IMG/VR virus record: IMGVR_UViG_3300047469_000312
Span: 1-64,000 of that record
Source of the DNA: a virus
Length of the DNA stretch: 64,000 bases
Direction: 5' to 3' (one strand)
Below the pieces are notes generated by a model that had not been told where the DNA came from, did no database searches, and saw only the letters and a list, made by a program, of their open reading frames with translations. This document shows positions 1 through 64,000 of this stretch, piece after piece. Each line of letters begins with the position of its first letter. The stretch's first letter is position 1. The position numbers were made by a program, and so were the translations under genes.

Positions 1-17
1 GCATAAGCCGCTACAGC

Positions 18-53
18 GGCATACGGGCAGCCCTAGGGCTGCCCGCTATGACC
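18..53. terminator. CATA-hairpin-TATG intergenic element
   Basis: A perfect 10-bp stem with a 2-nt loop (24-45) sits between CATA at 20-23 and TATG at 47-50. It lies just beyond the stop codon of the leftward gene at 57-860 and probably terminates it. A second small hairpin (7-20) flanks it on the left. There is no clear U-tract. The same architecture recurs at many gene ends in this window. Confidence 0.6.
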
Positions 54-56
54 ATG

Positions 57-860
57 TTACCGATAGCCGCCAATCAAACTGCGTACAAAGCGGTTAAACG
101 TTTCATTGTCGTTCATGTACGCCACCTTCTGCCAGGTGGTGGCGAGGAACTCCTGATACTGTTCTTCCGCGTCCTTGTACTCCTCGACGATTTCCTTGAA
201 CTTACCGATTTCCTGACCACCCCGGATCTTGCCGATGTCCACCTCGATGACCTGGTCATTGTAGATGTAGGCTTTCACCGCCAGTTCCACCAGTCGACAG
301 AACGGCCGGTAGCTGCGCATCTGGATGTGCGACATGTTCTCGTCATTGGCGAGAATACAGCGCAGATACACATCAGGGGGCAGCACTATGGTGTCGCGCA
401 CCATGATCGTGTTTTCCCCGATCAACTGCACGCGATGCGTTGAGGTCACGGGCAAGGCCCCGTAGGCGTCCATCACGGCCTGTCCGGCTTGCAGCATGGT
501 CGTGTTCTGCGCACCCGCGGCCACCCCGTAGCTTGAGACTTTGGTGGGGTCGGCGAACGTGATGTTCAGCACCGACAGAATCGAGCGCCCCTGCGTCTTG
601 GTCTTCGGGATGCGATACACCGACGTATAGTCGTTCATCCGCTCGTACGGAATATCGTCCAGATAGACGAATGCTTCCGTGCCACCCACGAGATTGCAGT
701 CCACCAGGACACGAGGGCGGACCACTTGTTCCAAAATACATTCGTCGATCGAACGCGGGGCTGTGCGCCAACGGGCCGTGCGCTCGACAAACACCTCTTC
801 CAATACACGCCGTGGAATCCGGAACTTCAGATCATCCACAGCTCGGGTGATAGGATTCAC
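57..860 (-). CDS. Conserved phage protein, possibly virion structural
   Basis: 267 aa, leftward, ATG start. I do not recognise a family from motifs. The sequence is soluble, mixed alpha/beta, without signal peptide or membrane segment. The C-terminal third is rich in charged helical residues (KFKEIVEEYKDAEEQYQEF). The N-terminal part has RIPRRVLEEVFVERT, of a kind seen in large structural phage proteins, but this is only an impression. It is transcribed away from the PhuZ operon. Its start and the early-type promoter for the next gene share the 861-997 interval. A structural role is inference from style and from the leftward orientation, which in this window is shared mainly with likely virion genes. 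Confidence 0.6.
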   Translation of the reverse strand: MNPITRAVDDLKFRIPRRVLEEVFVERTARWRTAPRSIDECILEQVVRPRVLVDCNLVGGTEAFVYLDDIPYERMNDYTSVYRIPKTKTQGRSILSVLNITFADPTKVSSYGVAAGAQNTTMLQAGQAVMDAYGALPVTSTHRVQLIGENTIMVRDTIVLPPDVYLRCILANDENMSHIQMRSYRPFCRLVELAVKAYIYNDQVIEVDIGKIRGGQEIGKFKEIVEEYKDAEEQYQEFLATTWQKVAYMNDNETFNRFVRSLIGGYR

Positions 861-933
861 TCTAGGCCTCCGCTCAAAAAAAGAATCTACATAGGATCGC
901 GTGTTAAAAGTCGATTGAAAACAATTTCAGACC

Positions 934-941
934 TATATTAC
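934..941 (+). promoter_or_regulatory. Early-type promoter TATATTAC
   Basis: The octamer TATATTAC lies 56 nt before the start of the 998-1408 gene in an AT-rich stretch. It matches the early promoter motif reported for phiKZ, which is recognised by the virion RNA polymerase. Exact copies also occur at 23854, 28872 and 47889, each upstream of a rightward gene. Confidence 0.65.
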
Positions 942-997
942 GCACGTAGACAGAAGCAGAAGCTTCTAAGATTATCTAACCTATCAGGAGCATTACC

Positions 998-1408
998 ATG
1001 AACAACGTTGCTAACATCAAGGCTTACGCAGCTAACCTCTCCGCTCTCGTGTACATGAACAAGCACTATGTGGTGGACGAAGTGTCCACCGATGGCGCTA
1101 CTATCCTGTACCGTGTGTCGCAAAACGCCAACGGTGACTTCGTGATTGAAGGTTTCCGCGCATCGATGGCTGATGGCGCAAACAAGACTTTCAAGGGCGA
1201 ACTCGAAGCGGGCGTGCTGTGGGCCGGTTCCAAGCGCAAGGTGTTTGACTACCTGAGCGCGAAGGATCGCCAATCGACGGAACTCACCCCGCTCGAAATG
1301 CACTTCCATGAATCGAAGTTTGAAGAGTTCTTCATCGCTGAACACAAGCCGATGTCGACCCTCATCATCACGGCTGATGTCCTGAGCTCGGAAGCGGTTG
1401 CAGTCTAA
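998..1408 (+). CDS. Small unknown protein, early-type promoter, upstream of PhuZ
   Basis: 136 aa with ATG start and an upstream AGGAGC ribosome-binding sequence. No recognised family. It is a compact acidic alpha/beta protein without membrane segments or cysteines. Codon use is strongly biased to the preferred set, as in the chimallin gene, suggesting high expression. It follows a TATATTAC element and is closed by its own intrinsic terminator at 1411-1436 before the phuZ gene, so it can be expressed at a higher level than phuZ. Position next to the spindle gene is suggestive but does not assign a function. Confidence 0.7.
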   Translation: MNNVANIKAYAANLSALVYMNKHYVVDEVSTDGATILYRVSQNANGDFVIEGFRASMADGANKTFKGELEAGVLWAGSKRKVFDYLSAKDRQSTELTPLEMHFHESKFEEFFIAEHKPMSTLIITADVLSSEAVAV

Positions 1409-1410
1409 GG

Positions 1411-1436
1411 TGCCCGTTTCACCACGGGCATTTTTT
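1411..1436 (+). terminator. Intrinsic terminator
   Basis: The stem TGCCCG/CGGGCA with an 8-nt loop is followed by six T residues. It sits three bases after the stop of the 998-1408 gene and before phuZ. Confidence 0.8.
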
Positions 1437-1494
1437 ACGAGCACATCCCCTACTATGTAGGAGTGCTTCAATTTGAAAAAACTAGGAAAGAAAC

Positions 1495-2499
1495 ATGTCC
1501 GAAATCATCGAGAAAGTCAAAGGTCGTATCAGCATCTACGCAGCGGGCGGAGCTGGCACGAACATTGCGACGCGCTTCGAGAAGTACCGCGGTAAAGCAC
1601 AAGCTGGCATGGCTGTCGTCGAGCCGACGTACATCGACACCAGCAAGTCGAACATGCTCAACGCGAACATCGATGCGAATGCGATCTACCACTTCCAGGG
1701 CCTCGACGGTTCTGGACAAGTGCGCCGCGAACATGCCGCTGTCGTGAAGGAACGCGTCAAGGAAATCCTGCACGCGCACAAACCGGGTAACCTGGCACTG
1801 GTGTTGCATTCGGCGTCGGGTGGTTCGGGTTCGGTGATCGGCCCGATTCTTACGCAAGAGCTGCTCGCACGTGACGTGCCGGTGGTGGTGGTCATGGTGG
1901 GCGATGCCTCGACGCGGCTGTACGCGGAGAACACGCTCAACACGATCAAGTCTTACGAAGCCATCGCCAAGGCCGCGGGCGCGCCGATCGTCATCGCCTA
2001 TCTGCAGAACACGCAAGACACCCCGCGTGCTGCGGTGGACGCTGAAATCGAAACCGTCGTGGTCGGCCTCGCTGCGCTCTTTAGCCGCGAGAACACCGAG
2101 CTCGATACGCGTGACCTCTACAACTGGTTGCGCTTCGACAAGGTCACCACCTTCAAGCAGCCGATGCTGGCAGGCCTGCACATCGTCAAGAACGGCGAAT
2201 CGCACGCTCACGTGGGCAACGTCATCAGCGTCGCGACGCTGGCGAAAGCGGGCGCCGATGCGACGCTACCGTTCATGCCCGAAGTGCGCTTTCTCGGACT
2301 GTTCCCGGCCGACATGCCCGAGAACATCGCCAAGGAATCGCCGGTGCATTACATCACGGGCGACCGGGTGATCCACGAAGCCGTGGCCAACGTGCAAAAG
2401 GTGCTCTCGCACCTGAGCGAGGAACAGCAGTCGCGCGTCGCGCACAAGTCCATTCTGGGCGCAGGCGACCGTGCGGATGAAACGGGGCTGATCCTCTAA
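1495..2499 (+). CDS. phuZ: PhuZ, phage tubulin/FtsZ-like GTPase
   Basis: 334 aa. PhuZ polymerises into a dynamic spindle that centres the phage nucleus and moves capsids to it. The sequence shows the tubulin nucleotide-binding signature: an N-terminal GGAGTN loop (residues 18-23) and the T4 phosphate-binding loop SASGGSGS (106-113), preceded by a hydrophobic strand (NLALVLH). The length is close to known phage tubulins (about 310-330 aa), and it ends in a short charged tail that in PhuZ proteins makes longitudinal contacts. The ATG start follows AGGAAAGAAAC. It is the first cytoskeletal gene after the 998-1408 gene. The family assignment is strong; the role is taken from the characterised relatives in phiKZ and 201phi2-1. 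Confidence 0.88.
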   Translation: MSEIIEKVKGRISIYAAGGAGTNIATRFEKYRGKAQAGMAVVEPTYIDTSKSNMLNANIDANAIYHFQGLDGSGQVRREHAAVVKERVKEILHAHKPGNLALVLHSASGGSGSVIGPILTQELLARDVPVVVVMVGDASTRLYAENTLNTIKSYEAIAKAAGAPIVIAYLQNTQDTPRAAVDAEIETVVVGLAALFSRENTELDTRDLYNWLRFDKVTTFKQPMLAGLHIVKNGESHAHVGNVISVATLAKAGADATLPFMPEVRFLGLFPADMPENIAKESPVHYITGDRVIHEAVANVQKVLSHLSEEQQSRVAHKSILGAGDRADETGLIL

Positions 2500-3123
2500 C
2501 AACAACGCTGGACGACACGATAAGGAAAGCAATAAGAACCGATGTTTAGCCAGATCAGCTCTCTGGCCCGGTGGTGGTGGTCTGACTTTGGACGGTTTAT
2601 CTATCACGATTTTTCGTGGTTCCCGTCCATTCAGGCCGCCGCCACTCGTAAAGTTCATCGGTCCTCACCCTTGCAGGCGCATGCGAGGGTGAATAGACAT
2701 CATGCGCGACGTCCCCAGCTGGGGAAGGCAACGCGAGCTAAGGGTGCTCGTAGTACCTTCAGCCATTGAGGCGATGCGCTTGGCCCGTTGATTCGGACCG
2801 ATGATTTGGCCATGCGCAGACTCTTAGTCCCATACCAGCCGAACCGCGCATCAGGCGCAGGGGGTGCATCAGGGATTAAGAGATCTTTTACATTCCGTGA
2901 GTAATGGCCTGCCGCCTACTGGTGCGCAGGAGGCAATAAGTGCGACAGTTTTCAAGGGAGTACCCGAAGCAATTGTTTAGAGGTCCATGGACTGTCTAAA
3001 AATTAGCACTAGGGCCTAACACTTGGCTCGCAGCTTGAGATGTCCAGACCGCCTCAGTTCCGACCGCAACAATACCACAGTCCGTTTTACGGGTAGCTGC
3101 TTGGGTGAGCATCGGACGAGGCG
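2500..3123 (+). ncRNA. Hairpin-rich non-coding region, candidate large structured RNA or long 3' UTR
   Basis: There is no convincing gene in about 740 nt between phuZ and the gene at 3243. The stretch has several local stem-loops, for example CACCCT/AGGGTG at about 2667-2690, a CCCCAGCTGGGG palindrome near 2712, CGAGC/GCTCG near 2731-2750 and GCCGCCT/AGGAGGC near 2912-2934. It ends in a strong intrinsic terminator. The nearest upstream promoter would be that of phuZ or one inside this stretch. Whether it is an independent RNA or a long untranslated tail cannot be decided from sequence alone. A 75-codon open frame at 2542 has no good ribosome-binding site and reads as non-coding. Confidence 0.45.
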
Positions 3124-3178
3124 AGTCCCTTTTATGCCTTCCTACGGGAGGGTGCAAAAGGGACTGATTATTTTTTTA
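3124..3178 (+). terminator. Strong intrinsic terminator closing the non-coding region
   Basis: AGTCCCTTTT (3124-3133) pairs with AAAAGGGACT (3155-3164), enclosing a second small hairpin. GATTA and a run of seven T residues follow. TATG comes immediately after the T run. Confidence 0.75.
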
Positions 3179-3242
3179 TGCCGCAGTTACACAAATAGTC
3201 AAAACAAACGTAGCCGCTGGATACTGTGTATAAGGAGCCGCC

Positions 3243-3650
3243 ATGAACCTCTTAACCGTCGAACCTAGGGCGCTATTGATCCAGGAGATCCATGACTTCC
3301 TGAGCGTCTTAAAGGGCGCTACGAGGGCAGTTGCGAGTCAACTGATCTTCTCCGGGTTGACTGAAGAGCGCTTAATCGAATGGATCGTCAAAGAACAGAT
3401 TGAGCAGGTGTATCATTTGTTCTCAGTGAACCACGATCCGCAGGACTGGCGTTTTGCCAGACTGCATGCCCAGATCCGCTCCGAGTTGGACCTGGACTAC
3501 TACACCGGCCAATACATCAAGGTGCCGCAGCTGTACGGCGACAACTGCTTCATCGACTTAGAAATCCGCGGGATTGATTTGTACATGTGGTACTACGTGC
3601 ACAATCGCCCTGCCAATACGAACTACGACTACCAAAGAAAATGGAACTGA
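3243..3650 (+). CDS. Small unknown protein, first of a paralogue-rich cluster
   Basis: 135 aa, ATG start preceded by AAGGAGCCGCC. No recognised family. Its N-terminal stretch LLIQEIHDFLSVL resembles that of the protein at 5457 (LLIDFTQEIHGFLRV). Its C-terminal half carries a tyrosine-rich segment followed by YGDNCFIDLEI, reminiscent of the GRDMVLRHL and GDDVILDHL ends of the 5818 and 6302 products. This suggests one diverged family of small phage proteins. The end overlaps the next gene by 10 nt, so translation is probably coupled. Confidence 0.7.
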   Translation: MNLLTVEPRALLIQEIHDFLSVLKGATRAVASQLIFSGLTEERLIEWIVKEQIEQVYHLFSVNHDPQDWRFARLHAQIRSELDLDYYTGQYIKVPQLYGDNCFIDLEIRGIDLYMWYYVHNRPANTNYDYQRKWN

Positions 3651-4450
3651 AAATCACTGGAACGCTGGTGCTGGATCTGGGAGACTGGGTCGACGCGGTG
3701 GAAGCTGCCGCAGGTCCCTACATGTTGCCCAATCCGGAAGGCTTGTACCTGCCGACTCAGTGTGAGCCGGTGATGGTCGCGGGACAGCCGTATTTCTACG
3801 CAGGTGAAGCGGTCAACAGTGTCGCCACACCGATCCCGATTACGTCTTTCGAGTTGCCGTTGCGCGACGAAGTCTACGATGCGAAAGCCGATCTGGTCGT
3901 ACCCAAGGTGCATCTGCCGTATTTGAAGCCGCAGTCACGCTTCTCACTGCGCGCCCGCAATTTGCTCATCGAGCTGATTGACCACATGGTGATCAACCAT
4001 GCGAAGTGGTCCAGCCAAGGCCGGATTCGTCGCGGCCACAAGAAGCTGAATTTCGACGCGGTGATCCGTCCGTTTCTTTTCGAGCAGTTCCAGCGCTCAG
4101 GCATCACGGTCGATTCGGTGTTCCAGTATCCGAAAGATCCGAATAACGCCAATTTCAGCTGGGGAGAAACCGGCAACATCGTCGCCGTGGAGCATGAACC
4201 CACGGATGACCTGGGCCGCACGCGTATCACGGAACAGGACAAGCAACTTTTTTACGCGTCGCAGGAGATCTGTGAGAGCATCACGCTGCAATTGAGCGAT
4301 ATGCTACATCAGTTGACAGACTTCTTGGGACAAGATCGCTGGATCATGCACTTCATGAAAGTGGATAACACGGTGGTGCGGGTGGAAAAGACCATCGACT
4401 ATCGGATCTATTCGTGGATGATGGAGCACGGCCGCGATTTTGAAGATTAA
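3641..4450 (+). CDS. Unknown protein
   Basis: 269 aa. The ATG at 3641 overlaps the end of the preceding gene and is preferred over an upstream in-frame GTG that would extend deep into it. No motif was recognised. The N-terminal 100 residues are proline- and beta-rich. The middle has a basic helix (RIRRGHKKLNF) and the C-terminal third is helical. No membrane segment or signal peptide. It is larger than its neighbours and does not show the paralogous pattern of the cluster. Confidence 0.7.
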   Translation: MELKITGTLVLDLGDWVDAVEAAAGPYMLPNPEGLYLPTQCEPVMVAGQPYFYAGEAVNSVATPIPITSFELPLRDEVYDAKADLVVPKVHLPYLKPQSRFSLRARNLLIELIDHMVINHAKWSSQGRIRRGHKKLNFDAVIRPFLFEQFQRSGITVDSVFQYPKDPNNANFSWGETGNIVAVEHEPTDDLGRTRITEQDKQLFYASQEICESITLQLSDMLHQLTDFLGQDRWIMHFMKVDNTVVRVEKTIDYRIYSWMMEHGRDFED

Positions 4451-4475
4451 CAGAGCGCGTGGCGGGGATGAGTAG

Positions 4476-4943
4476 ATGAAAAGCAGTACGGTGATTTCGC
4501 TGCTGGATGTGGGCATGTTCGTGCAACGCGAGCTGGCTCTGTATCAAGCACGCAAGCGTAACCCACGCAATCCGGAAGCCGCACTTGATCCGAACTGGAG
4601 AAGCTACGACAGTGGCCCGCTCCTGGAAGCCTTGCTCAAGGACGTGTTTGACAACACGTGTGAGGCGCATCCTTCCGAATACCTGGTCGCGGCCAAAGCC
4701 CTGTTGCAGAATTCGGGCATGAATCATAATGCCGCGCACCAGTTATGCAACCGTGCGTTTGACATGATCGTCGATTACATCGGCGCGGTGTTGCCGCACC
4801 TGAAAATAAACGATACGTCGACCCAGGCGTACGCTGATCTTACGGGCTCGTGGGATGTGGTGGTGACGGAATTCCCGAACTACATGGACACGATTGAACG
4901 CCTCCCGATGGAAGATCTCATCAACGCGCCCGTACGACTATAA
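4476..4943 (+). CDS. Small unknown protein
   Basis: 155 aa, ATG start 26 nt after the preceding stop, with GGCGGGGATGAG upstream. Predominantly helical, without cysteine motifs or membrane segments. In general form (helical body of about 150 aa in a tandem run) it fits the paralogue cluster of 3243-6703, but I see no clear shared motif. Function unknown. Confidence 0.68.
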   Translation: MKSSTVISLLDVGMFVQRELALYQARKRNPRNPEAALDPNWRSYDSGPLLEALLKDVFDNTCEAHPSEYLVAAKALLQNSGMNHNAAHQLCNRAFDMIVDYIGAVLPHLKINDTSTQAYADLTGSWDVVVTEFPNYMDTIERLPMEDLINAPVRL

Positions 4944-4981
4944 GTAACAGGTCATTACAATCGAAACAAGGAATAGCAACC

Positions 4982-5467
4982 ATGTCCGTTTTCATATTGC
5001 CGACGTGTGATCTGATCACGGAATCCATGGTGTACGATGAGTTGTTCAAGCTCTTTCTGAAGGGCGGTGTGCATTCCGTCGTGAAGAATGCAGTCTTGGG
5101 TACGTCGTTTCAGGAAACCTCGCCGTACACTGAGTACCAGCGCTCGCTGCAGCATCACCACAGTGAGTTGGTGGATTTCGTGTTGAAGAAGTTTGACAGT
5201 TACGTTAACCGGCGTCATGAACAGTTCGATGAGCGCACGGGCCGTATCAAACATACGTCCGTGGACTTAAGCGAATACATGAGCCGGGTGGGTGAGCTGG
5301 AGATGATCACGCAATCCATTGAAGAGCAAGTACTGCTCATCATGCAAGATCTCTTTAGCACTCGACCTTACCAGATCGATGACCAAAGTCCGCGCTGGAT
5401 CGGTCGAGATCTGGTGGTGGGTATCGAGGTCCTCACCAACAATTGGGGAAAACGCCGTGTATACTGA
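4982..5467 (+). CDS. Small unknown protein of the paralogue cluster
   Basis: 161 aa. The start is preceded by GAAACAAGGAATAGCA, the same 16-nt leader that precedes the chimallin gene at 15501, which suggests efficient translation. The protein shares a YTEYQRSL.. segment with the YQRLRAAV.. segment of the 6302 product, and a near-C-terminal IGRDLVVGIEVL resembling GRDMVLRHL of the 5818 product. The end overlaps the next gene's GTG start by 11 nt. Function unknown. Confidence 0.7.
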   Translation: MSVFILPTCDLITESMVYDELFKLFLKGGVHSVVKNAVLGTSFQETSPYTEYQRSLQHHHSELVDFVLKKFDSYVNRRHEQFDERTGRIKHTSVDLSEYMSRVGELEMITQSIEEQVLLIMQDLFSTRPYQIDDQSPRWIGRDLVVGIEVLTNNWGKRRVY

Positions 5468-5912
5468 AAACCTATTGATCGACTTCACGCAAGAGATCCA
5501 TGGGTTTCTGCGCGTGGCGACCCAGCCTTTTCGTCCGCCCTTTGATTTGAGCGAAGTGCTGGCGAGCGTGTTTGGCGCAATTAGCGTGTATGATTGTGCA
5601 GACTCTGAGCTCACGGAAGTGGCGATCGTACTGGCGTACGACTGCGGCTACCAGGAGTTCCGCATCGAGGAAGCCGATATTCCCCGTGGTCCTCATCGCG
5701 ATATGTTTGAAGCCGTGATGAAGATGGGGCTCGCCATGCGAGATCGGTTGCGCTTTGAGTACAACGCTTATCTGCCGCCTGACGGCTATTTTCCCTATCT
5801 TTTTGCGGAGGTCCACAGTGACCATCTTGTCCGGTTTGCCAAGGCCGATTTTGAGGAGTTCGGTCAACCGCCAACCTCCTTCGACCTTTTTGGTTCTGGA
5901 TACCGACTCTGA
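5457..5912 (+). CDS. Small unknown protein of the paralogue cluster (GTG start)
   Basis: 151 aa. The GTG at 5457 is chosen because GGGGA lies upstream at a suitable distance and the encoded N-terminus (YTENLLIDFTQEIHGFL) matches the LLIQEIHDFL region of the 3243 product. Longer upstream versions would run through the preceding gene. It ends with a FPYLFAEVHSDHLVRF region comparable to YYQFHDWLGRDMVLRHL of the next gene. Overlaps the next gene by 95 nt. Function unknown. Confidence 0.65.
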   Translation: MYTENLLIDFTQEIHGFLRVATQPFRPPFDLSEVLASVFGAISVYDCADSELTEVAIVLAYDCGYQEFRIEEADIPRGPHRDMFEAVMKMGLAMRDRLRFEYNAYLPPDGYFPYLFAEVHSDHLVRFAKADFEEFGQPPTSFDLFGSGYRL

Positions 5913-6294
5913 GTTGGCCACGCTGCTGTGGAAAGCTCGAGATCTGGAGTCATTGATTCCGGATACGCCCGTCATGCTGGTGGATAAGTTTCCCCACACG
6001 GTGATGGACATGGTCGCCCAGATCGTGATGGAGTCGATCCACTACGAGCGCACAGCCCGTGATGAGTTGAACTTCGCCTGCGCCGAGATGTTCCTGAATG
6101 AATTGGGTTCCTCGTGCGAGGACTCGTATCGGCGTTTTGCCGGGCTCTTGAATCGCTTTGGCGAAGAGGTGCTCGAGAAGCTGCGCATGATGCGGGCCTA
6201 CCAGAACGGTTACCTGTATTATCAGTTCCACGACTGGCTCGGTCGTGACATGGTGCTGCGACACCTGCATGCTGAGCACATCCCCAACCTGTGA
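5818..6294 (+). CDS. Small unknown protein of the paralogue cluster (GTG start)
   Basis: 158 aa. The GTG start at 5818 is supported by a perfect GGAGG seven bases upstream, inside the preceding gene. The C-terminal region QNGYLYYQFHDWLGRDMV has a clear counterpart GYGFPYYVHQFLGDDVIL in the next gene, so the two are paralogues. Helical, acidic, no recognised domain. The 95-nt overlap with the preceding gene is unusually long for this genome. Confidence 0.68.
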   Translation: MTILSGLPRPILRSSVNRQPPSTFLVLDTDSELATLLWKARDLESLIPDTPVMLVDKFPHTVMDMVAQIVMESIHYERTARDELNFACAEMFLNELGSSCEDSYRRFAGLLNRFGEEVLEKLRMMRAYQNGYLYYQFHDWLGRDMVLRHLHAEHIPNL

Positions 6295-6301
6295 ATTGAC
6301 T

Positions 6302-6703
6302 ATGGCAAACGAGCATTACAGCAGACTCATGATCGTTGAGACGGCGGATCTCTGGGCGCAGTTTCTGTTTGAAGTGCAAGGTTTGCCTATTCACTTCAAC
6401 GATAAGCGCGAAATCATCACGCAGATCTTCGAAGTGTTTTTGGACTATTCAGCAAACGGTCCTGCCCGACTCGAGGCGCTGCCCATTACCAATCGTATAG
6501 TAGACCCGGTTTATGAAAACACGGCGTCTAGCGAGTATCAGCGATTGCGGGCAGCGGTTCAAAATCTGGCACAGAGTGTGTACGCGCGTCTCGAGGGATT
6601 GGGTGGACTACGTACAGGAGCGGCCGGTAGCGGCTACGGCTTCCCGTACTACGTCCACCAGTTTCTCGGTGACGACGTGATTTTGGATCACCTGCCCTTC
6701 TGA
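6302..6703 (+). CDS. Small unknown protein of the paralogue cluster
   Basis: 133 aa, ATG at 6302, seven bases after the preceding stop. Paralogue of the 5818 product through the common C-terminal Y-[YV]-x-[FQ]-x(2-3)-LG-[RD]-D-x-[VI] pattern and the preceding helix. A T-rich run follows the stop codon. Function unknown. Confidence 0.7.
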   Translation: MANEHYSRLMIVETADLWAQFLFEVQGLPIHFNDKREIITQIFEVFLDYSANGPARLEALPITNRIVDPVYENTASSEYQRLRAAVQNLAQSVYARLEGLGGLRTGAAGSGYGFPYYVHQFLGDDVILDHLPF

Positions 6704-6735
6704 TCTTTTTTTTGTTCATTTGGGCACGGGAAACC

Positions 6736-7137
6736 ATGGCTTACAATTTTGCTATCGGGCAGACGTACTCGTTTAACGTCTATCCGCCTCTGCTGGGCAG
6801 TGACTGGCAGAACGTCAAGGTCACCTCGGTGATGTCGTACGAAGACGCGATGAAGGACGAAGACATGACGTCCTTGCACGTGCAGTTCTATCCGTTCTTC
6901 GGTCCGCAGACCCACACGCCGAACGATCCGGCCGCGTACCTGTACATCAAGGTCAAGACGCAAAACGGCAACACCCAAATTCTGGGTGTGGCATGGATTG
7001 ACGACTCGTCCGTGACGCTCGTCACAGCGCAGACCATCACGGCGACCATCGCCCAGGTGACCCCGCAGGACATTCCGAAGGTTCAGGCTATTTTGGCCGC
7101 CAACGGTTACAACTTCGTTACGGTAGCGATCAAGTAA
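6736..7137 (+). CDS. Small beta-rich phage protein, SH3-like barrel type
   Basis: 133 aa, ATG at 6736 after CACGGGAAACC. The N-terminus MAYNFAIGQTYSFNVYPP, the segment DPAAYLYIKVKT and the following GVAWI match a kind of short beta-rich protein that I recall from many large phages and that is predicted to have an SH3-like barrel. The C-terminal part (TITATIAQVTPQDIPKVQA) fits the same proteins. Their function is unknown. It is the last gene before the 7138-7704 non-coding region. Confidence 0.68.
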   Translation: MAYNFAIGQTYSFNVYPPLLGSDWQNVKVTSVMSYEDAMKDEDMTSLHVQFYPFFGPQTHTPNDPAAYLYIKVKTQNGNTQILGVAWIDDSSVTLVTAQTITATIAQVTPQDIPKVQAILAANGYNFVTVAIK

Positions 7138-7596
7138 ACGTGGGTTTACCCTAGTTAATTTATATCGCCCATCCGTAATGTTCTGAAGAGAAAGGCCCGG
7201 CAAGCCTGTACCCTCATCGACAGCAGACCTCCTCCTGACTGGTGCCGATAAGGACTCTCGCGCGAGCCCTCCCGCGGGCTACCGCGCCGTATGCCTAGAC
7301 GCGGGGCTGGCTTATTCACGCTGCTGGGGTTTCCTCCTTGTTTCCCCTGGCACCAGCGTTTCCTCGTACATCGATCCTACTCCTATCGCTGCTCTGCGCC
7401 TCCGCAAGCGCTCTTTGGCGAATATAGGAGTCTCCTGTGGAAGTTGGTCGATCGCGTGGATTAAGAGTAAGCTGGCCCCTGTCTATCTCGATTTTGGTTG
7501 AAGTGGTAGTGGTGGTAGAGTCTCTGTGGCTCCGAATTGATCGGGCATGTTCAGTGACTGGTTTTCCTTTTCGGTACTTGTAACGACCTGTATTTA
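7138..7596 (+). ncRNA. Structured non-coding region upstream of the split polymerase gene
   Basis: No gene is visible in about 565 nt. CTGGTGCC (7239-7246) can pair with GGCACCAG (7349-7356), closing a domain of about 118 nt that holds GC-rich inner hairpins (CGCGCGAGCCC with GGGCTACCGCGCC). Further small stems follow, for example AGGAG/CTCCT near 7426-7436. The stretch ends in an intrinsic terminator at 7597-7635, which implies that it is transcribed. It could be an independent RNA or the tail of the 3243-7137 operon. Confidence 0.45.
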
Positions 7597-7635
7597 GGCG
7601 AGGTGGCGGCCCGAAACCGCTCCTCGCCCTTTTTT
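7597..7635 (+). terminator. Intrinsic terminator
   Basis: GGCGAGG (7597-7603) pairs with CCTCGCC (7622-7628), and a run of T residues follows. TATG appears a few bases further on. Confidence 0.78.
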
Positions 7636-7704
7636 CCTTTTTATGCCGCTGATTCGTTTTTATTGGGCTCCTTGATCATGTAGGTCGACAAGGAGTAAAA
7701 CAAA

Positions 7705-9834
7705 GTGTCAGAAGCGAACAACCCATTTGTACTGGCGCCTTCCCAGTACAAGCGCGATCTAAACGTCCTCGGCTATTATGTCCAGGACTGCGCGACCTAT
7801 TTGCATCAAATGACGGGGGCACCGATCGAGGACTGCACGACCTTTGTGAAAACGGAGATGCGTCCCGGCGGACAGTTTGAATTCAAGGACCCGAAGATCG
7901 TCTACCTCGAGCGTCAGGAAAACGGTGACCGGGTCCAGATGGAAGGCACGCTGCAAGCCTACCTGAATGATTCGATCCGTAACAAAGAACTGATTGCGCC
8001 GACGCTCACCACGTATTTGCATCCGGACCAGAAGCAGTCACCGCTCGTCGACTACATCGAGGGCAACGTGAAAGCACGGGGGGTGGCGAAGAAGGCAAAG
8101 TTCAAGGCGGAAATGGAAGGCGACATCGTCCTGATGCAGATCAAGGACAATGAGCAGACCAATAAGAAGCTGGCGAATAACTCGATCTCGGGTGCGCACG
8201 TTTCACCTTCGACGCCGCTGTACAATAAGACCGCTCACTCGACGCTCACCTCGAACTGTCGCTCGACCTCGGGCTTTGGTAATGCGAATAACGAGAAGTT
8301 CCTCTCGGGCAATCGCCATTACTGGTCGATCGAGATCTGCATGCAAAATATCATCTCGATTATCAACCACACGGACTATGCAGCGCAAGCTGCGGCGATG
8401 CAGAAGTTTGGCATTCGTCACCCGTCGGTCGATGAGACGATGGAATGCATCATGTACTCGACGAACTTCTATGTGCGCGACAAGTTCAAGATGAAAAAGG
8501 TGTATGACCTGGTGAAGACGCTCTCGCCCGAGCAGCGTTCCGCCTTTGTCTACACGGGTGACTTGTACCACCTGATGCGCTTTAATGACGAGGTGGTGCG
8601 TAAGTTCATCAGCAAGCTGTCGATGCTGGTGGAAGTGCCGCATCCGGAGCCGGACAGCATCTTGAAGACGGTGCAAGAAGAACACGTGCACCTGGCAGCC
8701 CAAATCTGTGAGCGCTACACCAAGGGCTTGCAGATGCATGAAATCGTCGGCGAAGCGCGCGGTATCCTGGCCTCGACGGCCAAGAACATCGGCGACGTGG
8801 GTGAAGAGTATCGGGACCTGATTGCGGCCTTCTGGGTGACGACGAATGTACCGGCCTCGCTCGCGTTCTTCCCCGACTCGATTCGTCGTTCGGCGATTAC
8901 GTCGGATACGGACTCGACCATCTTTACCGTGCAAGACTGGGTGCTCTGGCATCAGGGCTGGCTCGGTTTTGACGAGAAGTGTAATGCGGTGGCAGCGTCG
9001 ATGGTGTACCTCGCTGCGCAGACCATCATTCACGTCTTGGCGCGCATGAGTGCGAACTTTGGCATTGTGGAGAAGTACATCCACAAAGTCGCCATGAAGA
9101 ACGAATTCAAGTTCGACGTGTTTGTCGCGACCCAAGTGGCCAAGCACTACTTCGCCTTGATTGGCTGCCAGGAAGGCAACCTCTTCAAGGAGTACAAGAA
9201 GGAAATCAAGGGTGTGCACTTGAAGGCGTCGAACGCCCCGCGCTTCGTAATTAAGGAAGCCGAGAAGATGATGCTCTTTATCATGAACTCGGTCCTGAAG
9301 GGTGAGAAGATCAAGATCCACGACATCCTGAAGACGATTGCTGACATCGAGCGCCAGATCTTTACGGCGATCGGCGAAGGCGGCTATCAGTTTTTCCGGA
9401 TGGGTCAGATCAAAACGCCCGATTCGTATGCGAAGTCGGCGGATGAATCGCCGTATCAGCAGTACGTGATGTGGAATGAGGTGTTTGGTCCCAAGTACGG
9501 TATCGCCCCCCCTGTACCGTACACCTGTGTCAAGATTGCCACTGAGCTGGACACACCGACTAAGACCCGTGAGTGGTTGGAGTCGCTCGAGGATCGGGAA
9601 CTGGCAGGTCGCATGGAAGCGTACATGAAGCGAATGGGTAAGCGCTATGTGGGCTCGGTGCAATTGCCGGAACAGAATCTCCAGACTAAAGGGATTCCGA
9701 CTGAAATCCTCCAGGTGGCTGGGGTGCGTAAGATCGTCGCGGATGCTACGCGCGTGTTTTACATTATCCTCGAAACGCTGGGCATTTATCTGTCCAACGA
9801 CAAGCTGACACGTCTTGTGTCGGACTCGCACTAA
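7705..9834 (+). CDS. Family B DNA polymerase, C-terminal (palm/thumb) half of a split enzyme
   Basis: 709 aa, GTG start with AAGGAG ten bases upstream. It carries polymerase motif B as KKLANNSISG (about residues 154-163) and motif C as DTDS (401-404), which supplies metal-binding aspartates of the active site. It lacks the exonuclease motifs and motif A, which are found in the leftward gene at 53120-55093, about 43 kb away on the other strand. The two products must associate to make a replicative polymerase. The break falls between motifs A and B, near the fingers. The first 150 residues precede motif B and may include the association surface. Split family B polymerases are known in some T4 relatives; the joint location here is specific to this genome. 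Confidence 0.85.
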   Translation: MSEANNPFVLAPSQYKRDLNVLGYYVQDCATYLHQMTGAPIEDCTTFVKTEMRPGGQFEFKDPKIVYLERQENGDRVQMEGTLQAYLNDSIRNKELIAPTLTTYLHPDQKQSPLVDYIEGNVKARGVAKKAKFKAEMEGDIVLMQIKDNEQTNKKLANNSISGAHVSPSTPLYNKTAHSTLTSNCRSTSGFGNANNEKFLSGNRHYWSIEICMQNIISIINHTDYAAQAAAMQKFGIRHPSVDETMECIMYSTNFYVRDKFKMKKVYDLVKTLSPEQRSAFVYTGDLYHLMRFNDEVVRKFISKLSMLVEVPHPEPDSILKTVQEEHVHLAAQICERYTKGLQMHEIVGEARGILASTAKNIGDVGEEYRDLIAAFWVTTNVPASLAFFPDSIRRSAITSDTDSTIFTVQDWVLWHQGWLGFDEKCNAVAASMVYLAAQTIIHVLARMSANFGIVEKYIHKVAMKNEFKFDVFVATQVAKHYFALIGCQEGNLFKEYKKEIKGVHLKASNAPRFVIKEAEKMMLFIMNSVLKGEKIKIHDILKTIADIERQIFTAIGEGGYQFFRMGQIKTPDSYAKSADESPYQQYVMWNEVFGPKYGIAPPVPYTCVKIATELDTPTKTREWLESLEDRELAGRMEAYMKRMGKRYVGSVQLPEQNLQTKGIPTEILQVAGVRKIVADATRVFYIILETLGIYLSNDKLTRLVSDSH

Positions 9835-9842
9835 GGTCTCAG

Positions 9843-10004
9843 TCAGGTAAGCAGAAAGCAGGACATTCACGTCGGCTTACCTGATCCACTTGGTGCACCC
9901 TTACCCTATCTAGCTGTCTGGGCGAGCACCTCTCTCACTGTTAATTGGAGAGGGGTGCAAAAGATCACCGACCGCGTCCTGTACCGGGCGAGGTGGGTGA
10001 TCGA
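9843..10004 (+). ncRNA. Three consecutive strong hairpins after the polymerase gene
   Basis: A perfect 10-bp stem TCAGGTAAGC/GCTTACCTGA (9843-9852 with 9875-9884), then an 11-bp stem from GCACCTCTC to GAGAGGGGTGC (about 9926-9958), then GATCACC/GGTGATC (about 9964-10004). No T-tract follows. The 11-mer GGGTGCAAAAG at 9953-9963 also occurs at 3150-3160 in the terminator of the first non-coding region. This may be a processed RNA, a stabilising 3' end or a terminator array. Confidence 0.5.
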
Positions 10005-10092
10005 CCCCATATGCCGTTAAATAGTGCATCGTTATGAGTGGGGTTTCGGGCCACTCGAGAAAAGGAAACAATAGGCTACTTTTGGGGTTATA

Positions 10093-10374
10093 ATGTCCGC
10101 AACACAGTTGGAGACCAGTCACATCGCGATCATGGTGAAAATGGTCGAGGAAGGTCCTTTGCATAAAGACGATGTCGAGGACAAACTCGCCGTGAATACC
10201 CTGGTACGCGACGGGTATCTATCAAAAATCGTTTACGCAGGCGATGATGGTTTTATCGCTGCCACTTACTCGGGACAGCAGCTGTATTGCAAGAAGATTG
10301 TGGGCGTGGACATCTTGCGTTTGGCAGTTCAAGAGCGCAAGAAGCGCGGGGTCATTACTCGTTGTACCAAGTAA
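10093..10374 (+). CDS. Small unknown protein, possibly DNA-binding
   Basis: 93 aa, ATG at 10093 preceded by TTTTGGGGTT. The order of a helical N-terminal half (HIAIMVKMVEEGPLHKDDVEDKL), a turn and a beta-hairpin (VYAGDDGFIAATYSGQQLY) resembles a winged-helix arrangement, but no family is recognised. The C-terminus is basic. The transcript is closed by the CATA-hairpin-TATG element at 10387-10427. Function unknown. Confidence 0.6.
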   Translation: MSATQLETSHIAIMVKMVEEGPLHKDDVEDKLAVNTLVRDGYLSKIVYAGDDGFIAATYSGQQLYCKKIVGVDILRLAVQERKKRGVITRCTK

Positions 10375-10386
10375 CGGCAGCGACGT

Positions 10387-10427
10387 CATAGGAGCCAGGG
10401 GCGTCCCTGGCTCCTGTGGCTTTTATG
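10387..10427. terminator. CATA-hairpin-TATG element between convergent genes
   Basis: CATA (10387-10390), a 10-bp stem GGAGCCAGGG/CCCTGGCTCC (10391-10414), and TATG (10424-10427) after TTT. It lies between the rightward 10093 gene and the leftward 10431 gene and can end transcription from both sides. Confidence 0.7.
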
Positions 10428-10430
10428 CCC

Positions 10431-11567
10431 TTAAGTCGGCGTAGCTTGCACGGTCCCGCTGCGTTGGCGAATCTTCTCGACCAGCTCATCGATTTCCGTA
10501 TTGACGTCGTACAACACATCACCCGTCAGTACACTTGAGAAGTAAGCGCCTGAGCGGTACTGGCGCACGGCCTGCATCAGGATGTTTAACTGTTGCTGGT
10601 TGCGGATATTGGCACCGCCCTGGTTACCGCCTTCGGTGAGATCCACCATCACATCCAGCGCCGGGAAGCGCGACAAAGCCAAGGCCCATTCCACTTGTCG
10701 GGTGGGGGCCATCTCTGGAATCGCCAGGGCCTCATCCAGATTGTCTTTGCTCACGCACGGAATACTGCGCAGCACCCCCGTAAAGTCCTGGCCCACTGCT
10801 TGCAGATTCGTGAGGATGGTGGTGTGCACGGCATTGAGCTTTTGGCTGAAGTCCGTGATGTAGAAGGAATGGGGTTTACCTTCGCCCATCGGGGCACCAT
10901 GCAGCAGATTCCAGATCCGGTTCAGGATCACATAGTCCAGATGCGTGTAGAGCATATTGGGCAACACGTGCATGTGGACAAACTGCTGGATAGTGCGACC
11001 GGGCTCTCCAGTGCGCACCGTATAGGCATCTTCCTGTAGGCGAAACGCCCGGTATTGAACCGCCAGCATCGGGATATTGATCGCGATCACAGCGATGCCT
11101 TCTTCCGAACCGGTCTTCTTACCATCGGGGAGATTGAGCATCAAATCACTGCGCGGATGCCGCAACACCCGGATAGCCTGTACGTGCTCCCAGTTACGGG
11201 TGGCGTCGACGGGATCGAACTCAGCATTTTCGGCAATCAAGACTTCGGTGCAACCCGGCCCATAGAACACCCCGGAAAACACGTGACCCTTGGAAATCGA
11301 CGAAGTCATTTTTAACGCCATGCCAAGATTCAATGACAGTGCGTCCACGATTGCGTAGTAACGATCGAGGCTCAGGGCTTTAGGTGTGCTGATGGATTGC
11401 AGCAAACGAATCAGGAAGTGCTCCGATTCGACTGCCATGGAATGCGAGTGATAGAACTCCACGACCTTTTTGAGGTTGTGTTTGAGTCCCTCTTTGGCGT
11501 AATGCCAATTTGCTGCGTACATGGTGGGCAGATTCACACCAGGCAACAAATTAAAAAGGCCGTGCAT
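10431..11567 (-). CDS. Unknown protein, probably virion-associated
   Basis: 378 aa, leftward, ATG start. No enzymatic motif. The N-terminal two thirds are helical with short hydrophobic stretches. The middle contains a beta-rich part (GVFYGPGCTEVLIAENAEF) and the C-terminus is helical and acidic. It is the only leftward gene between 860 and 28500 and stands opposite the early-type promoter at 11578. A role in the particle is inferred from its length and orientation and is not shown by any motif. Confidence 0.6.
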   Translation of the reverse strand: MHGLFNLLPGVNLPTMYAANWHYAKEGLKHNLKKVVEFYHSHSMAVESEHFLIRLLQSISTPKALSLDRYYAIVDALSLNLGMALKMTSSISKGHVFSGVFYGPGCTEVLIAENAEFDPVDATRNWEHVQAIRVLRHPRSDLMLNLPDGKKTGSEEGIAVIAINIPMLAVQYRAFRLQEDAYTVRTGEPGRTIQQFVHMHVLPNMLYTHLDYVILNRIWNLLHGAPMGEGKPHSFYITDFSQKLNAVHTTILTNLQAVGQDFTGVLRSIPCVSKDNLDEALAIPEMAPTRQVEWALALSRFPALDVMVDLTEGGNQGGANIRNQQQLNILMQAVRQYRSGAYFSSVLTGDVLYDVNTEIDELVEKIRQRSGTVQATPT

Positions 11568-11577
11568 AGAAACGTCC

Positions 11578-11585
11578 TATATTAG
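11578..11585 (+). promoter_or_regulatory. Early-type promoter TATATTAG
   Basis: TATATTAG, one of the two accepted forms of the phiKZ early motif TATATTA(C/G), 28 nt before the first gene of the 11614-15246 operon. It overlaps the upstream region of the leftward gene ending at 11567. Confidence 0.6.
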
Positions 11586-11613
11586 TCAGATAAGCATACG
11601 ATGAGGCCAGCAG

Positions 11614-11790
11614 ATGTTCGGGGTGAATGTAGTCAAACGCACGACGATAAAGAATCGTGTCAGGATTCGTAATACCAACGCCAGTGGCAATTCGCAGACG
11701 ATTAGCGGGTATCGGCGCGGCGCACTGGATCGCCAGATTGCTGCCCAAGTGGCTTTGCGCCGCTGGGTGTTTGAAGGAATAGTTTCATGA
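11614..11790 (+). CDS. Very small basic protein heading the 11614-15246 operon
   Basis: 58 aa, ATG at 11614 with GAGG seven bases upstream. It is strongly basic (many Arg and Lys, including VVKRTTIKNRVRIR) and ends in a helix (QIAAQVALRRWVFEGI). The TGA stop overlaps the next gene's ATG as ATGA, a strong sign of coupled translation. It directly follows the TATATTAG promoter. The basic composition suggests nucleic-acid binding, but nothing more can be said. An opposite-strand frame here starts with TTG and has no ribosome-binding site. Confidence 0.65.
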   Translation: MFGVNVVKRTTIKNRVRIRNTNASGNSQTISGYRRGALDRQIAAQVALRRWVFEGIVS

Positions 11791-12038
11791 CCGCCATTGT
11801 CGACGATGATGACTTGCGTGCGATTCATGCAGCGACAAGCCAGCAGCGGATTCTGATGGTCTCGCATGGTACCAGCGCCACCGTCACGAAAGCCATTATC
11901 GAAGTGTTGGCCAATAGCAGCTACGTCTGCGCTGAGACCGAACCGGTGCCGAAGAGCAACATCTTTGACACCCAGTATAGTCGTCAGCGCGAGTGGTGGA
12001 ATACCCCCAAGAAAGAACGCCGGAGAAAACGCAAATGA
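11787..12038 (+). CDS. Small unknown protein with basic C-terminal WWN tail
   Basis: 83 aa, coupled to the preceding gene by ATGA. The body is acidic and alpha/beta; the C-terminus is very basic, with REWWN followed by TPKKERRRKRK. A similar SRQWWN tail occurs in the 12576 product, encoded by a partly repeated DNA segment (AGTCGTCAG and TGGTGGAAT). Overlaps the next gene by four bases. Function unknown. Confidence 0.65.
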   Translation: MTAIVDDDDLRAIHAATSQQRILMVSHGTSATVTKAIIEVLANSSYVCAETEPVPKSNIFDTQYSRQREWWNTPKKERRRKRK

Positions 12039-12391
12039 ATTTCGATCAAACACGGGAAACCGTGGAGCCGGATAACCTCATCGCCAGTGTTGGGATTATC
12101 CGTGGCTGGACCAGTTTCATTCGTCAGCACCCGGAGGTCTTCGATGAGAAAGACATCAGCGCCGAACCCTACATGTCGCGCGCCTGCGCGCTGCTGATCG
12201 ATTCGTTTCAAGGCACGCCGAATGCGAACACCAGCATCTACACGTGCGATGTCGCCGACACGGAACTGGTCGCGAAGATCCGTACCTATTTCTCGTTTGC
12301 CATGTCGCGTGGCTCGGCGCGCGATCGCGGTGTCCCCACGGCGCTCGAGAACATCATCTTGAAGCTCCCCAGCATCCTTACCACGACATGA
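12035..12391 (+). CDS. Small unknown protein
   Basis: 118 aa, ATG overlapping the preceding stop (ATGA). Helical and acidic, without cysteine motifs. An upstream in-frame GTG at 11993 lies within the preceding gene and has no advantage. The end overlaps the following membrane-protein gene as ATGA. Function unknown. Confidence 0.68.
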   Translation: MNFDQTRETVEPDNLIASVGIIRGWTSFIRQHPEVFDEKDISAEPYMSRACALLIDSFQGTPNANTSIYTCDVADTELVAKIRTYFSFAMSRGSARDRGVPTALENIILKLPSILTTT

Positions 12392-12567
12392 TCTCCTTTC
12401 ACTCTTACTGGCTACCGATCTGGGTGACAGTCCTCTGTGTGGGTCTGCCCGCACTGGGCCTCGCCACACCTGAGCGGGTGCCGTTCCAAAGCATCGCCGC
12501 CGCGGCTTTTCTGGTGATCGGCGTTCTGCTCTCCGGTGCAGCCTGGTTGATGTGGTATTTGTTCTAG
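12388..12567 (+). CDS. Small two-span membrane protein
   Basis: 59 aa, ATG overlapping the preceding stop as ATGA. Two hydrophobic segments (WLPIWVTVLCVGLPALGL and AAAAFLVIGVLLSGAAWLMW) joined by a short polar loop occupy nearly the whole protein. A holin or other inner-membrane role is possible, but the endolysin gene is 34 kb away and the operon looks early, so host-membrane modulation is equally likely. Function not assigned. Confidence 0.68.
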   Translation: MISFHSYWLPIWVTVLCVGLPALGLATPERVPFQSIAAAAFLVIGVLLSGAAWLMWYLF

Positions 12568-12575
12568 GAGGCGTG

Positions 12576-12755
12576 ATGAGCGTCAAGCGCATTCTCAACC
12601 AACTCTTTCCGCCAGATCCGAATCCACCCACGGAAGAAGAGCTGGAGTTTATGGCAGCGCCATTGTCCGCCGCAGAACAACGTCAAGAAGACCGAGAGCG
12701 GCAGGCTAAGCGCACGAAGAACCAACGCAGTCGTCAGTGGTGGAATCATCGGTGA
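12576..12755 (+). CDS. Very small basic protein with WWN tail
   Basis: 59 aa, ATG at 12576 with TAGGAGGCGTG upstream, an excellent ribosome-binding site that overlaps the preceding stop. A proline-rich, acidic N-terminal half is followed by a helical basic half (QRQEDRERQAKRTKNQ) and the SRQWWNHR terminus shared in kind with the 11787 product. Function unknown. Confidence 0.62.
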   Translation: MSVKRILNQLFPPDPNPPTEEELEFMAAPLSAAEQRQEDRERQAKRTKNQRSRQWWNHR

Positions 12756-12761
12756 ACGAGC

Positions 12762-12986
12762 ATGGCCAAGCGTCAGAACAAATCATGGGCGCCGTCATGG
12801 CGACAGGAACAAGAGCGCGGCGCTCGCGCGATCCAGCATCAGTTTGGGCGGATCGTCCATAGCGCCCAACGGGGTGGTGAAGCCTGGACTGTCGAGGAAG
12901 CAGCGAATCGCCTAGCAGAAGTGCGCGCTGCACTCGAAGAAGCCGAAGCCACATTAGCACGATACCAAGAACGAGAAGCAGCATGA
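12762..12986 (+). CDS. Small helical protein
   Basis: 74 aa, ATG at 12762. The N-terminal half is basic (MAKRQNKSWAPSWRQ); the C-terminal half is a single long helix with heptad-like pattern (NRLAEVRAALEEAEATLARY), probably a coiled coil. Its stop overlaps the next start as ATGA. Function unknown. Confidence 0.65.
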   Translation: MAKRQNKSWAPSWRQEQERGARAIQHQFGRIVHSAQRGGEAWTVEEAANRLAEVRAALEEAEATLARYQEREAA

Positions 12987-13267
12987 GCAACGAGACCCAG
13001 CCCCACCCCACGCCTGCCGAGATCGCGAGGGCAGCGATCGTGCAGCGCCTGGAAGCCCAGCGCGATAAACTGGACGCCGCTATTATCGCCGGATTCAATC
13101 GTAAGCATCCGCAAAGCACGGAGCGTCACTGGCCGGAAGACTTCGCGCATGAAAACGGCATGTACGAATGTATCTGCCTGCATTGCCGTCATCACTTCTT
13201 GGGCTACAAGCGCCGCCTGTGTTGTAAGGTCTGTGCGACGGCGCCTGAGGAGACGAAAAGTGAATAA
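12983..13267 (+). CDS. Small zinc-ribbon protein
   Basis: 94 aa, coupled by ATGA. The C-terminal half holds two CxxC-type pairs (CICLHC and CCKVC) either side of the basic segment RHHFLGYKRRL, consistent with a treble-clef or zinc-ribbon fold. The N-terminal half is a helix that follows a proline-rich lead. Small zinc-finger proteins of this kind are common in large phages and usually of unknown role. Confidence 0.68.
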   Translation: MSNETQPHPTPAEIARAAIVQRLEAQRDKLDAAIIAGFNRKHPQSTERHWPEDFAHENGMYECICLHCRHHFLGYKRRLCCKVCATAPEETKSE

Positions 13268-13529
13268 CATCAACTGGTGGTCGGTGTTTCGCGACGTCTA
13301 CTCGTTGTTGTGGATCGTCAGCGCCTGGGGTACGCGGGCTTACTTCCAGGGCCAGCAAGTGCCCGTCACCACGAAAAGCATCGTCACGCAGGGTGTCGAT
13401 GAGTACGTGCTGAAGCGCACTGTCTATCAGTATCCGGACGACAAGTGGTATTGGCGCGAGCGCGGTGCGGTCGCACTCTTCTTTGTGTTGGCGATCCCGC
13501 CGGTCGTCGCCTGGTTCGAGGGGTTGTAG
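13260..13529 (+). CDS. Small membrane-anchored protein (GTG start)
   Basis: 89 aa, GTG at 13260 within the end of the preceding gene, with GAGGAGA upstream. A moderately hydrophobic N-terminus (VYSLLWIVSAWG), a polar middle part and a C-terminal transmembrane segment (GAVALFFVLAIPPVVAWF). The stop is immediately followed by the start of the next gene. Function unknown. Confidence 0.62.
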   Translation: MNNINWWSVFRDVYSLLWIVSAWGTRAYFQGQQVPVTTKSIVTQGVDEYVLKRTVYQYPDDKWYWRERGAVALFFVLAIPPVVAWFEGL

Positions 13530-13838
13530 ATGGCTAAGTTCGAACGCACCAAGCCCCACATCAACGTGGGCACGATCGCTCACTATAGTCCAGGCAGTAC
13601 TCGCAGCCGGGCTCGCATGCTGATGCAACTGGCCGCGCTGAACGCAGTTGTCGCGTCACAAGACACCAGTAGTGTAGCGCTGTACGGTAACGAGAGCACG
13701 GGACCTAAGACATACACCAACATGAACCAAGGTCCGATGCAGGATTATCGGACGCGCGATGAACGTCGGGGCAAGAAGAAGCGCCGGAATGGACCGAAAT
13801 CCGGTTCACGCTATAAGAAAGGGAGGTGGTGGGAATGA
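13530..13838 (+). CDS. Small protein with EF-Tu N-terminal mimic and basic WWE tail
   Basis: 102 aa. Residues 3-18 read KFERTKPHINVGTIAH. Bacterial EF-Tu begins (A/S)KEKFERTKPHVNVGTIGH, so 14 of 16 positions are identical. After this the GTP-binding P-loop is not kept: EF-Tu continues VDHGKTTL, whereas this protein has YSPGSTRS. The rest has no EF-Tu similarity; the C-terminal third is very basic (RGKKKRRNGPKSGSRYKKGRWWE). It is therefore not a truncated GTPase but a small protein carrying only the EF-Tu N-terminal strand. The WWE codons also provide the GGAGGTGGTGGGA ribosome-binding region of the next gene, which it overlaps. Function unknown; decoy or ribosome/EF-Tu-related roles are speculation. 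Confidence 0.72.
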   Translation: MAKFERTKPHINVGTIAHYSPGSTRSRARMLMQLAALNAVVASQDTSSVALYGNESTGPKTYTNMNQGPMQDYRTRDERRGKKKRRNGPKSGSRYKKGRWWE

Positions 13839-14611
13839 CCGATTCGGAACAGTCTGACTTCTATCGCTCAATCGTGCAGGAATACGGCGATGGGATTGTG
13901 GCGATCGTTGATCATGTCCAGCAACAACTCCGTGCGCCGATCGATCAATCTGTCAGTCACGTCGACATTGAGCTGGGCGGTCAAGTTGTAATGCGACTGA
14001 GTTCTCACGAGAAGGGCGCATGGCGTGATCCGTTCATAATGCAATCGCCAGGCAAGACGCCTTTTGTGATCGAAGCTTACAGTGTGCGGCCTGTTCAGGG
14101 GATGGAAAAGCACCTGCTCCTAGTTGAGACTAAGGTAGAGTACCGGTCGGGTCTGGACGTCTCCGATCTCCAGGTCGCACTCGACACCCCCTTGCATGCG
14201 CTTGATCCCGCGGATGAGAAGATCGTCAAGGATATTCTCAAGGCCGTGGTGGAAGCAGACGGGGATGGAATGCTGCGCCGCCTGGATCGAAAGGATCTCC
14301 CCATCCTCTATATTGACGAGCACATGCTGATTCGGAATCACGTCACGCATCTGCTTAGGCAATCGGATCTACCCATTATCGTGGTCGCGACTCAGGATGA
14401 ACTGAAGTCAGAACTACGGGGGCGTGGGGTGAGTGAGCGCGACATCCTGGAAAAACTTACTGGGATGGTGCATCCCATGAGAAGTGACGTCGAGCCATTG
14501 GGCTTGGCAGAAGTTGTACACGCTATGCCCGCATTCGAGGTGAATAACCCTGGGAAAAGCTCCCGGCGGCCCGCCTTGCCCAAGAACAGAAAACGCGATC
14601 GGTGGAACTGA
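13835..14611 (+). CDS. Unknown protein with basic C-terminal tail
   Basis: 258 aa. The ATG at 13835 is preferred over a GTG nine bases earlier because of the GGGAGGTGG spacing. It has an acidic alpha/beta body with a central VETKVEYRSGLDVSDLQVAL strand-helix part and a conserved-looking LPILYIDEHMLIRNHVTHLL segment. It ends PKNRKRDRWN, again a basic tail with tryptophan. No recognised family; no membrane segment. The stop overlaps the next start (TGATG). Confidence 0.68.
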   Translation: MTDSEQSDFYRSIVQEYGDGIVAIVDHVQQQLRAPIDQSVSHVDIELGGQVVMRLSSHEKGAWRDPFIMQSPGKTPFVIEAYSVRPVQGMEKHLLLVETKVEYRSGLDVSDLQVALDTPLHALDPADEKIVKDILKAVVEADGDGMLRRLDRKDLPILYIDEHMLIRNHVTHLLRQSDLPIIVVATQDELKSELRGRGVSERDILEKLTGMVHPMRSDVEPLGLAEVVHAMPAFEVNNPGKSSRRPALPKNRKRDRWN

Positions 14612-15246
14612 TGATGGATGTTAAGGTAGAGAGCGAGGCTGTGCTGCCCGTCTCGGAAGAAGAAGCTGCACGACTGGCAGAGATCCAAGAGGGTCTCATG
14701 GTCGAACAAGCCATGCAGGAACAAGCCGAAGCCGAACCGCGCAAAAGCGTGCCGGTGCTCGACGACGTGATGAACGCCGATGAACTGGAACAGATCACGC
14801 TGGAAGGCCTGGCAGCCAATCCGGAACAAACCCCGGAAGAGCAAGCCAAGTCGCTCGAGATGGCCCAGCAGCAAGAAGCCTACATGAACTACCTGAAGCA
14901 GCAGCACTTCTGGCAGTTCATGGCTCACCGTCCGCAACCGGCGAGCGCGCGCACCTGTGAATGGGGCTTGGTCAAGTACTTGCTCATCTGTCACGAGAAG
15001 GCCGAGTTCGATCATCAACCGGAAATCGCGGCGCTCTTCGACGGCCAGTGGTACCACGGCATCATGACCGGCAATATCGCGGTGTACCGTCAAGACGACG
15101 GCCAAGTTAAGGTGGCACTGAAGCGCCCCTATATTGGGGTCACCACCAACGTCCAGTACACCGACGCAGAGCTCGCCGCCCAGAAGCTCCAGCAACACAA
15201 AGCGATGCCGCGCAAGCAGCGTCGCCAGGCAGAATTGGCGAAGTAA
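14611..15246 (+). CDS. Unknown protein, last of the operon
   Basis: 211 aa from the ATG at 14611, which overlaps the preceding stop (an adjacent ATG at 14614 is equally possible). The first 110 residues are strongly acidic and helical, rich in Gln, Glu and Ala. The second half is a compact alpha/beta part (FDGQWYHGIMTGNIAVYRQD) and the C-terminus is basic and helical. No recognised family. Two hairpins follow at 15277-15329. Confidence 0.66.
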   Translation: MMDVKVESEAVLPVSEEEAARLAEIQEGLMVEQAMQEQAEAEPRKSVPVLDDVMNADELEQITLEGLAANPEQTPEEQAKSLEMAQQQEAYMNYLKQQHFWQFMAHRPQPASARTCEWGLVKYLLICHEKAEFDHQPEIAALFDGQWYHGIMTGNIAVYRQDDGQVKVALKRPYIGVTTNVQYTDAELAAQKLQQHKAMPRKQRRQAELAK

Positions 15247-15276
15247 ATTCTTACTGCGATAATGCCTATGGTATAG

Positions 15277-15342
15277 AGACAGTCTAAACCGCTGTCTTTA
15301 CTCCTAGCCAGTCTTACCCACTGGCTAGGGGACCCCCCTATG
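15277..15342 (+). terminator. Double hairpin followed by TATG
   Basis: AGACAG/CTGTCT (15277-15282 with 15292-15297), then a perfect 10-bp stem CCTAGCCAGT/ACTGGCTAGG (15303-15329), then TATG at 15339-15342. It closes the 11614-15246 operon and is another copy of the hairpin-TATG arrangement, here without an obvious left CATA. Confidence 0.6.
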
Positions 15343-15370
15343 AGCGAGGTTTGATCTTGTTCCAGCAGAA

Positions 15371-15420
15371 GTTAGTAATAAAGGCACGATTCAAAGAAAA
15401 GTCAATGACATATTACTAAC
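15371..15420. promoter_or_regulatory. Perfect 10-bp inverted repeat with promoter-like arms, upstream of chimallin
   Basis: GTTAGTAATA (15371-15380) is the exact reverse complement of TATTACTAAC (15411-15420), with 30 nt between. The right arm contains ATATTAC (15410-15416), one base short of the TATATTAC early motif and 85 nt before the chimallin start; the left arm presents the same motif on the other strand. This may be a divergent promoter pair or an operator. A further short palindromic segment, CACTCGAGTG, lies near 15457-15466. Confidence 0.5.
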
Positions 15421-15500
15421 TTGTACTGGAATGGAAATCGCTTTCCCCTAGTACACACTCGAGTGTATTAAACGATAATTCTGAAACAAGGAATAGCACT

Positions 15501-17411
15501 ATGGCAATCGAACAACCGGGCCAAGAAGGCCAAGCAGCAGCTCCGGCGGAAACGCAAATGGCAGCGGGTTTCACCCGTGCCAAGGATAACCAGAACTCTC
15601 AACCGCGAGGCACCATGAACCAGCAACAACAATCCGCACCGGCGGGCTTCAGCTTCCGCTCGCTCGGCCGCCTGGGCAACGCACCGATGGGCCGCAACCC
15701 GGCTGCTGAAGTGCTCGTCAAGCTCGAGAAGGCCCTGATCGAAACGTACAAGTCGGCGAACCCGGCTTTCGAGATCAAGCTGCTCCCGCTCGACATGAAC
15801 AACAACCCGGCGATCGCGCGCTCGGCGCTCATCGTGGCCCTGTTCGACAAGAACGACCTGGACCTGGGCGTCGCGTACCACACGCTGATCCTCGCAGGCT
15901 CGGGCGAACCGTTCCCGCCGAAGTACGACCAGATCAACGGTCAGAACGTCGAAATCCAGCGTGTCGACGGCGACGTGTGGGACGACAAGTTCCGCGAAGT
16001 CGTGGCCGATGCCGTGGCCCGTACGTTCAACGGCGCGCGTCTGATCGACGCTGAAGCCGAAGTCGTGCCGCGTTCGTTCGACGTCGCAGACGAACAGCTC
16101 GTGTACCAGCTCGCCGCGAACGCACTGTTTGCAGCGAACCACGAACTGAACCGCATGCGTCCGGACTTCCGCGACCTGAACCTCGCAGGCGCAGCACGTG
16201 ACTCGAACCTGACCGCACGCGTCGCGTTCAACCACGACCAGCTGGTTGACCCGGTCGGCGAGCCGATCCGCACCGACGTGATGATCGACCTGATCGCCAC
16301 GGCAATCACGACCGGCCAGGGCGCCAATGCAGACGCACGCGCGACGAAGGTCTCGCAAGTCGGCGGCTTCCTCGACCTCGTGTGGGACCCGGTCGCACCG
16401 ACCGCGAACCCGTACGCGCAGTGGGGTCAGTCGCAGCAACAGCAGTTCAACCCGCTGTACATCACGCACTTCGTGATGACGCACCTGGAAACGCTCGAGC
16501 TGATGACCGTTCCGGCTCAGCTGTTCGCGCTGGTTCAGGCGCTCACGCTGCGTGACGGCAACGCATGGGCACGTGGTTTCGCACCGCGTCCTTACGCGCA
16601 AGGCATCGACATGCACGACATCGGTGCAATCGGTATCGAAGCGAATCCGGAAGGCAACGCGAACGGCATCGGCGCGCGCATCGACACGAAGTCGGACGCG
16701 TTCACGGCACAAGGCACGCTGCACAAGCTGCTGCAAGCTTTCGTGCGTCCGGGCTTGCTGCTCTCGATCGACGTGCCGGAATGCGGTCCGTCGACCTGGT
16801 CGAACTCGGTGTTCGCGGCTGCTGCTGAAGGCAGCCAGAAGGCCAACGAGTTCATCATCGAAGCAGCGCAGACGCTGACGAACGGCAACTTCCTGAAGCA
16901 CTACACGAACGGCACGGGCCGCGTTGCGTTCGACAACAACAACCGCATTCACCTGGGTTGGTACGTCGACCAGCAAGGTCGCAAGCGCGACATCCGCGAC
17001 ATCGACTACCTCGCGGTAGCGAACCTGATCGGCGAGAAGGACCCGACGGTCATCAAGGACTGGAGCGACACGTTCGTCAACCTGCAAATCTCGCCCGCGC
17101 AGCGTCTCGCGCGTCGCAAGAACATCATCCAGGGTCTGGTCGGCGACGCAACCTTCACGGGTTTCGCACGTCGTGCAACGCTGGACGGTGCGTTCATGGA
17201 AGCGCTGGCCAAGGGCTGCGTGGATGCGGGTCTCGTCCTGCGTGCACAATACCCGTTCGGCGACGTCGCGGGTCAAGAGCGTGCAACGGCGCAGTTCGCC
17301 AACGGCCTGCTCATGGCTCCGGGTGCAACCGGTCTGTTCGCGGCAGGCTTCGGCGGTCAGTCGAACCAAGGCGCTGGCTGGGGTCGCACGGGCTTCAGCT
17401 CGCGCTGGTAA
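15501..17411 (+). CDS. chmA: Chimallin-like phage nuclear shell protein
   Basis: 636 aa, ATG with GAAACAAGGAATAGCA leader. Chimallin forms the protein lattice that encloses replicating phage DNA. The assignment rests on several points. The length is near the roughly 610-640 aa of known chimallins. Flexible Gln/Ala-rich N-terminal (about 45 residues) and Gly/Ser-rich C-terminal (last 25) segments flank a globular alpha/beta body. The gene is immediately followed by the RNA polymerase beta-prime N fragment, the gp54-gp55 order of phiKZ. Expression signals are very strong (AT-rich promoter region, optimal codons, strong terminator), and a PhuZ gene lies in the same window. I see no catalytic motif. 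The alternative would be another abundant early or structural protein such as a capsid protein. Confidence 0.72.
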   Translation: MAIEQPGQEGQAAAPAETQMAAGFTRAKDNQNSQPRGTMNQQQQSAPAGFSFRSLGRLGNAPMGRNPAAEVLVKLEKALIETYKSANPAFEIKLLPLDMNNNPAIARSALIVALFDKNDLDLGVAYHTLILAGSGEPFPPKYDQINGQNVEIQRVDGDVWDDKFREVVADAVARTFNGARLIDAEAEVVPRSFDVADEQLVYQLAANALFAANHELNRMRPDFRDLNLAGAARDSNLTARVAFNHDQLVDPVGEPIRTDVMIDLIATAITTGQGANADARATKVSQVGGFLDLVWDPVAPTANPYAQWGQSQQQQFNPLYITHFVMTHLETLELMTVPAQLFALVQALTLRDGNAWARGFAPRPYAQGIDMHDIGAIGIEANPEGNANGIGARIDTKSDAFTAQGTLHKLLQAFVRPGLLLSIDVPECGPSTWSNSVFAAAAEGSQKANEFIIEAAQTLTNGNFLKHYTNGTGRVAFDNNNRIHLGWYVDQQGRKRDIRDIDYLAVANLIGEKDPTVIKDWSDTFVNLQISPAQRLARRKNIIQGLVGDATFTGFARRATLDGAFMEALAKGCVDAGLVLRAQYPFGDVAGQERATAQFANGLLMAPGATGLFAAGFGGQSNQGAGWGRTGFSSRW

Positions 17412-17460
17412 GCAGCTGAATACGTAGCGCGGCAATAGCCATTTCCGCGCAAGCGGTCGA

Positions 17461-17490
17461 AAGAGGGGCCTTCGGGTCCCTCTTTTTTTT
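17461..17490 (+). terminator. Strong intrinsic terminator after chimallin
   Basis: A 10-bp stem AAGAGGGGCC/GGTCCCTCTT with a stable TTCG loop, followed by eight T residues. A terminator of this strength suits a very highly expressed gene. Confidence 0.88.
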
Positions 17491-17576
17491 CTTTTTACAG
17501 GGGTGAGGTATCTATTGGAGTATCATCTAGCTAGTGGTATTCCGTACCCGAGTAAACAGGAAACAAGGAGAAACGA

Positions 17577-19046
17577 GTGGGCGTAAGACTCAGTTTGATC
17601 AATTTCAACGAGCTGTTTTACCAGCACTCGACGCGCGAGCCGAAGATCATCAACGAGATTGCGGAATCATCGGAGAAGGATCGGCAAGAGTTTAACCGAC
17701 TGATCTATACCACCTATTCGGGCGATTTGCTGAGCAATCTGCCGTCGTGCGAATGTGGAGAGATCGTTGGTGGCTACAACGTCGGTGTGGTATGTGGCTC
17801 CTGTGGCACCGAAGTCCGCTCGCATGTGGAGCGTGACCTCGAACCGATCGTGTGGATCAGAAGGCCGAAAGGCGTCGATGGCCTGATCAACCCGATCGTG
17901 TGGATGATGCTGAAGAAGCGATTCACCCGCAGTGGTTATGAGATCATTCGCTGGATTTGTGACACGAACTACGCGCCGCCGGTGCGTAAGCCCCAGGTCG
18001 TGTATCGGCTGGAGGAGTTGAACTGCCCGCGCGGGTTGAACAACTTCGTGAACAAGTTCGACGAGATCATGGCGTTGCTCATGGATCTCAAGGAGTATCG
18101 CAAGAGTGAGGAGCATCTGGAGCTCATGACGGCGATACGCAATCAACGGGACTGCGTGTTTAGCGATCACCTGCCCTTGCCGAATCGGGCGCTTCTCGTG
18201 ATCGAGGAGAGCAACGTCGGCACCTATGTGGACCCCATCATCACCGGTGCGGTGGATGCGATTCGCATGATGGCAGGCATCGATTCCTCCCTGACCTCTC
18301 ACACCGTGCGTGTGAAAGAGAATCGGACCGTGAAGACGATCTCGCAATTGGCGGAGTTTTACGAGGGTCTGTATAAGACCACGCTCGCCAAGAAGCAGGG
18401 GATTTTCCGTAAGCACGTGTTCGGCTCTCGTTCCCACTTCTCGTTCCGTGCCGTGATCTCGTCGTTGACGGACGCGCACGATTACGAGGAAATCCAGATT
18501 CCGTGGGGGATCGGTCTGTCGGTGTTCCGTATCCACTTGATGAATAAGTTGATACGGCGTGGTTACACACCGAACGAAGGAATCGCGTTCCTGAACAAGC
18601 ACGCGTCGATTTACAACGAGGACCTGGATCAGTTGTTCCAGGAGCTGATCGCAGAATGTCCGTACAAAGGCATTCCGTGTATCATGCAGCGTAACCCCTC
18701 GTTGGAACGCGGTTCGGCGCAGCTCGTGTATGTGACGCAAGTGAAGTCTGTGGTGGAGATCCCGACCGTCTCGATCAGTATTCTGGACGTGAAGGGCTTG
18801 AACGCGGACTTCGATGGTGACCAGCTGAACTTCACGCCGTGTCTGGATAACTACACGACCGAAGAACTGCGGGCGCTGGCGCCGCATAAGAGCACGTTTG
18901 GTCTCGACCAGCCGAAGAAGGTGTCGAGTAACCTCGCGCAACCTAAACCGGTGATTGCCACCACGGCGAACTTCTTGCATGACACGGACGAATCGGTGGA
19001 TCAAGCCAAGTGGAACAAGATGATGTTGTTGGCTGAAGCCGCTTAA
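17577..19046 (+). CDS. RNA polymerase beta-prime subunit, N-terminal fragment (non-virion enzyme, phiKZ gp55-like)
   Basis: 489 aa; GTG start at 17577 with AACAAGGAGAAAC upstream. It contains the universal catalytic motif NADFDGD (residues 409-415), whose three aspartates bind the active-site magnesium, and an N-terminal zinc-binding cluster (C58, C60, C73, C76). It stops soon after the catalytic loop, so the rest of beta-prime is on another gene, most likely 31241-33271. Position directly after chimallin corresponds to phiKZ gp55, a subunit of the non-virion polymerase that transcribes late genes. Motif-based assignment to beta-prime is firm; assignment to the non-virion enzyme is from gene order. 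Confidence 0.88.
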   Translation: MGVRLSLINFNELFYQHSTREPKIINEIAESSEKDRQEFNRLIYTTYSGDLLSNLPSCECGEIVGGYNVGVVCGSCGTEVRSHVERDLEPIVWIRRPKGVDGLINPIVWMMLKKRFTRSGYEIIRWICDTNYAPPVRKPQVVYRLEELNCPRGLNNFVNKFDEIMALLMDLKEYRKSEEHLELMTAIRNQRDCVFSDHLPLPNRALLVIEESNVGTYVDPIITGAVDAIRMMAGIDSSLTSHTVRVKENRTVKTISQLAEFYEGLYKTTLAKKQGIFRKHVFGSRSHFSFRAVISSLTDAHDYEEIQIPWGIGLSVFRIHLMNKLIRRGYTPNEGIAFLNKHASIYNEDLDQLFQELIAECPYKGIPCIMQRNPSLERGSAQLVYVTQVKSVVEIPTVSISILDVKGLNADFDGDQLNFTPCLDNYTTEELRALAPHKSTFGLDQPKKVSSNLAQPKPVIATTANFLHDTDESVDQAKWNKMMLLAEAA

Positions 19047-19059
19047 CGAGGAGGACATC

Positions 19060-19698
19060 GTGCGAGTAATTACAGGAGGTGCAGACGTCTTTGACGCTGT
19101 GATTTATCATGAGCCCCATCCGGGAACCATGAGCTATCTGCAAAATCAGTTCGACAACATGTCGAGCTCGATGGCGGGGTTTGGTCAGGGTTTCATGGAG
19201 ACGGCCCGCAGTGCGTGGGAGCGCTTTGGCAATAGCGAAGCCTTCCGACGTGCAAAGGCCGCCGTGCGCATGGTGTCTCACATGTGGCAGCGCGACGAGA
19301 TTCGTAGCATCTGGGAGATGGGTGCCTTTCAGCAGGCACCGCTTTCGATGCAGCGTTTCTTGGTGGCTAATCCGGTCGTGCGGGAGATGTATAACGACCA
19401 ACGGATTGACGGTTATTCGGAAACCTACGTGGACATGCATCCGGGCAAGATCGGATGGCAGCACTATGATTACCAGATGGCCGCGCATGGCTTCGTCCAG
19501 ACGCCTGTGGTAAAAGATAAGGACGGTCACGAAGAGGGGGGCTTCCATGTGGAATTCTTCTTCGACGAACCGGTCGAAGGCGATCGTTACTTGCATCTGC
19601 TCGAACAGCACGATATTTTCAAGTGCTGGGATGCCATGAACGCTTTGATCGCAGATGGCGGGGAAGATCCGACATCGCCGTACGCCAGCAAGCTGTAG
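19060..19698 (+). CDS. Unknown protein downstream of the RNA polymerase fragment (GTG start)
   Basis: 212 aa. GTG at 19060 with AACGAGGAGGACATC upstream, an ideal ribosome-binding site, 13 nt after the preceding stop. Mixed helical sequence with several aromatic residues and no recognised motif. The C-terminal half contains a beta-rich part (GGFHVEFFFDEPVEGDRYLH). Closed by its own intrinsic terminator. The close spacing suggests expression together with the polymerase subunit. Confidence 0.68.
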   Translation: MRVITGGADVFDAVIYHEPHPGTMSYLQNQFDNMSSSMAGFGQGFMETARSAWERFGNSEAFRRAKAAVRMVSHMWQRDEIRSIWEMGAFQQAPLSMQRFLVANPVVREMYNDQRIDGYSETYVDMHPGKIGWQHYDYQMAAHGFVQTPVVKDKDGHEEGGFHVEFFFDEPVEGDRYLHLLEQHDIFKCWDAMNALIADGGEDPTSPYASKL

Positions 19699-19705
19699 TG
19701 CTTTT

Positions 19706-19745
19706 TCCTCTCGACTGCCTGACGGTGGTCGAGGGGGTTTTTATC
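19706..19745 (+). terminator. Intrinsic terminator
   Basis: CCTCTCGAC pairs with GTCGAGGGG around a loop of about 12 nt, followed by GGTTTTTAT. It separates the polymerase fragment pair from the next operon. Confidence 0.75.
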
Positions 19746-19781
19746 CCTCAGGCTCTTTTTTTCTTTCAGCGGGTGGATTCT

Positions 19782-19841
19782 ATGTCCATTACCAACTTTC
19801 AGAATCTGCCATGGGTGCTGCCGTTCCGAGTATTAGCATGA
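19782..19841 (+). CDS. Short leader frame, or N-terminus joined by frameshift
   Basis: A 19-codon frame starting at ATG 19782 behind GGGTGGA, whose TGA stop overlaps the ATG of the next gene (ATGA at 19838-19841). The peptide begins MSITNFQNLPWVLPF. The next gene has no good ribosome-binding site of its own, so this leader may drive it by coupling. Alternatively the two frames are one protein that needs a -1 shift near CCGTTCCG, or a sequence error is present. Confidence 0.4.
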   Translation: MSITNFQNLPWVLPFRVLA

Positions 19842-20251
19842 AGGGCTGGGTCAAGTCCGTGCCCGAGAAGGTCGACCTGATGTTGTCGCACTTTTTCGAA
19901 TCTGACAAGATTCAGACGTATCTCTATCCAGGTCATGTTGCCAACTTGCAGAATATCCTTCAGCAGTATGGTAACAACATTCCCCAGCTGTGCTTGCAAC
20001 TGCGCCAGATACTGGAGCCGTATTTCGCCGGTTACTTCGATGCGACCGTCGTCGAAGTCAACGCCAATAATGACCCGAGCGTGAATCCGACGAATGCCAT
20101 CACCTTGACGGTGCAGGCGACCATTCGCGATAATGGTCAGGAGTACTCGCTGGGCTCGCTCGTGCAGGTGAACGACTCGAGCTTTAAACGCGTCATGGGT
20201 TTGATCAATTATGGTGTGCTACCCACTGACTCAGGAGGCATCCCATCATGA
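19838..20251 (+). CDS. Small unknown protein
   Basis: 137 aa from ATG 19838 (MKGWVKSVPEKVD); an in-frame ATG at 19811 would add nine residues. The N-terminal half is helical (DLMLSHFFESDKIQTYLY); the C-terminal half is beta-rich (AITLTVQATIRDNGQEYSL). No recognised family. The stop overlaps the start of the next gene (ATGA). The choice of start is uncertain because of the overlapping leader frame. Confidence 0.62.
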   Translation: MKGWVKSVPEKVDLMLSHFFESDKIQTYLYPGHVANLQNILQQYGNNIPQLCLQLRQILEPYFAGYFDATVVEVNANNDPSVNPTNAITLTVQATIRDNGQEYSLGSLVQVNDSSFKRVMGLINYGVLPTDSGGIPS

Positions 20252-20910
20252 CCCAACCCACGCAGCCCGATCAGAACCCTGCCAAACGTCGTCTGGAATG
20301 GATGACGCGTAACATCGACATGACGGGTACTGGTCGCTCAACGGAGGAAATCAATGCCATTCGTCAATCGTTGGATGAACAAGAAACTGCAACTCGTGCA
20401 CGCATGCCGGAGCGCATTTTCGTCGGTCTCTGGCTGGCTGTCTTCCATAAAGGCCAAAATGAGTTCTACCCGCAAGTAAATCTGGACATGTGGGCGAACT
20501 ACGCGGGTAACGAATACCGCGAGGTCGACATCATTAACGCCAAGGGCGAAGTGCTCTTTTCGGTGCCGCCTTTGTTTGATCGCAGCGGTATCAAGGCGAT
20601 CCAGGGCAAAGACCGCACGCGCATGCCCGGTGGCAACATCCTGAATATCATCCGTAACGCCGAGCTGCGTTCACGGGTCTCCCCCCAGGATGGTCGCAAT
20701 TATCTGAGCGCCCACCTGAAGCAGCGCGCGCTTTTCATGGCGGATTTGCCGCCCTCGGTCAGAACCAATCTCGAACGCTGGGATGCGATCTTTAAGCGCT
20801 ATGGTTTGCCGAGTGTGTTGGAGACGGAAGAAGTTACCGCACAGAAAGATAGTGTGAGCAATTCCGCCGACCAACCGACGACGCAAAATGATGAATGGGA
20901 ACCCCTCTAA
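20248..20910 (+). CDS. Unknown protein in the replication operon
   Basis: 220 aa, coupled to the previous gene by ATGA and preceded by CAGGAGGCATCC. Acidic, soluble, helical at both ends with a beta-containing centre (EVLFSVPPLFDRSGI). The last 30 residues are low-complexity and likely disordered. It overlaps the phosphoesterase gene by 23 nt, so the products are probably co-translated. No family recognised. Confidence 0.68.
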   Translation: MTQPTQPDQNPAKRRLEWMTRNIDMTGTGRSTEEINAIRQSLDEQETATRARMPERIFVGLWLAVFHKGQNEFYPQVNLDMWANYAGNEYREVDIINAKGEVLFSVPPLFDRSGIKAIQGKDRTRMPGGNILNIIRNAELRSRVSPQDGRNYLSAHLKQRALFMADLPPSVRTNLERWDAIFKRYGLPSVLETEEVTAQKDSVSNSADQPTTQNDEWEPL

Positions 20911-22015
20911 CCTGAAGATCGCCGTTGTAAGCGATATTCACCTTGGTCACGCGCGAAATCCCGCGGAGCGTATCATTAAGAACCTCCGCACTGCTTTTCC
21001 GGATAACGCCGAGACCGCCGAGCTGGACATCATCGTGTTGGCTGGCGACGTGTTTGATACGTTGCTCGAACTTCCCGATGATGAAGTGACCGAAATCAAG
21101 GTGTGGGTGGCGTATATGCTGCGACTGTGCAAGAAGCACGGTATTCGCATGTACGTCCTAGAGGGCACACCGAGCCATGACTGGAAACAGTCACGCATTT
21201 TCGAGTCACTGAACGAAGTAACAGGCATTGGCGCCGATCTCAAATACGTGAGAAGTCTATCCATCGAGTACGAAGAGCGCCACGATCAGTGGTTGCTCTT
21301 CGTACCCGATGAGTGGACCAATTCCACCGAAACCACCCTTAGCCAAGTTCATGACCTGTTACGAGCCAAAGGGCTCACCCAAGTCGATTACGCCTTCATG
21401 CACGGTCAGTTCGAGTATCAACTCCCCCCGATCGTGAAAGCTCAGAAGCACTCGAGCGAAGAGTACTTGAAGATCGTCAAGCATCTGATCTTTATCGGTC
21501 ACGTGCACATCCACTCGCGCTATGAACGCATTATCGCGCAAGGCTCCTTTGACCGCCTCACGCATGGCGAAGAGGGTCCGAAGGGACACGTGCGTGCTTA
21601 TCGGCGCGGCGAGGACCACGATGTGGTGTTTGTGGAAAATGTCGACGCGATGCGCTTCGTGACGGTGAAGTGCGAGGCGATGACGCTGGAAGATACGCTG
21701 GCGGAAATCGCCAAGCAAGTAGAGGGCTTGCCGGAAGAGTCATTCGTGCGGGTTCGAGGCTCGTGGGATAATCCCATCTTCTCGAGCATGGATGCACTGA
21801 TTCGCAAGTGGCCATGGTTTACCTGGGACAAACAGCCTGTAGATGATGGGGAAGTGGAAACTGCGGAAGCGGCTTTGGATGATGAGATTACGTATGTCCC
21901 GATTACGATCACCAAGGACAACGTGACGTCGTTACTCACGGACCGCCTGATTAACGCGGGTGCCACCTCCGATGTACTGGCGATGGCTCAAGCAATCATG
22001 CCCGAAGTACTGTAA
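20888..22015 (+). CDS. SbcD/Mre11-like metallophosphoesterase
   Basis: 375 aa, start within the preceding gene. Calcineurin-type metallophosphoesterase motifs appear in order: SDIHLGHA (about 15-22), GDVFD (about 55-59), GTPSHD (a variant of GNHD with Asn replaced by Ser, about 95-100) and GHVHIHS near 200. The family includes SbcD and Mre11 nucleases, which process DNA ends and stalled forks; phages use such enzymes in recombination and degradation of host DNA. No SbcC-type ATPase is in this window; the downstream 22034 product lacks Walker motifs. The replacement in the GNHD motif is noteworthy, since His and Asp are kept but the Asn ligand is not. Confidence 0.82.
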   Translation: MMNGNPSNLKIAVVSDIHLGHARNPAERIIKNLRTAFPDNAETAELDIIVLAGDVFDTLLELPDDEVTEIKVWVAYMLRLCKKHGIRMYVLEGTPSHDWKQSRIFESLNEVTGIGADLKYVRSLSIEYEERHDQWLLFVPDEWTNSTETTLSQVHDLLRAKGLTQVDYAFMHGQFEYQLPPIVKAQKHSSEEYLKIVKHLIFIGHVHIHSRYERIIAQGSFDRLTHGEEGPKGHVRAYRRGEDHDVVFVENVDAMRFVTVKCEAMTLEDTLAEIAKQVEGLPEESFVRVRGSWDNPIFSSMDALIRKWPWFTWDKQPVDDGEVETAEAALDDEITYVPITITKDNVTSLLTDRLINAGATSDVLAMAQAIMPEVL

Positions 22016-22033
22016 AAACAAGGAGAATGTGTC

Positions 22034-22888
22034 ATGTTTGAGCAAGCGATTGCAGAACGGGAAGTCGGTCAATATCCTCTTTCGGTTGCGACGTCGCTTG
22101 CGCTGGAGGGCGCATGTGGTGTGCACCCGGATCATGACCCAAAGGTCAAGAAAGCCCCGCTGTTGGATTACGGCGAGCTGTGGATTAACCTGCGAACACT
22201 GTTTCGCAACTTCATGGGTGCCTTACCGAAGGAGGTGCAAGGCGGGGTCGTGCCGCGTCAACTGGACGAAGGCATTCGTGATGAGATGGATCAGATCAAG
22301 CGGATCGTGCAGGAGTTTACGCACAATCATTGCAAGGTCGTGTTTTACGTGAGCAACTACGCGGGCATGAAGGAGAAGTATCCACATGCCAAACTACGCG
22401 GAGCTAACACGGATAAGCAGCAAGAGTATATGGAAATCAAAAACCAGACGCTCGAGCTGCTTTTAAAGTCGTTGGAGCAACAAGGCGGTGAAGACATTCG
22501 AGTGTTCAAGCTCAAACTCTTCCCGCAGCAGCAAGCCAAGACACTGATCTTTACGCACTTTGCGTACGATCTGTTGTCGTGGAAAGCCTTTTCCTCGTTA
22601 GACCTCTTGGAGTCCAACACGGGCAACGTCAAGAAGCGAGCGCAATGGTACACCAAGTATCAGAACGGTCGTGAACTCTCGATGATCCCGTTTCGGGAAG
22701 ATTTCATCCAGGTCTTTGGGGATTCGCGCACCTTTTTCCAGATGCCGATTCGCATCCGGCGACAGGTGATCGAGCTGGCAACGAAATACAACTGGTCGGC
22801 AGTGACGACGGATGAGAAGATCCGCCAGAACATCGGTCAGTTGGAGGATTTGGAGACGCGCAAGCTGCTCCTGGAAATCCTAGTGTAA
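22034..22888 (+). CDS. Unknown conserved-type protein
   Basis: 284 aa, ATG with AACAAGGAGAATGTGTC upstream, 18 nt after the phosphoesterase gene. Helical and basic, containing a strand-type stretch KVVFYVSNYAG and an FPQQQAKTLIFTH segment. No Walker, nuclease or metal-binding motif was found. Position between the phosphoesterase and SSB suggests a role in DNA metabolism, but this is only inference from context. Confidence 0.7.
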   Translation: MFEQAIAEREVGQYPLSVATSLALEGACGVHPDHDPKVKKAPLLDYGELWINLRTLFRNFMGALPKEVQGGVVPRQLDEGIRDEMDQIKRIVQEFTHNHCKVVFYVSNYAGMKEKYPHAKLRGANTDKQQEYMEIKNQTLELLLKSLEQQGGEDIRVFKLKLFPQQQAKTLIFTHFAYDLLSWKAFSSLDLLESNTGNVKKRAQWYTKYQNGRELSMIPFREDFIQVFGDSRTFFQMPIRIRRQVIELATKYNWSAVTTDEKIRQNIGQLEDLETRKLLLEILV

Positions 22889-22943
22889 ATTTATTCACCC
22901 GACCTATGGTCTGAGTACCATAAAACCAATAGGAAAACGCATC

Positions 22944-23711
22944 ATGGCAGGCGATTTCAAAGCAGCACCGCGCAAGAAGACTCCGCTCGACAACAAGAAG
23001 CTGCAGATGTCGGCGAAGAACCAGGAAGGCAAATTCGCGTCGCTCCAGTGGGGGCTTTTCGCGAACAACCCGCGTATCACCGTTTACACGAACGTGGACA
23101 GCGACCGCGATACGAACTACGGCAAGATCAGCGCGAACATGGACACGCCCGCATTCTACGGCTTCCTGAACCTGCTGCGTCAAGCGATCGACTTCATTCC
23201 CGGCACGGGCGGCAAGGACGAGTTCAAGAACTCGATCGAGAACAAGAACTTCATCTTCCCCGGCGGCAAGCGCAGCGAAAAGCCGGTGGTGCAGTCCGAA
23301 CTGTTCGTCGGCAAGGACAAGGAAGGCGTGTTGTGGATGGGTGTGATGGCCAAGGATCGGCCGCGCATCAAGTTCAACTTCCAGCTTTCGGACTTCCATT
23401 TGCTCAAGCACGGCACGGGCGAGTACTACTCGGCGGCCGAAGCGTCGAAGGTCGCCGCTGAAGCGTACTGGAACATTCTCACCGAGATGCTCGCGCACAT
23501 GCAAGTCTCGCACTGGGAAGAACCGATTCCGAAGGAAGGCGGTCAGGGTGGCGGTGGCTTCAATCGTGGCGGTGGCGGCGGTGGTGGTTACAACCGCGGT
23601 GGCGGTCAAGGCGGTGGCGGCGGATATAACCGCGGCGGTGGCGGTGGCGGCGGTAACGATTCGGGCTTCGCTGGTGGCAGCGATGGCGCCGGGGACGACC
23701 TGCCCTTCTAA
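22944..23711 (+). CDS. ssb: Single-stranded DNA-binding protein with host-like acidic tip
   Basis: 255 aa. The N-terminal 190 residues form a likely OB-type DNA-binding domain with aromatic and basic residues. A linker of about 45 residues is almost entirely Gly with Asn-Arg repeats (GGGGYNRGGG). The protein ends DDLPF, nearly the DDIPF tip of bacterial SSB, which binds many repair and replication proteins of the host. The layout OB, glycine-rich linker, acidic tip is typical of bacterial SSB. Codon bias is strong, fitting an abundant protein. The OB domain is not obviously similar to bacterial SSB in sequence, so it is called from architecture. Confidence 0.8.
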   Translation: MAGDFKAAPRKKTPLDNKKLQMSAKNQEGKFASLQWGLFANNPRITVYTNVDSDRDTNYGKISANMDTPAFYGFLNLLRQAIDFIPGTGGKDEFKNSIENKNFIFPGGKRSEKPVVQSELFVGKDKEGVLWMGVMAKDRPRIKFNFQLSDFHLLKHGTGEYYSAAEASKVAAEAYWNILTEMLAHMQVSHWEEPIPKEGGQGGGGFNRGGGGGGGYNRGGGQGGGGGYNRGGGGGGGNDSGFAGGSDGAGDDLPF

Positions 23712-23748
23712 GCGCCAGGCAGTAGCATAGCTTAATGGATACACTCCC

Positions 23749-23778
23749 TCAGACCGCGCTTGGGTAGGCGTGGTCTGA
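23749..23778 (+). terminator. Hairpin after ssb
   Basis: TCAGACCGCGC (23749-23759) pairs with GCGTGGTCTGA (23768-23778) with one mismatch. A second small hairpin GAATCC/GGATTC (about 23821-23837) precedes the next promoter. No U-tract follows the first stem. Confidence 0.55.
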
Positions 23779-23853
23779 TGGGGGTGATCCAGCCTTTTCC
23801 TAAAACGACAGAATACCCGAGAATCCCTCGAGGATTCAAACTCGTTGAAAACC

Positions 23854-23861
23854 TATATTAC
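23854..23861 (+). promoter_or_regulatory. Early-type promoter TATATTAC
   Basis: Exact TATATTAC, preceded by GAAAACC, 55 nt before the start of the 23917 gene, nearly the same spacing as at 934. Confidence 0.65.
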
Positions 23862-23916
23862 TACACTGAGCAGTATCCAAAGAGTCGTTACAACGTTTAT
23901 TACGCAGGAGAAAATG

Positions 23917-25482
23917 ATGCGTGTAGTCACCGAACGGGAAGGCCATCTGGGAGACCAGACGGTTGCGCTCCTACGTCACCGTGATCAGGAACTGAAGTGG
24001 AATATCAAGCTGATTGATAAGGCGTCGATCAAGCCTGATGTGGACATCTTCCACCAGATCAATGGGTTCTGGGAGAAGCAGCCAGCGGAAGCCCAGGACA
24101 AGATCTTCGAGGTGTACAAGCGCATTCACATCACCTTCGACGAGATCTGGGAAACCGAGGATCTGGCCCGCGCGCTCTTGCCCCAGATCGCAGAGCTGTG
24201 CGCATTGCACAAGCTCGACGATGTTCGCTCGTGGATTGATTTCCACAGCGACATTGCCATGCCGCACAACCTCAATGAGGAATACGGCGACAGTCACAGC
24301 GCCATCGGTACGCGAGATCGTACCTATCTGCGCGAAGACTATAAGCAGCTCGTGGTCTTGAGTGTCGTACTGCGACCGATGCTGTTGGTGTGGGGCGAGT
24401 ATGTGTTTCGCACCGAGAAGGAACACGGGACCAACTGGAAGGAGTACAAGGCGTTCCAGTTGCTCTCGCAGTCGTACATCCTCGCTGAAGGTCAGTGCCC
24501 GCCGATGGAGCGTTTGCAGAAGTACGTGGAATTGAGCTTGCCGCAAACGAAGGAATTCGATTCGGCGATTCTCGACGGGATTTCCACGGAAGACTTTTCC
24601 ACCTGGGTGCTGGCGCTGGTGGTGATTCGTCGTCTGACGATTGGCGACATCAGTGGCACCGATCCGGACTTTAACCTGGTGGCGTTTATCTACCGCTACG
24701 TGGGCCAAAAGGTCAAGGGCCATGACCACAGTTTCATGGGGATGGTCAAGCCCAAGATTCCGGAAAGCCAGTCGGGGGATAGCGAAAACAATCTCTCGAA
24801 GTTGGAAGGCTACAAGGTCAAGCAGGAAATTCCCGCAGGCGACATCGCGATCGTCGAGCACTACATCAGCGACACCACCAAACTGGCGTTGCGTGTGTGC
24901 CCGGAGCTTAAGGAGAACCTCGGGATTTTGTTGGAATCGTTGGATGCGGTCAAACAACTGACCAACGAACACATCTGGGACCCGCAGTTGGCGCTGATCC
25001 AGTGGACGCTGGAAGACGCCGTGAGTCCCCGTGCTTTTCCGTATCTCTCGAAGAAATCCGTGCTGGAAGCTATGGGAGTAGCACAGGCAGTACTCTGGCA
25101 ACGGGGACACTTCGAGCTGGCTGGGTTGATGACAGCAGTGGCCCAGTCGAACGCACAGGAATTGCAGCTGACCGGTGTGATCCCCCAAGCCCGGATTCCG
25201 GCGAACATGGTGGAAGAGCTCAATAAGCTCTATCCGCACGCACGACGGCAGTCCGGCAAGCAGAAGTCACAAAAGGAAAAGAATGTCGCGGTACTGGGCA
25301 TCGACCACGTGACCAAGCAACTTCGCGAACATGAGTGGCGCTTAACGGTGCCCGCGGGATGGCTCGCGAAGGTCGTCCAAAACACCAATGATCGGCGGTA
25401 CGCGGTGCCTTACGATATAAAAATCAAAATGGCAAAACTGTCGATCGAAATCGCAATGAACCAAGCAAACAGGAGCGTTTGA
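23917..25482 (+). CDS. Candidate non-virion RNA polymerase accessory subunit (phiKZ gp68-like)
   Basis: 521 aa from ATG 23917 (an ATG one codon earlier is too close to the AGGAG). Largely helical, acidic N-terminal half, no enzymatic motif and no membrane segment. In phiKZ a protein of about this size, gp68, is an essential subunit of the non-virion RNA polymerase and lies between the beta-prime N gene (gp55) and the beta C gene (gp71-73). This gene holds the same position between 17577 and 28986. The call is based on length and gene order only; I did not recognise a sequence motif. Preceded by an early-type promoter. Confidence 0.5.
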   Translation: MRVVTEREGHLGDQTVALLRHRDQELKWNIKLIDKASIKPDVDIFHQINGFWEKQPAEAQDKIFEVYKRIHITFDEIWETEDLARALLPQIAELCALHKLDDVRSWIDFHSDIAMPHNLNEEYGDSHSAIGTRDRTYLREDYKQLVVLSVVLRPMLLVWGEYVFRTEKEHGTNWKEYKAFQLLSQSYILAEGQCPPMERLQKYVELSLPQTKEFDSAILDGISTEDFSTWVLALVVIRRLTIGDISGTDPDFNLVAFIYRYVGQKVKGHDHSFMGMVKPKIPESQSGDSENNLSKLEGYKVKQEIPAGDIAIVEHYISDTTKLALRVCPELKENLGILLESLDAVKQLTNEHIWDPQLALIQWTLEDAVSPRAFPYLSKKSVLEAMGVAQAVLWQRGHFELAGLMTAVAQSNAQELQLTGVIPQARIPANMVEELNKLYPHARRQSGKQKSQKEKNVAVLGIDHVTKQLREHEWRLTVPAGWLAKVVQNTNDRRYAVPYDIKIKMAKLSIEIAMNQANRSV

Positions 25483-25484
25483 AC

Positions 25485-27008
25485 ATGCTGAACAACTTCG
25501 TAGGTAACGGGATGGGTGACAAGTTTCGCGTGCGTCAGCTTGTCATGGTCGAGACCAGCGGTCATGGCCAACAGTACCGTCGACCGTACGAAACGGTCGT
25601 GACGCCGAACGTGGAACAGCTGGTGGCGGACCGGCTGGACCCGAAGCAACCGGCTACTCCGGCATCGTTGGCGGGGGTGGCAAATCAGTTCATCTTGCCC
25701 TCGGCCGCGTACGAAAAAGAAGTGGTGATTCCGCACGGTTGGCAGGAGCGGCGCCTGCGCTTCATGATGCTGCTGGACCACATCGGACCGGCAGGCGTCG
25801 AAATCACGCAGGTCATCACCGGCTACTCGGAGTTTTTCGATCCGACCTTGCAGGGTAATATCGACCCGCACATGTTCTTCTACGTGAATTCCACCATGGC
25901 GCTGCGTCGGGTCACGGCCCGCACCGCGATCGGCAATCGCGACTATTACAACGTCGCTGATGCGGCGCACGTGATCGTCGACAATGCCTGGGAGAACGTG
26001 CATCAGCCGAACAAGGAATTCCGCATGCGCCCTGCGGATGTGTATTCGACCATGACACGTATCCATCTCGGCCAAGAGACGAACGCGGACATGAACGATA
26101 CGCGCACCTTGGTCACGGGACTGCCGCAAAAGTCGTGGCGGCGCAATGCCAATACGACGGCTTACGCGTCAGCGCTGTTTGAAAACTATCAGACGGCGAT
26201 GAAGCTCGATGCGTTTGGTCAGTCGCACGACCAGATTCTCTCGCAAGCCCGCGGCCATTCGGTCGAGCAGTCGGTGGCGCAAGATCCGTTCATGAACGCG
26301 ATCAACAAGATCCGGGGTAGCCAGAACGGCAACTCCTTCACGATCAGCGATCTGCTGCGTATGGACCCGCACGCGATGGACGACGACATCGCACTGCTCT
26401 CGTATCAGGGGCAAGCGTCCCCCATCAATCCGATGGGCGGACAACACGGCGGCTTCTTCAACAACACGTCGAGTGAAGTGGGTTGGGGTGGTTCGAACCA
26501 GTACACGCAGGTGGCAACGATCATCGCGCATTCGATCCCGGCTATCATGGTCGAGTCTGCGATCGCCAACATCATCGTGCACTGTACGAACCGCAATGAA
26601 TTCCGTGAGCCGCAGATCGTCATCTCCGGCATGCGGGACTTCCCGTCGATGGCAGGTACCACGATCGACATGACGCAGTTTATCGAGAAGTTCAAGTGGC
26701 GTGTGGCCAACGAAGTGCTGAACGATGTGTCGTACAGCAACACGCTGGATTACGCGTTCAACCTGAAGCTCGATTTGCTGGGTGAGTCGATCCTGGAGAT
26801 CTCGATGAATGGGGGACCTTTCGAGACCTTCGCGCTGCCGAGCTTCTGTGATGCCCTGCTCGTGCCGATCGTGACCAACAACGATCAGCGCGCGCTCGCT
26901 TTGGCGACGGACTTCAATAGCCTCTTTAATGCGGTGTTGAATTCCAACGACATCGCACCGGGTGCGTCGTACCACGGCACGTCCGGGGTGCAATTCGGTC
27001 AACTGTAA
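25485..27008 (+). CDS. Unknown abundant-type protein, paralogue of the 35930 gene
   Basis: 507 aa, ATG 25485 behind AGGAG. It shares with the 35930 product a colinear series of segments: RRLRFMMLLDHIGPAGVEI versus QRLSFVLAVEHVSPIGVNS, MFFYVNST versus VIFYVNSC, DTRTLVTGLPQ versus DTRTMVTTLPR, and a C-terminal LATDFNSLFNAV versus LSADLYAVINAA. The two genes are therefore paralogues. No catalytic motif. Position between polymerase-related genes suggests a nuclear or transcription-phase role; phiKZ gp69/gp70-like proteins occupy this interval. Function not known. Confidence 0.68.
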   Translation: MLNNFVGNGMGDKFRVRQLVMVETSGHGQQYRRPYETVVTPNVEQLVADRLDPKQPATPASLAGVANQFILPSAAYEKEVVIPHGWQERRLRFMMLLDHIGPAGVEITQVITGYSEFFDPTLQGNIDPHMFFYVNSTMALRRVTARTAIGNRDYYNVADAAHVIVDNAWENVHQPNKEFRMRPADVYSTMTRIHLGQETNADMNDTRTLVTGLPQKSWRRNANTTAYASALFENYQTAMKLDAFGQSHDQILSQARGHSVEQSVAQDPFMNAINKIRGSQNGNSFTISDLLRMDPHAMDDDIALLSYQGQASPINPMGGQHGGFFNNTSSEVGWGGSNQYTQVATIIAHSIPAIMVESAIANIIVHCTNRNEFREPQIVISGMRDFPSMAGTTIDMTQFIEKFKWRVANEVLNDVSYSNTLDYAFNLKLDLLGESILEISMNGGPFETFALPSFCDALLVPIVTNNDQRALALATDFNSLFNAVLNSNDIAPGASYHGTSGVQFGQL

Positions 27009-27046
27009 ACAAGGAACCCCCTAGGTAACTAGGGTAGGAGAGAAGA

Positions 27047-28402
27047 ATGAGTAAAATGTTGAAGTTCTACGAAGCCGTGCTGGATGCGGCAGGGTTGACC
27101 GTAACCACCGACGGTTGCGTCTCGATCAAAACGAGCAAGGATAGCAAGCCCCTCACCATGAAGGGTAAGCGTCTGGTTCTGCCCACGCGCGAACACCAGG
27201 CTAATCCGAGCCCGGACACCAAGGTGCTGTTCCATCCGTTGCAGGAAAACGTGATGCGCGGCGAATCGGAAGTATTCGAGCGCTTTCGCATGGCGATCAA
27301 CGGTCGCATGAACGTGGTGTTTGGCACCATCGTGCATACGCTCCTGCAACTGGGCACCAGCCAGGCCGAGCAGCACAAGCTCAGCCCCGAGCAAAGCGAA
27401 TTCCTCTCCAAGGTGAAGAACGCCGACGAGAAGACGCTCGCTGCGCTGAAGAAAATCATGGATAGCCTCAGTGCGACTCAGCACCAGAAGCTGTTCGTGT
27501 CGATCTTCATCAAACGGGGCGGCACGGTCGGCGACAAGCGCTACGCTCGCGTGGGTGTGGCGCACTTCCCGTTCTACAACGAACTGAAGAAGGGCGAAAA
27601 CGAGCTGCACGGCGTGAAGCTGCGCGTGAAGGACCGTGAAGCCCTGATCGGTCTGTTGGACTACATCCTGCCTGAGCAAGACATCGCCGGGGTGTACAAC
27701 CGTGGCTCGAACAGCACGATTGCGCCGTCCATCGAAGCGTTGTTGCTGACGGTGAAAGCCATTGCCGCACCGCTGAACGATCTGATCTCGCGCTTCGAAG
27801 GCATCTTGCCGGAGAATCTGCTGGTGAACGCGGACTGGGTCGACCAGCTGGAAAATCTGGACGAACTGCTGCCGGAAATTCGTTCCACGCCGATGCAAGC
27901 GGGTAACGAAGGCACGGTGCCGGGGACGGAAGCCGAGAAGCAACAACAGGTCACCCAGACCCAAACGGCTTTCAACGCACCTGCCGGTGCCTCGACTCAG
28001 GGCGCAGCAGGCGTTACGCTGGCAGCGCAGCGTCCGGCTACGCCTCCGCCTGCCACGCCGGGTTGGCCTGCTGCGCAACCGTCGGTTCCGGCCTCCAGCA
28101 GTGCGCCGGTACGCACCGCGACGGGTGGTACGGACTTCGAAGCGCTCGTGCGCTCCAAGCCCGCACTGCAACAAGCGGTGGGTTACGGTAGCTCGCATGG
28201 CTGGAATCCGGGTCAGGCCTGGCAACCGCAGCCGCCGCAACGCGCCTCGCTCTCCAATCCGGTCGGTCCGGTGGGCAATCCGGGCTGGGGTGGGGGTAAT
28301 CAGTGGGGCGGTCAGCCGCAACAGCAGCAGTGGGGTCAGCAAGCGGGTAGCTGGAACCAAGGCGGCGGAAGCTGGAATCAGCAACCGGCAGTGCGTCTGT
28401 AA
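27047..28402 (+). CDS. Unknown protein with Pro/Gln/Gly-rich disordered C-terminus
   Basis: 451 aa, ATG with TAGGAGAGAAGA upstream. The first 285 residues form a soluble globular region with a basic beta part. From about residue 290 the sequence is rich in Pro, Gln, Ala, Gly and Trp (repeats of the type WGGG, WGQQ and WNQ), typical of a disordered tail. Tails of this kind often drive multivalent protein or nucleic-acid contacts. Ends before a CATA-hairpin element. No family recognised. Confidence 0.68.
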   Translation: MSKMLKFYEAVLDAAGLTVTTDGCVSIKTSKDSKPLTMKGKRLVLPTREHQANPSPDTKVLFHPLQENVMRGESEVFERFRMAINGRMNVVFGTIVHTLLQLGTSQAEQHKLSPEQSEFLSKVKNADEKTLAALKKIMDSLSATQHQKLFVSIFIKRGGTVGDKRYARVGVAHFPFYNELKKGENELHGVKLRVKDREALIGLLDYILPEQDIAGVYNRGSNSTIAPSIEALLLTVKAIAAPLNDLISRFEGILPENLLVNADWVDQLENLDELLPEIRSTPMQAGNEGTVPGTEAEKQQQVTQTQTAFNAPAGASTQGAAGVTLAAQRPATPPPATPGWPAAQPSVPASSSAPVRTATGGTDFEALVRSKPALQQAVGYGSSHGWNPGQAWQPQPPQRASLSNPVGPVGNPGWGGGNQWGGQPQQQQWGQQAGSWNQGGGSWNQQPAVRL

Positions 28403-28423
28403 CTAGGGCGTTGCCCTTAACGG

Positions 28424-28453
28424 CATAACAGCAGAGGGCTTCGGCCCTCTGCT
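28424..28453 (+). terminator. CATA-hairpin terminator with TTCG loop
   Basis: CATA (28424-28427) precedes a perfect 10-bp stem AGCAGAGGGC/GCCCTCTGCT (28430-28453) with a TTCG loop. A T-run follows about 18 nt later. A smaller AGGGC/GCCCT hairpin lies just before. Confidence 0.72.
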
Positions 28454-28505
28454 GCTTACCGATCTTCTTTTTTTATTCCAGGGAGTCATCTATAGCGACT
28501 CTGCC

Positions 28506-28844
28506 TCACTTTACGCCTGATTTGGCATTCCACACCGAGCGCAGCGACTCCACGTAGTTCGGCTCCGGCAGGTAGTACGACTGCAAATCCTGCGTCATTT
28601 GATCCGGCGAGGTATAGCCCGATAAACGCATCACCAACCAATGGAGCTGATGAGGCACATTTTGCTGCTGCATCAGACCATAGAAGTCATACTCGTAACG
28701 CACGGCGAGATACCCATCAATTGGCACCGCCTTGGTTGAGGCGAGTGTTTTCAACAGGGAGAAGTGGTCTTCTAAGACCCGTCGAAAACCGGGATTGTAA
28801 TAGTCCAGGTTATCCAGCCCAATCGAATACTTGTTAATATCCAT
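28506..28844 (-). CDS. Small unknown leftward protein
   Basis: 112 aa. The ATG at 28844 is preferred over an upstream one because GGTGG lies just before it and the extra 24 residues would cross the AT-rich promoter region. It contains DYYNPGF near the N-terminus, similar to DYNPGF in the 41883 product. Otherwise no recognised motif. It is the only leftward gene within the transcription core and stands divergent to the RNA polymerase beta gene. Confidence 0.6.
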   Translation of the reverse strand: MDINKYSIGLDNLDYYNPGFRRVLEDHFSLLKTLASTKAVPIDGYLAVRYEYDFYGLMQQQNVPHQLHWLVMRLSGYTSPDQMTQDLQSYYLPEPNYVESLRSVWNAKSGVK

Positions 28845-28871
28845 CGTATTCCACCTAAATAAAGTCAAACA

Positions 28872-28879
28872 TATATTAC
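28872..28879 (+). promoter_or_regulatory. Early-type promoter TATATTAC
   Basis: Exact TATATTAC followed by TAATACG, 107 nt before the RNA polymerase beta C gene and in an AT-rich block between divergent genes. Confidence 0.6.
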
Positions 28880-28985
28880 TAATACGAAGAGCCTCAAATG
28901 ATTTCTGCGAATGCATTGCAAGAGTGCATTAGTGGAAGTCAGACGGGGTAATAGCGTAGGTCGTTACAACAAGGAAAGGTACGAG

Positions 28986-31211
28986 ATGAACGTTCATTCA
29001 GCACGGAAGGTCTATGAACCGCTTCCGGAACCTAATCAGCTTCTGCGGCAGCTGTTGGGTGTGTGTGGGTTGAATCCGTGGAAGGGGGCCAACTCTGCTT
29101 CGCGGGAGCAGATGTTCTCCAGCCACATCGGTCAGACGCTGGTGGTGAAGGGAGCGACGCCACGTTATTGTCAGACCGGCATGGAACGTGAGTTTGGCAA
29201 GTATACCTGGAACGTGAAAATGCCCAAGACGGGCCAGGTGTTGAAAGTGATCGACCGGTATCGGACCAGCTACGGGGCGGATTCGATCATTCAGGACCAG
29301 TGGCAAAATCCGCAACAAGTGGTGATTTTCAAAACCACCGAAGGCGGCAGCGAAATCGGCATGATCAACATGCCGCGCTTTTGTTCACAGCATCAGTATT
29401 TCGGTTTTCCGTTTGTGAGTCGCCCGGCGCGCGGTAAGCTGGTGCAAGGCGCGGAAATCCAAGAAGGTGAGGTGTTCTTGGATTCCCCGTCTGTGACTGC
29501 GGATGGTGACTACAAGTACGGCGTGCAGTGTAACGTGGCCTACATGTCGATTCCGGGCGTGGCTGAGGACGGCATCGTGATCTCGCGCGACGTGCTGGAT
29601 CGTTTCAGCTTCAAGACGTATGAAACCCGCGTGGTCGAGTGGGGCAGCAAGCGCTTTCCGCTGAACCTGTATGGCGACTATAAGAAGTACAAGTCGTTTC
29701 CGGACATCGGCGAGATGGTGCGTGAAGATGGGTTGCTGATGATGCTGCGTAGCTACGACGAAAGTCTGGCCGTGGTGGAACAGTCGGCAGCGGCGTTGCG
29801 GCGGCCGGACTTCACGTTCGACAAGGCGACTTATGTGCCGACTGGCGGCAAGGTGGTGGACATTCGCGTGCATCACGATGCGAATAACCAGAACACCAAT
29901 GTGCCCGAAGGCATGGACACGCAGCCTTCCCGGTATGACCGCGCCCGGCGCGAGTTCTATCAGGAAATCATCCAGCTGTATAACTCCCAGAAGTCGAAGT
30001 ATGCCGATGGCAAACCGCGGCTGTCGCCGGAGTTTCATCGGTTGGTGGTGGAAGCGCTCAGTGTGGTCGGCAAGAACAGCGCCAGCCCGAGCGAATCCAT
30101 CAAGAAGCTCTATCGTCAGGCCCCGCTCGATGATTGGCGGGTGGAATTCGTGATCGAGTATGAAATCACCCCGACCATCGGCTTTAAGCTGACGGACTGC
30201 TTCGGCGGCAAGGGTGTGATCTGCAAGATCTGCGAACCGCATGAAATGCCGATCGACGAGCATGGCAATCGCGCGGACATCATCGTCTCGGGTGAGTCCA
30301 CCGTGAACCGCATGAACTACGGTCGTCTGTACGAGCCCTACATCAATGCGGCCTCGCGCGACGTGATGAAGCGCATCGTGGCAAAGCTCGGGGTGGATCG
30401 CACCGACCCGGAGTACATGCTCACGAAGAAGCTTGCACAGATGGAAATCGAACAGCCCCAGCTGATCGACGAAGTCTGGGAGTACTTGATGGGCTATTAT
30501 GCCATCGTGAGCCCGTTGCAACATAGCTGGTTCATGACGGGCACGTATACGCGCCCACGCGTCGAGCACTTGGCAAGCGTGATCCACATCATCAAGCACC
30601 ATGACGGCACGATTGAGAATGCAGATGGCCTGCAGCTCTTCATGCCACCGGAAAACGACCCGGCGTATATCCCGATGGTGCGGGCGATCCAGGAGCAGTA
30701 TCCGCCTGTGTATGGTCCGGTAGCGTATACCGGCAACTCAGGCAAGAAGGTGGTGACCAAGAAGCCGGTGCGGATTGCTTCGGTCTACATCATCATCCTG
30801 GAAAAGATCGCGGATGACTGGACGGCGGTGTCCTCGGGTAAGCTGCAGCACTTTGGGGTGCTTTCTCAGGTTACCAATGCCGACAAGTACGCAGCGCCCA
30901 CGCGTACGCAGGCAATTCGGGCTTGGGGTGAGGCGGAAGTTCGGATTGCCGTGTCGTATGCAGGAGCACGCATTACGGCCGACATTCTGGATCGCAACAA
31001 CAATCCGTTCACGCACAAGCATATCCTCGAGCAAATCTTGCGGGCTGACAAGCCCACTGGCATCGAGAAGGTGGTCGATCGCAGCGTCGTGCCACTGGGC
31101 GGTTCCAAGCCGCTCCAACTCGTACGGCACGTCGCGCAATGCGGCGGCTGGAAGTTCGTGTACGAGCAGGCAGAACAAGGTTACACGCCGCGCCAGAAAC
31201 TGGCCGCTTAA
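28986..31211 (+). CDS. RNA polymerase beta subunit, C-terminal fragment (non-virion enzyme, phiKZ gp71-73-like)
   Basis: 741 aa from ATG 28986, chosen because AAGGAAAGG lies seven bases upstream; a longer frame from 28911 lacks this. It shows the order of landmarks of the bacterial beta C half: MFSSHIGQ near the N-terminus, the hybrid-binding EDGIVISRDVLDRF region (beta has EDAILISERL), GGKGVICKI (beta GNKGVI), DIIVSG, and STVNRMNYGRLYE (beta PSRMNIGQILE). It lacks the N half of beta, which in phiKZ is a separate gene elsewhere. The next gene encodes beta-prime C. The beta assignment is firm; non-virion assignment rests on gene order (phiKZ gp71-73 then gp74). Confidence 0.88.
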   Translation: MNVHSARKVYEPLPEPNQLLRQLLGVCGLNPWKGANSASREQMFSSHIGQTLVVKGATPRYCQTGMEREFGKYTWNVKMPKTGQVLKVIDRYRTSYGADSIIQDQWQNPQQVVIFKTTEGGSEIGMINMPRFCSQHQYFGFPFVSRPARGKLVQGAEIQEGEVFLDSPSVTADGDYKYGVQCNVAYMSIPGVAEDGIVISRDVLDRFSFKTYETRVVEWGSKRFPLNLYGDYKKYKSFPDIGEMVREDGLLMMLRSYDESLAVVEQSAAALRRPDFTFDKATYVPTGGKVVDIRVHHDANNQNTNVPEGMDTQPSRYDRARREFYQEIIQLYNSQKSKYADGKPRLSPEFHRLVVEALSVVGKNSASPSESIKKLYRQAPLDDWRVEFVIEYEITPTIGFKLTDCFGGKGVICKICEPHEMPIDEHGNRADIIVSGESTVNRMNYGRLYEPYINAASRDVMKRIVAKLGVDRTDPEYMLTKKLAQMEIEQPQLIDEVWEYLMGYYAIVSPLQHSWFMTGTYTRPRVEHLASVIHIIKHHDGTIENADGLQLFMPPENDPAYIPMVRAIQEQYPPVYGPVAYTGNSGKKVVTKKPVRIASVYIIILEKIADDWTAVSSGKLQHFGVLSQVTNADKYAAPTRTQAIRAWGEAEVRIAVSYAGARITADILDRNNNPFTHKHILEQILRADKPTGIEKVVDRSVVPLGGSKPLQLVRHVAQCGGWKFVYEQAEQGYTPRQKLAA

Positions 31212-31240
31212 TTAACGGATCATGAAACAAGGAGGATGTA

Positions 31241-33271
31241 ATGATTAAGATCCGGGCCAGGAAGTTGCTCGCGATGACCACCGATGACCTGTGGGACACC
31301 CTCACGGGGCGGTTCATTCTGATCTTCGACGACAACCAGGAGTTGGAAACCAACTGGCGCAAGACGGTGATCTCGTCGTATGCGTGGGAGTTCCATCGGC
31401 AGTGGGGCAAAACCCCGTTGCTCAAACATCACCATATCGACGGCGTGCTGGGCAAGAAGCGTTACAGCGCGAGTACGCCACTCGATCTGTTGGGCAATTG
31501 CATGTGGTCGGTCTATGAGATCTACGGCGATGCGGTCGGCCGCGATGTGTTGGCGCAGCGTATTTATCAGCTGAACAACATCATCTACAACGAGATGAGC
31601 TATCGGTGCGAAGCCGATGTGGGCTCGATGGACATCTTGGACTGGATGGAAGTGCTCGATCATCCGAAGATCATCGCGATGAAGGAAAAGGTCAAGGACG
31701 CGGTCAACAAGACCCCGGACGAAGGCGGTCGCATGATCAAGGAAGCCTATGGCGTGATCGACGATGTGCTCGGCAATGGCCAGGACTTGCCGATGAACGC
31801 AGTGTCGCTGGCGCTGCGCTCCAAGCTCGTGAATGCCAACCAGGTGCAGCAGTCGATTGGCCCGCGCGGTTATCTGACCGACATCGACTCGGACCAGTTC
31901 CGCTATCCGATCATCCCTGGCTACGTCGAAGGGATTCGCAGTCTGTACGACTCGGTGATTGAGTCGCGCTCGGCGGCGAAGGCATTGCAGTTCTCGAAGT
32001 CGCCGTTGCAGGAAGCGGAGTATTTCTCCCGCCGCTTGCAGCTGATGTGTCAGACGGTGCGCAACTTGCACCAGAATTGCGACTGTGGCACGACCGAAAC
32101 CCTGCGCTGGCAAGTGCGGGGTAAGGAAGTGAACGAGGAAGGCGATGAAGTCTTCGGTGGGGACCTGCCTCTGCTCCTTGGCAAGTTCTATGTCGACGAG
32201 AAGACCGGCGGGTTGCGGGTGATTCGTGGCGACAAGTACGACCAAGAGAATCTGATCGGCAAGAGTATTCGGCTGCGCTCGGTGATTCACTGCGCGCATC
32301 CTGATCCGTATGGGGTGTGTGCCACCTGTTTCGGTGAACTCAGCCTGTCCGTACTGGACGATCGGACCAACTTGGGTCACATGTGTTGTACCTCGATGAC
32401 GCAGAAGTCCTCGCAGTCCGTGCTGTCGGTTAAGCACTTGGATAGTTCGGCCGCTGTAGAACCGGCAAGCCTGACGCCTGATGAGAAGAAGTTCTTCAAG
32501 ATCAGTGCCGATGGCATGTCGTATCTGCTTGCCGATCGACTCAAGGGCAAGACGGTGAAGCTGATCATTCCGGCGATGTTCGCCCCGAACATTACCGACG
32601 TGTTGGCTAACCACAGCATCGATGACCTGAACATCCGGCAGGTGTCGGAGATGCGGGAAATCGCCGTGCAGGTGAAAGAGGGCAATGTGGAGTTCGATCC
32701 GGAGCGTGTCAATACCTCCAAGGATCGGCGCCTCGCCTCGCTCACCTATCCGATGCTGCGCCATATCCGCAAGGTGCGCTGGGACTTCAATGCCAATAAC
32801 GACTACGTCATTGACATGACGGGTTGGGACTGGAATGAGCCTGTGATGACGCTGCCGCTGATTCACTTCAACATGAGCGATCACTCGAAAGACATCGCCT
32901 CGATGCTGGAGTCGAGTAAGAAGCAGATGGAAGCGCGGGATAAGGACGTGTCACCCGACGCGTTCTTGGTCGAGTTGTACAACCTCGTGAACGACAAACT
33001 CACTGTCAATCTGGCGGTGCTGGAAGTCGTGCTGTACGGGGCGATGATCATCAGCGCAGAAGAAGATGACTATCGCCTGCCGAAGCCGTGGACGGATCGC
33101 GGCTTGGGTGTGATGGACATGACCATGGATCGACGCTCGCTCTCGGCAACGATGGCGTACGAAGGCCACTACGACGTGTTCATCTCGCCGGAAAGCTACA
33201 CGAAGAAGAACCGCCCGGATCACCCGATGGACGCATTGATTTGCCCCGTCGAAGTACTCGGGATGGGTTAA
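31241..33271 (+). CDS. RNA polymerase beta-prime subunit, C-terminal fragment (non-virion enzyme, phiKZ gp74-like)
   Basis: 676 aa, ATG with ACAAGGAGGATGTA upstream, 29 nt after the beta C gene. Beta-prime landmarks are present: the GPRGYLTDID and PGYVEGIRSLYDSVIESRSAAKAL block (bridge-helix/trigger-loop region, as in beta-prime GARGS and EYFISTHGARKGL), a zinc-type CDCGTTE, the second cluster GVCATCFGELS (beta-prime GVCAKCYGRDL), and SVLSVKHLDSS in place of QLTMRTFHIGG. Together with 17577 it would complete one beta-prime. A second, different beta-prime C fragment is encoded at 42758. Confidence 0.88.
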   Translation: MIKIRARKLLAMTTDDLWDTLTGRFILIFDDNQELETNWRKTVISSYAWEFHRQWGKTPLLKHHHIDGVLGKKRYSASTPLDLLGNCMWSVYEIYGDAVGRDVLAQRIYQLNNIIYNEMSYRCEADVGSMDILDWMEVLDHPKIIAMKEKVKDAVNKTPDEGGRMIKEAYGVIDDVLGNGQDLPMNAVSLALRSKLVNANQVQQSIGPRGYLTDIDSDQFRYPIIPGYVEGIRSLYDSVIESRSAAKALQFSKSPLQEAEYFSRRLQLMCQTVRNLHQNCDCGTTETLRWQVRGKEVNEEGDEVFGGDLPLLLGKFYVDEKTGGLRVIRGDKYDQENLIGKSIRLRSVIHCAHPDPYGVCATCFGELSLSVLDDRTNLGHMCCTSMTQKSSQSVLSVKHLDSSAAVEPASLTPDEKKFFKISADGMSYLLADRLKGKTVKLIIPAMFAPNITDVLANHSIDDLNIRQVSEMREIAVQVKEGNVEFDPERVNTSKDRRLASLTYPMLRHIRKVRWDFNANNDYVIDMTGWDWNEPVMTLPLIHFNMSDHSKDIASMLESSKKQMEARDKDVSPDAFLVELYNLVNDKLTVNLAVLEVVLYGAMIISAEEDDYRLPKPWTDRGLGVMDMTMDRRSLSATMAYEGHYDVFISPESYTKKNRPDHPMDALICPVEVLGMG

Positions 33272-33278
33272 GCCAGAC

Positions 33279-33304
33279 GCCCCGCTCACTTCGGTGGGTG
33301 GGGC
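33279..33304 (+). terminator. Hairpin after RNA polymerase operon
   Basis: GCCCC...CAC and GTG...GGGGC form an interrupted stem around a TTCG loop. No T-run follows, so termination strength is doubtful. Confidence 0.5.
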
Positions 33305-33355
33305 AGCAGTACGGCAGTCTGTGTTCGAGATTCAAAACCAACCATAGGCTTTAGC

Positions 33356-34888
33356 ATGGCTGATCTTCATGTCGAAATCTTTTCGCACCATTTCGCGTGC
33401 ACGCGGATGACCACGCGCGCCCGAGAGGCGCTGAACAAGTTCGCCGGGAGGTATGTCGAATACAAACTGGAGAAGATCCCTCGTAGCAACCGTTGGCACA
33501 AGGTCGCTGACCGGGTCTACGCGGCAGCCACCAAGGATCGCGAGGAGTACCGGTTCCACATTAACTTGTTGAAGCAGTTCAGGGAGCATCTGGACTTTCA
33601 CTACCTTCGCAATGAGTTGGTAGAGTGGACGGTTGCACCCTTTATCCAGTTGCCCGAAGTCGACATGCCGATCAAAGAGGGAATCACCCCGCGTGATTAC
33701 CAGGAAGAGGCGATCGAGTATATCAACACACCGGGCATCGTGAACAAGCTGGTGGAGTTTCAAACGGGTAAGGGTAAGTCAGTCACGGCGATGTACGCGC
33801 AGTACAAGCGTCGCCGGATTGGCTTACTGATGATCAAGCCGATGTACATTGAGAAGTGGCTCATCGACTTGCGTAAGACCTTCGATCTGGAAGTGAGTGA
33901 CGTGATTGTCGCGCAAGGCTCAGCGGAACTGATGGCGTTGCTGGAACTGGCTGCGCAGGAAACCACGCCGAGCTACTACTGGATCATCGTGAGTAACGTC
34001 ACGTTCGCCAACTGGCTCAAGCTGTATGAGGAAGTCGCGGCTGAAGTGCTGGAGACCGGTTACGCCTGTCTGCCGCATCAGTTCTACGAGCACCTGAAGG
34101 TCGGGACTCGGATTATCGATGAGGTGCACCAGGACTTCCATCGCAACTTCAAGATGGATTGCTACACCCATGTGGAGAACTCCGTCTCCCTCTCGGCGAC
34201 CTTGATTTCGGATGACGACTTCAAGAACCAGATGTACGAGATTGCCTATCCGGGTCATCAGCGTCATAAGGGGCCCGAGTACGACAAGTACATCGCGTGG
34301 CGGGCGGTGTTCTTTAGTTTCAAGCAGCCGGAGAAGATTCGGTGTTCGGACTACGGCAGTAAGCGTTATTCGCACAACGTCTTCGAGCAGTTTATTCTGA
34401 AGAACGAGCAGACCACCGCGAACTACTTCCAGTTGCTCAACACCATCATTCGGTCCACCTACATTAAGGATCGTAAGCCGGGGGACAAGCTCATCGTCTT
34501 CATGGCCTCGATCAACATGTGTACGGTGTTCACCAAATGGCTGGCGCGGGAATACCCGACACTGGAAGTGGGGCGCTACGTGGAAGAGGACCCGTACGAG
34601 ATGCTGATGAATCCGGACATCCGGGTCACCACGCTCATGTCGGCAGGTACAGCGGTGGACATCCCAGGACTGACGCATACGCTGCTCACCACCGCGGTAA
34701 AGTCCTCACAGTCGAACGTACAGGGCCTAGGACGGCTTCGTAAGCTGCCGGACGGGCGTACCCCTGTGTTCATCACGACGAACTGTCAGGACATCGAGAA
34801 ACACGTCGAGTACCACAATCACCGGAAGAACCTGATGGAGCCGCTGTGCGTCTCGTACCGCAGCGATAACATCGGGATTCTGGTATAA
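33356..34888 (+). CDS. Superfamily 2 DNA helicase, UvsW-like
   Basis: 510 aa. Walker A is QTGKGKS (136-142), motif II is DEVH (255-258), and motif III is LSATL shortly after. A C-terminal RecA-like part carries a motif V/VI-type VQGLGRLRKLPDGRTP segment with the arginine residues expected for ATP hydrolysis. The N-terminal 110 residues resemble the accessory DNA-binding part of T4 UvsW. UvsW-type helicases remodel recombination intermediates and R-loops during phage replication. Preceded by no classical promoter; probably read through from the polymerase operon. Confidence 0.85.
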   Translation: MADLHVEIFSHHFACTRMTTRAREALNKFAGRYVEYKLEKIPRSNRWHKVADRVYAAATKDREEYRFHINLLKQFREHLDFHYLRNELVEWTVAPFIQLPEVDMPIKEGITPRDYQEEAIEYINTPGIVNKLVEFQTGKGKSVTAMYAQYKRRRIGLLMIKPMYIEKWLIDLRKTFDLEVSDVIVAQGSAELMALLELAAQETTPSYYWIIVSNVTFANWLKLYEEVAAEVLETGYACLPHQFYEHLKVGTRIIDEVHQDFHRNFKMDCYTHVENSVSLSATLISDDDFKNQMYEIAYPGHQRHKGPEYDKYIAWRAVFFSFKQPEKIRCSDYGSKRYSHNVFEQFILKNEQTTANYFQLLNTIIRSTYIKDRKPGDKLIVFMASINMCTVFTKWLAREYPTLEVGRYVEEDPYEMLMNPDIRVTTLMSAGTAVDIPGLTHTLLTTAVKSSQSNVQGLGRLRKLPDGRTPVFITTNCQDIEKHVEYHNHRKNLMEPLCVSYRSDNIGILV

Positions 34889-34911
34889 CTACAGGTAATC
34901 AGGGAAGAACG

Positions 34912-34939
34912 GGGCCAGGGGGAAACTCCTGGCCCTATG
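34912..34939 (+). terminator. Hairpin-TATG element
   Basis: GGGCCAGG pairs with CCTGGCCC around a loop of about 8 nt (34912-34935), immediately followed by TATG (34936-34939). No left CATA. Confidence 0.62.
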
Positions 34940-34963
34940 CCCCTAAAAAACCAAGGAACGGAA

Positions 34964-35371
34964 ATGGCGAATCTGCTGGAACATAAACGCATCGCGGAAG
35001 CGAACCCGAACATCTTCATCGAGTTGCTCAAGCGCAAAGCCTCGAGCAATCCGCTGCGCAAGAAGCTGAGCATGTTTCTCGAGTCCGTGATCATCATGGC
35101 GGGGGGCGATAACCTGGTCAAGGACGTGCGCTCGGCGAATACGCTGATTCCGGGTCACGCCAAGGTGGCAGGCAGTTCCACCCCGGTGTTCGGTTACCTG
35201 TGGGAGAGCGTCGCGTTTCAACCGCAGACCGAAGAACAACCGGTGACGTCGGTGTGCTTTCTGACGATCAACGAGCGCGGCATGTTCAACATGCTCTACG
35301 GCAATAACCCGGAGGCGCCCGCGAGCCTGCGCTTCGAAGACTTTGAAGAAGAAACCAAGGAGAAACAATGA
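34964..35371 (+). CDS. Small unknown protein
   Basis: 135 aa from ATG 34964, preceded by CAAGGAACGG. The N-terminal half is helical and basic (NPLRKKLSMFLESVIIM); the C-terminal part is beta-rich and ends in an acidic tail. No recognised family. Its end overlaps the next start (ATGA at 35368). Confidence 0.68.
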   Translation: MANLLEHKRIAEANPNIFIELLKRKASSNPLRKKLSMFLESVIIMAGGDNLVKDVRSANTLIPGHAKVAGSSTPVFGYLWESVAFQPQTEEQPVTSVCFLTINERGMFNMLYGNNPEAPASLRFEDFEEETKEKQ

Positions 35372-35898
35372 TTCCGCAACGCCTCGACCAAATCGGCCAC
35401 AACGTCGGCCTGCTGCTCAATGGCTTCTTTGACTACACCTACAACGAGCACAAGGGTCCGATCCAGATCCTCCATCAGATCGAACGAGTGCGTAGCAACA
35501 GTGCCTTTGAGTGCGACGACTTCTATCGCATGGTGGTCGAGTCGGATTTCCGGCAACGGGGTGGTTCGTTCAATCCGTTTGAGCGGGCGATCGACATCGT
35601 GGAGGCCAATACCCGTGTCTGGAAGGGCACGGTGACGGGTCGTCAAATCGAACTGGCGACCGTGCGCCGCTGGAATAAGGACGCGTTCACCTTGGGCGAT
35701 CTGGTCTGGCTCGCCTACCTGTGCAACGAACTGGGTCAGGAAAACGGGATCTTCCAAATGGAGCGCATCCTCACCCAGCAGCTGGAAGCCGACGACGGCG
35801 TGTTCTATCACGTCTCGGAGTTCACGCAAGGCAACGAATACCGCACGCTTCGCGAAATCTACGAAGAAGTGGTGCGCCTTCTGAATGCTGTATCCTAA
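35368..35898 (+). CDS. Small unknown protein
   Basis: 176 aa, coupled to the previous gene. Preferred codons, helical, acidic. No cysteine, metal or nucleotide motif. Lies immediately before the 35930 gene. Function unknown. Confidence 0.68.
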   Translation: MIPQRLDQIGHNVGLLLNGFFDYTYNEHKGPIQILHQIERVRSNSAFECDDFYRMVVESDFRQRGGSFNPFERAIDIVEANTRVWKGTVTGRQIELATVRRWNKDAFTLGDLVWLAYLCNELGQENGIFQMERILTQQLEADDGVFYHVSEFTQGNEYRTLREIYEEVVRLLNAVS

Positions 35899-35929
35899 CC
35901 CCCACCCCAGAGTAAAACAGGAGATTACA

Positions 35930-37768
35930 ATGTTTGGTAAAGAATCGCAGTATGGCACCTACGCACTGCGTGCCTTCGTCCTGCGCACTGTCAACGGCGT
36001 GAAGGCGCAACAACGCCCTCAGCTCGTCTGTGAAGCCACGCCGGAATCCATCGCCCGTGTGAAAAAGTTCATGGACGAGCGCGATGGCACGCGCATCACC
36101 GCGCGCTCAGTCGCCCGTGAACTGGATGGCCTGCTGAGCTACGGCAGCAAGATGTTGCCTGCGCGCCCCATCGATGGCGGTTGGGAGGCACAACGGCTTT
36201 CCTTTGTGTTGGCCGTGGAACATGTCTCGCCCATCGGTGTGAACTCGATTTACAACATCGCCGGTTACACCAATCGCATGCCGGTGCAGCTCGCAGATCG
36301 GATCGATTGGTCGGGCGTGATCTTCTACGTGAACTCGTGTCTGGTGGAACATGCGTCGGTCACGAGGACCGTGGACGGCGATCGCGTTCATCGCCGTCTG
36401 GAAGCGGCTGAGCACCTGATCTTTGACGCCGTGCTTGCTTCGGGCGACTTGACGAAGCGCGAAACACGCGTGAGCCCGTCGGATGTGGCCACCCACTTTT
36501 CCGCCTTCGACTTTGCGGGGTCGGAGGATGTTGTCGATACACGCACGATGGTTACTACCCTGCCGCGCTATGTGCATCGTCGTCACGTCTTGCCTTCGCG
36601 CTTTCTGGCCGAATTGATGCAGTGTTACTTCAAGGTACTGGAGCAGGGCGAGGACGTGGCGCCCGATGAGATGTTGAAAAACGATCTCGTCTTCAACACG
36701 ATGCGCACTCACCTGGAGCCGCCTGCGCTGTCATTCAATTCGTTCTTCCGCGCGCTCGCGCAGGTGCAAGGCGGGCCTTTCGCGGGTCGCTTCACCATGG
36801 AAGACCTGCAGCGGGTGCTACCTGCTGTAGTGGATAAGGGTGTCGTGGCCTTCGAAGAATACACCGGTCCCGAAGAAGACAGCCCAGTGAGCGAGCGCGC
36901 GAATCAAGCGCTCGTCTATCTGGGTCAGACCATCCCGGCGCTGTTCCACTCGATGGGGTTCACCACGGCGCAGTTCCAGGTCGACATTCCGTATCACGAT
37001 CAAGAAGATCCGACCGCCTTCACGTTCCTCAATACCCGTGGCTTTGCAGGGACCATGGATACGGCGGAGCGCATCAAGCACGTGCAAGGTGTTATGGACC
37101 GCGAGATCTTCCCGGATCTGCGGCGCATGGGCTTGGAAGGTGGCAGCCTCTTCTTTAACGTGGAAGTGTTCGGCAATACGTCGATCCAGTACAACCTGCT
37201 GTTCGGATCGAGCTACCAGGGTAAACGCCACTTCGCCTCGTATGCGGACGCGCTCACCTCGCCGCTGGTAGCCGACTCGCGTCCGAGCAGTTTGGCGCTT
37301 TCCGCCGATCTGTACGCGGTGATCAATGCCGCGGCGGATGCTACCCACAATGACGACGAAAGCGATCCGTTTGTGATCTGGGAGAAGCCTGTAGCTGAAA
37401 TAGAAACCAAAGCCAGTGCGTATCTGAATACGCTCCCGTCTATGTCGGAGAGGAAGCCCGAACCCAGGGCGCGGACAGAAGACGAAGTCCGGGACGAGTT
37501 CTTACAAGCGTTCCGGGATAAGGCGCACTACTGGGCGACTACGCCTAATGGCGGGACGGTGAAAGAACGCTGCGATCGCGTGGCGTTTTCGATCTTGGTC
37601 ATGCTCGACGGCGGCAGTGGGACGATGCCAGCTTACCGCGTAACGGTTGATCCTGCTCCAGAAGACAAGCAGTACTGTATCGAGAAAGGGGTCAATTACT
37701 ACGAGCCGGGGACTGAAGTCACCAATGGTTGTCTGCACGAGTTGTTTTATCGTGGTGTATCAGACTAA
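35930..37768 (+). CDS. Unknown large protein, paralogue of the 25485 gene
   Basis: 612 aa from ATG 35930, preceded by ACAGGAGATTACA. Paralogous to the 25485 product over the first about 480 residues (see the shared segments there). It has about 120 additional C-terminal residues, starting near PSMSERKPEPRARTEDEV, that form a separate helical and beta-containing part (RCDRVAFSILVMLDGGSG). The extension has no match in the shorter paralogue and may be a fused small domain. Closed by the bidirectional hairpin at 37779-37818. Confidence 0.68.
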   Translation: MFGKESQYGTYALRAFVLRTVNGVKAQQRPQLVCEATPESIARVKKFMDERDGTRITARSVARELDGLLSYGSKMLPARPIDGGWEAQRLSFVLAVEHVSPIGVNSIYNIAGYTNRMPVQLADRIDWSGVIFYVNSCLVEHASVTRTVDGDRVHRRLEAAEHLIFDAVLASGDLTKRETRVSPSDVATHFSAFDFAGSEDVVDTRTMVTTLPRYVHRRHVLPSRFLAELMQCYFKVLEQGEDVAPDEMLKNDLVFNTMRTHLEPPALSFNSFFRALAQVQGGPFAGRFTMEDLQRVLPAVVDKGVVAFEEYTGPEEDSPVSERANQALVYLGQTIPALFHSMGFTTAQFQVDIPYHDQEDPTAFTFLNTRGFAGTMDTAERIKHVQGVMDREIFPDLRRMGLEGGSLFFNVEVFGNTSIQYNLLFGSSYQGKRHFASYADALTSPLVADSRPSSLALSADLYAVINAAADATHNDDESDPFVIWEKPVAEIETKASAYLNTLPSMSERKPEPRARTEDEVRDEFLQAFRDKAHYWATTPNGGTVKERCDRVAFSILVMLDGGSGTMPAYRVTVDPAPEDKQYCIEKGVNYYEPGTEVTNGCLHELFYRGVSD

Positions 37769-37778
37769 GCCTTGACGG

Positions 37779-37818
37779 CATAGGAGCCAGGAGACCCGTA
37801 AGGGCTCCTGGCTCTATG
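37779..37818. terminator. CATA-hairpin-TATG element between convergent genes
   Basis: CATA (37779-37782), perfect 10-bp stem GAGCCAGGAG/CTCCTGGCTC (37784-37814), TATG (37815-37818), then a long T-run on the right. It separates the rightward 35930 gene from the leftward 37849-41680 operon. Confidence 0.75.
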
Positions 37819-37848
37819 ACCCCGTCTTTTTTTTTGCTTCTTGTACTT

Positions 37849-38058
37849 CTAGCAGCGCCGATTGAGCTCGGTCATCTGTTGGCCCATCAGCTCCGCTTCC
37901 GTGAGCGTAAGGACCTTCCCCGGACGAGTTGCGTTACGGGATTGTTCGAGGTAGTCCAACTGACGTCGGATACGCAACTCTTCTTCGACACGGATCAGCT
38001 TAGCTCGCTCGTAGCGAGCGAACCGCCAGTCTTGGTATTGCTGGATCAGCCATCGCAT
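37849..38058 (-). CDS. Very small helical basic protein
   Basis: 69 aa, ATG start with GGAGACC upstream on the minus strand. A single long amphipathic helix rich in Arg, Glu and Gln (RYERAKLIRVEEELRIRRQ) makes up most of it. Last gene of the leftward operon after the macro-domain pair. Function unknown. Confidence 0.6.
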   Translation of the reverse strand: MRWLIQQYQDWRFARYERAKLIRVEEELRIRRQLDYLEQSRNATRPGKVLTLTEAELMGQQMTELNRRC

Positions 38059-38080
38059 GGTTTGGTCTCCGGCGCGATAG

Positions 38081-38542
38081 TTACACAGGTACTACTCCCC
38101 GACAAATCCCCACCGGCAGATCGATCGATCCAAAACAACGCTGGATGACCGGCCTGACCTTTTCCCATGGTAGCGCAGTGTCACCGTAACCGATTTCATT
38201 GAGTGCCATGGAGGCGATACCGTACTTCTGGTAGCTGGTGGCCACTACCATCAGACTTTCTTCGAGGTACTCGAGCTTTTCTTCGGTGCTGTACCGCGGG
38301 TGCTGCTTCATCGGCATGCAGGCGATTTTCCGCTCGGGCGACACGTCGTAGACAAACAGGCTATCGTTTTCGAAGATCCCCTTCTTCATGGCCCAGCAAT
38401 AGGCTTTAAAGAGTCCGGGGAATCCATACCGAAACGCCGCAGGCAAACCTCCGCCCCCTACGGCATCGATGTTGATGGGCGTGAGAAGCGTCTGCGCTTC
38501 TGCACGTAACTGTTCGCACTCTGTTTCGTAGATGATCATCAT
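38081..38542 (-). CDS. Macro-domain protein, degenerate copy
   Basis: 153 aa. Macro domains bind or hydrolyse ADP-ribose derivatives. The protein aligns end to end with its neighbour at 38556. Loop 1 reads TPIN (21-24) then VGGGGLPAAFR, where the neighbour has NPVN then MGAGLALAFR. Loop 2 reads LNEIGYGDTALPW, where canonical members have IPxLGCGxGGLxW. The Pro and Cys of loop 2 are lost, so substrate choice or activity has probably changed. It is 13 nt from the upstream copy and clearly a tandem duplicate that diverged. Role in counter-defence or NAD metabolism is inference. Confidence 0.72.
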   Translation of the reverse strand: MMIIYETECEQLRAEAQTLLTPINIDAVGGGGLPAAFRYGFPGLFKAYCWAMKKGIFENDSLFVYDVSPERKIACMPMKQHPRYSTEEKLEYLEESLMVVATSYQKYGIASMALNEIGYGDTALPWEKVRPVIQRCFGSIDLPVGICRGVVPV

Positions 38543-38555
38543 CGTTCCCAGTCAG

Positions 38556-39008
38556 TTAGACTGCAAAGGGGCTTAAACAAATCCCCACTGGTAACGCGAT
38601 AGGGTCCAGGTACTGATAGATCAGAGGGCGCACATCTGCCCATCCTAACTGACCTCGCCCGCAGCCTACCTCAGGAATCGCCAGTGAGGTAATCCCGTAG
38701 TGCTCATACTCTCTCGACAAATACCAAAGGCCTTCTTCGATCCATTCCAGTCTCGAAGGATGGCGCCATTCTCGCTTAGTGGGCAAACACAACACCTTGC
38801 GCGAAGCGTCAACGTCGTACACGAAGAAACCTCGCCGCGTAAACACCTCCTGCTGGCAAGCGTCGCGATACTCTTCAAACAGACCGGGAAAGGTACTGCG
38901 AAAAGCCAACGCTAAGCCAGCACCCATGACACCTTGCGTGTTCACGGGATTAACGAGCGTTTGCTCCGTTACTTCAAAGATGTTACGCGGTTCATCGTAA
39001 ATGATCAT
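38556..39008 (-). CDS. Macro-domain protein (ADP-ribose binding or hydrolysing)
   Basis: 150 aa. Loop 1 is NPVNTQGVMGAGLALAFR (20-37) followed by FPGLFEEY. Loop 2 is IPEVGCGRGQLGW with VRPLI following. These are the ADP-ribose-binding loops of the macro domain, in the form found in the DarG and ADP-ribose-1''-phosphatase branches (VNPVNxxGVMGxGLAxxF). Such enzymes remove ADP-ribose from DNA or metabolites. In a phage they could reverse a host toxin such as DarT, or act on NAD-derived signals. That role is not shown by the sequence. The start ATG directly follows the downstream end of the 39021-41113 gene. Confidence 0.82.
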   Translation of the reverse strand: MIIYDEPRNIFEVTEQTLVNPVNTQGVMGAGLALAFRSTFPGLFEEYRDACQQEVFTRRGFFVYDVDASRKVLCLPTKREWRHPSRLEWIEEGLWYLSREYEHYGITSLAIPEVGCGRGQLGWADVRPLIYQYLDPIALPVGICLSPFAV

Positions 39009-39020
39009 TGACGGCCCCGG

Positions 39021-39530
39021 TTAGTGCGGTGGTGGAGTCATGTCGCCGTTCGTGGCCTTCAGCGCGGCGACACGGTCCTCCAGGACCTTGCCTTCTTTCA
39101 CCAACGTTGCGGTCTTATCCCGCAACACCTTGTCGGCCAGTTCCAAAATGTCCAGCACCATGTGGCGCGGATAGTTCAGAAAGGCGCTCAACGGTTCGTG
39201 GGTGATTTCCCACACTTGCCGTTCGTGATACTGCCTGATGCGCTCGGCCAGATGACTACCCGTGTATGAATCCTCACGAGAATGCATCCGGATAAGGGCT
39301 AAGGGATTCTTCTCGAAATCAGAGATGTCGTGATTGTAAATCCCAAAGTCCGTCTCGTAGCGGTGCAACAACAACTGTCGCGTGTCGGTCACGCACATCT
39401 TGGGGGCGTTGGCAATGAGTTCGCTGAGCTTCGCGACCACATCGACATGCTCTCCAAAGAATGGGTGACCGACGTGTTTTGCAACTAGCTGCGCGCCCGG
39501 ATCTGCGAGACCTTCTGGTCGAGTAGGGTA
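39021..39530 (-). CDS. Frameshift extension of the 39485-41113 gene
   Basis: This frame has no ATG and no plausible ribosome-binding site. An internal GTG at 39440 would give 139 aa. Codons upstream of that GTG still look like protein (LADPGAQLVAKHVGHPFFGE), running back into the end of the overlapping gene. The frame is -1 relative to the 39485-41113 gene, and the two can be joined at a U7 run (39530-39536) to give one 697-aa product. The extension of 169 aa is helical with a conserved-looking HMVLDILELADKVLRDKTATL segment. Either programmed frameshifting or a miscounted homopolymer explains it. Confidence 0.65.
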   Translation of the reverse strand, partial: YPTRPEGLADPGAQLVAKHVGHPFFGEHVDVVAKLSELIANAPKMCVTDTRQLLLHRYETDFGIYNHDISDFEKNPLALIRMHSREDSYTGSHLAERIRQYHERQVWEITHEPLSAFLNYPRHMVLDILELADKVLRDKTATLVKEGKVLEDRVAALKATNGDMTPPPH

Positions 39531-41113
39531 AAAAAAGTTGCCATCGCATCAATCGGCAGCAACCGCGGCCAGCGCGGGTACTTCTGTTCTTCGCTTGCCG
39601 CCACCGTCGGCACGGCGATCATCGAGACCGTCGTATCTTCGATGTACTTCACCACCGCGTCCACGAACTTGTTGCGAATCGTGTCATCCGCGGAGAGCGC
39701 GTCGATCGTCTGGTCGATGGTTTCCGGGTCTTCCACAATCGCGCCGTTCGAGAGCTCGATCGATTCGATCCAGTGCCCGTATTGACGCATGTAGGTGGCT
39801 TGGCCCTGTTCGTAGATAAAGCGGTTACGCTCATCGACGTCCTGTTCCATGCCGAAGACCTGGTCCGTCATCACGACGATTCCGTTGACCCACTTCTGGC
39901 CCGAGGCGATATGCTCGGCGAGCGTCGGGACCTTCAGCGTGATCGCGACCTTGTCGGTGACTTGCACCTTACGCGGCGTCTGATTCAGGAACTCCTCGCG
40001 GTACTTCTTGATCGAGTCGTCCGTCATCGAGCCCGTCGTGACCGAGGTCATGTGGTTGATCTGCCACTTCGACAGTTGCGACGTATCGGTGAACTGCAGC
40101 TTGCCGACCGCGATCTTGTCCTTCACCACCTTGTTCTGCGCGTCGGTTTCGCCCAGCACTGACCGCACGTACTGGAAGCCCGTCGGCCAGATCGCCGTGG
40201 CCAGTCCCCATGCCAGATGCTGGATGTCGTGCGAGACGATCTTGGAGAAGATGTTCTCCTTGTTACGCAGCGACGTGTCGTACAGATGGCGAATGGCGAA
40301 TTCGGTCAGGTACTCGGCAATGAACACCGACGTGTTGGAGAAGAGCATGCCGTTGGTCATGCGACCGAGCAGCACCTTCTCGTCAGTAATGCGGCGTTCC
40401 AGTTCCAGGATGGCTGCATCGCTCGGCGTCTTGAGCGTAATGTGAAAGCCCGAGTGCCACAGCGGAATCCGGATGATGCCACCCAGACCCACTTCCTGAC
40501 GCACGGCCAGCACCCCGGCTTCGCCACGCAGACTGACACCAGCGGTATCGGCTTGCTTGGGACGCGAGGCCTGAATGCCACCGCGCTCGGACTTGACTGC
40601 TTGCTCCCACAGCGAGCCTTCGCGCACGTCGAGGTCGGTGAGCATCTTACGCGGGGTGGCATTACGATAGCCTGCCTGCGCCACCGCAATCCACTCGCGA
40701 CCTTCAGCCGTAGCACCCAGATCGGTGTTGGGCATCTTGGCAAGGGCTTCTTGCAGCTCGTCTTCACGCGCACCCGGTACGGCCAGCGTGATGCCGTTCA
40801 CGTCGAACGCCACACCCAGGGGAATGAACACCGCCTGCTCTTGCTTGACGGTGGTCGTATCGGCTTGCGGCAAACGCTTGGGCGTTTCTTCGACCTTCAG
40901 TTCGGTGTCTTCCTGCGCCGGTGCCGCGGCATCACTCAGCGTATCTTCAGGCAAACCCCCCAGCACTTCGTGCACGCCTTCCGAGGCGTCCGGTGCGGGC
41001 GGCTGGATCACGGCCGGTTCGACTGCCGTCGTCGGTGTACGCAGCTCCGGCGGCACGTCAGCCGCGGTGGTCACTGACGGCGTGTGAATGTTGTTGTTCT
41101 CTTGACCTTCCAT
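39485..41113 (-). CDS. Large probable virion or assembly protein with C-terminal frameshift site
   Basis: 542 aa in the zero frame, ATG with GCGGAGTAAACG upstream. The first about 90 residues are Pro/Ala/Thr-rich and disordered. The body includes a beta part (IIRIPLWHSGFHITLKTPS) followed by long helices. This strand-then-helices form resembles baseplate hub or tail-assembly chaperone proteins of large phages, but no motif is decisive. Fourteen codons before the stop is the slippery heptamer U UUU UUU in the correct register, with a GACC/GGTC hairpin (39509-39520) nine nt downstream. A -1 shift there extends the product to 697 aa (see 39021-39530). Confidence 0.68.
   Translation of the reverse strand: MEGQENNNIHTPSVTTAADVPPELRTPTTAVEPAVIQPPAPDASEGVHEVLGGLPEDTLSDAAAPAQEDTELKVEETPKRLPQADTTTVKQEQAVFIPLGVAFDVNGITLAVPGAREDELQEALAKMPNTDLGATAEGREWIAVAQAGYRNATPRKMLTDLDVREGSLWEQAVKSERGGIQASRPKQADTAGVSLRGEAGVLAVRQEVGLGGIIRIPLWHSGFHITLKTPSDAAILELERRITDEKVLLGRMTNGMLFSNTSVFIAEYLTEFAIRHLYDTSLRNKENIFSKIVSHDIQHLAWGLATAIWPTGFQYVRSVLGETDAQNKVVKDKIAVGKLQFTDTSQLSKWQINHMTSVTTGSMTDDSIKKYREEFLNQTPRKVQVTDKVAITLKVPTLAEHIASGQKWVNGIVVMTDQVFGMEQDVDERNRFIYEQGQATYMRQYGHWIESIELSNGAIVEDPETIDQTIDALSADDTIRNKFVDAVVKYIEDTTVSMIAVPTVAASEEQKYPRWPRLLPIDAMATFFTLLDQKVSQIRARS
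39509..39536 (-). promoter_or_regulatory. Candidate -1 ribosomal frameshift site
   Basis: On the minus strand the zero frame reads ACT TTT TTT ACC, a slippery U_UUU_UUU heptamer (39530-39536). Nine bases later a short hairpin GACC-AGAA-GGTC (39509-39520) could act as a stimulator. The -1 frame then runs open for 169 codons. Confidence 0.6.
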
Positions 41114-41116
41114 CGT

Positions 41117-41680
41117 TTACTCCGCCTTCGGGTTGGTCTTGTCCGCCGCCGCAATCCCGGCGGCGAGCGTGTCGTTGTGCTTGGTCGACTCGGTCACTTC
41201 GACATCGGTGACGACGTTCGGATCGAGCACGGCTGCTTTGGCGATGAGGCGCTTTTCGACTTCGCTCGTGATTTCCATGATGTGCGCGAGCGTCGGCTGC
41301 ACGTTCGCTTGCATCAGCGAGAGCCACGCGGTGTACTTCTCCATGATCTCAAACGAGAGCATGATGTCGTTCTCGTCGCAGCCCCCGGTCTTATCCGAGT
41401 GCGTGCCGTAGATCATCGTGAGCTCTTGGGCGCGCTCGTTCAAGTCCTTGGTGAGGAGCTGAATGTTGCTGATCACCGTCTGGGCTTCTTGCTTGTAGAT
41501 CTCCCCCTGGATGTCCGGGCGCTGGAGGATTTCCCCGACAGCCAGATGCATCAACAGTAGGTTGCGGCATTCTGCATAGCGCTCGTGCAGCTCGTCCCAG
41601 TTGCGATTCTGGTTGAGCTCTTCCTTCGCGTCCTTCTTGATCGCGTCGCGCATCAACCGACCCTGACTCTTCTTCGTCAT
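41117..41680 (-). CDS. Helical unknown protein, first of the leftward operon
   Basis: 187 aa from ATG 41680 (GGGG nine bases upstream); an upstream TTG is less likely. Nearly all helix, acidic, no cysteine motif. It lies three bases before the large 41113 gene, so both are surely co-expressed. Partnership of a small helical protein with a larger frameshifted protein is reminiscent of tail-assembly chaperone pairs, though sizes differ. Function unknown. Confidence 0.65.
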   Translation of the reverse strand: MTKKSQGRLMRDAIKKDAKEELNQNRNWDELHERYAECRNLLLMHLAVGEILQRPDIQGEIYKQEAQTVISNIQLLTKDLNERAQELTMIYGTHSDKTGGCDENDIMLSFEIMEKYTAWLSLMQANVQPTLAHIMEITSEVEKRLIAKAAVLDPNVVTDVEVTESTKHNDTLAAGIAAADKTNPKAE

Positions 41681-41882
41681 GCTAAACCCCAAATACCGTT
41701 TTAAATGTTAAGTGCTATCGGATAGCTCAATCATCTGACTATCCTCGAAAAGAACGACCCCGTTGTGTGGTTCGATTTCACAGAGGACTGTAGCTTCCGA
41801 TGACGTAATCGCCTGATTGCGAACATGTTAGCTACAGCATGGCGACCGCAAGTAATTTCTTACAGGGTTTCTGGAGCACCGC

Positions 41883-42749
41883 ATGCTCGATATTCTTCGC
41901 GACTATCTGGTGGAAGCGACGTCCCCCGAGAACGTCGACGCCATCGAGAAGGCTCATGAAGCCTTCGACCGAATTGGGTTGCAAGATTACAACCCCGGAT
42001 TCGAACAGTTGTTAATGATCAATGATGAGGCCGACCAGGGCGATACGCTAGGTGGCATCATCGACCTCACCAAGAGTCTCGCGAATGGGATTCTTAAGCA
42101 GCACAGCATCACCGTGAGCGATGAGGCGACGGTAAGCATCCTGACAGAATTCATCGACGCGTTGGTGGAACTGCAACAGGCCTCAGACCACATCCCGGAG
42201 ATCCTCAAGATCTGTGCACAGAAGCACGACCCCGAGGAGCTCTTCAGTGAACTGGTGGCGCTCGTGGGCAGCCAAGAAGCTGAACACTACCTGGTCGATC
42301 TCGTTTATGTCTCGGACGCACTGATCACCCGGATCGAAGAGCTCGCCCGCGCACAAGAGTTTGGGACCCACAATGAGGAAGATAGCGAGCGCGAATTCCG
42401 TGAAACGCGCATCACGCGCTTTAATCGCTTTATGCACTTTCTCATGGACCCGGAGCTGGCGATCTCAAAGATTGCGCACATGGGGATCGACGCAGGTTAC
42501 CCGTACGTGGTCTATGCCAACATGATCGGTCGTGAGTTCGAAGAGCTCGACGCCGAGAGCGCGGCGCAGAACATGCTCGGCATGGCCTTCTACTCAGGCG
42601 ACGGGTTTGGCAATCCACAAGGCGTCATCAAGACCGAGATGGATAACCTGGTCTCGGATGTGAACAAGATCACGCAGATCGACATCGCCGTGAGTGACTT
42701 GTTGGTGCGCTTCCAAGCGTACGAGAGTCGGCTCGACACGACGGCGTGA
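41883..42749 (+). CDS. Unknown protein before the virion-type RNA polymerase fragment
   Basis: 288 aa, ATG at 41883 preceded by TTTCTGGAGCACCGC. Helical and acidic. Residues near 36-41 read DYNPGF, as in the 28506 product. No recognised domain or membrane segment. Eight nt separate it from the RNA polymerase fragment gene, so both are probably made together. A particle-associated role is possible, since the next gene is probably part of the virion RNA polymerase. Confidence 0.65.
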   Translation: MLDILRDYLVEATSPENVDAIEKAHEAFDRIGLQDYNPGFEQLLMINDEADQGDTLGGIIDLTKSLANGILKQHSITVSDEATVSILTEFIDALVELQQASDHIPEILKICAQKHDPEELFSELVALVGSQEAEHYLVDLVYVSDALITRIEELARAQEFGTHNEEDSEREFRETRITRFNRFMHFLMDPELAISKIAHMGIDAGYPYVVYANMIGREFEELDAESAAQNMLGMAFYSGDGFGNPQGVIKTEMDNLVSDVNKITQIDIAVSDLLVRFQAYESRLDTTA

Positions 42750-42757
42750 GGTGAACC

Positions 42758-44134
42758 ATGAAGAAACACGACTACTTTATCGCGGCGATGAACGCAGGGT
42801 TATTCCGGCGCCGTGCGTGGGTCATCTCCGCGTTCTCCATCATCAACGAGGGCCCGGAAGACTACCAGAAAGACATGTACCCGTATCGCATCGTGCAGAC
42901 GCGCACGGGGTACTTCTTCGTCAATCCGGAGAACACGAACGAATTGCTACCGCTGGAAGGCTGTGATCCGGCGATCGCACCGTTTAATCGCAAGGATAAG
43001 TTCCTGCTGCAAGCCGGACAGATTCCGAACTACACGGAGTCGACCCCACACCCCACGAGCTACGGCCAGTACTTCTTTAACTGGGTGATTGTCGCCTACC
43101 CCTTCGGCAACAAGATCCCCTACCTCTCGGGCCGCATTAGCCCAGGGGCGATCGAGAAGATGGTGCTACCGCGCTTGCAGGATGATCCGACACCCAATGC
43201 CCAGATGGTGCTCGCCGCCAATGCGGCAGTCGCGGATCAGACGGGTTCGCCCGTGCTGGATCTGGGTGATCCACGCAAGCAGCCCATCTACGTGAAAGAG
43301 TACCTGGTGATGGCGGACGCCGCTTTCTACCTGGCAGGCTTCACGCAACTGTGGGTACCGGCCGCCACCCGCAAAGCCATGACCGCACCCCCTGGCTTGG
43401 CGGAGCTTAAAGCGCAGTTGCTCGAGCAGTACAAGGATAAGCTGCATGATCCGGCGGTGATTGCGAAGATCGACGCCGAGCTGATTAAGTTCGACTCTGA
43501 GTACCTGAAGGGCGACGATGCTGAAGGCTTCTTGATCGAGAACAAGTCCCGTAAGGTGGTGCGACGTAAGCTCTTCCTGATGACGGGTGCAGAAGCGGGT
43601 CTGGACGATGGCATTGATGTGGACCTCATCCAGAACTCGCTGTCAGAAGGCTGGGACATCAACAAGTTCCCGATCATGAACGATTCGCTGCGGGCCGGTT
43701 CGTACAACCGGGGTGCTGAAACCATGCTCGGCGGTGAAGCCGTGAAGTGGCTGCTGCGTGCTTCGTCGAACATGATGGTCACGCAAGAAGACTGTCACTC
43801 GACCCTGGGTAATCCGGTCGCGCTCTCGGACGAGAACAAGAAGAAGTACATGGGCTTTAGTGTAGTGACCGATGGCGGGAGCGAAAAGCTCACCGAGGAA
43901 TCCATTGGCAACTACCTCGGCAAGAAGGTGATGATTCGCTCACCGATGTTCTGTCGACTCGAAAAGACCGACTACTGCGCCGTGTGCGTGGGTCCGCGTC
44001 TGTCGATGAATCCCACCGCACTCTCTTCAGCAGTCTCGGAATACGGTTCGAAGTTCATGCTCTTGTTCATGAAGAAGATGCACGGCACGCAGCTCGCGCT
44101 CGCTCACATGGACTACAAGACAGCCATCCAGTAA
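42758..44134 (+). CDS. RNA polymerase beta-prime C-terminal fragment of a second enzyme (virion type, phiKZ gp80-like)
   Basis: 458 aa. The region GSYNRGAETMLGGEAVKWLL then MMVTQEDC corresponds to [23 protein letters not shown] then LVVTEDDC of bacterial beta-prime. The final block, YCAVCVGPRLSMNP then KMHGTQLALAHMD, corresponds to GVCAHCYGRDLARGH then EPGTQLTMRTFH. Beta-prime homology is therefore good, but the gene differs from the 31241 fragment, so the phage encodes two beta-prime C pieces, as phiKZ does for its virion and non-virion polymerases. Gene order after the gp74-like gene and helicase suggests the phiKZ gp80 counterpart of the injected virion polymerase. The other virion subunits are outside the window. 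Confidence 0.78.
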   Translation: MKKHDYFIAAMNAGLFRRRAWVISAFSIINEGPEDYQKDMYPYRIVQTRTGYFFVNPENTNELLPLEGCDPAIAPFNRKDKFLLQAGQIPNYTESTPHPTSYGQYFFNWVIVAYPFGNKIPYLSGRISPGAIEKMVLPRLQDDPTPNAQMVLAANAAVADQTGSPVLDLGDPRKQPIYVKEYLVMADAAFYLAGFTQLWVPAATRKAMTAPPGLAELKAQLLEQYKDKLHDPAVIAKIDAELIKFDSEYLKGDDAEGFLIENKSRKVVRRKLFLMTGAEAGLDDGIDVDLIQNSLSEGWDINKFPIMNDSLRAGSYNRGAETMLGGEAVKWLLRASSNMMVTQEDCHSTLGNPVALSDENKKKYMGFSVVTDGGSEKLTEESIGNYLGKKVMIRSPMFCRLEKTDYCAVCVGPRLSMNPTALSSAVSEYGSKFMLLFMKKMHGTQLALAHMDYKTAIQ

Positions 44135-44145
44135 GGAAGATAATC

Positions 44146-45240
44146 ATGGGTAATATTCCTGTAGCACGTGTTCTCTATGAGCAGGAAGACGGCAAGAAGG
44201 CGTACTACATCTTGCAGCCGGGCGAATCGCATGACCCGGTGACGGGTTTGATTCAGCCCGCGGGTCTATCCGTACTCGACGCCGCGAAGCGCCTGGACTT
44301 CACGCCCAATAACGGCTTGGTCAATGCGGCTGAACCGGCGGGAAACGCAAGTGCATCTGTCGCCGCTGGCACGACGACCTCGGATGCTGCTGGTACCGAT
44401 AACGGGAGTGCTGATGAACCCGAGTCCGTTTCAAGCGGTGGTGAACCGCAAAGTTCCGGTGTCAGTCAAAGTGACACCATCCAAGCAACCAACCCCTCCG
44501 AAGGAGAAGAAGTGAGCACGCAAGACAATCAACCCCAGGACGAAGTGCAGCAACCGAACGAAGAGCAAGCCGCCAACGGCGTGCTCAAGATCGAAACCAT
44601 CACGCCTGCCCCGCAAGAAGCTCCCCAATCGAGCGGCGTGTCCGGCACCGTGACCCAGACCGGCCCGTCGCAAACGGGTGCAACTCCGATTGCCCCGGCG
44701 GTCCCGGTTGCTCCGGCAGCGCCTGTTACCGCCGCGGTCGTCACGCCGACGCCGGTCAAGCCCGCTGCGCCGGTGCTCGCTGAAATTGATGCGCTCATCG
44801 AGAAGGCCCAAGCAGAAGCCAGCACCTACGGCAAAATGGTGCTCGAGCAACTGAAGGGCTACATCGACAGCATGGCGCCGAAGAAGCTCCTGTCGACCGC
44901 CGACACCGTGCGCTGGCAAGTGCAGCTCTATCGCGTGCTGAGCAACACGGTCAACCGCCTGGACGACGACTTCTTCCTCGTCTGGGGCACGATCCTCAAG
45001 GCGTTCCACAGCCAGAAGGACGGCGTGTTCCACGAGTCGTACGTGTTTCGTGCGATGGAGCATGTGACGCTCTCGAAGGAAGATCAGGCTGCGTTCCAGC
45101 GGTTGCTGAACCTGGTCAAACTCACCGCCAGCCCGCAAGGTCGGCAAGCAGCGACGCGCCAAGTCGACTTCAAGAAGACGCTCGAATTCGGCGTGAACGA
45201 AGCAGGCAAGCAGAAGCTCTTTAACTTCTACAACGTCTGA
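44146..45240 (+). CDS. Unknown protein with shared N-terminal module and helical C-terminal domain
   Basis: 364 aa, ATG at 44146 with AAGGAAGATAATC upstream. The N-terminal 45 residues carry YYILQPGESHDPVTGLIQPA, which matches QYSLQEGEELDSHGLIQPA of the next gene's product. Residues about 65-205 are Pro/Ala/Ser/Thr/Glu-rich and probably disordered. The last 150 residues form a helical domain with WQVQLYRVLSNTVNRLDDDF. The arrangement suggests a virion surface or assembly protein, but no family is recognised. Confidence 0.66.
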   Translation: MGNIPVARVLYEQEDGKKAYYILQPGESHDPVTGLIQPAGLSVLDAAKRLDFTPNNGLVNAAEPAGNASASVAAGTTTSDAAGTDNGSADEPESVSSGGEPQSSGVSQSDTIQATNPSEGEEVSTQDNQPQDEVQQPNEEQAANGVLKIETITPAPQEAPQSSGVSGTVTQTGPSQTGATPIAPAVPVAPAAPVTAAVVTPTPVKPAAPVLAEIDALIEKAQAEASTYGKMVLEQLKGYIDSMAPKKLLSTADTVRWQVQLYRVLSNTVNRLDDDFFLVWGTILKAFHSQKDGVFHESYVFRAMEHVTLSKEDQAAFQRLLNLVKLTASPQGRQAATRQVDFKKTLEFGVNEAGKQKLFNFYNV

Positions 45241-45257
45241 TCCTAGACGGGTTGTAA

Positions 45258-45310
45258 GCATAAGCAAAATAAACTTCCAGCGCTCCAATTCTATGGAGCG
45301 CTGCTTATGC
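45258..45310 (+). terminator. GCATAAGC-hairpin-GCTTATGC element
   Basis: A perfect 10-bp stem CAGCGCTCCA/TGGAGCGCTG (45278-45303) is flanked by the exact 8-bp inverted repeat GCATAAGC (45258-45265) and GCTTATGC (45303-45310). This is the most symmetrical copy of the CATA/TATG element. Confidence 0.7.
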
Positions 45311-45336
45311 TCCATAACCCAACCAGGAGAGTAGTA

Positions 45337-46884
45337 ATGTCGGACGTGCAAGCGCAAACGCAAGACCAGCAAGCGGAAGCTGGTCAAACCAATAACATTC
45401 CAGCCGCAGATCAAGACCAGTCTGCGCCTGTTTCGTCCGCAAGCCAAATCGTCGTGACGTACCTCGACAGCAACGGCCAAGCTCAACAGTACTCGCTGCA
45501 AGAAGGGGAAGAGCTCGATAGTCACGGGCTGATCCAACCGGCAGGGATTACGGTCGCGCAAGCTGCTGCCAACGTCGCGCAAGCCGCCGCAGCCACCGCA
45601 GCTGCTACCCCGGCCACGACGGACGTCGCTCCGGCAACGGACGATGCACAAGCCAATGCAACCCAAGAACAACCCGCCACTGACGCAGGAGCAGGTTCTG
45701 CAGATGTGGATAGCAGCACGGTCGAACCGGTCGTGGCGCCTGAAGTTGCGCCCGCTGGAGCAGACCCGGTCGTCACGGACGTATCTGCAGCGACGGATAC
45801 CCCGGCAGTCGATGCTGGACAAGAGACGCAACCCGTTTCGGGAACCGACGCTGGCGATGCAGCGGCTCAAGATCCGGCAGCTCCCGTAGCTGTCGATCCG
45901 GCCCAAGCCCCGGCAGAATCGGATGAACCGGTTGCTGTTCAACCTGTCCCCGCCTCGCCTTCGGACGAAGAAGTGATCGAGCACACCCAGCCGTCGTCGA
46001 CCGACCCGGTCGCCCCGGCTGTGGACACGCCCGCAGAACAACCTGTGGACCAACCGGCCGAAGCTCAGCCGGAAGCACCTGCAGCGGATCAACCCACCAG
46101 CGATGTAGCTGCTGTGACGGACCCGGTGGTCGATCCGTCGCCGGAAGTTCCGCCTGCTACCGATGAAGTCGATCCTGCTGCGGAAGAAGTCGATCCGGCA
46201 GCCAATGCAGGCGTCGAACCTGTCGTCCAAGATCCGTCGGCCGGAGCTCCGGCCGACGCACCCGCAGCAACGACGGACGAACCGGCAGCTCCGGCTGCTG
46301 ATCAAGACGTCGCTACGGGTGATGTTCCTGCCGCTCCCGAAGCCCCGGCTGCCGACACTGGCGCTCCGGCTGGAGACAGCGATGCAGCGGACGCTGGTCA
46401 AGCCGCAGAACCGGTGAGCCCGGAACAACCGGCTGCGCCCGCAGACGACCAAGCCGCAGGTAGCGATACCCCGGCAGAAGGTGGTGACACCCCCGCACAA
46501 GAACCGACTGATCCCGCGGCAGGTGACGCTACGGACCCTTCGGCTCCGGCAACCGATGCTTCGACTGGTGGCGATGCTACTGGCGCTGAGCAACCGGCTG
46601 CTGGTGAAACACCCGCTGAGCCGACGCAACCGACGGACCCGGTCCAACCGGTCACGCCGGAAGTGCCGGTCGACCCGACCCCCGAACTGCCGTCCGAGCC
46701 GGAAACCCCGGCTGAACCGGAACATCAGGTGACGGAAGCCGGTCTGGGTCTGATCGACAAGATCGTCCAAGAAGCAGAAGAGTTCGAACACCGCGTGATT
46801 CACTCGGTTATCGGCTTTCTCGAGAAGCTCGAGCCGAAACACCGTCACGCTGTGATCGATCACTTGCAGTCGCTTGACAAGTAA
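45337..46884 (+). CDS. Extreme Pro/Ala/Asp-rich disordered protein
   Basis: 515 aa, ATG behind AGGAGAGTAGTA. Residues 30-75 contain the module shared with the 44146 product (YSLQEGEELDSHGLIQPAG). Residues about 75-460 consist almost only of Ala, Pro, Asp, Glu, Thr, Val and Gly in irregular repeats such as PAAPADDQAAG, with almost no aromatic or positively charged residues, so the chain is strongly acidic and disordered. The last 45 residues form a helix (GLIDKIVQEAEEFEH and following). This is a long acidic spacer with structured ends. A virion spike or spacer, DNA mimic or phase-separation role is conceivable; none is shown. Confidence 0.72.
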   Translation: MSDVQAQTQDQQAEAGQTNNIPAADQDQSAPVSSASQIVVTYLDSNGQAQQYSLQEGEELDSHGLIQPAGITVAQAAANVAQAAAATAAATPATTDVAPATDDAQANATQEQPATDAGAGSADVDSSTVEPVVAPEVAPAGADPVVTDVSAATDTPAVDAGQETQPVSGTDAGDAAAQDPAAPVAVDPAQAPAESDEPVAVQPVPASPSDEEVIEHTQPSSTDPVAPAVDTPAEQPVDQPAEAQPEAPAADQPTSDVAAVTDPVVDPSPEVPPATDEVDPAAEEVDPAANAGVEPVVQDPSAGAPADAPAATTDEPAAPAADQDVATGDVPAAPEAPAADTGAPAGDSDAADAGQAAEPVSPEQPAAPADDQAAGSDTPAEGGDTPAQEPTDPAAGDATDPSAPATDASTGGDATGAEQPAAGETPAEPTQPTDPVQPVTPEVPVDPTPELPSEPETPAEPEHQVTEAGLGLIDKIVQEAEEFEHRVIHSVIGFLEKLEPKHRHAVIDHLQSLDK

Positions 46885-46916
46885 GTAATACGGCTGCTTT
46901 AGCGGCATAGTGCCCT

Positions 46917-46954
46917 CGAGGTCATGGAATCCTATAGCGGGGTTCCATGCCTCG
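46917..46954 (+). terminator. Long imperfect hairpin before the endolysin gene
   Basis: CGAGGTCATGGAA pairs with TTCCATGCCTCG with a single bulged T, around a 13-nt loop. GGCATA precedes it at 46904-46909. No T-run follows. Confidence 0.5.
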
Positions 46955-46982
46955 GGGGTTCTATTACGTTAAGGGAGTAGGG

Positions 46983-47831
46983 ATGACGCTGATCACACCG
47001 GTGAAGCTGGGTGCTGCAGTACCGAACCAGTTTGACATCGATTACACCAAGGGCATTCAGAAAGCACTGAATGAAAAACAGGGCATCACGCCGCCGCTAA
47101 AACCGGACGGTAACTTTGGGCCGCTCTCGATTACTGCGCTCACCCAATACCAGACCAAGCAAGGCATTCCGGCCTCGGGTCTTTACGACGCCTCAACCCA
47201 GAATCTGCTGGATGCGTTTATCACGGGCAAGTATCTGCAAACGCCGGACTATGTAGATGCCGCGCAATTGCTCGGGATTGGTCAGTCTGCGGTGCGCGCC
47301 GTGTGCATGACCGAAACCAGTGGTGCGGGCTTCTTGCCTGATGGTCGCTGTATCATCCTCTTTGAGCGCCACAAGTTCTACGGCTATCTGGTGAAGAAGT
47401 ACGGCCAGGCCCAGGTCAATAAGTTGATGGCAGCAGGCAACAGCGACATCTGCAATCCGCAGTCGGGTGGCTACTCGGGTGGGGCGGGTGAGTACCCGCG
47501 CTTTAACCGGGCATTTGCGATCGACCAGGACTGTGCGATGATGTCCGCTTCCTGGGGACTTTTCCAGATCATGGGCGAGAACTTCTCGTTCTGTGGTTAT
47601 GCTGATGTTGGCTCCTTTGTGACGGCGATGCGCAAGTCTGAAGATACCCACCTGATGGCGTTCGTCTCGTTTTGCCAGAAGTACGCAAGTGGTCAATTGC
47701 AGACCGCCTTGAAGGCACGTAACTGGGCCCTCTTTGCGAAGGTCTACAACGGTCCGAACTACGCGGCGAACCAGTACGACACCAAGATGGCCAGCAACTA
47801 CGGGGCATGTACCCAGCTCTACGGGGCATAA
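46983..47831 (+). CDS. Endolysin: peptidoglycan-binding domain plus N-acetylmuramidase
   Basis: 282 aa from ATG 46983, chosen because AAGGGAG lies upstream; a frame 12 codons longer would begin inside the hairpin. The N-terminal 75 residues contain the PG_binding_1 pattern (GIQKALNEKQG, DGNFGPLSITALTQYQ). The C-terminal 190 residues match the N-acetylmuramidase family (DUF3380-type): ETSGAGFLPDGRCIILFERH (E111 the likely catalytic acid) and ASWGLFQIMGENF. It cleaves glycan strands for lysis. No signal peptide or SAR segment is seen, so it needs a holin or is delivered otherwise. Holin not identified nearby. Confidence 0.87.
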   Translation: MTLITPVKLGAAVPNQFDIDYTKGIQKALNEKQGITPPLKPDGNFGPLSITALTQYQTKQGIPASGLYDASTQNLLDAFITGKYLQTPDYVDAAQLLGIGQSAVRAVCMTETSGAGFLPDGRCIILFERHKFYGYLVKKYGQAQVNKLMAAGNSDICNPQSGGYSGGAGEYPRFNRAFAIDQDCAMMSASWGLFQIMGENFSFCGYADVGSFVTAMRKSEDTHLMAFVSFCQKYASGQLQTALKARNWALFAKVYNGPNYAANQYDTKMASNYGACTQLYGA

Positions 47832-47862
47832 AGCCTGGGAGGACTACGGTCCTCCCTCTATG
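47827..47862 (+). terminator. CATA-hairpin-TATG element
   Basis: CATA (47827-47830, within the endolysin stop region), stem GGGAGGAC/GTCCTCCC (47837-47856), TATG (47859-47862). Confidence 0.66.
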
Positions 47863-47888
47863 CCGTCGATCCTAGAACTTTTCGGATC

Positions 47889-47896
47889 TATATTAC
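47889..47896 (+). promoter_or_regulatory. Early-type promoter TATATTAC
   Basis: Exact TATATTAC, 95 nt before the 47984 gene, between the endolysin and an early-type gene run. Confidence 0.6.
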
Positions 47897-47983
47897 ACAA
47901 TTGTTACGCGGGAGACCTATCGAGTAGATGGGCACCAATTATAACTGGTTTAATAGAGTTGACTACAAGGGAACTAACCTTCA

Positions 47984-48618
47984 TGATCCGTGCACCCCAA
48001 CTACTGCAACAACGTGACCCCCGTCGCGCCGAGCGTACTGAACCTACGCTGCGCACTGAGCGTCCTGCTACAAAGCGCGACGTACGTCGACCCAGTGAGA
48101 GCCTGGAGCAGTTCATGGCTACGCTTGAAAAGCACGAGTGGTCCAATTTCAGCAACTCGTACTGCGACTTCTGCACGCGTTTCAAAGAGGAAGACCGTCT
48201 CTTTGCGCGCGCCATGCAGTTAGGTCCTCGCGGCGTCGATGCGTTTCACCAGGCCCGCGAAGACATGATCATGGGGATCGTCCATGCCGCCGTGCGTCAG
48301 GCACAACAGAACACCGCCGAGATGTATAAGCGTCGCATTGCGGAGATGCGCGAGAAGTTCATGCGGCCGATCGATCACTTCAAGGAGAAGCTCGATCGTC
48401 ACGACTGGACCTACGAATACAGCGACAGTAACGCAGGCTGGCGCGCCTCCTCTGCCAATGAAGACCTTTTGATCGCTGAAGCCCTCGCAGGCGGAGACGA
48501 ATTCATCGAGGCTTTCAAGACGCGTTACAACCAAGCGTTTAAGGATGGTCGTTTCTGTCCGTGGGATCACTTGGTGCGCCGTCACAAGGCGAACAACCCC
48601 GGCAAGTACGCCGCTTAA
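47984..48618 (+). CDS. Unknown protein with two internal repeats
   Basis: 211 aa from ATG 47984 (AAGGGAACTAACC upstream). After a basic disordered N-terminus of about 45 residues, two similar units follow: LEKHEWSNFSNSYCDF... and LDRHDWTYEYSDSNAG..., each ending in an alpha-helical segment with a phenylalanine-containing DAFHQAR / EAFKTRY end. The pattern suggests an internal duplication. No known family. First gene after the 47889 promoter. Confidence 0.67.
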
Positions 48619-48657
48619 AAACGTAGTACGGAATGAGTTGATTACAAGGAGAAGAAC

Positions 48658-49677
48658 ATGAAACAAGTTGGATTTTGGTATAGCGATGCAGAACCCACGT
48701 TCCCGTGGCCGTTGCCGCAGAAAGAGAAGTGGGTAGGACAAGATGAGTTCCTGCTCAACCTCGCGTGGATCGAAGCGGTCTACTGGAATGAACTAGTCAA
48801 GGTACAGAAAGCATCAAAGGTCTGGAATGATGATTTTGAAGCACGCCAGATCACTGGTAAGCCTTCGATCCCGTTCTGGCAGTACAATTCGCTCACGCCG
48901 CGCTGGCAGTTCATCTACCAGTTCATCGAGCACTATCGGGGTTCATCGACCTGCCGGTGCTGCGGTGAGAGCAATGGCTACAGAGAGTTCCGCATCGAAG
49001 ACTGGTGCTGGCCCGAAGGGCTCATGCACTACGTCAAAGAGCATAACGTCGAGCCGCCTGAGGACTTTAAGCAATGGGTGCTCGAAAAGACCTTCACGGG
49101 TCCGTACATCCCGGAGCGCGAACTCTTCGAAGCAGTGAGCGATGAAGATGCCGCGTTTATCAAGCAAGCGTCGAAGTTCGGTAAGACGGAATACCGGCTG
49201 AGCTTCACCGGCTCGGCGTTTGGTAATCCGCTCTTCGTGGGGCGCTACGGCAAGCCCGATGTACCGCGTGCTGATGGTGGCGAAATGTACCAGCGCGCGA
49301 TGTACTTCGACAGCGCAGAAGACCGCGAGATGTTCAAAGCCCAGGTGACCGAGTTCCTCAAGCTGTTGCCGAAGTTCTACAACACGCTCGAGTGGACTGA
49401 ATCGGAAGGTCCGTTGGTGCGTAAGCGCACGGTTGCGGTGCTCTCCCTGCTTTACAAGGGCAAGGAGTACGAGATCACCAAGGACTATGGCTACGGCTAC
49501 GAAGGCCACTACGCCATCTTCGACTGGGAAGAGAACAACGCGAGCTGCGACTGCGTGCGGCGTGACGCGATCGACGAAGCGTATCCCGGTGTGTTTGATT
49601 CGTCGGAGCTCGAAGAAGATCTGTGCGGGGATGGCAGCTACCCCGTCACGAAGTTCCGGATTGAATACCGGGACTAA
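48658..49677 (+). CDS. Unknown protein with CxCC and a C-terminal WEENNASCDC pattern
   Basis: 339 aa, ATG with ACAAGGAGAAGAAC upstream. A cysteine cluster STCRCCGESNG near residue 100 is followed by FRIEDWCWPEGLMHYV, similar to a type of zinc-containing phage protein where a CxxC motif precedes WPEGL-HYV. The C-terminal part (AIFDWEENNASCDCVRR, then YPVTKFRIEYR) is another recurring phage pattern. Two small domains may be fused. The biochemical function is unknown. Confidence 0.67.
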   Translation: MKQVGFWYSDAEPTFPWPLPQKEKWVGQDEFLLNLAWIEAVYWNELVKVQKASKVWNDDFEARQITGKPSIPFWQYNSLTPRWQFIYQFIEHYRGSSTCRCCGESNGYREFRIEDWCWPEGLMHYVKEHNVEPPEDFKQWVLEKTFTGPYIPERELFEAVSDEDAAFIKQASKFGKTEYRLSFTGSAFGNPLFVGRYGKPDVPRADGGEMYQRAMYFDSAEDREMFKAQVTEFLKLLPKFYNTLEWTESEGPLVRKRTVAVLSLLYKGKEYEITKDYGYGYEGHYAIFDWEENNASCDCVRRDAIDEAYPGVFDSSELEEDLCGDGSYPVTKFRIEYRD

Positions 49678-49680
49678 CGA

Positions 49681-49709
49681 CATAAGGGAGGCTTCGGCCT
49701 CCCGCTATG
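49681..49709 (+). terminator. CATA-hairpin-TATG element
   Basis: CATA (49681-49684), stem GGGAGGC/GCCTCCC (49686-49703) with a TTCG loop, TATG (49706-49709). Confidence 0.68.
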
Positions 49710-49727
49710 ACCCTCAGGAGAGAGGAA

Positions 49728-50030
49728 ATGAATTGGAGTGAAATCGATCATTACGGTCATGACCTGCCTTGGGACTACGAGCAAGCACGACTCGTGCACC
49801 GACGCAGGACATACGACCTGCAGACCGCTCACCCAATTCTGAGGGTGTGGGTTGTCGGCAACCGCTGGGGCGGCAAGCAGACCCTCTACAAGACGCCGGA
49901 GGGCTATTATTTCATCCTGGTGGAACCGGGCATGGGACTCAAGCCCAAGCTCGTGCCACGTTCACTGCAAAAAGCCCGCGCCTGGCTGGGAAAGATTAAA
50001 AATCCCCCGCTGGTCATCGATCTGTACTAA
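49728..50030 (+). CDS. Small unknown protein
   Basis: 100 aa from ATG 49728 (CAGGAGAGAGGAA upstream). An ATG at 49707 is in frame but sits within the TATG of the preceding element and has no ribosome-binding site. Beta-rich centre (ILRVWVVGNRWGGKQTLYK), basic C-terminus. Function unknown. Confidence 0.66.
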   Translation: MNWSEIDHYGHDLPWDYEQARLVHRRRTYDLQTAHPILRVWVVGNRWGGKQTLYKTPEGYYFILVEPGMGLKPKLVPRSLQKARAWLGKIKNPPLVIDLY

Positions 50031-50060
50031 ATTGAAATGATTAGAAACAAGGAGCAACAC

Positions 50061-50750
50061 ATGAGTAAAGGTTACGAACGCGCGGCCGAAGAAACGGTTG
50101 TCGATTATCAGCGCCGACAAGAGATTCTCTTTGACATCTCGATGTTCCTCGGCGTGCGCTGTGCGGAGATGAAGGCGGACCTGAGCGACGGCATCATGGA
50201 GCTGTTGGACGGTTCGCGGGGACTGTTCGATCTCGTCGTGAGTTGGACCGAAGAGTTTGATCGAGACTGGGAGCACAGCCCGCATGATCCCAATCGCGAT
50301 TACTTAGAAAGTATCGGTGAGTTCGCCATGAAGAAGTACAACGAACTGGTCGAAGAGGCTCGTATCCGGATGGCGAAAGACAAAACCGAGAAAGCGCGGC
50401 GCACTTACCACCAGCGTTTTAAAGAGCACGTGAATCGAATTCGTTCGCTGCACAAGCTCGATCAAGTGCTGACACCCGGACAATGGGACTGGGTAACCGA
50501 GGCGGATAACACTATCTATCTCAGTCGCGACGTCGAACGGGCTAATCACTTGGTTCACTGTGCGGCCATGCTGCTGAGCAAGGTGATTCACGATCTGCAC
50601 GCGCGCGGTTTTACGTACCTGACAATCTCGGCCACGCTTGGGTTGAGCGCTGGTCGTACCAGGGTGTTGGCGGGGCAGTACGCAGCGGCAGCTCGTCTCG
50701 AAGCCGAGCGTAAAGATACAGATAGCCCGTCCAGGATGCCGTGGCTGTAA
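50061..50750 (+). CDS. Helical unknown protein
   Basis: 229 aa from ATG 50061 (AACAAGGAGCAACAC upstream). Long helices throughout; the C-terminal part (YLTISATLGLSAGRTRVLAGQYAAA) could be a helix-turn-helix, since LTISATLGLSAGRTRVL fits the spacing of a two-helix DNA-binding unit. No known family. Ends at a hairpin-TATG element. Confidence 0.66.
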   Translation: MSKGYERAAEETVVDYQRRQEILFDISMFLGVRCAEMKADLSDGIMELLDGSRGLFDLVVSWTEEFDRDWEHSPHDPNRDYLESIGEFAMKKYNELVEEARIRMAKDKTEKARRTYHQRFKEHVNRIRSLHKLDQVLTPGQWDWVTEADNTIYLSRDVERANHLVHCAAMLLSKVIHDLHARGFTYLTISATLGLSAGRTRVLAGQYAAAARLEAERKDTDSPSRMPWL

Positions 50751-50758
50751 CGACGTAA

Positions 50759-50784
50759 CGGGAGGCTTCGGCTTCCCGCCTATG
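50759..50784 (+). terminator. Hairpin-TATG element
   Basis: Stem CGGGAGGC/GCTTCCCG (one G-T pair) with a TTCG loop (50759-50777), then TATG (50781-50784). The left flank is CGTAA instead of CATA. Confidence 0.62.
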
Positions 50785-50819
50785 ACCTTTAGAGTTGATC
50801 AATAATTCAGGAGAGTATC

Positions 50820-51278
50820 ATGAGTAACCAAGCGGTATCACAAATGCTGGACAAGATCATCAAGTCGGAAGACGGTTTCATCATTCGGGCTGCCAAGTGC
50901 GTGGGCATTCACATGGAGCACAGCGCAAGCTTCGAGAGTGAAGTCAGCTTTAAAATGCGTACCGTTACGAAGTCTGAAGACGGTGAATTCGACACGACGG
51001 CGTTGATGGTGAAGACTGACGCCTTTGAGTATCTCGACGTACTGTTCGAAGTCTTTGTCGATAACGCCTACCCGTTCCATGACCACGGCGAAGATGACCT
51101 GCGCTATCTCTACTCGATTTACGAGCGCGAGAAAGAAAAGGGGGTCGGAATCGGCTACGTCGACGTCACCTTCTTTCTCAACGGTGACTTCACCGAGGTC
51201 AGGCTCAAGACCGCCGAGGATCTCGTGATGACGGTCGGCAATATGAACTGGAAGGGTCCGCTCTTCCTCACGAAATAA
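50820..51278 (+). CDS. Small unknown protein
   Basis: 152 aa, ATG with CAGGAGAGTATC upstream. Acidic alpha/beta sequence without cysteine-rich or nucleotide motifs. Part of a run of single genes each followed by a hairpin-TATG element. Function unknown. Confidence 0.68.
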   Translation: MSNQAVSQMLDKIIKSEDGFIIRAAKCVGIHMEHSASFESEVSFKMRTVTKSEDGEFDTTALMVKTDAFEYLDVLFEVFVDNAYPFHDHGEDDLRYLYSIYEREKEKGVGIGYVDVTFFLNGDFTEVRLKTAEDLVMTVGNMNWKGPLFLTK

Positions 51279-51296
51279 GAAAGTAACACGGAATCG

Positions 51297-51318
51297 GAGG
51301 CTTCGGCCTCCTTTATGT
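51297..51318 (+). terminator. Hairpin-TATG element
   Basis: GGAGGC/GCCTCC with a TTCG loop (51297-51312), then TATG (51315-51318). Confidence 0.62.
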
Positions 51319-51360
51319 CCGGAATGAGTTGATCAACTTAGAATAGAAAAGGAAATTACA

Positions 51361-52218
51361 ATGAAGCCCTTTACGACCAAACAACGCCAAAACATGGAGC
51401 GCGGTGAAATCATGACTCAGCAGCTAGAGCTGAAGGTCACTGATGCACTGAAGAAAACGGATGTGAAGTTCCGTGCCAAGCGCCACCATTACATCGTCGG
51501 CCCCTCCGGGATCGGTAAGTCAGTCACGGTGCGTAACACCGCCAAGAAGCATCGCATCAAGCTGATTGAAGTGATTGGTGTGGCTACCATGAACGCGATG
51601 GCGATCCAGCTCGCCACGGCAGCCTACGACGCGAAGGACAAGGACATCTTTGTCTGGATCGACGACTGCGATTCCGTCTTCATGGACCGCATTTCGTTAT
51701 CGGTAATGAAGGGCGCGCTGGACGAAGATCGTAACGTGTTCTCGTGGAACAAGAACATGACCGCGCAGATCCAGATCTACGAAAATAGTGAGAACGAGAT
51801 GGATCAGCTGCGCGCACGTGCTCTGCGTCACTACCAGACCAAGGACGGGGTCGGCATTGCTATCCCGACAGATAACATCAGTTTTATCGTGACGTCCAAC
51901 CACCCGCTGGCGCCCTCCAACCCGGCTCCAAAGAAAGCTCGCCAGATCGACGAGGCAGCGATTCGCGATCGCGTGGCGTATGCGGAGTATAACTTCGATC
52001 GAGAGCTGAGCTGGGGGTGGACTGCGGCGGTTACCATGAAGAATAACATCTTCGGGCTTACCAAGACCCAGAAGCGCGAGCTGGTCGAGTTCCTGGATAA
52101 TCACTGGGACCATCTACCGTCCACCAGTATGCGAGCTATCAAGGAGCTGGCAGCCGAGATGGTGAACTATCCGGAGAACTATCCTGACCACTGGCTCTCG
52201 CATCTGAAAGCAGCTTAA
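51361..52218 (+). CDS. AAA+ ATPase
   Basis: 285 aa. Walker A is GPSGIGKS (47-54), Walker B is WIDDCD (99-104), the sensor 1 region is IVTSNHP, and an arginine-finger-like IRDRVAY follows. Single AAA+ module with a short C-terminal helical lid, without an additional DNA-binding domain. Phage AAA+ proteins of this size act as remodelling or loading ATPases; the partner cannot be named. ATG 51361 is preceded by AAAAGGAAATTACA. The gene is followed by a strong hairpin terminator. Confidence 0.8.
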   Translation: MKPFTTKQRQNMERGEIMTQQLELKVTDALKKTDVKFRAKRHHYIVGPSGIGKSVTVRNTAKKHRIKLIEVIGVATMNAMAIQLATAAYDAKDKDIFVWIDDCDSVFMDRISLSVMKGALDEDRNVFSWNKNMTAQIQIYENSENEMDQLRARALRHYQTKDGVGIAIPTDNISFIVTSNHPLAPSNPAPKKARQIDEAAIRDRVAYAEYNFDRELSWGWTAAVTMKNNIFGLTKTQKRELVEFLDNHWDHLPSTSMRAIKELAAEMVNYPENYPDHWLSHLKAA

Positions 52219-52229
52219 CTAGAGCGTTT

Positions 52230-52260
52230 GATAAACCCCTTGGTGCAGAGGGGGTTTATC
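52230..52260 (+). terminator. Strong hairpin terminator
   Basis: GATAAACCCC (52230-52239) pairs perfectly with GGGGTTTATC (52251-52260), then AGATTGCTTTTCTTTT. T-rich but interrupted tail. Confidence 0.72.
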
Positions 52261-52287
52261 AGATTGCTTTTCTTTTACGAGTAAATC

Positions 52288-52824
52288 ATGACCAAACGTA
52301 AACCGAAGCTTGACATCAATGAGGTTCTTGCTGATCTCGTGGAGAACTGGACTCCTGCGGACGATAAGAGAATCCTAGACAAGACTCGAGGTAGTCTAGG
52401 AGGCTTCACCAAGCGCGGCCGCACCCACTCCGAGGAAAGCAAGCAAAGCATTTCCAAAGCGCTGAAGAACAAAGTTAGAACTCAGAAGCACTCGGAGAAT
52501 ATTTCGAAAGCCAAAAAAGGTCATACTCACTCAGAGGGGACCAAAAAGAAAATAGGCCTGGCAGGCCGAAATCGTGTTGTGGGTGAGCAGACTCGAGAGA
52601 AGCTACGGGTGAGTTCTTCAGGGAGGAAACATTCCAAAGAGGATCTTGAAAAAATGATGTTATCGAACCCAAATAGAAAAGCAGTATGCGCAAACGGGGT
52701 TCGCTATAGCAGCATGAACGAGCTCGCTCGCGCACTAGGCGTTACACTTTCTACGATTCAGTACAGAGTTAAAAGCCAGGCAGAGAAATGGAAACAGTAT
52801 TTCTTTATTGATAAGGAGAAGTAA
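52288..52824 (+). CDS. NUMOD-only protein, relic of a homing endonuclease
   Basis: 178 aa. Residues about 40-115 carry repeated NUMOD3-type units (THSEESKQSISKALK, KHSENISKAKKG, THSEGTKKKIG, KHSKEDLEKM). The end reads as a NUMOD1-type unit (VCANGVRYSSMNELARALGV then TIQYRVKS). These are DNA-binding parts of GIY-YIG and HNH homing endonucleases. No catalytic GIY-YIG or HNH motif is present, so the protein may be a regulator or a decayed endonuclease. Base composition is clearly more AT-rich than its neighbours, a sign of recent transfer. It lies between the AAA+ ATPase gene and a small gene. Confidence 0.78.
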   Translation: MTKRKPKLDINEVLADLVENWTPADDKRILDKTRGSLGGFTKRGRTHSEESKQSISKALKNKVRTQKHSENISKAKKGHTHSEGTKKKIGLAGRNRVVGEQTREKLRVSSSGRKHSKEDLEKMMLSNPNRKAVCANGVRYSSMNELARALGVTLSTIQYRVKSQAEKWKQYFFIDKEK

Positions 52825-52825
52825 G

Positions 52826-53059
52826 ATGGCAAAGACCCAAGCAGAACTTCAAACAGCGATCCTCGAGATCGCTGAGGTGTGCAAGAAGCACGGCATCATC
52901 ATCGCAGGAACAAGCATGGAAAGCGGTCACGCGGGTGAAATCACCATCCTCGGACGAGACCAAGTGCTCTGCCTCATCGATGGCAGCCTCGACCACACGG
53001 ACGTGAACAACCACGTTATTACCCGCGAAGGCAGAAGCTGGGTGACAGTCGTCGGCTAA
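52826..53059 (+). CDS. Small unknown protein
   Basis: 77 aa from ATG 52826 (AAGGAGAAGTAAG upstream, overlapping the end of the NUMOD gene). Alpha/beta, soluble. No family recognised. Followed by a bidirectional element. Codon use is like the rest of the phage, unlike the gene before it. Confidence 0.63.
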   Translation: MAKTQAELQTAILEIAEVCKKHGIIIAGTSMESGHAGEITILGRDQVLCLIDGSLDHTDVNNHVITREGRSWVTVVG

Positions 53060-53065
53060 CGGCGG

Positions 53066-53099
53066 CATAAGCCCTCCCCGTTACGGGGAGGGCAGTATG
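53066..53099. terminator. CATA-hairpin-TATG element between convergent genes
   Basis: CATA (53066-53069), stem GCCCTCCCCG/CGGGGAGGGC with TTA loop (53071-53093), TATG (53096-53099), then CATCTC and a T-run. It separates the rightward small gene from the leftward polymerase half. Confidence 0.74.
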
Positions 53100-53119
53100 T
53101 CATCTCTTTTTTTTTGGCT

Positions 53120-55093
53120 TTATGCCAGCTCGAGTTGCAGTGCCGTGCCTTCTTCGCCGTCAACGCCTGTCAGGTCGATCCAGTTGCCATCGGCATCCAG
53201 CTCACGGTGTGCACCCGGCAAGGTCATTTCCAGACGCTTCTGATTCGGCAGGTGTTCCACCGGATTCAGCGTTTCACCACGTGCAATCCAGGCTTGGATC
53301 TTGGCGAGGTCTGCATCCTCCAGGGCATCCCGCACCACTGGCATCCCACGACTTTGACGGAAGGCGGTAAGCCACTGTTCCATGTGAGGCAACCCATACA
53401 AGTCCACACAGAACTCGACCGCGTTGGTGTGACCGCCCGACAAGTTAATACCCTGCGCACGTTGCAACTGTTCGGGTACTCCTTCGATCCGACACAGTTC
53501 CTTCTTGGTGGTACACTTGCCAATGTTAAACACCACCTCGCCATTCGGGTACGACGCCGACACGTCCAAGTCCGCCACGTGCACGCGGATGTTGGTACGC
53601 AGTTCCGGATACTCCTCGATCAGCTTGAGTCCGTTGTCCGCCACCAAATGCGCAGGCAAGGTGACGATCCAGTTTTCCAGGCCGAGCGTCAGCTTATCCA
53701 GATCGACTTGCATCTCATCGGAGGTCGACCCAATCACTAAGCCCAAATCGAGCGCAAAGTAATGCAAGTCATCCACCGTACGACGCGGCTGGCTCTTAAA
53801 GTTGCTGAAGTCCGAACAACCTGAACCACCGGGCAAGGCCACCTGTAAGTCGAGCGTGGTCTCATCGAGCATTTCCATCGACACGCAGTCAAACACGTTG
53901 TAGACGATATACTCGAGCTTGAAGTTCAGCTGCATGAACTGGTGCCATTCCAGCTTGGTGTACTGCTCGGCTTCTTTGAACTTGAGCTTGCGCGCCCCGA
54001 GGATCTTATCCAGAATCGCATCCAGGGCGTAGGACGGTTCTTCCCCTTTGGCAATTCGGATCTTCCGGTACACGCACATCGCGTCAATGAAGTAAAACGA
54101 CGACGGGGTAAAGACACTGTGCCACTGGTCAGCCGGTTTAATCGGCGTGAGCTTGCCCGAAGCCGTCTTCTTCTGCTTCTGACCTTGCTTGTACTTAAAG
54201 TGCCGAAACGCAGGCGGCACCGACGGATCACTGAAGATGTGGGCGGGATCGTAACCGGCACGCTCACACGCCTTGACCATCATCTGCATGTCGAAGTCGA
54301 TGTTCCAGATCGCCACGAAGTCGGGCTTCCACTCATGCGCTTTCTTCATGCACTCGACAATCACGTCGATCTCGCGATCCACGAAGACGAGTTCCCACTC
54401 GAGCCCGCGCTTCTCAATCACGTCCACCGTGATCGGTTCACCCTTCTTGTCCTTCATGTCAATCGCGGACAGATACTTCTTGAAGGTCTCGTGGGCGCGC
54501 TCTTGTACATTCGAGAGCCCTTCCACGAACGACTTCTGCACAGCGGTGAACACCTTCTTGCCGAAGGAGAGCGTCGCCATGTTGATTTCTTCAGTGCCGT
54601 AGACGACATCCTTTTCCGTATCGAAGCAGGCCACCGAATACCCGGACATCAGGTTAGGCCACTTCTGCTGATACGTCTTCTTGAGCACCGCGGTCGACAG
54701 AATGTCCGAGCCGTACAGGTAAGGACTGCGGGCTAACTGACGCGGGTCACCCTGGAACCAACCCATGCCGAGGGCTTTGGCAATTGCCCGATCACGCTTA
54801 CTGCGGGTGGACTCAAAGCGATCGAGCATGGTGAGCTCTTCCCACTCTTTCTTCTGCTCGTGGTTACGACCGCCCTTCTTGGTAACGTAGAAGGGATACG
54901 TGTAATTCTTCACGAGCCGTGTGCGCGGTTCGCGACGCCCTTCAGGATGCGCCGGGCTCGGGGCATAGTGGGCGATTTCTTTTACCAAATGCCAGTCATC
55001 TTCACTGCCATTTTGCGGCGGGCAATACACAGCGAACCGGCATTCGTAGCCGATCGGCTTTTCCGCTGCCTGAAGGTTCGTAGCTTCGCTCAT
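53120..55093 (-). CDS. Family B DNA polymerase, N-terminal (exonuclease and motif A) half of a split enzyme
   Basis: 657 aa from ATG 55093. All three proofreading exonuclease motifs are present: Exo I FDTEKD (D158, E160), Exo II NIDFD (D268) and Exo III YNVFD (D402). Polymerase motif A is DLDVSASYPN (D508/D510). Motifs B and C are absent and lie in the rightward gene at 7705-9834. The protein continues about 150 residues past motif A, ending in an acidic region. Together the halves would give a full replicative polymerase of about 1,360 aa. A TTG-initiated longer form overlaps the upstream gene and is less likely, as the ATG overlaps that gene's stop in the ATGA manner. Confidence 0.88.
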   Translation of the reverse strand: MSEATNLQAAEKPIGYECRFAVYCPPQNGSEDDWHLVKEIAHYAPSPAHPEGRREPRTRLVKNYTYPFYVTKKGGRNHEQKKEWEELTMLDRFESTRSKRDRAIAKALGMGWFQGDPRQLARSPYLYGSDILSTAVLKKTYQQKWPNLMSGYSVACFDTEKDVVYGTEEINMATLSFGKKVFTAVQKSFVEGLSNVQERAHETFKKYLSAIDMKDKKGEPITVDVIEKRGLEWELVFVDREIDVIVECMKKAHEWKPDFVAIWNIDFDMQMMVKACERAGYDPAHIFSDPSVPPAFRHFKYKQGQKQKKTASGKLTPIKPADQWHSVFTPSSFYFIDAMCVYRKIRIAKGEEPSYALDAILDKILGARKLKFKEAEQYTKLEWHQFMQLNFKLEYIVYNVFDCVSMEMLDETTLDLQVALPGGSGCSDFSNFKSQPRRTVDDLHYFALDLGLVIGSTSDEMQVDLDKLTLGLENWIVTLPAHLVADNGLKLIEEYPELRTNIRVHVADLDVSASYPNGEVVFNIGKCTTKKELCRIEGVPEQLQRAQGINLSGGHTNAVEFCVDLYGLPHMEQWLTAFRQSRGMPVVRDALEDADLAKIQAWIARGETLNPVEHLPNQKRLEMTLPGAHRELDADGNWIDLTGVDGEEGTALQLELA

Positions 55094-55407
55094 GCTGATA
55101 GACCCTGTTGTTTGTTGTAACGCCAATTATAAAACACCGCCATCACAATCCACAGGCCGTTCACAGCTGTCAGCGCAAGGGCTGCCGCAAAGCTGTAGAC
55201 CTGGTGCAACGACGGATAATACACCACATTGAACATGCCCCAGCCAAAAAAGAACAGGGCCGTAAAAATCGATCCTCCTACGAATCGTTTGGCTTGGTAG
55301 AGCCGGTAACAGTCCAGCATCCGAAGCCCCGCCCCCGCGAGTTCCAGACAGGCATTGCACTGATCCAGTGGCAGACTACGCAACCATTCCAACAACATTT
55401 GTAGCAT
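55090..55407 (-). CDS. Small membrane protein coupled to the polymerase half
   Basis: 105 aa. An amphipathic helical N-terminus of about 45 residues (SLPLDQCNACLELAGAGLRM) is followed by two to three hydrophobic segments (GSIFTALFFFGWGMFNVVYY and SFAAALALTAVNGLWIVMAVF). I recall similar small membrane proteins in many tailed phages; their role is not established. The TGA stop overlaps the polymerase ATG, so translation of the two is coupled. Confidence 0.7.
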   Translation of the reverse strand: MLQMLLEWLRSLPLDQCNACLELAGAGLRMLDCYRLYQAKRFVGGSIFTALFFFGWGMFNVVYYPSLHQVYSFAAALALTAVNGLWIVMAVFYNWRYNKQQGLSA

Positions 55408-55502
55408 GTTCGCTCCGGCGGCTTCATTTCTATGACATTCACGTCAGAAGATGGCCGCCTTCGGTATTTTCTGATTATTGATGAAATCACCCTAGGGAAA
55501 TC

Positions 55503-56816
55503 ATGAAGAGTCAATCTCAACTTTTGACGGTCAAAAATCAGGCCGCACTCGAGATGATCGAGTTCCAGGACGACAGCCTGCACAAAGAGCTCACCGCCCT
55601 CTACGAGGCGATGAAAAAGCTCGACACCAAGGCGATGGCTGCCTCGAAAGAAGCCATCGCCATCGAGGACCTGCTCTTCAAGCGCACCGGCATCAAGGTC
55701 AAGTTCACGATGGACGATGGCGGCGCCTATTGTCTGCCCCCCACCGTCGACAAGAACAACCCGCTTATCCACAACGTGTATCGCGAATGGTACACCAATG
55801 CCCCCTCGCTCAAGATGATCGAGAAAGCGGGCGGTGCGATCCGTGGGTCGGTGAATCTGGCCAAGAGCACGGTGTCGGGTGTATTCAGCGAGATGGAGTG
55901 TCTCGTGAATATGTCGGACTGGTGGGTCTCGGGCAAGTTTGCCGGTGGTGGCTTTACTGCCGCTGAACTCTCGGCGATTACCCTGCATGAGCTCGGCCAT
56001 CTCTTCACGGGCTTCGAATACCTGTGGCATTCGGTCACCACCAATCAGGTGCTGGCAGGGGTGGCCAAGGGGCTGGACGAAAGTACCGACGTGAGTGATC
56101 GCGAACTCGTCCTCATCTCGGCAGCACGGGCGCTGAACCTGGACGAGACCACCATGAAGGAACTCGCCCAAACCGCAGGCGGCAAAACCGCCACGGTGGT
56201 GATCATCCAGGAAATCACCAAGAACGCCCGCTCGGAAATCGGCTCGGAGCTGTACGACTTCAATAACTGGGAGCAACTCGCTGACCAGTTTGCCGCGCGC
56301 CATGGCGCTCAGCGTGATCTCATCACCTCGCTCGATAAGGTCCACCATTTGGTGGGGGACATTTCGGTGCGCTCCACCGGCATGTACGTGATGCTGGAGT
56401 CCATCAAGGTGCTGATGCTGTTGGGTACGCTCTGGATGGCAGTCACCCCGCTGGTGGGGGCGATCCTGGTGCCGGTCTTCTTCCTGTGGGCCTGGATCTG
56501 CGCCGATGGTCCGGGTGACCCCATCTACGATCGACCGGGTGTGCGTCTGAAGCGCATTCGCGATCAGCTCGTCGAGCAACTCAAAGACCGCGATCTCGCC
56601 AAGGAACTGGCCGTACGCATCAAGGAAGACATCGTCGCGGTGGACAAGCTGCTCGCCACCGTGAAGGATCGCTTCCAGCTCTTTGACATCCTCGGCAACT
56701 TCCTCTCGGGCGAGAAGCGCAATCGTCTGAAGCAAGAGAAGCTCCAGCAAGAACTGGAAACCCTCGCCGCCAATGACTTGTTTGTCAAGTCAGCGGAACT
56801 CAAGACACTGTTTTAA
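55503..56816 (+). CDS. Zinc metalloprotease with membrane segment
   Basis: 437 aa. HELGH (162-166) within ITLHELGHLFTGFEY is a zincin active site; EQLADQFA, starting at E257, supplies the probable third ligand, as in M48-type gluzincins. A hydrophobic stretch of about 35 residues (VLMLLGTLWMAVTPLVGAI and following) near residue 310-340 is a hairpin membrane segment. The N-terminus and C-terminus are helical, the latter a likely coiled coil. Phage prohead proteases of this group are serine enzymes, so this is a separate activity. Its genomic place before two structural-type genes suggests particle maturation or delivery with the virion, which is inference. Confidence 0.78.
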   Translation: MKSQSQLLTVKNQAALEMIEFQDDSLHKELTALYEAMKKLDTKAMAASKEAIAIEDLLFKRTGIKVKFTMDDGGAYCLPPTVDKNNPLIHNVYREWYTNAPSLKMIEKAGGAIRGSVNLAKSTVSGVFSEMECLVNMSDWWVSGKFAGGGFTAAELSAITLHELGHLFTGFEYLWHSVTTNQVLAGVAKGLDESTDVSDRELVLISAARALNLDETTMKELAQTAGGKTATVVIIQEITKNARSEIGSELYDFNNWEQLADQFAARHGAQRDLITSLDKVHHLVGDISVRSTGMYVMLESIKVLMLLGTLWMAVTPLVGAILVPVFFLWAWICADGPGDPIYDRPGVRLKRIRDQLVEQLKDRDLAKELAVRIKEDIVAVDKLLATVKDRFQLFDILGNFLSGEKRNRLKQEKLQQELETLAANDLFVKSAELKTLF

Positions 56817-56840
56817 CCCTCTGTCACTGGACTGAATAAC

Positions 56841-57296
56841 ATGGACATCAAGTTTCTGGGCTTCTCCCGCTACGCCGACACCTATATCAAGGACCCGAGC
56901 GAGCGCGGCAAGATTATCGGCGCAGCCGTCGGTATCGCGATTGCCAACAAGCTGAGCCTGCCGTCGCTCGCGCTCGAAGTCGAACCGAGCAACTACTTCC
57001 TCACCCAAGTCGCACTGGGTGCCTCGAACTACATCGCGGACTTCAACGAAGAAGTGGTGTTCGACACGCGCTACTGCCGTGAAGCCATGCGCGCTTTCTG
57101 GCTGCTGCGTTACTCGGCGGCTTATCCGGGCCTGCAGTATAACGTGGAAGCCAAGCTCGGCTTCGTCGATTGCTGGGCAGGTGCTACGCTCTGGCTTGCG
57201 GACGACATGCACCAGTTCGTCAACGACCACAAGGACGAGATCTTCAATCTCGTGCGCGAAGCGATGACCATCATCTCGGTGACGGAGCACGCGTAA
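56841..57296 (+). CDS. Unknown small protein in the metalloprotease operon
   Basis: 151 aa, ATG at 56841. Helical, with a short hydrophobic stretch (IIGAAVGIAIANKLSL) too polar to be a sure membrane span. Sits between the metalloprotease and the large helical protein; the stop overlaps the next start (TAATG). Function unknown. Confidence 0.68.
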   Translation: MDIKFLGFSRYADTYIKDPSERGKIIGAAVGIAIANKLSLPSLALEVEPSNYFLTQVALGASNYIADFNEEVVFDTRYCREAMRAFWLLRYSAAYPGLQYNVEAKLGFVDCWAGATLWLADDMHQFVNDHKDEIFNLVREAMTIISVTEHA

Positions 57297-58813
57297 TGGA
57301 CCTGTCGGAATTCGGCCTCAATCACGGGGTCGAACTCGACGAAGAAGCAACGCTTGGCGATGACATCGTTGAGGTGAAGTCTTTGCCTGACGTGGCCGTC
57401 ATGGATGAGCTCACCGCGCATGACATCTTTAAGGAAGTCGTGCCGGGTGAAGTGCCCGAGCTCAAAGACGACCTGAGGATCATCGCGGCGGAGTCCGCCT
57501 GCCTGGAAGATCTCCAGTACGTACTCGCCGACCTGAAAAAGGTCGGCGGTATGAACCAGTCTTTCGCCCAGGAAGCCAAGCGTCTTTACCCCGAGTTCGA
57601 CGGCAATAAGCACCTGAACTACTACAGCAAGTCACCCACCCTCACGCGCTACAAGCCCGCGATGGAGTCGCTGTGGGATAAGCTGAAGAGCACCTTCGCC
57701 GATCTCATTCGGCGCATTCGCGAAATGATCCGGCGCTTCGTGCTCTGGCTCGTGGGTTCGCGGGACCCGAACGAAAAGCTCATGAGCAAGTCCAATGAGC
57801 AGATCCTGGCAGAAGTCACGCAGTCCGCCAAGCAGCAGGAGTACCGCGCCGACGAGATCGTCAAGGATCTGGAGGAGCTCAAGAGCCTCGCCTCAGCGGC
57901 TGTGAAGGAAATCAAACGCGGCGTCGATCTGAAAGACCAGCACGGTCAGACCCAGCATGTCAGTGACTTCGATAAGCTGGTCGCGCACTATCTGTACGAC
58001 ACCGAAGCCAGTGACGAAGTGCGTCAGTTCATGGAAGGTCGTAACCCGATCTTTCACGACATCGTTGATAACGGTCCGTGGTCACAAGCCACCGAAGCCC
58101 TCGTTGACACCATGGAGCAAGCGCTCTCGGTGATGAACCAGAAAGCTACCGCGCTCTCGGGCGTGTTGGCCAACAAGGGCTCGACCTCGTTTGCCGATCA
58201 GCTCATCGCAGGCCGCACGTTGGATGTGCTGAACCAGCGCGTGCAGGTGAGCTTTCAGGGTCGTCAGATGAATCTGCAGGATGTGGCGTCGAACTACAAC
58301 CACATCTACCTGCAGGCCAGCGAAGGCGAGCCGCATCTGGCGCTTTCGTTTGAGATGGTGTTCGCTTCGATGGCGCAAGCCCTTTCGACGGGACCGACCA
58401 AGAAGCTGATCGAAACCGGCCGGGATGTCGCTTTTCGCTTGCTCACCATCGAGAAGTGGCTGGATCTGCTCGAAGTCGGGATTGGCAATATCTTGACCGA
58501 TGGCGCCGAAGACATGCCGGAGCACTCGATGGCCTCGGAAATGCGTGAAGCGCTGGACTCGGTGCGTCAGGATGTGCGCGATCTGTCGATGATTGCTAAC
58601 CGCATGAATGCGTACCGTTCCATCGTGGAAACCATGGCGGCCCGCGTGACCGGTTTTGCTTATCGACTTGCGGTAGCGATCTATCGGGACTTGGAAGTGT
58701 CCTCACATGACAGCAAGGCCCCAGAAGCCATCCAGGCGCTCGCTAAGCAGGCTGAGCGCATGCGGCAACGCCACGCTGCCAGTACGGTGAAGAACCTCTT
58801 CAAAGCCTCGTAA
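57296..58813 (+). CDS. Large helical protein, probably internal virion protein
   Basis: 505 aa from ATG 57296, whose A is the last base of the preceding stop; a longer frame from 57170 would read through the preceding gene. Almost entirely helical. The N-terminal part (AAESACLEDLQYVLADLKKVGGMNQSFAQEAKRL) followed by a basic helical stretch resembles internal head or ejected proteins of large phages, in my recollection. No enzymatic motif. The convergent element at 58820-58853 ends it. Confidence 0.62.
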   Translation: MDLSEFGLNHGVELDEEATLGDDIVEVKSLPDVAVMDELTAHDIFKEVVPGEVPELKDDLRIIAAESACLEDLQYVLADLKKVGGMNQSFAQEAKRLYPEFDGNKHLNYYSKSPTLTRYKPAMESLWDKLKSTFADLIRRIREMIRRFVLWLVGSRDPNEKLMSKSNEQILAEVTQSAKQQEYRADEIVKDLEELKSLASAAVKEIKRGVDLKDQHGQTQHVSDFDKLVAHYLYDTEASDEVRQFMEGRNPIFHDIVDNGPWSQATEALVDTMEQALSVMNQKATALSGVLANKGSTSFADQLIAGRTLDVLNQRVQVSFQGRQMNLQDVASNYNHIYLQASEGEPHLALSFEMVFASMAQALSTGPTKKLIETGRDVAFRLLTIEKWLDLLEVGIGNILTDGAEDMPEHSMASEMREALDSVRQDVRDLSMIANRMNAYRSIVETMAARVTGFAYRLAVAIYRDLEVSSHDSKAPEAIQALAKQAERMRQRHAASTVKNLFKAS

Positions 58814-58819
58814 ACGCGT

Positions 58820-58853
58820 CATAGAGCCCAGGGGGAAACCCCTGGGCCTTATG
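58820..58853. terminator. CATA-hairpin-TATG element between convergent genes
   Basis: CATA (58820-58823), 9-bp stem GCCCAGGGG/CCCCTGGGC (58826-58847), TATG (58850-58853). Very close in form to the copies at 10387, 37779 and 53066, all in convergent junctions. Confidence 0.75.
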
Positions 58854-58856
58854 CCG

Positions 58857-59141
58857 TTAACACCAGACGATCTTGTTCTCCCGCACCCAGTAGTGCGACT
58901 TGCAAGGCATCTGGAAATTCCCGATGGAAGGATGCAACGTCACGCGATCCTCTGCGTCCCGTGCGTAGGTCCAGCCGCGATCGTTCGGGAAGTCTTTGAA
59001 CGGTGTCACGGTCTTTTCTTTGCACCATCCGCACGCACACAGATGGATCGCCAGCTCGTACTCCTCTGACACGTAAAGCACGCCCTGCTCCAACTCCGGC
59101 GGCATCGTCTTCACGAACACAGGTTTGAGTTCCGTATCCAT
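58857..59141 (-). CDS. DUF6527-like small zinc-binding protein
   Basis: 94 aa, leftward. It has an N-terminal beta part (GVLYVSEEYELAIHLCACGWC) with a CxCGxC-like cluster, then RGWTYARDAEDRVTLHPSIGN, then MPCKSHYWVRENKIVW. The combination of a cysteine cluster, VTLxPSIGN and PCxSHYWI..N.I.W matches the DUF6527 pattern as I remember it. In bacteria, such proteins occur next to ubiquitin-like conjugation genes (E1/E2-type) of uncertain, possibly defensive, role. Here it stands alone, so its function in the phage is open. Three bases separate it from the large gene upstream. Confidence 0.68.
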   Translation of the reverse strand: MDTELKPVFVKTMPPELEQGVLYVSEEYELAIHLCACGWCKEKTVTPFKDFPNDRGWTYARDAEDRVTLHPSIGNFQMPCKSHYWVRENKIVWC

Positions 59142-59143
59142 GA

Positions 59144-62053
59144 TTAGGTGAGCTCGTGTTGGATGAAATTTATGGAAACGTCTTCCTGCACGATCAGACT
59201 GTTATCCGACTGGGCAAAGAGACGCTTACGGATGCTGAGCTTGTTCGATGCATCAATCACCGTCATCACCGAGATCGAGCCCGAGCCACCCAGACCCGCG
59301 ACCTCACAGTCAATCACATCCTCGCCGTAGATCTTCATCAGCGCTACCTTCAGCGCCGAATCGGCGACGGTTGCGTTCTCCAGCTGCGTCGAGATCGTGC
59401 TGATCGTGGTCTTGACCAGTTGATTCTGCAGATCGCTGTTGCTGTAGACGGAAGCCGGAACATAGAGCGTGATCTTAAACGACTGACCAGCTGCGACGGT
59501 GGTTTTCAAGCCTCCGTTGATCATCACGTTGATGTTCCCCGTGGTCGCCTTCGGATAGAAGTAGATACGGGTTTGCTCCAGCAACCTTGCCTGGAAGCTC
59601 ACCAGATCTTCCGTCAACCAGGCGAGTACCGTATCCACCAGCTCAGTGCGGTAGCCCGTGGCAATCGCATCGGTAGCGAACCAGTACACGCCTTCAAGCA
59701 ACATCAGGTCAATCTGACGCAGGGTGTCTTGCGTGCCGATCGGAATCGGCTTGCCATCCACGTCCCTCATCACATCGCCTGCCGCATGCAGCAAGACCTG
59801 TTGGCCCGTTGCCGGATTAATCACCGGGTCGCCTGCACGGTGCACGATGTTTTGCACCAGCTGACCATTGACAATCGTCACCGCCGGGTCGCCATACACA
59901 TCGTTCGTGTAGTACGAGAGCACATCCATCGGCCAAGTCCGATAGGTGACCGCATCATTCACGGTGCGCGTCGATGCCCAGAGCGTCGTCAACGAAGAGC
60001 CGAACTTCACGCGGATTTGCTCGTGCGTCACACCCACCGCGGTTGCAGGCAAGAGGAACATGCCGAGCATCGCGTCGATCTCACCCGGCTTCCACTGCGT
60101 ATCCATCACAGCGTCCGCGGCGTACAGAATCTCGAACGTTTGCGTGAGACTACAGGCAGTGAGCATCGGATCGGTCGTGTACATCAGGAACTTCTTCAAC
60201 TGCAACATGTCGTTGGAGTCGACATTGAAGTTCGACGACAGATCAAACGAGAAGGTCCGCTCGTTGGTGCTGGTGTTGGTCCCGACCAGCGTGCCCATCA
60301 GGTAAGCATACCCGCTCTCGCCTTCCGGGATGTAAGCGAGCTGCACATACACCTTGTCATCGGCCAGGGCTTTCCAGCCATCGTTGGACGACGTGCTGAT
60401 CGTGAGCGTATAGCCTGAGCCGTCGGCGTTCTTGGTGATCTGATAGCTCTTGGTGCTCACTTGCAAGAGCGTCGTATCATTCTCCGAGACAAAGAACGTG
60501 GTGTCCGCGAGCGGCGCATCCAGATAGTACGGCCGCACTTCAAACTCCGGCCCCGTGTTATCCAGCACGTAATGCCAGGGTGAGTAGAAGTACTGCCCTT
60601 TGGTGACAGCCAGTGCCCGCTGGTCCGGCGGCAGAGCCAGCAACGCTTTCACGGCTGCGGTGGGCACCGCGCTCACCACACCACTGGTGCTCTGGTAGAT
60701 GGTGTCCGGCGTGATCGTCAGTGAGTTACCGTTATTGATCACCGACTCGAGTGTTGTGAGCGCAGTGAGCGTCGTCGAGAGTGTCTCGATCGAAGCCGCC
60801 GCAGACGTAATCAACGCCGGGTTGGTCGGGTCCGGCATCGCACGCGTGGCCAGGAACACCCGGTTGGTGATGTTATCCACATTCTCGACCACATCGTAGC
60901 CGATGTTCTGCAATGCCGCCTGCACCTGCACGTTGGTGATCGGCAGGTTCTGCGCACCGGTCGAGTTGGTCATCACGCGCTGGCGCAACTGACTGAATGT
61001 CAGCCCGTTATTGCCATCCACGGTCCGATCATTGGACCAGATCGCCAGCTGGTTAAAGCCCTTCAGCGGTGCCGAGAAGTTGGTCGGCAGATTGTCGTTC
61101 GCATCGATCGCCAGCCAGTTCGCCGAATAGGCGCTCTGCGGATACGACGACAGATCCATGTTGATGTCGCCCTTGGTCTGATACAGGTCCACCCGCACCG
61201 ACGTCTTCACCTGCCCGCTAGTGATATAGATCTGCGGAATCGTGACCGTGAGCGTCTGGTTCACCACTTGCAGGACTGCGGTCGGCGTGGTCGGATCGTA
61301 GACTTCGATCGAATGCGTCGTGAGCAGTTCGCTCCAGGTACCATCACTGTTTTCAGCCCACACGCGAGCATAGTAGAACTGGTCGCTAAAGCTGATGGTG
61401 GTCTGCCACTTGGTAGCGAGCACCACCCCTTGCTGCGTGGACAGGATATTGAACTGGTACAGTGGCACATCAAAGAAGAGCCAGTTCGTGCCATTGACCG
61501 TGCGGATTTCCCAGTCGATCACATTGGAGGTCAGTTCCTGCAACGGCGACGGCTCGCTGCCGTCATACGTCACATTCAGACCACCGTGTTGCATCTGGCG
61601 AATCACGATCGGGTACTGCAGACTAAACTGCACGCCCGAAATCATCACCACGGTGTTGCGTGGGATCACGATCTGGGACACCCCGGTCGCGGGGTCAGTC
61701 ACCAGCTTGGAGATCAACTCATCCTTATCGAAGATGAAGGAAAAGAGCGCCACCGAAGGGGCGGCAAACCGGTTGATGTAGTCCCAGTCCGACATGTGGT
61801 AATACAGGTCTTCCGGGGTTTGTGCCAACTGCGGATACTGACGTCGCGTATTGGTATCGCTCTTGCTCATCATGCCCGCGGTGCACACGGTCGCTGACTC
61901 CAGTCCGAACACAAAGGGGTTGGACGGGTCGACGATATTGACTTCACCGCTGGTGACTATGTCCAGGTGGTCCAGAATGTCCTGCTGAATCAACGCAGGG
62001 TTATTCTGGTAGTTCTGCATGTTCGAGAGCAATGCGCTGATGGTTGCAGCCAT
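59144..62053 (-). CDS. Large virion structural protein, possibly baseplate wedge
   Basis: 969 aa, leftward. Start ATG 62053. The N-terminal about 250 residues are mixed. The remainder is beta-rich with many Thr, Val, Asn and Gln residues and no cysteine motifs, typical of tail or baseplate proteins. The stretch DIVTSGEVNIVDPSNPFVF near the N-terminus and repeated beta domains recall large wedge proteins of jumbo phages such as gp6-like ones, but I cannot prove it. Lies between two other leftward genes with 11- and 2-nt gaps, forming a structural operon. Confidence 0.66.
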   Translation of the reverse strand: MAATISALLSNMQNYQNNPALIQQDILDHLDIVTSGEVNIVDPSNPFVFGLESATVCTAGMMSKSDTNTRRQYPQLAQTPEDLYYHMSDWDYINRFAAPSVALFSFIFDKDELISKLVTDPATGVSQIVIPRNTVVMISGVQFSLQYPIVIRQMQHGGLNVTYDGSEPSPLQELTSNVIDWEIRTVNGTNWLFFDVPLYQFNILSTQQGVVLATKWQTTISFSDQFYYARVWAENSDGTWSELLTTHSIEVYDPTTPTAVLQVVNQTLTVTIPQIYITSGQVKTSVRVDLYQTKGDINMDLSSYPQSAYSANWLAIDANDNLPTNFSAPLKGFNQLAIWSNDRTVDGNNGLTFSQLRQRVMTNSTGAQNLPITNVQVQAALQNIGYDVVENVDNITNRVFLATRAMPDPTNPALITSAAASIETLSTTLTALTTLESVINNGNSLTITPDTIYQSTSGVVSAVPTAAVKALLALPPDQRALAVTKGQYFYSPWHYVLDNTGPEFEVRPYYLDAPLADTTFFVSENDTTLLQVSTKSYQITKNADGSGYTLTISTSSNDGWKALADDKVYVQLAYIPEGESGYAYLMGTLVGTNTSTNERTFSFDLSSNFNVDSNDMLQLKKFLMYTTDPMLTACSLTQTFEILYAADAVMDTQWKPGEIDAMLGMFLLPATAVGVTHEQIRVKFGSSLTTLWASTRTVNDAVTYRTWPMDVLSYYTNDVYGDPAVTIVNGQLVQNIVHRAGDPVINPATGQQVLLHAAGDVMRDVDGKPIPIGTQDTLRQIDLMLLEGVYWFATDAIATGYRTELVDTVLAWLTEDLVSFQARLLEQTRIYFYPKATTGNINVMINGGLKTTVAAGQSFKITLYVPASVYSNSDLQNQLVKTTISTISTQLENATVADSALKVALMKIYGEDVIDCEVAGLGGSGSISVMTVIDASNKLSIRKRLFAQSDNSLIVQEDVSINFIQHELT

Positions 62054-62064
62054 GTTCTATTCCT

Positions 62065-63201
62065 TTAGCTCGTCGGGGAAGCGAGGCGTTGAATCAACCC
62101 CTGCTGGTAATTCAGTGTCGGCAGCATGCGCCCGTAAGTGGTCTTATCGACCCACCATTGTAACTCGTAGGTGACCGGGTCGATGCGCGGATAACCGGTG
62201 TGGTTAAAGAGCTCCACCTCGTTAAGCTGAAGCAGCCGATAATTCGGATTGGTCGTATTCTGCCCAAAGCCCGAGAAGTTACTCGGGTGCATGTTGTTAT
62301 TGTGCAGCGCCTGCGTCCGGTTGAATTCGTCAATCAGGATGTCGTCGTTGTACATGGCGCCTGCACAGCGGAACGTCACGCTGATCTGATCCATGTTCTT
62401 ATTCAACGGCTGATCCGACTCGAAGTTAAACTTTGCTCCAATCGGACACGTCACCGGAAAGCCTGCACCGCACGCTGCAATGCCTTGCACACGTCGCTTA
62501 TCGGGGTCCATCACCAGGCGGTAAATCCGGGTCTGATAATCGATCTCGTTATTGATCAGCATGTCCGGGTACGGTACGAGCTCGCCGAGGTAGACGTAGG
62601 ACTCGTAAAAGAGCCACGACATCATCATCAACGTGACAGGATCGCCCGGCAGGTTCCGGAAATTGGCGGTTATATCGTATGTCTCATACCTGTCGACCAC
62701 GCTATCCACGATGCTGAAGGACTCCTTGTATATGCCTTCATGCGCGGTGAATGTCTGGGCTTCCAGGTCCGGCCACCCTGACATGGACAGGAGGGTGTTC
62801 GAGAGGATTGGTATGAACGCTTGTTGCCGGTCCACCAGTGAACACGTCACGGGCGTGTCTGCCCAGGCGAGCTCGGGGTCAAGCGTGCAGCGCACGGCGC
62901 GTTGCCAGCTGTAATCCTGCTGCGAGAGCAGCGGACCAAAGCGACGCTGTGTCCGAAGGTTCTCATCAGTCATGTTCATGCGGGGACGCGTAAAGAACGT
63001 ATACCCGTAATGGTCACGATTGCTGAGGATCGCAGGAGGTTGTTGCCGATGGTTCAGCCCGAACACGGTGTTACCAATGGCTGTATCAAACGAGCCTGCC
63101 GGTCCAAGCTGGAAAACTTGATCGACCATATCGGAAACGGATTGACCAGTTGAGGCCGCCGTCAGGATGTCGTCTACAGTTATGTTGTATGGATCAGCCA
63201 T
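62065..63201 (-). CDS. Virion structural protein, probably baseplate
   Basis: 378 aa, leftward, first gene of this operon. Mixed beta and helix, rich in Asn, Tyr and Pro, with PGAxxF and NYQQGL patterns, no metal or nucleotide motifs. Immediately upstream of the 969-aa protein, with 11 nt between, so both are probably made and assembled together. Its start is only 31 nt from the divergent 63233 gene, so promoters of the two must overlap. Confidence 0.65.
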   Translation of the reverse strand: MADPYNITVDDILTAASTGQSVSDMVDQVFQLGPAGSFDTAIGNTVFGLNHRQQPPAILSNRDHYGYTFFTRPRMNMTDENLRTQRRFGPLLSQQDYSWQRAVRCTLDPELAWADTPVTCSLVDRQQAFIPILSNTLLSMSGWPDLEAQTFTAHEGIYKESFSIVDSVVDRYETYDITANFRNLPGDPVTLMMMSWLFYESYVYLGELVPYPDMLINNEIDYQTRIYRLVMDPDKRRVQGIAACGAGFPVTCPIGAKFNFESDQPLNKNMDQISVTFRCAGAMYNDDILIDEFNRTQALHNNNMHPSNFSGFGQNTTNPNYRLLQLNEVELFNHTGYPRIDPVTYELQWWVDKTTYGRMLPTLNYQQGLIQRLASPTS

Positions 63202-63232
63202 TTGAAAACCTTAATCTGAAAGAAGGAAAATC

Positions 63233-64000
63233 ATGACCGGACTCGCCGCAGTCGCCGGTGCAAGCATCGGTATCAACGCTATCCGTGACGCCATCGGCGC
63301 AGTCGCTGCCATGCGTGCGGATTCGCTTGTCGAATACAGCAAACCCGCCCGCGTGGAACCGCTTTGCTTGGTCGACGCCGATGTGCTGTACCATGACGCT
63401 ACGTACGATGCCATGCAAGCCCTGCAGTCGATGTTTGCGGGTTACTACCTGCAAGCGATCGCCCTCTCGGCCCACATCGGCAATGTCAACGTGATGGCTA
63501 CGTTGGACAAATTTAACCCCAGCCGTGACCCGATCACGAGCGGCACCGCAGGTAACCTGTGGGGCAACCTCGCCGGAAACGCCGCGGGCGCCATCTCGAT
63601 GCTCTCGCAAGAAAGCTACAAAGATGCGCTGCCCGCGTTCGGCAAGCAAGTCGCGCTGGAAGACAGCATCGGTGTCGGTAAGGACGCGATCAAGGAAGCC
63701 AAGGAAGTCGCGAGCCTCTCCGTAGGCAAGATGCTGTCGGTGGAAATCAGCGACAACGGTCAAAAGGGGATCATTCCGGTGGCGTTGCGACTGATCGCAA
63801 TCGATACGCCCACAGAAGCCCTGGTTCATATTCTTAGCCTTGGCAACAAGCAGTCGACGAGTATGAAAGAGCGCTACCATGCGTGGCGCGCCGGTCGCAT
63901 CGAATTCTTCCGCGATTTCCTGCTGTGTCTGGACCTGATCGACGCGCACAAGAAGCACCTGATGAGCGACGACGGCACCTACGCGAGCATCATCAAGCGC
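63233..64000 (+). CDS. Unknown virion-type protein, truncated by window end
   Basis: At least 256 aa, ATG with AGAAGGAAAATC upstream; the reading frame is open to the last base of the window. The N-terminus is a hydrophobic helix (GLAAVAGASIGINAIRDAIGAVAAM). The following sequence alternates short hydrophobic and polar stretches and contains a Gly/Ala-rich part (GNLWGNLAGNAAGAISML). No motif identified. Divergent to the structural operon at 59144-63201, so a virion role is probable. Confidence 0.66.
   Translation, partial: MTGLAAVAGASIGINAIRDAIGAVAAMRADSLVEYSKPARVEPLCLVDADVLYHDATYDAMQALQSMFAGYYLQAIALSAHIGNVNVMATLDKFNPSRDPITSGTAGNLWGNLAGNAAGAISMLSQESYKDALPAFGKQVALEDSIGVGKDAIKEAKEVASLSVGKMLSVEISDNGQKGIIPVALRLIAIDTPTEALVHILSLGNKQSTSMKERYHAWRAGRIEFFRDFLLCLDLIDAHKKHLMSDDGTYASIIKR

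Follow-up and report, generated by a model that had tools for sequence, protein, structure and literature searches.

Residues 12–23 of elongation factor Tu (EF-Tu; VNVGTIGHVDHG) are present in 51 representative phage proteins, which form 41 groups unrelated to each other outside the motif. The same EF-Tu peptide on dozens of phage proteins with no other relationship points to a so far undescribed form of imitation of a core host protein. In the window (the whole 64,000-nucleotide stretch of DNA analysed here, the first part of a virus record of 172,464 bases) the peptide is carried by a 102-residue protein, the first 18 residues of which are a selected copy of the EF-Tu N-terminus. The features of the window referred to below are as follows.

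13530–13838, plus strand: open reading frame (ORF) of 102 residues with the EF-Tu peptide, from translation; orthologues in six viral contigs and gp386 of phage FLC9.
13536–13583, plus strand: EF-Tu-like residues 3–18, KFERTKPHINVGTIAH; pN/pS 0.083.
13584–13619, plus strand: codons 19–30, at the position of the EF-Tu P-loop, lacking GxxxxGK[ST] and fast evolving in the family alignment; pN/pS 0.569.
13707–13835, plus strand: codons 60–102, a basic tail conserved in the family alignment, TYTNMNxGPM...ERRxKKK...YKKGRWWE; pN/pS 0.167.
15501–17411, plus strand: chimallin, the phage nucleus shell protein, 636 residues (Pfam PF25677, E = 2.6e-55; phrog_4795, nuclear shell protein, E = 3.8e-109).

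The 102-residue protein, with N-terminus MAKFERTKPHINVGTIAH, spans MAKFERTKPHINVGTIAHYSPGSTRS...YKKGRWWE, and the preliminary description is correct on its reading frame, its length, the ATG start, the basic C-terminal half and the terminal WWE. The identity to EF-Tu proposed there for residues 3–18 is borne out by comparison with E. coli TufA (KFERTKPHVNVGTIGH), in which 14 of 16 positions are the same. The EF-Tu P-loop was also correctly described as lost, with YSPGSTRS in place of VDHGKTTL, and the view that the protein is not a GTPase is upheld by the missing GxxxxGK[ST] and by the lack of any Pfam family at E ≤ 1. G3 (DCPGH) and G4 (NKxD) motifs, EF-Tu domains II and III and the region in which Lit cleaves EF-Tu are likewise absent from the protein. 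The predicted structure of the family is a weak model (mean pLDDT 55.5) with residues 1–23 as coil; the gene product is probably a small basic protein, largely unstructured.

Since chimallin is encoded at 15501–17411, the virus is a nucleus-forming jumbo phage. Burkholderia phage FLC9 is the sole phage record that resembles it at the DNA level (79% identity over 55% of a 10-kb query). When the 102-residue protein was compared with 50,697 phage records by tblastn, FLC9 gp386 matched at full length (E = 7e-21) and residues 3–35 matched genuine tuf genes in bacterial records (E ∼2e-3), in agreement with the earlier claim that the EF-Tu likeness is not due to chance. Together with FLC9, orthologues in six viral contigs (66–92% identity; one identical protein sequence in L012, L013 and L014) place the protein in seven other records. 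The preliminary description had considered that homologues might lack the 16-residue identity; the opposite was found, as the orthologues keep the match, those of FLC9 and contig L012 reading KFERTKPHVNVGTIGH and thus agreeing with EF-Tu at 16 of 16 positions. GxxxxGK[ST] is missing from all seven aligned sequences of the family, which have YSPG, YRTG, ILPG or VLPR there instead. Contamination by a tuf gene is ruled out by the seven other records with an orthologue, by the limited DNA identity of the segment to E. coli tufA, the only tuf gene compared (35 of 48 bases), and by its synonymous divergence. Across six sequences (the window, L010, L011, L012, L034 and FLC9) the EF-Tu-like codons have a pS of 0.56, and the mimic is the best-kept part of the gene and the P-loop region the least kept, as judged from pN/pS (0.083 against 0.569).

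The gene had been placed in an early-promoter operon. In the sole promoter test made, TATATTAC, which we take to be the phiKZ early promoter, was found four times in the window (934, 23854, 28872 and 47889) and nowhere near the gene, which lends the assignment no support. The next gene (13841–14608) encodes a 256-residue product with a Pfam Serpin match below the curated cut-off (E = 0.0037). In Pseudomonas phage HRDY3 an unannotated ORF (L173, near 1201–1278) contains KPHINVGTVGHIDWG, and its TYTN...NGP tail resembles the window family by eye.

Searching the 50,697 phage records by tblastn with EF-Tu residues 1–36 returned 134 records; some of these are host tuf, tet or other GTPase genes, and short hypothetical proteins of many isolate phages are matched as well (Erwinia Machina-type phages, Vibrio 207E48.1, henriette, Va2 and 150E35-1, Aeromonas D6, Pseudomonas PaBG and Jeremy, Shewanella 1/4, and Aaphi23). 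The isolate carriers inspected infect what we take to be gamma- or beta-proteobacteria, as do those found with a NIG-type query among the matches listed (60 of 143 records). E. coli jumbo phage EC001 and Salmonella phage SPAsTU have 69- and 71-residue versions reading NVGTIGR, the EC001 gene lying at L171, 1138–1347. These match weakly alone (E = 9) yet resemble the SNUABM_29 protein. Exact scans of viral contigs for HVNVGTIGH gave 45 loci, 13 of them non-EF-Tu and in six families; NVGTIGH then RT gave 92, all translated, with 50 counted as non-EF-Tu, possible chance matches included. H[VA]NIGTIGH was found at ten loci, every one EF-Tu, and NIGTIGH[VIM]D at 24, five of which are not ordinary EF-Tu (L155, L157, L158, L160 and L161). 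The match in the record of Moraxella phage Mcat7 was rejected as host tuf rather than a mimic; that record (L003, 1–4932) contains unannotated host fusA and tuf ahead of an integrase.

The 51 proteins are made up of 39 groups in which NVGTIGH is exact, another 11 carriers and HRDY3, and the 41 unrelated groups are those obtained by blastp (E ≤ 0.01) with the motif and its flanks masked. About five groups are candidates for chance (L099, L105, L114, L121 and L124), having little match past NVGTIGH or a very short ORF, and L160 (61 residues), counted among the 51, could be a decayed tuf. The 39-group count, for which four clusters of the codon-analysis set were split by eye, leaves out an 11-residue ORF (L085) and the cut or frameshifted EF-Tu genes L038, L058, L060 and L070. 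As a general explanation, decay of tuf was rejected, given the unrelated flanks, the extra pieces that are often not collinear and the purifying selection on the segment in the window family. Full-length-looking EF-Tu is itself encoded in many viral contigs, several of them longer than 300 kb (among them L031–L033, L036, L040, L043, L046, L048–L054, L056, L057, L059, L061–L064, L071 and L073), and the 332-kb IMGVR_UViG_3300009703_004110 encodes both EF-Tu (L131) and EF-G (L135).

The proteins that carry the peptide are diverse. Pfam and PHROGs recognise a peptide deformylase with SEC-C (L158), a terminase large subunit (L117), a YbcO nuclease (L094), a cysteine-dioxygenase-like body (L157) and SEC-C alone (L110). 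The 279-residue protein at L158 (2481–3317, minus strand) joins EF-Tu residues through switch I to peptide deformylase and a SEC-C motif. In the Erwinia Machina-type family, for which structure prediction gave a weak model (mean pLDDT 39.8), the carrier lies after a gene annotated as ribosomal-protein-alanine acetyltransferase in L018 and L022, and a few genes further on is an Appr-1-p processing protein (macrodomain) annotation. The preliminary description had entertained an isolated acquired domain of the window protein; this is not supported by the data, in which the EF-Tu segment behaves as a portable linear peptide. Exactly one EF-Tu match was present in each of the 18 records checked.

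By predicted start codons, the motif lies no more than 40 residues from the first Met in 31 of the 51 carriers, internally in ten and no more than 25 residues from the ORF end in ten, although of the last L042 is cut by the end of the sequence stretch and L099 and L124 are possibly chance. The N-terminal majority, together with the host-like MSKEKF start kept by L094, L129 and Aaphi23, would suit a captured tuf start, in which the first part of a strongly expressed gene would serve phages as a ready-made place to begin translation and the peptide would be a by-product. This explanation is already disfavoured and we consider it unlikely: it does not account for the ten internal and ten ORF-end carriers, nor for a segment in which amino acids are held while synonymous sites are free (pN/pS 0.083), and the N-termini of 19 other E. 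coli proteins are absent from isolate phages among the matches listed (60 of 101; see below).

Conservation of the peptide has a sharp outline. Residues 13–19 are fixed at 100% by the search pattern, so only the flanks are informative; across the 39 groups identity to EF-Tu is 72% at V12, 56% at V20 (with a further 33% Ile), 77% at D21, 69% at H22 and 79% at G23, falling to 33% (13 of 39) at K24 and to at most 28% before V12. An intact P-loop, GxxxxGK[ST], is found in eight of the 39 groups and is missing in 31. Among 36 clusters all four codons of Val, Gly and Thr occur at the motif, and as synonymous codons vary freely, selection acts on the peptide and not on DNA, which also excludes a DNA or RNA element. 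Footprint and codon use together define the unit as the peptide EF-Tu 12–23, rather than the nucleotide pocket or the DNA. Because Lys24 is kept in only 13 groups and the full P-loop in eight, GTP binding is not the common purpose. A miniature P-loop domain binding GTP or a related nucleotide is accordingly very unlikely as an explanation: the first 20–60 positions of the Pfam GTP_EFTU profile do match eight of the 20 carriers scanned, three of them above the curated cut-off (L158, L117 and L007), and eight groups keep the motif, but 31 do not, and in the window family none of seven sequences has it. Action of the peptide during synthesis, inside the ribosome exit tunnel and independent of the mature protein, would fit a stretch of about 12 residues selected at the amino-acid level at any position, yet EF-Tu is, to our knowledge, made fast and not known to stall, and this explanation seems to us very unlikely.

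The restriction to one segment was examined with other parts of EF-Tu and other host proteins. CPGHADY[VI]K, a conserved EF-Tu stretch similar in length to HVNVGTIGH, was found at 55 loci, none of which is non-EF-Tu as judged by EF-Tu flanks beyond the pattern. EF-Tu residues 58–93 matched 28 of the 50,697 phage records, always across 80% or more of the query and never as a short partial match (14 at ≥80% identity, 14 at <60%); these are mostly unannotated, and EF-Tu or CysN where annotated. A joined query of 20 E. coli N-termini (EF-Tu first, then 18 ribosomal proteins and RpoA) matched 101 records, and among the matches listed (60 of 101) isolate phages, of Erwinia, Vibrio, Haemophilus and Aggregatibacter as well as Burkholderia FLC9 and Pseudomonas Dolphis, matched solely the EF-Tu segment. 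The other 19 segments matched, within the same 60, bacterial and metagenomic records and records with phage names (S.Kent, LM, ECO95, SA, Efs, IME_EF3 and MD-2021a), which contain runs of ribosomal-protein genes and are taken to be host contamination. Against the controls run, the peptide is thus specific to its segment, and on all three controls chance was rejected as a general explanation. In bacterial genomes, scanned for the variant NVGTIGH[VIM]D[WYC]G only, a single locus was found and reads as genuine EF-Tu at a contig end. Among the plasmid matches listed (60 of 1,128 records) all are genuine EF-Tu, SelB, TypA or tet genes with the exception of four places in Sinorhizobium/Ensifer, which lack an annotated gene.

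Some carriers hold further pieces of translational GTPases. An EF-G helix-A peptide (like ERILFYTG) is present in six of 50 carriers (L025, L074, L089, L102, L112 and L132) against two of 9,485 control ORFs, both in loci fetched by the ERILFYTG pattern itself, and an exact or near switch-I peptide (RGITI, RGITV or CGITI) in four of 50 (L007, L017, L025 and L158, the first two related) against none of the 9,485; as these motifs were picked after examples had been seen and the controls include ORFs in all six reading frames, p-values would overstate the difference. The order of the peptides varies, EF-Tu preceding EF-G in L074 and following it in L102. With motifs masked and the carriers aligned to EF-Tu and EF-G, ten of 62 reached the 95th percentile of 1,500 controls, a modest excess, and two reached the 99th, one of which (L060) is a broken genuine EF-Tu. 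Exact scans revealed no free EF-G mimic: NIGISAHID gave one locus, an EF-G cut at the end of the stretch, and ERILFYTG five, namely three EF-G and two ORFs that are probably chance. EF-G 1–69 matched two of 18 carrier records, one of them weakly, and did not match Machina. In ChrisDB and SNUABM_8, two related Erwinia phages, a second protein contains a stretch resembling EF-G close to its start; in SNUABM_46, also an Erwinia phage, EF-G aligns weakly (E = 0.5) to a sequence with no EF-G peptide, a match taken as chance.

A decoy or another EF-Tu-related role is the most plausible reading of the peptide, and is strengthened by its recurrence in unrelated phage proteins. The window protein is one case of a recurrent design, in which phages place (V)NVGTIGH(V/I/M)D(H/Y/W)G, EF-Tu 12–23, at any position on unrelated proteins, usually with the following P-loop lysine altered. 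Such a peptide may be a linear decoy or pseudosubstrate. It would tie up a host factor able to read the corresponding part of EF-Tu, and perhaps also that of EF-G, when exposed (nascent, unfolded or cleaved), so that a host response aimed at translation factors would be blocked. Residues 12–18 are the buried first strand of folded EF-Tu, and recognition would therefore have to involve an exposed form. Recognition by a host protein, the blocking effect and the defence process are each steps that we infer, and occupancy of a host factor by a linear decoy is put forward tentatively, as a possibility we would not yet bet on. The drop at K24 fits a pseudosubstrate, with recognition residues kept and acted-on residues lost, although this does not explain all carriers, as the P-loop is intact in eight of 39 groups. 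EF-Tu is very abundant, so a weak decoy would be swamped, and on a terminase or deformylase the peptide more closely resembles a tag than a free decoy, which also counts against the idea. More speculatively still, a Gram-negative factor, possibly a defence effector, might read linear peptides of the cell's own translational GTPases, to which many phages would have answered independently by displaying EF-Tu 12–23, EF-G helix A and switch I on any protein, the records checked having a single EF-Tu carrier per genome.

The main rival to the decoy is a docking strand that would bind EF-Tu, EF-G, the ribosome or a nascent-chain chaperone and so bring a basic-tailed phage protein to the translation machinery. 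Peptide deformylase and SEC-C have links to the ribosome or nascent chain, and the deformylase–SEC-C fusion of L158 and the SEC-C fusion of L110 would be in keeping with docking, as would the net charge of at least 6 in the last 20 residues of seven of 38 carriers (4.9% of 2,984 control ORFs). On the other hand, 11 of the 38 have tails without net positive charge, it is not obvious why the terminase and YbcO fusions would need docking, the extra peptides vary in order and spacing, and we know of no ribosome contact at EF-Tu 12–18. Docking is thus possible but, in our view, doubtful.

A 12-residue piece of a highly conserved bacterial protein has, then, been gained alone by many unrelated phage proteins, and such repeated gain implies a strong, general selective force within the host that is unnamed in the open literature searched. 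In the listed excerpts of open PMC papers returned by full-text search there was no description of EF-Tu peptides on phage proteins, and the three papers containing NVGTIGHVDHG concern the pig immunopeptidome and plants. Whichever reading holds, EF-Tu 12–23 offers a ready bait for finding its partner, with a known sequence and a scrambled control, and versions of it are carried by an E. coli phage (EC001, with GR for GH) and by phages of other tractable hosts.

Relative to EF-Tu itself (GTP_EFTU, PF00009), the likeness is confined to residues 3–18 in the window protein and 12–23 in the wider class, which has unrelated bodies; the window family differs in lacking the P-loop, G3, G4 and domains II and III. 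Two unnamed phage families match some of these proteins: phrog_12626 matches the whole of L039, the Erwinia Machina-type carrier, and L158, L117, L094, L118 and the window protein match phrog_27465 at the EF-Tu stretch, the window protein through residues 3–25 only and not over the whole 59-residue profile. A phage–host conflict centred on EF-Tu exists in the T4 Gol peptide and the Lit protease of E. coli, which cuts EF-Tu at RG|ITI in switch I. The Lit-site peptide is found, exact or nearly so, in the four switch-I carriers; in contrast, the main phage mimic is EF-Tu 12–23, and Gol is not an EF-Tu copy. We know of no system in which unrelated phage proteins have so frequently acquired a peptide of a translational GTPase. 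The closest parallel is the short-linear-motif mimicry of eukaryotic viruses, in which a short host peptide is likewise gained repeatedly on unrelated viral proteins, whereas here the imitators are phages and the protein copied is a translational GTPase.
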